17,720 nucleotides of DNA, from contig JAAYGE010000191.1 of the NCBI GenBank assembly GCA_012727835.1, positions 1 to 17,720 on the forward strand, given 5' to 3'. Under the pieces are notes generated by a model. It saw only the letters and a program-made list of their open reading frames with translations, was not told the DNA's origin and did no database searches. The stretch's first letter is position 1. Each line of letters starts with the position of its first letter. Of the stretch, positions 1 through 17,720 are shown piece after piece. The DNA comes from Bacillota bacterium. Lineage in GTDB: Bacteria; Bacillota_H; UBA994; UBA5500. A program made the position numbers and the translations under genes.

Positions 1-64
1 GCTGTATACTCAGTCCGGCTTGCAAAGCCTCTAAAACCGGATTACGCCCTTCTAGCTGCTCCAC
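1..64 (-). CDS. rlmB: RlmB/TrmH-family 23S rRNA 2'-O-methyltransferase, N-terminal fragment
   Basis: Only the first 21 codons lie in the window; the gene continues past position 1. The GTG start at 64-62 follows an AGGAGG site at a good distance, and the translation begins MEQLEGRNPVLEALQAG, with the EGRNPVxEAL motif that opens the substrate-binding domain of RlmB/TrmH-type rRNA (guanosine-2'-O)-methyltransferases. It starts 16 bases after the thyX stop, so it is probably cotranscribed with mrnC and thyX; mrnC-rlmB adjacency is usual in Bacillota. The catalytic SPOUT domain is not visible, so the assignment rests on this short motif and on context. Confidence 0.8.
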   Translation of the reverse strand, partial: MEQLEGRNPVLEALQAGLSIQ

Positions 65-80
65 TGCTAACTCCTCCTAT

Positions 81-752
81 CTATCTGATTCGCCTTGGTG
101 GCTCTCCGCAGGTCATAGCGCCCTCTTGGCAACCGATATCACGCCAACAATTGGGACCCGCATCGGCAAACAGGGAGGGGGCCACCGCTTGCACCAAATC
201 CAACATACGCCAAGCCAGCTCTCTAATCTCCCATTGGGCCCGTGTACAACAACGCAAGGTAAAGAAATTGAGCAGGCTGCGGGCATTCATGGTCACGACC
301 AGATTAGTCTGGGCGGCATTGGGCAATACATAACGGGCATCCTCCGCCGGCACCAGCTCTAACAAGGCTTGATAAGCCTCCCCAATCGCAGCCATGGCTG
401 CGTTGAATTTCTCCTGGGCCTCCAGCTTGGCAGCAATGGTGGGCGGCACCACTACGGCTAGATCGTCAAAGGCCACATAGCGCTGCGATTGTTGGGAGTA
501 GGATGCGATACGATGACGCACCAATTGGTGCGACAGAGAACGACTTACCCCCGCAATACCGAAGGTAAAGGTAGCATGCTCAAAGGGGGAAAGATGCCCC
601 ATGCGTCGCAGATGGTTTATTAGTTTGCGCGCTTTAGGCAATGTTAACCCGTCTAAAAGTTCATTTACCTGGTCGGGTGAATAGCATAAACGGGCGGCGG
701 CTGCCACCGTTAGTTCCGGTTCCGGCGTATGGCGAATTAAAGTTACCTCCAT
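81..752 (-). CDS. thyX: Flavin-dependent thymidylate synthase ThyX
   Basis: Makes dTMP from dUMP using methylene-tetrahydrofolate as carbon donor and FAD/NAD(P)H as reductant, replacing ThyA. The 223-residue length is normal for the family. The diagnostic RHRx7S signature is present at residues 79-89 (RHR at 79-81, Ser89, followed by Arg91), and the upstream HLSPFEH segment (53-59) is the usual N-terminal motif. The ATG at 752 has a GGAGAGGAG site upstream. It lies 64 bases after mrnC and 16 before rlmB, in the same orientation, so it is likely part of the ispD-rlmB transcription unit. Nothing is missing from the catalytic signature. Confidence 0.97.
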   Translation of the reverse strand: MEVTLIRHTPEPELTVAAAARLCYSPDQVNELLDGLTLPKARKLINHLRRMGHLSPFEHATFTFGIAGVSRSLSHQLVRHRIASYSQQSQRYVAFDDLAVVVPPTIAAKLEAQEKFNAAMAAIGEAYQALLELVPAEDARYVLPNAAQTNLVVTMNARSLLNFFTLRCCTRAQWEIRELAWRMLDLVQAVAPSLFADAGPNCWRDIGCQEGAMTCGEPPRRIR

Positions 753-816
753 GGTTCTAACTCCTCTCCTGTATTTATAGAAACAAGCGGCGGCTGTCCA
801 GACCGCAGTATTACTA

Positions 817-1224
817 CTAATTATCAGCCTGGCAGGCCAAAACCTTGTCTATTAGCTCTCGTAGCCGCTCCTTCTGCCCCGTTAAATATAGATAACCGAA
901 CAGCGCTTCTAAAGCAGTGCTATAACAATACTCACTCACTGTGGCACTCTTAGGCACCCGGGCAGGCTTCACATTCCGACCCCGGTAAAAAATAGCCGTC
1001 TCCGCCTCTGTCAGTTCCGACAACAAGCGATGGGCCGCAGCTGCCTGCGCCGGGGCCTGCACCCAGCCCACCGTAGCCTTATGTAACTGTTCAATCCGTA
1101 TCTGGCCCCGCCCCAACAGATGCTCCCGCACCGCCAACTCATAAACTGCGTCACCGATATAGGCCAATTGCAGGGCGGATAACTGTTGGGCCTCCTGCAC
1201 CGCAAATTTAGGCAATAACCTCAT
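817..1224 (-). CDS. mrnC: Mini-ribonuclease III (MrnC)
   Basis: A 135-residue RNase III catalytic domain without a double-stranded RNA-binding domain, as expected for Mini-III, which trims the ends of 23S rRNA precursor in Bacillota. The RNase III signature appears as [13 protein letters not shown] (about residues 22-34), and the second acidic region is in [12 protein letters not shown] (about 103-114). The start ATG overlaps the ispF stop (ATGA), so translation is probably coupled. In Bacillus, gltX, cysE and cysS lie between ispF and mrnC; here those genes are absent and the two are directly joined. Confidence 0.95.
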
Positions 1225-1700
1225 CTCTTTCTACATTCTAATTGACAGACGGCTAACGCAGCTATGCCCTCACCGCGGCCTAGAAAGCCCAGGCCCTCAT
1301 TGGTAGTGGCCTTAATACTCACCCGCTCCACATCTAAGTCAAGAGTATGAGCCAAGGCCTGCCGCATTTCTTCAATATGGGGAGCCAACTTAGGCTGCTC
1401 AGCAATAACCGTCGCATCGATATTTTTTACCAGATACCCTTTTTCCCATACCCGGCGATAAGCGGTCGCTAAGAGGTCTAGGCTATAACACCCCTCATAC
1501 TGGGGATCATTATCGGGGAAAAGCCGGCCGATATCGCCTAAGCAGGCGGCCCCCAACAGGGCATCGATAATCGCATGGGTCAGAACGTCCGCATCCGAAT
1601 GGCCTAGTAGGCCCTTAGCGGCTGGGATGTTAACTCCGCCTAGTACCAAGGGGCGCCCTGCCACCAATCTATGTACGTCATAGCCAATGCCTACAGGCAT
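1221..1700 (-). CDS. ispF: 2-C-methyl-D-erythritol 2,4-cyclodiphosphate synthase IspF
   Basis: Converts CDP-methylerythritol 2-phosphate to the 2,4-cyclodiphosphate with release of CMP, in the MEP route to isoprenoids. The 159-residue protein is full length. Metal ligands are visible as Asp8 and His10 (GYDVHRL) and His42 ([12 protein letters not shown]), and the GHSDADV motif at 33-39 is intact. The start overlaps the end of ispD by 10 bases, and the stop overlaps the mrnC start, so ispD-ispF-mrnC form a tightly coupled block. The immediate ispD-ispF pair supports the assignment; the two proteins act two steps apart in the same pathway. Confidence 0.98.
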
Positions 1701-2383
1701 AAGCGTCCACCCTGCTCTAGATAGAAGGTCGCTAATAATAAATCCTCAGGAGTGGTTACTTTCACATTGGCCCTACTGCCCGGCGTAACCCGCACTTTGT
1801 GGCCCAAAGCCGACACCAAAACCGCATCATCGGTGATAGGCTCCCGCACCTGACGCCAATTGGCATGACCTTTCACCAACCAATCGTACTTGAACACCTG
1901 GGGGGTCTGGATGGCCCACAAAGATGAGCGGTCGAGGGTGGCTACCACTGCCCCGTACTCCACCTGCTTAATAGTATCCACCACCGGAATGGCCAGAGTT
2001 GCGGCCCCATAGGCCACTCCGTCGGCTATCACTTCTCGCGCCTCCGCCTTAGCTAAGCAAGGCCGGGCCGCATCGTGTACCGCCACATATTCCACCGGCC
2101 AATCGATAGCTTCCAAGCCCAAACTAACCGATTCGCGCCGCTCTTCTCCTCCGGGAACGACTGCCCTCACCTTGCTAAAGTCGTACTCTTCCACCAACAC
2201 ATTCAAGGTATCGATTTGAGCACTGTTTCCCACCAGCACGATATCACTCACTTCCGGCAGCGAAGACAGAACAGCCAACGAGTGGGCGACCAAAGGATGG
2301 CCCGCCAGTTTAGCCAGAATCTTATCGCCAGCGACTCCCATTCTCCGGCTTTGTCCGGCAGCTACCACGATCGCTGTTAACAT
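1691..2383 (-). CDS. ispD: 2-C-methyl-D-erythritol 4-phosphate cytidylyltransferase IspD
   Basis: Transfers CMP from CTP to methylerythritol 4-phosphate in the MEP pathway. The N-terminal nucleotide-binding signature [11 protein letters not shown] is present, followed by the lysine in [11 protein letters not shown] and by [11 protein letters not shown] further on, all as in the family; about 230 residues, full length. I chose the second of two nearby ATGs (2383) because the GGAGG site is seven bases upstream of it but only one base from the first ATG at 2389. It is the first gene after a 255-bp gap holding a possible promoter and the 45-bp repeat element, and it overlaps ispF. Confidence 0.97.
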
Positions 2384-2422
2384 CCCCATTCCTCCTTCCT
2401 TCGTTCCTTTCTGGTTATGCTT

Positions 2423-2451
2423 AGCATACCAAAATCGGGGCGGTGAGCAAA
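2423..2451 (-). promoter_or_regulatory. Possible promoter for ispD-ispF-mrnC-thyX-rlmB
   Basis: Read on the minus strand, TTTGCT (2451-2446) and TATGCT (2428-2423) are separated by 17 bases. The -10 is preceded by TGG, an extended -10 feature. The -35 is a weak match to TTGACA. It lies about 40 bases upstream of the ispD start. This is pattern matching only. Confidence 0.4.
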
Positions 2452-2490
2452 CAGCTTTTGCTTGCCAAAGCAGTTGCGATTTTTGAGGCC

Positions 2491-2535
2491 GTGGTCTACT
2501 AGAGCACTTGCCGCAACTACTGTGCGTATGACCAC
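2491..2535. repeat. 45-bp palindromic element, short copy of the element at 14344-14568
   Basis: GTGGTC (2491-2496) pairs with GACCAC (2530-2535), TAC with GTA (2497-2499/2526-2528) and GCAC with GTGC (2504-2507/2522-2525), leaving an unpaired TAGA and a 14-base loop. Flanking GGC (2487-2489) and GCC (2538-2540) may extend the stem. The left 16 bases match the left end of the longer element near radA (GTGGTC-A-TACTAGAGC), and the right 15 bases (CTGTGCGTATGACCA) match its right end with one change. It therefore looks like the same element with its interior missing. It lies in the ispD/yacL gap, outside any gene. Confidence 0.65.
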
Positions 2536-2580
2536 AAGCCTATTAGGCTACAGGTTACAACAAGCATCTGAATATGTTTA

Positions 2581-2611
2581 GGGGCTGCGCAATTATCTCT
2601 TGCACAGCCCC
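2581..2611 (-). terminator. Hairpin downstream of yacL, probable weak terminator
   Basis: A 12-bp stem (2581-2592 with 2600-2611) closes a 7-base loop. On the minus strand the single irregular pair is U-G; on the plus strand it would be C-A. The hairpin therefore fits a minus-strand transcript ending after yacL. The following bases (TAAACAT) are not a proper U-tract, so termination may be inefficient. Confidence 0.5.
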
Positions 2612-2644
2612 CCTAGATGTCTCTGGTCACTATTAAGTTTAAGT

Positions 2645-3709
2645 TCAACGCACGCGGGCGAAAATCATCCGGCCGGCCGCCGTTTGCAACACACTAGTAA
2701 CAACCACCGGCAAATCCTCACCAATATGCTTGCGCCCGTTATCTACCACAATCATAGTACCGTCATCCAAATAGGCCACACCCTGGTTGTTTTCTTTACC
2801 TTCTTTCAACACGTGTACAACCATCTCTTCGCCAGGCAAAACCACTGGCTTAAGCGAGTTGGCCAATTCATTAATATTTAGAACCGGCACACCCTGCAGC
2901 TCACATATCTTGTTTAAGTTATAGTCGGTGGTGAGAAGCTTCCCGTTTATCTCCTGCGCCAACTTGATGAGTTTACTGTCCACTTCTAAATCATCATAGT
3001 CCTTTTCCAGAATAAGCACTCCGGCCCCCAGTTGCTTCTGCAAATCCTGCAAAATGTCGAGGCCGCGCCTACCCCGATTGCGTCGCAAACTATCGGACGA
3101 ATCGGCAATATGCCTGAGCTCCTCCAGTACAAACGTGGGCACCACCAAAACTCCCTCTAGGAAACCAGCCCGCACCACATCGGCGATGCGACCGTCAATA
3201 ATCACACTGGTATCCAAGACTTTATACTGCTCTTTCTTAGCCGCTTTACTGGAGCGGCCAGGGAAAGATAATAAACTCCCCAGTTCTTCCCGCTTCTTGT
3301 GGGCCAACATGAGCCCTAAATAGCCAAGGGCTATATTAGAGATGATGGGCAAATAGGGCCCCACAAAGGGAATACCGACCAGAGCAAAGCCAAGCAAGTT
3401 GGCGATTATCAGGCCCACCATCAGCCCCACCGTGCTGATTATGATGTCTTGAGTAGGAATACGCTGCATTTGGCCCTCAACCAGTGCCGAAAACTTACCC
3501 AGCTTTTTTATCAGTCCGGGAGAAAAAATATAAAATATGAGTCCAAAAACAGTGGCTCCCAGAATCCTAAAAAGCAAAAGCTGCACGTCCTGGGCCCAAC
3601 CGAAGTTCAGATAGTTGGTAGCTACCGGGTATAAAGCCTTGCCCCCAACTTCTAGTCCGATCAGACCTCCCAGGACAGCGATCAGCAGTCGAGTAATCCG
3701 CATCAACAT
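2645..3709 (-). CDS. yacL: YacL-like membrane protein with PIN and TRAM domains
   Basis: A 354-residue protein with the YacL architecture. Hydrophobic membrane segments lie at about residues 7-25, 42-62, 88-112 and 115-136. A PIN nuclease-type domain starts near residue 162 (YKVLDTSVIIDGR, with the conserved Asp at 166), and a C-terminal TRAM-like domain spans about 295-354. PIN domains are Mg-dependent ribonucleases and TRAM domains bind RNA; the substrate of this family is not established. The ATG at 3709 was chosen because GGAGGTGAG sits eight bases upstream; longer forms from 3778 lack a site. It lies 62 bases after carD and before ispD, the usual clostridial and bacillar order. Confidence 0.92.
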   Translation of the reverse strand: MLMRITRLLIAVLGGLIGLEVGGKALYPVATNYLNFGWAQDVQLLLFRILGATVFGLIFYIFSPGLIKKLGKFSALVEGQMQRIPTQDIIISTVGLMVGLIIANLLGFALVGIPFVGPYLPIISNIALGYLGLMLAHKKREELGSLLSFPGRSSKAAKKEQYKVLDTSVIIDGRIADVVRAGFLEGVLVVPTFVLEELRHIADSSDSLRRNRGRRGLDILQDLQKQLGAGVLILEKDYDDLEVDSKLIKLAQEINGKLLTTDYNLNKICELQGVPVLNINELANSLKPVVLPGEEMVVHVLKEGKENNQGVAYLDDGTMIVVDNGRKHIGEDLPVVVTSVLQTAAGRMIFARVR

Positions 3710-3771
3710 CTTTCTCACCTCCTTTCTAAAAGAGCAAGGAAAAAATAGGGCGTCCACCACGACGCCCCCCA

Positions 3772-4251
3772 TCAACACCCCAATAAATCGTCTACTAAAC
3801 GTGTAGCAGCTTCCTCTTCCATATCTCTAACTAAAATCAGCTCGCTAATGAAGATTTGCCGAGCTGCATCCAACATCTTGCGTTCTCCTGTTGAAAGCCC
3901 TTTTTCCTGATCGCGTCTTACCAAGTTACGCATAACCTCAGCCACCGGCTTGATATCGCCTGAACGGATCTTTTCCAGGGTGGAGCGGAAACGCTGATTC
4001 CAGTTAGACGGCATTTCGGTTTCCTCATCCTGCAGTATGGACAGTGCCTCTTGGAGGCAATCCTCAGAAACCACCTCACGAATGCCGATATCGTTAGCAT
4101 TACGGAGGGGGATCATCACCCGCATGTCGCCAAGCGGTAACCTCAGGATATAATACTTCTGCTTCTCTCCTAAAACTTCCTTTTCCTCGATGGCCTCAAT
4201 AATACCGGCACCATGCATGGGATAGACAACTCTATCTCCCAACTTAAACAC
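3772..4251 (-). CDS. carD: CarD/CdnL family RNA polymerase-binding transcription regulator
   Basis: About 159 residues, beginning (M)FKLGDRVVYPMHGAG, the start of the CarD Tudor-like domain that binds the RNA polymerase beta subunit; the helical C-terminal part contacts DNA upstream of -10 and stabilises the open complex. The region IEEKEVLGEKQKYYILRLP and the C-terminal helices match the family. A GTG at 4251 was selected because the family begins at this point and AAGGAGGTG lies 11 bases upstream; another GTG at 4263 sits on the ribosome site itself. Two promoter-like sequences precede it, and a plus-strand gene diverges upstream. The symbol carD is generic; cdnL is equally usual. Confidence 0.93.
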   Translation of the reverse strand: MFKLGDRVVYPMHGAGIIEAIEEKEVLGEKQKYYILRLPLGDMRVMIPLRNANDIGIREVVSEDCLQEALSILQDEETEMPSNWNQRFRSTLEKIRSGDIKPVAEVMRNLVRRDQEKGLSTGERKMLDAARQIFISELILVRDMEEEAATRLVDDLLGC

Positions 4252-4276
4252 CGCTGGCCACACCTCCTTACGTATA

Positions 4277-4344
4277 AGGTTAACATTTGTAGACAACCGT
4301 GTCAAGAAAAGAGCATTCTACCACAGATATAGAATACTTGTCAA
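4277..4344 (-). promoter_or_regulatory. Two tandem sigma-A-type promoters for carD
   Basis: On the minus strand, TTGACA (4344-4339) is followed after 18 bases by TAGAAT (4320-4315). A second TTGACA (4305-4300) is followed after 17 bases by TAACCT (4282-4277). Both -35 boxes are perfect; the second -10 is weak. The first start would fall close to the second -35, so the two may be used alternately. Confidence 0.65.
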
Positions 4345-4375
4345 TTATGCCTTCCCTTTTTGCAACTTGGCTGGT

Positions 4376-4405
4376 TTGACAAGCCGGGAAAGCTATCAGT
4401 ATAAT
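4376..4405 (+). promoter_or_regulatory. Sigma-A-type promoter for the plus-strand gene at 4449
   Basis: Perfect TTGACA (4376-4381) and TATAAT (4400-4405) hexamers are separated by 18 bases. The predicted start is about 35 bases before the gene. It diverges from the carD promoters with no overlap; the two outer -35 boxes are about 30 bases apart. Confidence 0.75.
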
Positions 4406-4448
4406 TAAGCTAACAATTTGAACACCCTGGTGAAAAGGTGGTGGCCTC

Positions 4449-4844
4449 TTGAAAGACGGCAATTGTAAGGCATTCCAAGAAGCTGTCGACAAGTATCTTA
4501 TTCGTCATCGCAGCATTCTCGACGTACTCTCCAAATTTCAGGAATCCAGCGCCCGAGCCAATCGGGCCGTGGCCAAGGCAGTCACTACCTGTGGCTGTCT
4601 GAGCATTAATGCCTGTCGTCAGCCGACTAGTGCCACGATGTCACTAGAAGAATTCCGGCAACAAGTCGACAATCACCTGCGGGGAGAACTCTGCGAATTA
4701 TGTAAAGAAGTGTTAGTCAACGAGCTAGGTGCTAGCTTATTTTATCTGGCTGCCCTCTGTAGCCTGTTAGGACTAGAGCTAGATGAAGTACTTACACAGG
4801 AAGCAAAGCGGCTTAATACTTTAGGTGTTTTTAATCTTTCTTAG
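4449..4844 (+). CDS. Conserved clostridial hypothetical protein with MazG-like C-terminal segment
   Basis: 131 residues, predominantly helical. The TTG start at 4449 follows AAGGTGGTGG at a normal distance and a strong promoter. Residues 92-126 (ELGASLFYLAALCSLLGLELDEV) resemble the helix pair of MazG-like pyrophosphohydrolases, but the metal-binding ExxE and Asp residues of an active MazG are not evident, so enzymatic activity is doubtful. Seven cysteines are present, including a Cys-Gly-Cys (48-50) and a CELC pair (82-85), suggesting metal or redox binding. I recall similar proteins beside disA and carD in Desulfotomaculum-type genomes annotated DUF1573; I cannot verify this. It is the only plus-strand gene, divergent from carD and convergent with the peptide transporter operon. 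Function unknown. Confidence 0.85.
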   Translation: MKDGNCKAFQEAVDKYLIRHRSILDVLSKFQESSARANRAVAKAVTTCGCLSINACRQPTSATMSLEEFRQQVDNHLRGELCELCKEVLVNELGASLFYLAALCSLLGLELDEVLTQEAKRLNTLGVFNLS

Positions 4845-4853
4845 TATAATAAA

Positions 4854-4902
4854 ACGCATCGCGCCCGTTTAGAAAACGGAGAGCGATGCGTCTTTTTGTT
4901 TT
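4854..4902. terminator. Bidirectional intrinsic terminator
   Basis: ACGCATCGC (4854-4862) pairs with GCGATGCGT (4883-4891), with a further inner stem CCGTTT/AAACGG. On the plus strand it is followed by CTTTTTGTTTT; on the minus strand by TTTTATTATA. It therefore ends both the plus-strand gene at 4844 and the minus-strand transporter operon, whose last small gene stops at 4901. Confidence 0.9.
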
Positions 4903-5086
4903 ACCCGGCCATATACTGCAATAGGATAATAAGCAACAGCATGGCAGCTGCCAACACCAAGGTGCCCGGTAGTATCTGTCGATACATGGTGGCACAGATT
5001 AAAAGAAATTCTCGCCAGGTGATACGCCGCCGATCATCCAGCTGTTCCCTATCCTCCGGTTCCGGACCTCTAGCTCTATTCCACAT
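4901..5086 (-). CDS. Small single-pass membrane protein coupled to oppF
   Basis: A 61-residue reading frame whose ATG (5086) overlaps the last codons of the upstream ATPase gene (the ATG lies in GTATGTGGAATAG, where TAG is the ATPase stop), so translation is probably coupled. The first 25 residues are charged (EPEDREQLDDRRR), and residues 39-58 form a strong hydrophobic segment (LPGTLVLAAAMLLLIILLQ), suggesting a C-terminal membrane anchor. Its stop is immediately followed by the terminator stem. I do not recognise a family. It could be a small accessory of the peptide transporter or a dispensable frame; absence of a separate ribosome site lowers confidence. Confidence 0.5.
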   Translation of the reverse strand: MWNRARGPEPEDREQLDDRRRITWREFLLICATMYRQILPGTLVLAAAMLLLIILLQYMAG

Positions 5087-6062
5087 ACGGGCAGGCCACC
5101 ATATGTCCCGGCTCCACTTCCCGCAGCTGGGGCCGATTTTCTGCACACTGCGGGCGAGCCACCGGACACCGGGTATGGAATTTGCACCCAGGGGGCGGAT
5201 TGGCTGGGCTAGGAACCGAACCCTGAAGAATTATGCGCTGCTGCCGGGCTTCCGGTTCCACGCTGGGAACAGCCGATAATAAAGCGCGGGTATAAGGATG
5301 CAAAGGATTGGCGAAGATCTGCTCGCTGGTACCTGTTTCCACAAAATTGCCCAGATACATAACCGCAATCCGGTCACAGAAATAGCGCACGACACCCAAG
5401 TCATGGGAAATAAACAGGTAGGTAAGCTGGAATTTCTCCTTTAGCTCCTGCATAAGGGTGAGAATTTGAGCCTGAATGGATACGTCCAAGGCCGCAATGG
5501 GCTCGTCGGCCACGATAAAATCGGGACGGAAAGCCAACGCCCGGGCAATGGAGATGCGTTGCCGTTGGCCCCCACTGAATTCGTGGGGGTATTTATTAAT
5601 CGCATTGGCTGGCAGGCCACACATATGGAGCAGTTCTTGGGCCTGCTCCCAAGCCGCCTGCCCCCTGGCAATACGATGGGCGATTAGTCCCTCGGCCACA
5701 ATCGAACCCACATTCATCCGCGGGTCGAGGGAAGCGAAAGGATCTTGAAAAATGATCTGCATGTTACGTCTTAGCAGCCGCATCTGCTTGCCTGGCAACC
5801 AGCGCCCCGCCTCCACGTCAAACAAGACCGTATCTTCGTAAGCTACCCGCCCGGCGGTGGGCTTGAGCAGGCGCAGAATAGTGCGTCCGATGGTAGATTT
5901 ACCACATCCCGATTCGCCCACCAGGCCAAAAATTTCGCCCCGCTGTATTTGAAAACTAACCCCGTCCACCGCCTTAACATCGCCAATGCGGCGCGAGAAA
6001 ACACCACCGGTGATGGGGAAATAAGTCTTTAAATTTTCTACCGTAATCAGTGGGGTAGTCAT
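5076..6062 (-). CDS. oppF: Peptide ABC transporter ATP-binding protein, OppF/DppF type
   Basis: Cytoplasmic ATPase that pairs with the OppD-like protein to power di/oligopeptide uptake. 328 residues. Walker A GESGCGKS lies at 49-56, the Q-loop in [13 protein letters not shown], the signature FSGGQRQR, and an intact Walker B with catalytic glutamate ([13 protein letters not shown]). The C-terminal oligopeptide-transporter ATPase tail holds the Cys-rich segment [17 protein letters not shown], which is a [4Fe-4S]- or metal-type site in this subfamily. The ATG overlaps the oppD stop (ATGA). Because OppD here lacks its catalytic glutamate, this subunit should supply the working Walker B. Confidence 0.95.
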
Positions 6063-7045
6063 GCCCGTTCGCCCCCTTTCGCTAACAAACAGCGCACCTG
6101 ATGTTTAGGAGCTACTGTCACCACCGGGATTTCTGTCCCCTGACTACATTGGGGGCAGGCGTGCTCACAACGGGGAGCAAAGGCGCAACCGGGTGGCATG
6201 GCATCGCCACTGGGCACCATTCCGGGAATGCAATAGAGTGGCTCCCCCTTTCGCACCTGCGCCGGCCGTGAACGCATGAGACCTATAGTATAGGGATGCT
6301 GCGGCTCAGTAAACAGGGTTTGCACCGGCGCTTGCTCCACTATTTGTCCCGCGTACATAACCGCCACTTCATCGGCCATTTCGGCTATCACGCCCAGGTC
6401 ATGGGTGATAAACAATACAGCCGTATCCAATTCATCCTTCAGGTTGCGCATCAGGTCCAGAACCTGGGCCTGAATAGTAACGTCCAGGGCCGTAGTCGGC
6501 GCGTCGGCGATTAACAAGCGCGGGGCACAGGCCAGAGCCATGGCGATCATAACCCGCTGGCGCATCCCTCCCGATAGCTGGTGAGGATACTCGCGCACAA
6601 TGGTTTCTGCCCGGGGGATGCCCACCATTTCTAACAGCTCCACGCAGCGCTTACGATTGGCCGCGCTCTTAAGGGGCATATCCTTATGCACTTCTAACAC
6701 TTCGCCAATTTGCTCACCGATGGTCAATACCGGGTTCAATGCGGTCATCGGCTCTTGAAAGATCATAGAAATATCGTTACCTCTGATATGCCGCATCTCT
6801 TCTTCGCTCAAGGCGAGGAGATCCGTACCATTAAAGGTTATTTGACCCTCGCTAACTTGACCATGAGGTTGGGGTAAAAGGCGCATAATGGCCAGGCTGG
6901 TAACACTCTTGCCACAGCCCGACTCACCCACCAGCCCCAGCACCTGCCCCGGTTCAATTTCAAAACTGACACCCCTCACCGCTGGTATCAGGCGGCCATC
7001 GTTAAGGAAACCCACATGCAAGTTTCGTACTTCTAATAATGCCAT
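6059..7045 (-). CDS. oppD: Peptide ABC transporter ATP-binding protein, OppD/DppD type, with altered Walker B
   Basis: Partner ATPase of the peptide importer, 328 residues from the ATG at 7045, which has AAGGGGTG upstream; a GTG at 7054 lies on that site and is less likely. Walker A GESGCGKS (40-47), Q-loop region [12 protein letters not shown] and signature LSGGMRQR are intact. The Walker B region reads [12 protein letters not shown]: residue 182, immediately after the conserved Asp181, is Ala (codon GCG at 6502-6500) where the family has the catalytic Glu. The C-terminal Cys motif [17 protein letters not shown] is present. The gene lies 12 bases after oppC and overlaps oppF. It is expected to bind ATP but hydrolyse it poorly at its own site. 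Confidence 0.94.
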
Positions 7046-7057
7046 CGAGATCACCCC

Positions 7058-7942
7058 TTACTGCCGTAGTTTGGGATCGAGGGCATCTCGCAAGCCGTCT
7101 CCCAAGACATTAATCGACAACACGGTTAAAAGATTCATGATTCCGGCCGGAATCCACAACCAAGGATAATTGGTGAGGGCCGTAAAGTTTTGGGCCATAT
7201 GCAGCATATTGCCCCAGCTGGGTTGGGGCGGTTTCACCCCTAAGCCCAGATAGCTTAATCCGGCTTCACCTAAGATACCACCGGCTATACCAAGGGTGGC
7301 ATAGACCACCAGTACCGCAAATACGTTGGGCAAAATATGATGCCAAATAATGCTGGGGGCCGATAGGCCTAGCGCCCGGGCCGCCTCCACGAACTCCCGT
7401 TCTTTAATGGCCAGCACCTCCGCCCGCACGATACGGGCCAGCCCGGGCCAACTTAAGACACCGGAAACCAGCATGACGGTGCGGATGCCCGGGCCCAGCA
7501 CCGCCGCCATGACGATGGCCATAAGGAAGAAGGGAAAACACATAAAAATATCCACCAGGCGCATTATCAGATTGTCAACCAGGCCGCCGAAGTAGCCGGA
7601 AATGGCCCCTAAAGTGACACCAATGACTATGGAAATGCCGGTGGAAACCAGACCAACAGCTAAAGAAGCTTGAGCACCATAGATCAACCGGGTGAGCACG
7701 TCACGCCCCATATCGTCGGTACCCAGCCAATGTTCCCTGGACGGCTTGCTAAAGCGTTTGCTCAAATCACCCTGATCCCTTGGGTAGGGGGCAATAAGGG
7801 GAGCGGCAATGGCCATCAAAACTAAAAGAATAATTACTCCTCCAGCCCACATGGCTAGCCTATTCTTTTTAAAACGTTTCCAGGCGACTTGCGCGGGAGA
7901 TAGCCCGCGTTCTTTGCTATTGACTAAAGAATTACTAGACAA
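7058..7942 (-). CDS. oppC: Peptide ABC transporter permease, OppC/DppC type
   Basis: Inner-membrane permease that forms the channel with OppB. About 294 residues from the TTG at 7942, chosen because AAGGAGGTAGCTCT sits just upstream and the frame then begins SSNSLVNSKERGLSPAQ, a typical cytoplasmic lead. The OppC N-terminal motif VAWKRFKKNRLAMW is followed by the first membrane helix. The GTDDMGRDVLTRLIYGAQ segment and the EAA loop (EFVEAARALGLSAPSIIWHHILPN) are characteristic and contact the ATPases. There are about six membrane segments. It starts 16 bases after the oppB stop and is cotranscribed with it. Confidence 0.94.
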   Translation of the reverse strand: MSSNSLVNSKERGLSPAQVAWKRFKKNRLAMWAGGVIILLVLMAIAAPLIAPYPRDQGDLSKRFSKPSREHWLGTDDMGRDVLTRLIYGAQASLAVGLVSTGISIVIGVTLGAISGYFGGLVDNLIMRLVDIFMCFPFFLMAIVMAAVLGPGIRTVMLVSGVLSWPGLARIVRAEVLAIKEREFVEAARALGLSAPSIIWHHILPNVFAVLVVYATLGIAGGILGEAGLSYLGLGVKPPQPSWGNMLHMAQNFTALTNYPWLWIPAGIMNLLTVLSINVLGDGLRDALDPKLRQ

Positions 7943-7958
7943 AAGAGCTACCTCCTTA

Positions 7959-8927
7959 CTAATCGTATCTAATTCGAGGATCAACCACCGCGTACATGAC
8001 GTCGGCCAGCAGGTTGGCAAAGAGCATCACTATTGCCAGCACCATGGTACCCGCCATAACCACCGGATAGTCGCGGTTACTAATAGCCCGATAAACCATA
8101 GTCCCCATGCCGGGCCACATGAACACGGTCTCCGTCAGCACTGCGCCGGAAAGTATAGAGCCCAGGGACATACTTAACACCGTAATCACGGGAATGAGGG
8201 CATTGCGCAGAGCATGCTTATAAATTACCCTTTTCTCCGGCAGCCCTTTGGCGCGGGCGGTACGAATATAGTCCTGACGAATTACCTCCAGCATGGCCGA
8301 GCGGGTATAGCGCATCCGGGACGCCACCTGCACTAGGGTGAGCACCGTCACTGGTAAGACCATGTGATAAAGACGATCTAAGACTAGGCGCCAACCGGTG
8401 TAACCCCTCATAATGCTACCCATGCCCTGGATGGGAAACCAACCTAAATCAAAGGCGACAAACTTAATAAACAAAAGGGCCAAGAAGAAGGCTGGTATAG
8501 AAATACCTAAGAAAGCGAGAATGGACAAAATATGATCAAGCCGGGAATACTGCCGTGTGGCCGAAAGCACGCCCAAAGGCACCGCGATCATGGTGCTGAG
8601 AATGAGCGCCGGCAACGACAGGGTTAAAGTGTTGGCTAAGCGCCTGGGCAACAGGCTGGCAATCGGTTCTTTGCTATCGATGGAATAGCCCAGATTGCCC
8701 GATAAAACTTGCGACGCCCATTTGACGTATTTCACTGGTAACGGATCATAATAACCGATAGACCGCAACATATTCTCATAGTCTTCCGCCGTAATATTGG
8801 GGTTGGTTTCCAGCATGGCCCTATAGGGGTCGCCCGGCGCGATGTTGATGAGCAGGAACACTATCATCGAGATACCAATTATTACAGGAATCATTAGTAA
8901 CAAACGCCGGACAATATAATTAAACAT
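7959..8927 (-). CDS. oppB: Peptide ABC transporter permease, OppB/DppB type
   Basis: Inner-membrane permease of 322 residues with the OppB N-terminus MFNYIVRRLLLMIPVIIG (first membrane helix) and the GDPYR motif just after it. The EAA loop reads YIRTARAKGLPEKRVIYKHALRNALIPV, with the conserved A...G...I.HxLRNAL spacing. The final segment DPRIRYD is the usual C-terminus. The ATG at 8927 follows GGAGGTGG at seven bases; an upstream GTG lies within that site. It is separated from the binding-protein gene by about 100 bases containing a strong hairpin, which may give more binding protein than permease. Confidence 0.95.
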   Translation of the reverse strand: MFNYIVRRLLLMIPVIIGISMIVFLLINIAPGDPYRAMLETNPNITAEDYENMLRSIGYYDPLPVKYVKWASQVLSGNLGYSIDSKEPIASLLPRRLANTLTLSLPALILSTMIAVPLGVLSATRQYSRLDHILSILAFLGISIPAFFLALLFIKFVAFDLGWFPIQGMGSIMRGYTGWRLVLDRLYHMVLPVTVLTLVQVASRMRYTRSAMLEVIRQDYIRTARAKGLPEKRVIYKHALRNALIPVITVLSMSLGSILSGAVLTETVFMWPGMGTMVYRAISNRDYPVVMAGTMVLAIVMLFANLLADVMYAVVDPRIRYD

Positions 8928-8984
8928 TAATTCCACCTCCTGTTACAGGATTGGCCCTCATAGAGGTCTGCCCAGTACATAAGT

Positions 8985-9014
8985 GCAGAAAACCCTCGTT
9001 GGAGGGTTTTCTGC
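8985..9014 (-). terminator. Intercistronic hairpin between binding protein and permease genes
   Basis: A perfect 13-bp stem (8985-8997 with 9002-9014) closes a four-base loop. Its 3' arm contains GGGTTTTCT, so a shorter stem followed by a T-run is possible. Such hairpins after the binding-protein gene of ABC importers are known to stabilise the upstream message or terminate partially. Which applies cannot be read from sequence. Confidence 0.6.
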
Positions 9015-9028
9015 TCGCAAGTTCGAGT

Positions 9029-10654
9029 CTACTTGAATTCCCAATTAACGATGTTATAGTAACTGCCACCGGCATAGTATTGTACGTTCTGTAGATCGCC
9101 GGTCACAGCAAGGCCACCATTCCAGTTATAGAGCCAGATCCAAGGTATTTCCTCGTTCATATAGATAGCCCATTCCTTGTAAATAGGTTTGCGCTCCTCT
9201 ATATCAACAACACTAACACCTTTTCTTAATAGTTCTAGGCTCTTTTCCGAACTCCAACCGCCATAGTTGAAGGTGGAACCGGGACCCCAGATGTAGAGCT
9301 GGTCCGCATCGAAGCTGGTACCCATACCCATCAGGAAGAGGTGAAAGTCGCCCTGGGCACAAGCGTCGGAAAGGGCCTGGAATTCCATGAGCATCAACTC
9401 AATCTCAATCCCGATATCTTTCAGGTTCTGGTGAATCAGCTCAGCGGCCTTTTCCCGCACCTTATTGCCACTGGGATACTTCAAGGTCCACTTTACTGGC
9501 TTACCGTCTTTGCTCATAACACCATTCTCATAGGTGTAACCGGCTTCTTGGAAGAGCTCAATAGCGCGCTCTGGATCGTAGTTATAATGCTTGATGACGT
9601 CATCGCCCGGATAGGCCCAAATGGTCTTGGGGAAGGGGTTGTCAGCTACGTTACCTTCACCGTATAGCAAGTCATCCACGATGCTTTGGCGGTTAATAGC
9701 ATGGGCTAAAGCCTGGCGCACCCGCTTATCTTGGAAATCGGGGATACGGTGGTTGACGCCCATGTATTGCACAGCCACCAAACCGGCCGTCTTGATTTGC
9801 ACGCCCGCATCTTCTAAGGCCTTAATGGTGGTCGGATTGAAATCGCTAACCGACATGATATCGATTTCACCCTTGATGATCTGGGCCTGGGCTGTATCCT
9901 GAGACACGGCTTGAATTACAATACCGTCCACCTTCGGGCGACCGCCCCAATAATCTTCGTTCGCCTCTAGGGCCACATATTGGTCCTTAACGAATTCCTT
10001 GAATACGAAGGGGCCGCTACCGATTGGGTTTTCCAACAGGTCTCGCCGTTGGTCGGCGGTGGCCACTTCCACGTCACCCCAGATATGTTTGGGTAGCACA
10101 TAACGGCCACCAATCTGATAGAGGAAGGGACCAAAGGGTTGAACCGTGGTAATTTTAATTGTCTTTTCGTCGATGATTTCTATACCTTCCACATCATCGG
10201 CTTCCCCTTTATGCCAAGCATCCATGCCGACAATTTGCTCCACGTTGGAATAGCGGGGACCGGTGTAGTCCTTATGACCAACAAACATCAAGGAAAACTT
10301 TACGTCTTCGGCAGTAACCGGCTGCCCGTCATGCCATTTAGCTTCCGGCTGTAAATAGAAAGTTACGCTACGGTTGTCCTCGGAAATTTCCCAACGCTCG
10401 GCCAAAGCCGGCTCGTATTCAAAATTGGGGGTAAAAGTGACCAAGGTTTCATAGACGAGGTCGGCTACACTGCTGTCGTAGTCGCTAGTTAAGAGTTCGG
10501 GATGGAATAGACCCGTCGGGGGGTTCCACTGGGCAATACGAACAATTTTGTCGGTTCGCTCTGTGCTGCCACCGCCACCACCGGCACAGCCGGTTAGAAC
10601 GAGGGCGACAAGAAGCATCGCGGTCAATACTAGAAAACCGGTGCTTCTCTTCAT
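9029..10654 (-). CDS. oppA: Peptide-binding lipoprotein of ABC transporter (SBP family 5)
   Basis: 541-residue extracellular solute-binding lipoprotein that captures peptides (or a related ligand such as nickel chelates) for the permease encoded next. Residues 1-22 are a lipoprotein signal peptide with lipobox LTGC (Cys23), followed by a glycine-rich linker. The family signature is visible in FTPNFEYEPALAERWEISEDN and in WHDGQPVTAEDVKFSL. The C-terminal lobe contains VRQALAHAINRQSIVDDLLYGEG. The ATG has GAAGGAGAG upstream. It is first in the operon and has a structured leader. Opp and Dpp proteins cannot be separated by sequence alone, so the gene symbol is generic. Confidence 0.94.
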   Translation of the reverse strand: MKRSTGFLVLTAMLLVALVLTGCAGGGGGSTERTDKIVRIAQWNPPTGLFHPELLTSDYDSSVADLVYETLVTFTPNFEYEPALAERWEISEDNRSVTFYLQPEAKWHDGQPVTAEDVKFSLMFVGHKDYTGPRYSNVEQIVGMDAWHKGEADDVEGIEIIDEKTIKITTVQPFGPFLYQIGGRYVLPKHIWGDVEVATADQRRDLLENPIGSGPFVFKEFVKDQYVALEANEDYWGGRPKVDGIVIQAVSQDTAQAQIIKGEIDIMSVSDFNPTTIKALEDAGVQIKTAGLVAVQYMGVNHRIPDFQDKRVRQALAHAINRQSIVDDLLYGEGNVADNPFPKTIWAYPGDDVIKHYNYDPERAIELFQEAGYTYENGVMSKDGKPVKWTLKYPSGNKVREKAAELIHQNLKDIGIEIELMLMEFQALSDACAQGDFHLFLMGMGTSFDADQLYIWGPGSTFNYGGWSSEKSLELLRKGVSVVDIEERKPIYKEWAIYMNEEIPWIWLYNWNGGLAVTGDLQNVQYYAGGSYYNIVNWEFK

Positions 10655-10682
10655 GCGTTAACTCTCCTTCTTCACAAATATT

Positions 10683-10740
10683 AAGTTGCTGCTCTTGTAC
10701 TGGCAGGCGGCCGCTGACTGCCAGCACAATGGCGCAACTT
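10683..10740 (-). promoter_or_regulatory. Nested hairpin in the leader of the peptide transporter operon
   Basis: Three nested inverted repeats share one axis: AAGTTGC/GCAACTT (10683-10689/10734-10740), TTGT/ACAA (10695-10698/10726-10729) and CTGGCAG/CTGCCAG (10700-10706/10718-10724). The loop holds the palindrome GCGGCCGC. It lies about 30 bases upstream of the oppA start, inside the expected 5' leader. It does not match a riboswitch or T-box I know. It may be a regulatory or RNA-stability structure, or an operator-like cruciform. Confidence 0.5.
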
Positions 10741-10790
10741 ATTAGCCTAAAGTATTCGAGCCTTTTTCCTCCCGATAGCAAAAAGTCTTT

Positions 10791-10796
10791 ATTATA
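10791..10796 (-). promoter_or_regulatory. Possible -10 box for the peptide transporter operon
   Basis: A perfect TATAAT on the minus strand in an AT-rich stretch, about 137 bases upstream of the binding-protein ATG. The -35 position (TTTTCT, 10819-10814) is a poor match and falls in the tail of the disA terminator. A leader of roughly 130 bases would include the nested hairpin. Confidence 0.4.
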
Positions 10797-10804
10797 ATTT
10801 TTTT

Positions 10805-10845
10805 GCTAAAATAAGAAAACCTCGGCCGAGGTTTGCCGAGGTTTT
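10805..10845 (-). terminator. Terminator after disA
   Basis: On the minus strand AAAACCTCGG (10845-10836) can pair with CCGAGGTTTT (10825-10816), followed by CTTATTTT. An internal copy of CCTCGG offers an alternative shorter stem. It lies just after the disA stop and separates disA from the transporter operon. Confidence 0.75.
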
Positions 10846-10854
10846 TAGTTCTGT

Positions 10855-11928
10855 TTATAGATGCCTATCTATTAGTGCTTGTCCTTTTAAGCGGCGTAGA
10901 CCTTCCGAGATGGCCCGGGCCCGTACCTCACCGATACCCTCCACCTCATCCAGAGCTTCAATGGAGGCCTCCATCACACCTTGCAGATTACCAAAATGAT
11001 CCACCAAGTTCTCCACCACCGAATGGGGAAGCCGCGGTATCTTCTGCAATATGCGGTAGCCACAAGGGGAAACCAGGCGCTCTAAAGCATTTAGGTTGGC
11101 GCCGTAGCCCATAAGACGACAGAAATTAATAGGTTCCAACAGCTCTTCCGAAGTAAATTCGGACATCTGCTCCCTAATCTCTTCGGGAGTACGGGTTTCC
11201 CCGGGAGCCATGTAGTCGCGAATTACAGCTAAGGATTCGCTTTCCGTATTACCGACCAGCTCTACCAGCTGCATGTTTACCAAGCGGCCTTCCGAACCCA
11301 GCTCCACTATGTAGCGTTTAATCTCAGCCACAATACGGGCCACCATTTCAAACCTTTGCATCACGTTGCATACATCGAAAACGGTAACCAAATCCTCAAA
11401 TTCCAACGCCCCCAGGTTAATGAGGGCCTGGTCTAAGACCGCCTTATACTTCTCCAGGGTTTGGATAGCTTGGTTGGCCTTGGACAATATTACGCTGATA
11501 TCCCGCAAGATATATTTCTGAGTGCCCAAGTAGAGGCTGATGATGTTCCGTCTCTGCGAAATAGCAATCACAATTTCATCGGTCATGCGGGCCACCCGCT
11601 CGGCAGTGCGATGACGAATACCCGTCTCCGTCGAGGGCACGCTGGGGTCAGGCACCAGCTGGGTGTTAGCATAAAGAATCTTCTTAGCATCGGCGCTGAG
11701 AATAATGGCGCCATCCATTTTAGCCAATTCATATAAGGCGGCTGGTGTAAAATCACACTGCAGTTGAAAACCGCCTTCCACCAGCTCTAACACTTGGGGA
11801 GAATCAGACAAGACAATAATAGCTCCTGTCTTAGCCCGCAGCACATTATCTAGTCCTTCCCTCAGTTGTGTGCCTGGAGCCATACTGCGCAAAGCCTTTA
11901 GCAGCCTTTCTTCGCGTTCTGTAGCCAT
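10855..11928 (-). CDS. disA: DNA integrity scanning diadenylate cyclase DisA
   Basis: Makes the second messenger c-di-AMP from two ATP and scans DNA for branched intermediates; in Bacillus it works with RadA, whose gene lies just upstream here too. 357 residues, full length: diadenylate cyclase domain (about 1-145) with the DGA motif at 72-74 and RHR at 105-107, a helical linker, and a C-terminal helix-hairpin-helix DNA-binding domain (about 290-350, with EVEGIGEVRARAI). The segment preceding RHR reads ETGIRHRTAER, with Ile104 where well-studied homologues have Thr. The ATG follows GGGAGG. It starts 34 bases after the radA stop, so disA expression probably depends partly on the radA transcript. 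Confidence 0.97.
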   Translation of the reverse strand: MATEREERLLKALRSMAPGTQLREGLDNVLRAKTGAIIVLSDSPQVLELVEGGFQLQCDFTPAALYELAKMDGAIILSADAKKILYANTQLVPDPSVPSTETGIRHRTAERVARMTDEIVIAISQRRNIISLYLGTQKYILRDISVILSKANQAIQTLEKYKAVLDQALINLGALEFEDLVTVFDVCNVMQRFEMVARIVAEIKRYIVELGSEGRLVNMQLVELVGNTESESLAVIRDYMAPGETRTPEEIREQMSEFTSEELLEPINFCRLMGYGANLNALERLVSPCGYRILQKIPRLPHSVVENLVDHFGNLQGVMEASIEALDEVEGIGEVRARAISEGLRRLKGQALIDRHL

Positions 11929-11962
11929 TGCCCAACCTCCCTATCCCATCTATCCCATCTAG

Positions 11963-12669
11963 TTACCTCATAACATACTGCAGCGCCTCAGCCACCGAGG
12001 CGACACCAATGAGCTCGATATCATCGTGTTTAAACCCAGAGCGCAAATTGCTGGCCGGCAAAATCACCCGTGAAAATCCTAGTTTTACCGCTTCATTAAC
12101 TCTACTTTCTAAACGGCTAACGCCCCGCACCTCGCCCGCCAAGCCCACTTCCCCCACAATCAGATCCCGGGGAGCCGGTGGCCGGTCGCGGAAACTGGAT
12201 ACTATCGCTAAAGCTATACCTAGATCGGCCGCCGGCTCTTGGATTCCAACACCGCCAACCGCATTCACATAGGTATCTTGATACTGTAATTGTAACCCTA
12301 AACGCTTTTCTAAAACAGCTAATATCATAGCCACCCGCCCGTTATCTAAACCGGAAGTCATTCGGCGAGGAGTGGCAAAACTGGTGGGTGCCACCAGCGC
12401 CTGCACCTCCACCAAAACTGGGCGCGTGCCTTCCATAGCAGCAACAACCACCGAACCGGCGACGCCTTCCGGCCGCTCGCCTAAGAACAGTTGGGAAGGG
12501 TTTTCTACCTCCCGCAACCCGTTTTCCCCCATTAGGAAAACACCGATTTCATAAGTAGAACCAAAACGGTTCTTTACGCCGCGTAAAATACGGAAGGATT
12601 GGTGCCTTTCTCCCTCAAAATAGAGCACCACGTCCACCATATGTTCTAACACCCGCGGGCCGGCAATCG
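11963..12669 (-). CDS. radA: radA exon 2: RadA C-terminal part (KNRFG motif and Lon-like domain)
   Basis: Continues RadA after the intron. The first two bases (CG at 12669-12668) complete Ser218, then Ile-Ala-Gly-Pro-Arg-Val-Leu-Glu-His follows, the exact continuation expected after HVTKDG. The RadA-specific KNRFG motif falls at about residues 250-254, and the rest is the Lon-protease-like domain that forms the hexamer scaffold. There is no ribosome site near the first possible internal start (GTG at 12652), so I regard this as the second half of a spliced gene rather than an independent gene. Exons 1 and 2 together give 452 residues, a normal RadA length. disA follows 34 bases later. Confidence 0.9.
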
Positions 12670-12693
12670 CTTATAACGGACCATGTCTTCATC

Positions 12694-13407
12694 CTAACTG
12701 CGAATAGCATACCCTTTTTCTGCCTTGACCACTATATCGCTATTGACGGCTAACCAAGCCACCACTTCCTCCACCCCTTGCTCCGCCAAACGGCTAATAG
12801 AGACTGCATTGCTGCGGGCCCGCCATAGGATAAAGAAGCCTTTAGCCAACTGGGCTTCCGGGGGCGCGCCGGCCGCGTTCTCCGGCCAGGGCGCCTGCCC
12901 ATATTGCCGTAACAACCCCATCAGGTCCAAAGCCCCATCCGCGTCCAATGGAGGTAGCGCCGCTGCCGTTTGGCTCTGCCAAGGCGATAACTGGCCGCCT
13001 AACCATTGCCATAGACGGCGGCCTATGCGATCGGCCAAAGATAGAGCCACCACCAGTTTCTGTCCCTCAAGGGCCACCGGCGGCGCCTCTTCCCGCCCAT
13101 CCACCAGCACATAACCATCGATGTAACGGGCTCGATAGGCCTGCTCCAGGGGACTCAGATCACCAAAAGGCCAAAACCGCAGGGCCAAATATTGATCATC
13201 GGGGTAAAGTAATAAATCGGCGAAACTAGGCCAGGGAGTGGAAGGTATGTTTTTAGCCAAGAGTTTTTGCCACAAGGTAAAGATCGCTTGGCTGCGTAGT
13301 AGGTCAGCCGTAGGTAGCAGCTTTTGATGCCTAAGCCGCAACAGCAGCTTTTGTGACTTGGCTGCCGGAGTTAGGAGTTGGGCATATGGCCTCTCAGGAT
13401 CCCTCAT
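12694..13407 (-). CDS. Intron-encoded protein of unrecognised family
   Basis: 237 residues from the ATG at 13407, which follows a strong AAGGAGGAATAAGG site; the frame fills the radA intron and stops seven bases before the J8/7-like sequence. A homing endonuclease is expected here, but no LAGLIDADG pair, GIY-YIG, HNH or PD-(D/E)XK motif is clear. It is rich in Trp (nine) and basic near the N-terminus (KSQKLLLRLRHQK). The middle part (LSPLEQAYRARYIDGYVLVDG, then LSLADRIGRRLWQWLGG) faintly recalls the second half of LAGLIDADG_2-type endonucleases, and the last 50 residues look like a winged helix (VSISRLAEQGVEEVVAWLA ... GYAIRS). Both are weak impressions. Base composition resembles the neighbours, so the gene appears long resident. 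Confidence 0.85.
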   Translation of the reverse strand: MRDPERPYAQLLTPAAKSQKLLLRLRHQKLLPTADLLRSQAIFTLWQKLLAKNIPSTPWPSFADLLLYPDDQYLALRFWPFGDLSPLEQAYRARYIDGYVLVDGREEAPPVALEGQKLVVALSLADRIGRRLWQWLGGQLSPWQSQTAAALPPLDADGALDLMGLLRQYGQAPWPENAAGAPPEAQLAKGFFILWRARSNAVSISRLAEQGVEEVVAWLAVNSDIVVKAEKGYAIRS

Positions 13408-13415
13408 CCTTATTC

Positions 13416-13440
13416 CTCCTTGTACATGCCCACTAAGGAG
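13416..13440 (-). promoter_or_regulatory. Hairpin that could hide the ribosome site of the intron gene
   Basis: CTCCTT (13440-13435) is complementary to AAGGAG (13421-13416), the ribosome-binding site of the intron gene. An overlapping alternative pairs CTTGT (13447-13443) with ACAAG (13423-13419). The two cannot form together. Ribosome sites masked by structure are known for other group I intron genes. Confidence 0.45.
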
Positions 13441-13564
13441 CAACAAGATAGTGGTTTCCTGCCGATTAGGCTAATAACCGCAGTTTTCACCACAGCCCCA
13501 AAGCGCCTTTTCGGCATACAGCCCAATACTTAACTGCTGGTTGCCCAGAAATTCGGGCCGATTG

Positions 13565-14216
13565 ACCCGTCCTTAGTTACATGACCAACTAAAAAAAGCA
13601 CAGTGCCAGTATCTTTTGCATGGCGAATTAAGCGACTGGCCGATTCGCGTATTTGGCTGACTGTGCCGGGAGCCGAGGTTAAGTTGGCCGAATAAACAGT
13701 TTGAATGGAATCGATAACCACAACCTGGGGTTGCAAGGCGGTCAAATGGCCATGGATGGCATCCAGCTCGGTTTCGGCGGCAATAAAAATAGGGCCCTCC
13801 GTTACCTGCAGGCGATCGGCCCGCATTTTAATCTGTTGCTGCGATTCCTCACCTGAAACGTATAATACAGAAACTGCCCGCTGGGCCAGCTGGCCGGCCA
13901 ACTGCATCAGCAGCGTGGATTTACCGATCCCCGGATCTCCACCGACCAAAACTACACCGCCGGGTACCAAGCCCCCGCCTAGGACCCGATCCAGCTCGGC
14001 CATATTGGTCGTCTGTCGTTCCCAGCTGGAACCGGTAACCTCCTGCAGTTTGAGAGGAGCATTGGCCGCTACAGCACGGCTGCCGCTAGCACCACGAGTC
14101 GGCACCACAATCTCTTCTTGCAAGGTACCCCATTCATTGCATTCGGGGCAACGCCCCAACCATTTCAATGCCTCGTAACCACAGGCCTGACAAACAAATT
14201 TGCTTTTTGTTCTTAT
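13565..14216 (-). CDS. radA: radA exon 1: DNA repair protein RadA, zinc finger and RecA-like domain
   Basis: RadA is a hexameric, RecA-like branch-migration helicase acting in recombination and repair. Exon 1 encodes the C4 zinc finger (Cys9, 12, 23, 26; CQACGYEALKWLGRCPEC), Walker A GGDPGIGKST (92-101), Walker B VVVIDSIQTV and the segment LFLVGHVTKDG; it breaks after the first base of Ser218. Without splicing, translation continues for ten more residues to a stop at 13532-13530 and yields a protein lacking KNRFG and the Lon-like domain. The start is unusual: family alignment and a GGGAGGTGGGG site point to an ATA codon at 14216, there being no ATG, GTG or TTG in frame nearby. The first in-frame ATG, at 14291, lies upstream of a TATAAT box. 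Confidence 0.88.
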
Positions 14217-14241
14217 CGGACCCCACCTCCCTCGTCCTAAT

Positions 14242-14247
14242 ATTATA
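14242..14247 (-). promoter_or_regulatory. -10 box of a probable radA promoter
   Basis: A perfect TATAAT on the minus strand about 26 bases before the proposed ATA start and just ahead of the GGGAGGTGGGG ribosome site. No good TTGACA is seen 16-18 bases upstream. If used, the transcript begins near 14235, which excludes the ATG at 14291 as start codon for that message. Confidence 0.5.
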
Positions 14248-14343
14248 CCATTGATTGACTGGCCCCGATAAAGGAAAAAGGCTGTTGGCATGGTTCCTCA
14301 TTCTTTGTGGGGCACAATAGGCCGTATTGCATAGCTCGGGTCC

Positions 14344-14568
14344 GTGGTCATACTAGAGCGCCTGTGCCCAACACTCTGTCGGAGAGAGCTCAGTTCGCCA
14401 AGGGCAGCGACGGCACTCGCACTGGTTGGATTAGTAGAACCAGTAAATGAGTCCAATGCAAACTACTATTTGAATAGGCCCTTAGGTAGCTCGGCCTGTT
14501 GTCGCTGCATATCCTTGGCTCCCTCGCTCTTTTTAACGTGGGCCCAACGCGCTGTACGTATGACCAAC
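14344..14568 (+). ncRNA. Structured RNA-like element of 225 nt with possible pseudoknot
   Basis: Nested pairings cover the whole element: terminal GTGGTCATAC/GTATGACCA (14344-14353/14558-14566); GCGC/GCGC (14358-14361/14549-14552); GCCAAGG/CCTTGGC (14397-14403/14513-14519); GCAGCGAC/GTCGCTGC (14404-14411/14501-14508); GG(C)ACTC/GAGTCC enclosing hairpin ACTGGTT/AACCAGT (14421-14427/14438-14444); and AATAGGCC/GGCCTGTT (14473-14480/14493-14500). Loop bases TAGTAG (14432-14437) match CTACTA (14463-14468), a likely pseudoknot. The last helix has a U-G pair on the plus strand that becomes A-C on the minus strand, favouring plus. No long reading frame fits. Its ends match the 45-bp element at 2491. 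The size is near that of raiA-type RNAs, but I cannot confirm any family. Confidence 0.6.
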
Positions 14569-14734
14569 GGCCCCATAGGGAGAGCTCTCTTACTAGAAAA
14601 AGTACGGGATTCTGAACTCCCCTCATATTAGGCGTAGCGGCGTACAGCTGTCGCCCTCGTGGGCCGACCAACGGGCGCCCCCTACGCATGTCCCTAAATA
14701 GCGATGTCGTAGGGGCGCCTCTGACAACCCTTTG
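14569..14734. other. Non-coding stretch with further inverted repeats
   Basis: No credible gene is seen here. Several inverted repeats are present: GGCGCCCCCTACG with CGTAGGGGCGCC (14674-14686/14708-14719, one bulge), the partly competing GCGTAG/CTACGC (14632-14637/14682-14687), GGGAG/CTCCC (14578-14582/14617-14621), and a TACTAGA sequence (14592-14598) also found at the left ends of both repeat elements. It may be part of a larger RNA with the adjoining 225-nt element, or the leader of the radA transcript. Confidence 0.4.
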
Positions 14735-14779
14735 CGTAAAACAGAGGCCCGGGGAGCCAGTGCTCTGGCCCCGGGCCTC
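14735..14779 (-). terminator. Terminator of the mcsB-clpC transcript
   Basis: An 11-bp GC-rich stem GAGGCCCGGGG/CCCCGGGCCTC (14744-14754/14769-14779), with further pairing in the loop, is followed on the minus strand by TGTTTT. The plus strand has no T-run after the stem, so it serves clpC. Confidence 0.85.
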
Positions 14780-14798
14780 GGGAGGGAGTATGCAATTA

Positions 14799-17231
14799 TT
14801 ATTCTATCTCGGCCTCTCTGGTAAAGGTCAGCTTGCCATCCACCGCATCGACCTTGATCAGATCGCCGGCCTTAAACTCGCCGGCCAGCATCTTCTCCGA
14901 CAATTCGTCTTCAATGTGGCGCTGGATGGCCCGTCGCAAGGGTCGGGCACCAAAGGTTGGGTCATAACCCACCTCGGTCAGGTGGTCTTTAGCCGCATCG
15001 GTCAGCACGATGCGCAGATCGTATTCCTCTAGGCGCTCGCCTAATTCGCGAACCATTAGATCCACGATCTGACGTAGCTCCTCTTTATCCAGTTGGTGGA
15101 ATACGATAATCTCGTCCACCCGGTTCAAGAACTCGGGCCGGAAGGTGCGCTTCAATTCCTCGGTTACCCGCTTCTTCATCTGCTCGTACTGATCCTGGCT
15201 ACGGGCCTCGTCATCGCCCGTATGGAAGCCCAGGCCAAAGCCTTTGCGGATGGAATGGGCACCCACGTTAGAAGTCATAATCAGTACGGCGTTGCGGAAA
15301 TCGACGGTGCGTCCCTTACCATCGGTCAAACGACCGTCGTCCAATACCTGCAAGAGGATGTTGAAGACTTCTGGATGGGCCTTTTCGATTTCATCTAAGA
15401 GCACCACCGAATAGGGTTTGCGTCTAATCGCTTCGGTCAGCTGGCCTCCCTCATCGTAACCCACATAGCCGGGCGGCGAGCCGACTAAGCGAGAAACCGC
15501 ATGGCGCTCCATGTACTCCGACATGTCGATGCGGATCATGGCATCCTCATCGGCAAACAGGGCTTCTGCCAGCGCCCTGGCTAGCTCCGTCTTACCGACA
15601 CCGGTGGGTCCTAGGAAGATGAAGGAACCGATAGGCCGTTTCGGATCTTTCAATCCGGCATGGGCCCGTCGCATAGCTCGCGCCAAGGAGCGTACCGCTT
15701 CCTTCTGACCGATAACCCGTTGGTGCAGAATTTCTTCCAACTTGAGCAAGCGCTCCGCCTCTTCTTCCGCCAGCTTATTCACCGGAATACCCGTCCAGCT
15801 GGACACGATGTAGGCGATATCATCAGCAGTAACGCTGGCTTCGTCACGAATGCGCTGGTTCTCCCATTCTTTCTGCTTTTCTTCCAGTTGCTTCTCCAGC
15901 TCCCGCTCTTCATCACGCAGTTCGGCGGCCCGCTCAAACTCTTCTGCCCGTTTAGCCGCTTCCTTCTCCTGGCGCACCAAGGCCAACTTCTCTTCCAGCT
16001 CCTTTAAGTTGGGAGGAGCCGTATGGGCTTGCAGCCGCACCCGGCTGGAGGCTTCATCGATCAGGTCGATAGCCTTATCGGGCAAGAAACGGTCGCTAAT
16101 GTAACGCGAGGATAGGTTAACCGCCGCCTCCAGCGCTTCGTCGGTAATTTTAACCCGGTGATGGGCTTCATAGCGATCCCGTAGCCCGCGCAATATTTCT
16201 AAGGCCTCTTCCTTGGAGGGCTCTGATACCATAATCGGCTGGAACCGCCGCTCCAGGGCCGCATCCTTTTCGATATGTTTCCGATACTCATCTAAAGTGG
16301 TGGCACCGATGCACTGGAGCTCACCCCTAGCCAGAGCCGGCTTGAGAATGTTGGCCGCATCGATGGCGCCTTCGGCTCCACCGGCACCGATTAGGGTGTG
16401 CAGCTCATCGATAAATAGAATAACGTTACCGGCCTGCTGAATCTCGTCCATCACTTTCTTGAATCGCTCTTCAAACTCGCCCCGATACTTGGTACCAGCC
16501 ACCACCGATGCCAAGTCCAGGGTCACAACCCGCTTGTCTTTAAGAATTTCCGGCACCTGTTCGGCGTAAATACGTTGGGCCAAGCCCTCGGCAATGGCCG
16601 TTTTACCAACGCCCGGCTCACCGATTAACACCGGGTTATTCTTAGTACGACGGCTGAGAATCTGTATTACCCGCTCAATTTCCTTATCCCTGCCTACCAC
16701 CGGGTCCAATTTCCCCTGCTGAGCTAGGCCCGTCAAATCGCGCCCGAAAGAATCCAGAGTAGGCGTGTTGGAAGCGACCTTAGCTCTGCCGGTAGCCCCC
16801 GTATTCGGGCCCGACTTGCCAGCACCCGGTTGCAGCATACTCTGCTGGAAGCCCATGCTCTCCAGAATCTTAGCCGCCACACCGGTGCCTTCCTTCGTTA
16901 GCCCGATAAACAGGTGATCCGCATCTATGGCCGGCATACCATTGCTACGGGCTTCATAGAGGGCCAACTCCAGTACCCGCTTGACTCGGGCCGAATACCC
17001 TCTCACCTCGGCCCCTTCCTGTCCGCGACCGCCCAGTTTCTCCACCGATTCGGTCACCTGCTGGGGGGTGAGGCCCATCTTCTTAAAGGTGTTGACAGCC
17101 AAACCTTCTCCCGTATTTAACAAACCCAAAAGCAAATGTTCAGTGCCGATTATCTGATGGCCTAAACGTCTTGCCTCCTGCTCCGCTGCCACCATGGCAG
17201 CCTGAGCTTTCGGGGTCAATGGAAACATCAT
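14799..17231 (-). CDS. clpC: ATP-dependent Clp protease ATP-binding subunit ClpC
   Basis: 810-residue AAA+ unfoldase that feeds ClpP, and recognises arginine-phosphorylated proteins made by McsB. Domains in order: N-terminal Clp repeat domain (about 1-145), first AAA module with Walker A GEPGVGKT at 204-211 and Walker [11 protein letters not shown], a coiled-coil/UVR middle domain (about 415-475, rich in Lys/Glu) typical of ClpC rather than ClpB, and second AAA module with Walker A GPTGVGKT (about 545) and Walker [16 protein letters not shown]. The ATG at 17231 overlaps the mcsB stop (TAATG) and has AAAGGAGGG upstream. It ends at a terminator. In relatives, CtsR represses the ctsR-mcsA-mcsB-clpC operon; the promoter is outside this window. 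Confidence 0.98.
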
Positions 17232-17720
17232 TACTTCTTACCCTCCTTTAATCGCTGGCGAACTATCGCCGCCCTTTTATAATCACGAGTTTCTGGTTGC
17301 ATTTCTTCATCGGCAAATCGCTGCATCATGGCCGGTTGGGTCAATACCAACAGTTCGTTCTGGGTACGATAGGAAACCTCATTCAGTATCCCCAATTCAT
17401 GGCCTAAACGCACATCCGATAACAGGCGTATGGCTTCTTGCGAGGTTAAGAGCCGCGCATTGGTGAGGGTACCATAAGCCCGATACACCCTATCTTCCAT
17501 TGCCCAGCGGTTGGCCTTGAGTAGAGCTTGCTGGGCAGTCCTTTCTTGCTCCACAATCTGGCGAATGACAGCCGCCAGGTTTTGTAGAATCTCCTCTTCG
17601 CTGGGGCCCAAGGTTATCTGGTTGGAAATCTGGAAGAGGTTGCCCACCGCCTCCGTCCCTTCACCATATAACCCGCGCACCACCAATCCCACCTGGCCAA
17701 TGGCCGCCAGCACTTTACCA
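17231..17720 (-). CDS. mcsB: Protein-arginine kinase McsB, C-terminal part
   Basis: Only the last 162 residues or so are in the window; the frame is open to the right edge, entering as [21 protein letters not shown]. McsB phosphorylates arginines on misfolded proteins and marks them for ClpC-ClpP. The visible part matches the phosphagen-kinase catalytic lobe ([13 protein letters not shown]) and ends with RDYKRA, the RDxxRA phosphoarginine-binding motif of McsB. The stop overlaps the clpC start by one base. The Met/GTG at 17713 is an internal codon, not the start. Confidence 0.96.

Follow-up and report, generated by a model that had tools for sequence, protein, structure and literature searches.

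A very likely group I intron with a reading frame through its core interrupts radA in two classes of Bacillota

The radA gene in the stretch of DNA analysed here (17,720 nucleotides, referred to as the window) is interrupted by an insert that is very likely a group I intron, and we infer from sequence comparison that it splices. Taken as a whole, a self-splicing group I intron in radA with a protein gene of its own is, with high confidence, the best explanation of the sequences compared. The comparison was based on 35 introns: that of the window, those of three relatives with genome DNA obtained from a search with the intron open reading frame (ORF), namely L001 (JAKOXL010000013.1), L002 (DIPA01000097.1, Firmicutes bacterium UBA5500) and L003 (JAAYHE010000036.1), and those of 31 further loci showing both sides of radA. 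Two loci at contig ends (L124 and L130) and two weak false matches without a radA junction (L134 and L135) were left out.

Boundaries of the insert and the radA reading frame

The insert occupies 895 nt on the minus strand (13564-12670) and splits radA cleanly. Exon 1, the first part of the gene (13565-14291, minus strand, upstream end putative), ends at 13565 with ...GACGGGT and reads ...GTAACTAAGGACGGGT at its 3' end. Exon 2 (11963-12669, minus strand, including the stop codon) begins from 12669 (CGATTGCC...), its 5' end being CGATTGCCGGCCCG. The exon 1 half covers positions 3-225 of the RadA/Sms model TIGR00416 and the exon 2 half positions 227-454; the conceptual protein over the joined exons, ...HVTKDG-S-IAGPRVLEHMVDV, is complete within that model. 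The junctions were set from the RadA reading frame and conserved motifs, on the assumption that the serine codon is split following its T, and the GHVTKDG end of exon 1 was found in the relatives as well. The preliminary description had placed the cut within this serine codon, between 13565 and 12669, and its coordinates proved exact, both halves matching TIGR00416.

Inside the intron the exon 1 frame reaches a stop codon at 13530-13532 (minus strand). Such a stop is present in 35/35 introns, 18 nt in for 27 of them, 33 nt in for seven and 63 nt in for a single one, that of L003, where it lies past P3. Frames of 700-745 aa, considered as read-through of exon 1, intron and exon 2, were rejected on this ground. 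Because this frame is closed within 63 nt in every intron, an intein is excluded. The other elements that can interrupt a protein gene just as cleanly, namely a group II intron, an IStron or translational bypass, are together with the intein an extremely improbable source of the insert: the terminal G and the P1/P7 architecture described below are those of group I, Rfam recognised no group II family in the window, the window ORF has no Pfam family match, and its 19 relatives, compared with Pfam up to E 5, gave chance-level matches only (best E 0.012).

The arrangement could also be read without any splicing, radA being two genes whose halves are translated separately, with an unrelated small gene between them. 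The insert ORF does possess its own Shine-Dalgarno-like site, and GTG or ATG codons occur soon after the start of exon 2. However, the possible restart GTG is codon 7 in three of four loci and is replaced by GTC in L001, and codons 1-7 of exon 2 (SIAGPRV) are conserved at the protein level with synonymous change (mean pN 0.000 and mean pS 0.584 over 6 pairs). In 35 loci, moreover, the end of the covarying RNA core coincides exactly with the radA junction. We consider separate translation of two genes very improbable.

The gene order McsB-like kinase, clpC, radA and disA-like (window 10855-17719) is common, by eye, to L001 and L003. About 500 bases without a clear gene lie between clpC and radA (14290-14799), and a strong GC hairpin followed by T's just past clpC (approximately 14737-14779, minus strand) looks like a terminator by eye.

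Secondary structure of the insert

All coordinates in this section refer to the minus strand. The end of exon 1, CGGGU (13565-13569), with the U at the 5' splice site, pairs with the putative internal guide sequence GCCCG (13554-13558) to give P1. This helix had been described before with five pairs; the U-G pair at the splice site and three G-C pairs are present in 35/35 introns, whereas the outermost pair, C-G in the window, is formed in five and unformed in 30 of the 35. P10, proposed earlier as CAATCG/CGATTG, is present in the window, with its intron side CAAUCG (13559-13564) facing CGAUUG in exon 2 (12664-12669). All six of its pairs form in the window, L001 and L002, one mismatch occurs in L003, and 5/12 cells fail in the more distant loci L094 and L095; the support for P10 is good only within the clade of the window. 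The previously noticed CTGG-GCAA-CCAG hairpin is found as P2 (13535-13550), where 5/6 pairs show two-sided change in six loci and the loop is of the GNRA type in 35/35 introns (GCAA in 15, GUAA in 12, GAAA in 8).

The predicted core follows. P3 is built from UUGGGC (13521-13526) and GCCCAA (13378-13383, within the ORF), according to the 6- and 35-locus comparisons, and P4 from UGCCGA (13511-13516) and UCGGCA (13460-13465), with covariation in 6 and 35 loci; the A-rich P4/P5-like stem of the preliminary description is not the P4 pairing. The P5 extension hairpin (13478-13495) has 5/7 pairs with two-sided change in six loci and a GNRA loop in 35/35 introns (GAGA in 27, GAAA in 4, including the window, GCAA in 3, GUAA in 1). 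The 5' strand of P6, GGA (13457-13459), is invariant in 35/35 and hence shows no covariation; its partner UCC (13397-13399, within the ORF) was placed by the 35-locus alignment. P7 comprises G-A(bulge)-GGCCAU (13386-13393, within the ORF), with the G-C pair and the bulged A, and AUGGUCC (12678-12684), the latter supported by the 4- and 35-locus comparisons and by the RF00028 consensus. Both strands of P8, UCCUAACU (13369-13376, within the ORF) and AGUUAGGA (12692-12699, which holds the ORF stop UAG), were recovered in the 4-, 6- and 35-locus comparisons. The intron closes with the terminal G (12670) that had been noted before.

The RF00028 consensus is aUgAAGAUAUAGUCu in the 3' core and aAGACUA in the 5' strand of P7, where the window has AUGAAGACAUGGUCC and GAGAGGCCA; L003 has CAGAGACCA. 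The resemblance of GATGAAGACATGGTCC to the group I 3' core, recognised earlier, was borne out by its closeness to this consensus. In the window the two P8 strands are separated by 669 bases, which are almost entirely ORF. The P7 3' strand is followed by the splice site after 4-11 nt in 34/34 readable introns, a distance that leaves no P9, a peripheral element of group I introns. In L002 a run of 142 N, probably a scaffold gap, stands in the intron after P7, just before the 3' splice site. Some early candidate pairings (a GUGG/CCAC stem, an extended P3 containing a bulged U, and P7 at GGAUCC) were broken by the relatives and abandoned.

Comparative support for the core

A loose P3-P4-P7-P8 descriptor, designed after the sequence had been seen, matched the real insert but also 4/400 dinucleotide shuffles, so that the single sequence was suggestive, not conclusive. 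The group I identity given by the preliminary description gained its weight from the relatives, where the P3-P8 core could be resolved and shows covariation in comparisons of 6 and of 35 loci. When the four inserts of the window and L001-L003 were aligned, 98.6 % of 208 cells were paired, versus at most 43.3 % when the strands were slid, and four pairs showed two-sided changes. With six loci and 54 pairs, 94.8 % of 324 cells were paired, versus 28.7-41.7 % slid; two-sided changes were seen in 15 pairs (31 cells), and the covariation score was reached by none of 500 shuffles. The weakest measure, further pair types, was equalled in 44 of the 500.

Across all 35 loci, with P10 not counted, 1468 of 1652 cells were paired (88.9 %) versus 26-45 % slid, and 23 pairs were compensated versus 5-10 slid. 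Every cell of P3 was paired, with an exchange of G-C in 22 loci for A-U in 13. A pair of P7 is A-U in 30 loci and C-G in 5, one of P4 is A-U in 31 and C-G in 4, and compensated changes are present in both P4 and P8. The last base of exon 1 (T), the last base of the intron (G), the P7 G-C pair and the P7 bulged A are each found in 35/35. Unpaired cells do occur in P7 (A-G in 18 loci, C-A in 13), one pair of the P5 hairpin is C-C in 31 loci, and the outer P8 pairs are loose.

Searches with Rfam models

The preliminary description had suggested a check with the Rfam group I covariance model. No match was obtained at any threshold tried, a result which, taken alone, would have refuted the intron by the criterion of that description. 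Rfam gave no group I match over the whole window at the gathering score or over 12500-13800 at E up to 1, and only Tombus_IRE, at a meaningless E of 4.7, over 13360-13600 at E up to 10. No group I match was found in L094, L095 and four weak-match loci at E up to 0.1, nor in 13 other carriers at E up to 1. A scan of 15 genomes of the class of genome G001 with RF00028, carriers G001-G003 included, gave 0 matches, the control being positive in 3 of 14 named genomes. Altogether RF00028 found none of the 19 carriers scanned among the 35. The failure is probably due to the roughly 670 bases, nearly all ORF, that sit in L8.

The 16-base 3' motif was matched 54 times in viral contigs, which is about the chance level by a rough estimate, and so the motif alone is no proof. 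Rfam applied to 20 of these 54 loci recognised one group I intron, away from the motif (L047:2834-3050, minus strand, 53.5 bits); no relation of this viral-contig intron to the radA intron was seen.

The intron-encoded protein

The insert contains an ORF of 237 codons plus stop (12694-13407, minus strand), absent from the preliminary description and preceded by the Shine-Dalgarno-like AAGGAGG (13415-13421, minus strand), with similar sites in L001-L003. The ORF begins beside P6, spans the 5' strands of P7 and P8 and the 3' strand of P3, and ends near P8/P7; its stop codon belongs to the P8 3' strand in the window, and in the other introns it falls before, in or just past P7. It is open in 31/31 of the further loci, with 174-225 codons if the D of DPQR is taken as the first. 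In L128 (genome G438), a divergent carrier, no ATG, GTG or TTG directly precedes DPQR, and P6, judged by eye, seems longer.

When 5.8 billion proteins were searched with the ORF, 19 were returned, the near-copy of the window's own included, none with a precomputed Pfam domain. For the window protein no LAGLIDADG, GIY-YIG or HNH match appeared up to E 10, and none of the three families was seen among the Pfam matches of the 19 relatives. For a second type of the protein, encoded by the more distant introns, the precomputed Pfam fields were empty in 20/20 cases. NCBIfam, tried on seven relatives, gave one chance match (0.23). A sequence profile search of the PDB gave 0 matches, Foldseek against the PDB nothing at E ≤ 0.001, and Foldseek against a viral library one match (8e-4) to an uncharacterised algal virus protein with TM 0.30/0.15. 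Judged by these searches, the protein belongs to a new family. Its predicted fold weakly resembles that of PD-(D/E)XK nucleases and is followed by a predicted C-terminal winged helix.

The substitution pattern indicates that the protein is under purifying selection. Among the four close loci pN was 0.18-0.30 and pS 0.69-0.78; in 10 of 11 chosen pairs from the second carrier class dN/dS was 0.09-0.40, several of the ten having dS above 1, and the eleventh pair was saturated. In the first 18-20 codons synonymous change was reduced (0.48 vs 0.73-0.81 elsewhere in the four close loci, and lower in 11/11 pairs of the second class), as expected if the same bases build helices. The N-terminal DPERPYAQLLTP is the best conserved part of the protein. 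Its first 12 residues are predicted to be disordered in the window type (pLDDT <50) and not in the second type (about 72-74), and a constraint from the RNA helices would fit an N-terminus that is the most conserved part though disordered in the window type.

In a rival reading the intron is genuine and of group I, and its protein is an active homing endonuclease by which the intron stays mobile. This reading was weighed against an alignment of 70 proteins, from which P0016 (a fragment) and three repeated rows had been removed and in which near-copies remain. Outside the N-terminal segment that also codes for RNA only K20, R24 and R196 are invariant, and no acidic residue is conserved in both types, none reaching 75 % or more; D64 and D161 are invariant within the window type. 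The strand that presumably carries E-x-K in Hjc reads, by eye, R-F-W or similar in the intron protein. Further points against mobility are that the ORF distances track those of radA (see below) and that viral contigs, scanned with both protein alignments, yielded no relative and no carrier. An active endonuclease is accordingly regarded as unlikely, with somewhat more room left for a protein that serves another process unrelated to splicing, for example DNA binding through the winged helix. That alternative, which we rate as rather unlikely too, is weakly opposed by the finding that all three loci from the ORF search lie in a radA intron; the other 31 loci were found through the RNA and have no bearing on it.

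Distribution and inheritance of the intron

In L001, L002 and L003 the ORF lies within an insert at the same radA position (3/3). Among 15 genomes of the class of G001 the ORF was found in three, and radA was in one piece over the family cut-off in 10; G007 gave no match to the RadA core in this search. G004 belongs to the same order as the carriers, and its intron-free radA (L162) is unbroken at the intron site. About 30 nt past that site (L162, about 780-820) it is frameshifted, either genuinely or through an error of assembly.

A covariance model of the 5' half of the intron, R1, was run over 398 genomes of the phylum and gave two strong new matches beyond G001-G003, L094 and L095, both again in radA, and 13 weak ones (E 0.01-0.84). 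One weak match, L096, was rejected as a chance match opposite a purine riboswitch (L096:1468-1569, minus strand), and the alignments of L097-L099 likewise look like chance. A second covariance model, R2, built from six sequences, recognised 33 of 154 genomes in the class of G331 at E ≤ 2.1e-15; a further genome at 0.07 was false. Ten further genomes gave weak matches at E 0.002-0.044 in a separate model search, and weak true relatives may lie among the remaining weak matches.

TIGR00416 matched 106 of the same 154 genomes at E ≤ 1e-30. The genomes with a radA break near position 226 number 33 and are exactly those with a strong R2 match: the first parts end at 226-228 and the second parts begin at 217-226, with one part only in G479 and G507. 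By eye count of the 106, radA is unbroken in 70, breaks elsewhere in G433 and is partial in G424 and G518. The carriers of the intron fall into two classes of Bacillota. Named homologues of the second protein type come from a Sulfobacillus acidophilus MAG, Sulfobacillus harzensis and a Thermaerobacter sp. MAG (all 'hypothetical protein'), which makes the second carrier class probably Sulfobacillus-like.

The distances of RadA and of the ORF were correlated over the 35 loci (Spearman 0.83) and within a group of 30 (0.63), with 0/999 permutations reaching either value in Mantel tests. A RadA tree of 64 rows requires at least three forced changes of the intron (4 in the best tree); four carriers fall in the window's clade, 30 in a second clade and one, L128, outside both. 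The intron-free L160 and L161 branch within the second of these clades, a position that suggests a loss. For the 29 'no intron' rows the longest frame was used; L013, L014, L145, L153 and L156 have very long branches and are probably wrong frames, and the expected motif is absent from L148, L152, L155 and L158. Within the clades, the intron has by this evidence been inherited together with radA. Between the clades separate gains, an old transfer, or an old origin followed by losses are the alternatives.

Proposed mode of action

By the comparative evidence, the guide sequence pairs with the end of exon 1, with U-G at the cut, and P3, P4, P6, P7 and P8 provide the standard core. The P7 G-C pair beside the bulged A is the guanosine site of group I introns. 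Guanosine would dock there and cut after the U; the freed U would then attack after the terminal G, and the joined exons would encode complete RadA. A ribosome translating exon 1 is predicted to halt 18-63 nt into the intron, mostly before P3, which would leave the core free for folding. The start of the ORF overlaps P6, P7, P3 and P8, and a ribosome there should unfold the ribozyme, so that one RNA could not serve both at once.

For the intron protein itself, the chances appear evenly balanced that it is a domesticated splicing cofactor, a maturase, perhaps offsetting the missing P9. This assignment is prompted by a protein kept by selection with no active site conserved across its two types. 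A more far-reaching reading is tentative and on balance doubtful: an ancient, vertically kept intron might act as a switch, with the nuclease-fold protein, devoid of an active site, being a new type of maturase that replaces P9. As translation and splicing would exclude each other on any one RNA, the ratio of protein to spliced radA could then be self-regulated.

Comparison with known systems

Group I introns seldom occur in bacterial protein genes and are generally regarded as mobile, short-lived elements. The radA intron is kept at one site of a recombination gene in two classes and diverges with radA. It lends itself as a natural test of two questions: whether a protein with a nuclease fold can become a maturase, and how a single RNA segment accommodates both translation and ribozyme folding. 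It also indicates that an intron can escape surveys with covariance models when an ORF divides its core; the standard model found 0 of 19 carriers tested. No paper on a group I intron in radA and nothing relevant on Sulfobacillus together with a radA intron was found in the literature searched, mostly open-access; the earlier remark that none was known in radA stands within that literature.

The group I maturases I-AniI and the yeast cytochrome b maturase are LAGLIDADG proteins. The window protein has no match in Pfam, and its role as a maturase is putative. The situation is otherwise similar to that outlined for these maturases in the portion of PMC3943268 considered, where an intron protein is kept beyond homing, in some cases without nuclease activity. 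I-Ssp6803I, a bacterial PD-(D/E)XK homing endonuclease (PDB 2ost), differs from the intron protein, to which its fold match is weak, in that the latter has no acidic active-site residue conserved in both types and carries an extra C-terminal part resembling a winged helix.

Archaeal RadA and bacterial RadA/Sms are different proteins. A splicing element also resides in the radA of Pyrococcus horikoshii, where an intein responds to single-stranded DNA according to the part of PMC8987985 consulted; it acts by protein splicing, unlike the radA intron described here.

The closest parallels are the bacterial introns treated in PMC3984707, whose section on bacterial protein hosts names flagellin, recA, nrdE and also nrdF, and does not list radA. 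The ribozyme core, the splice-site rules and the residence in a conserved host gene are the same, and recA is likewise a recombination gene. An in-frame stop soon past exon 1 is common to both; in the sections considered such stops are viewed as stalling the ribosome and letting the intron fold. Those sections also mention other ORFs that reach into the intron core, with tightly controlled expression, and the radA intron ORF overlaps the core from P6 to P8/P7. Set against the introns described there, the new features of the radA intron, as they emerge from the comparisons made, are the ORF running through the core, the lack of P9, a new protein family and a long co-inheritance with the host gene.
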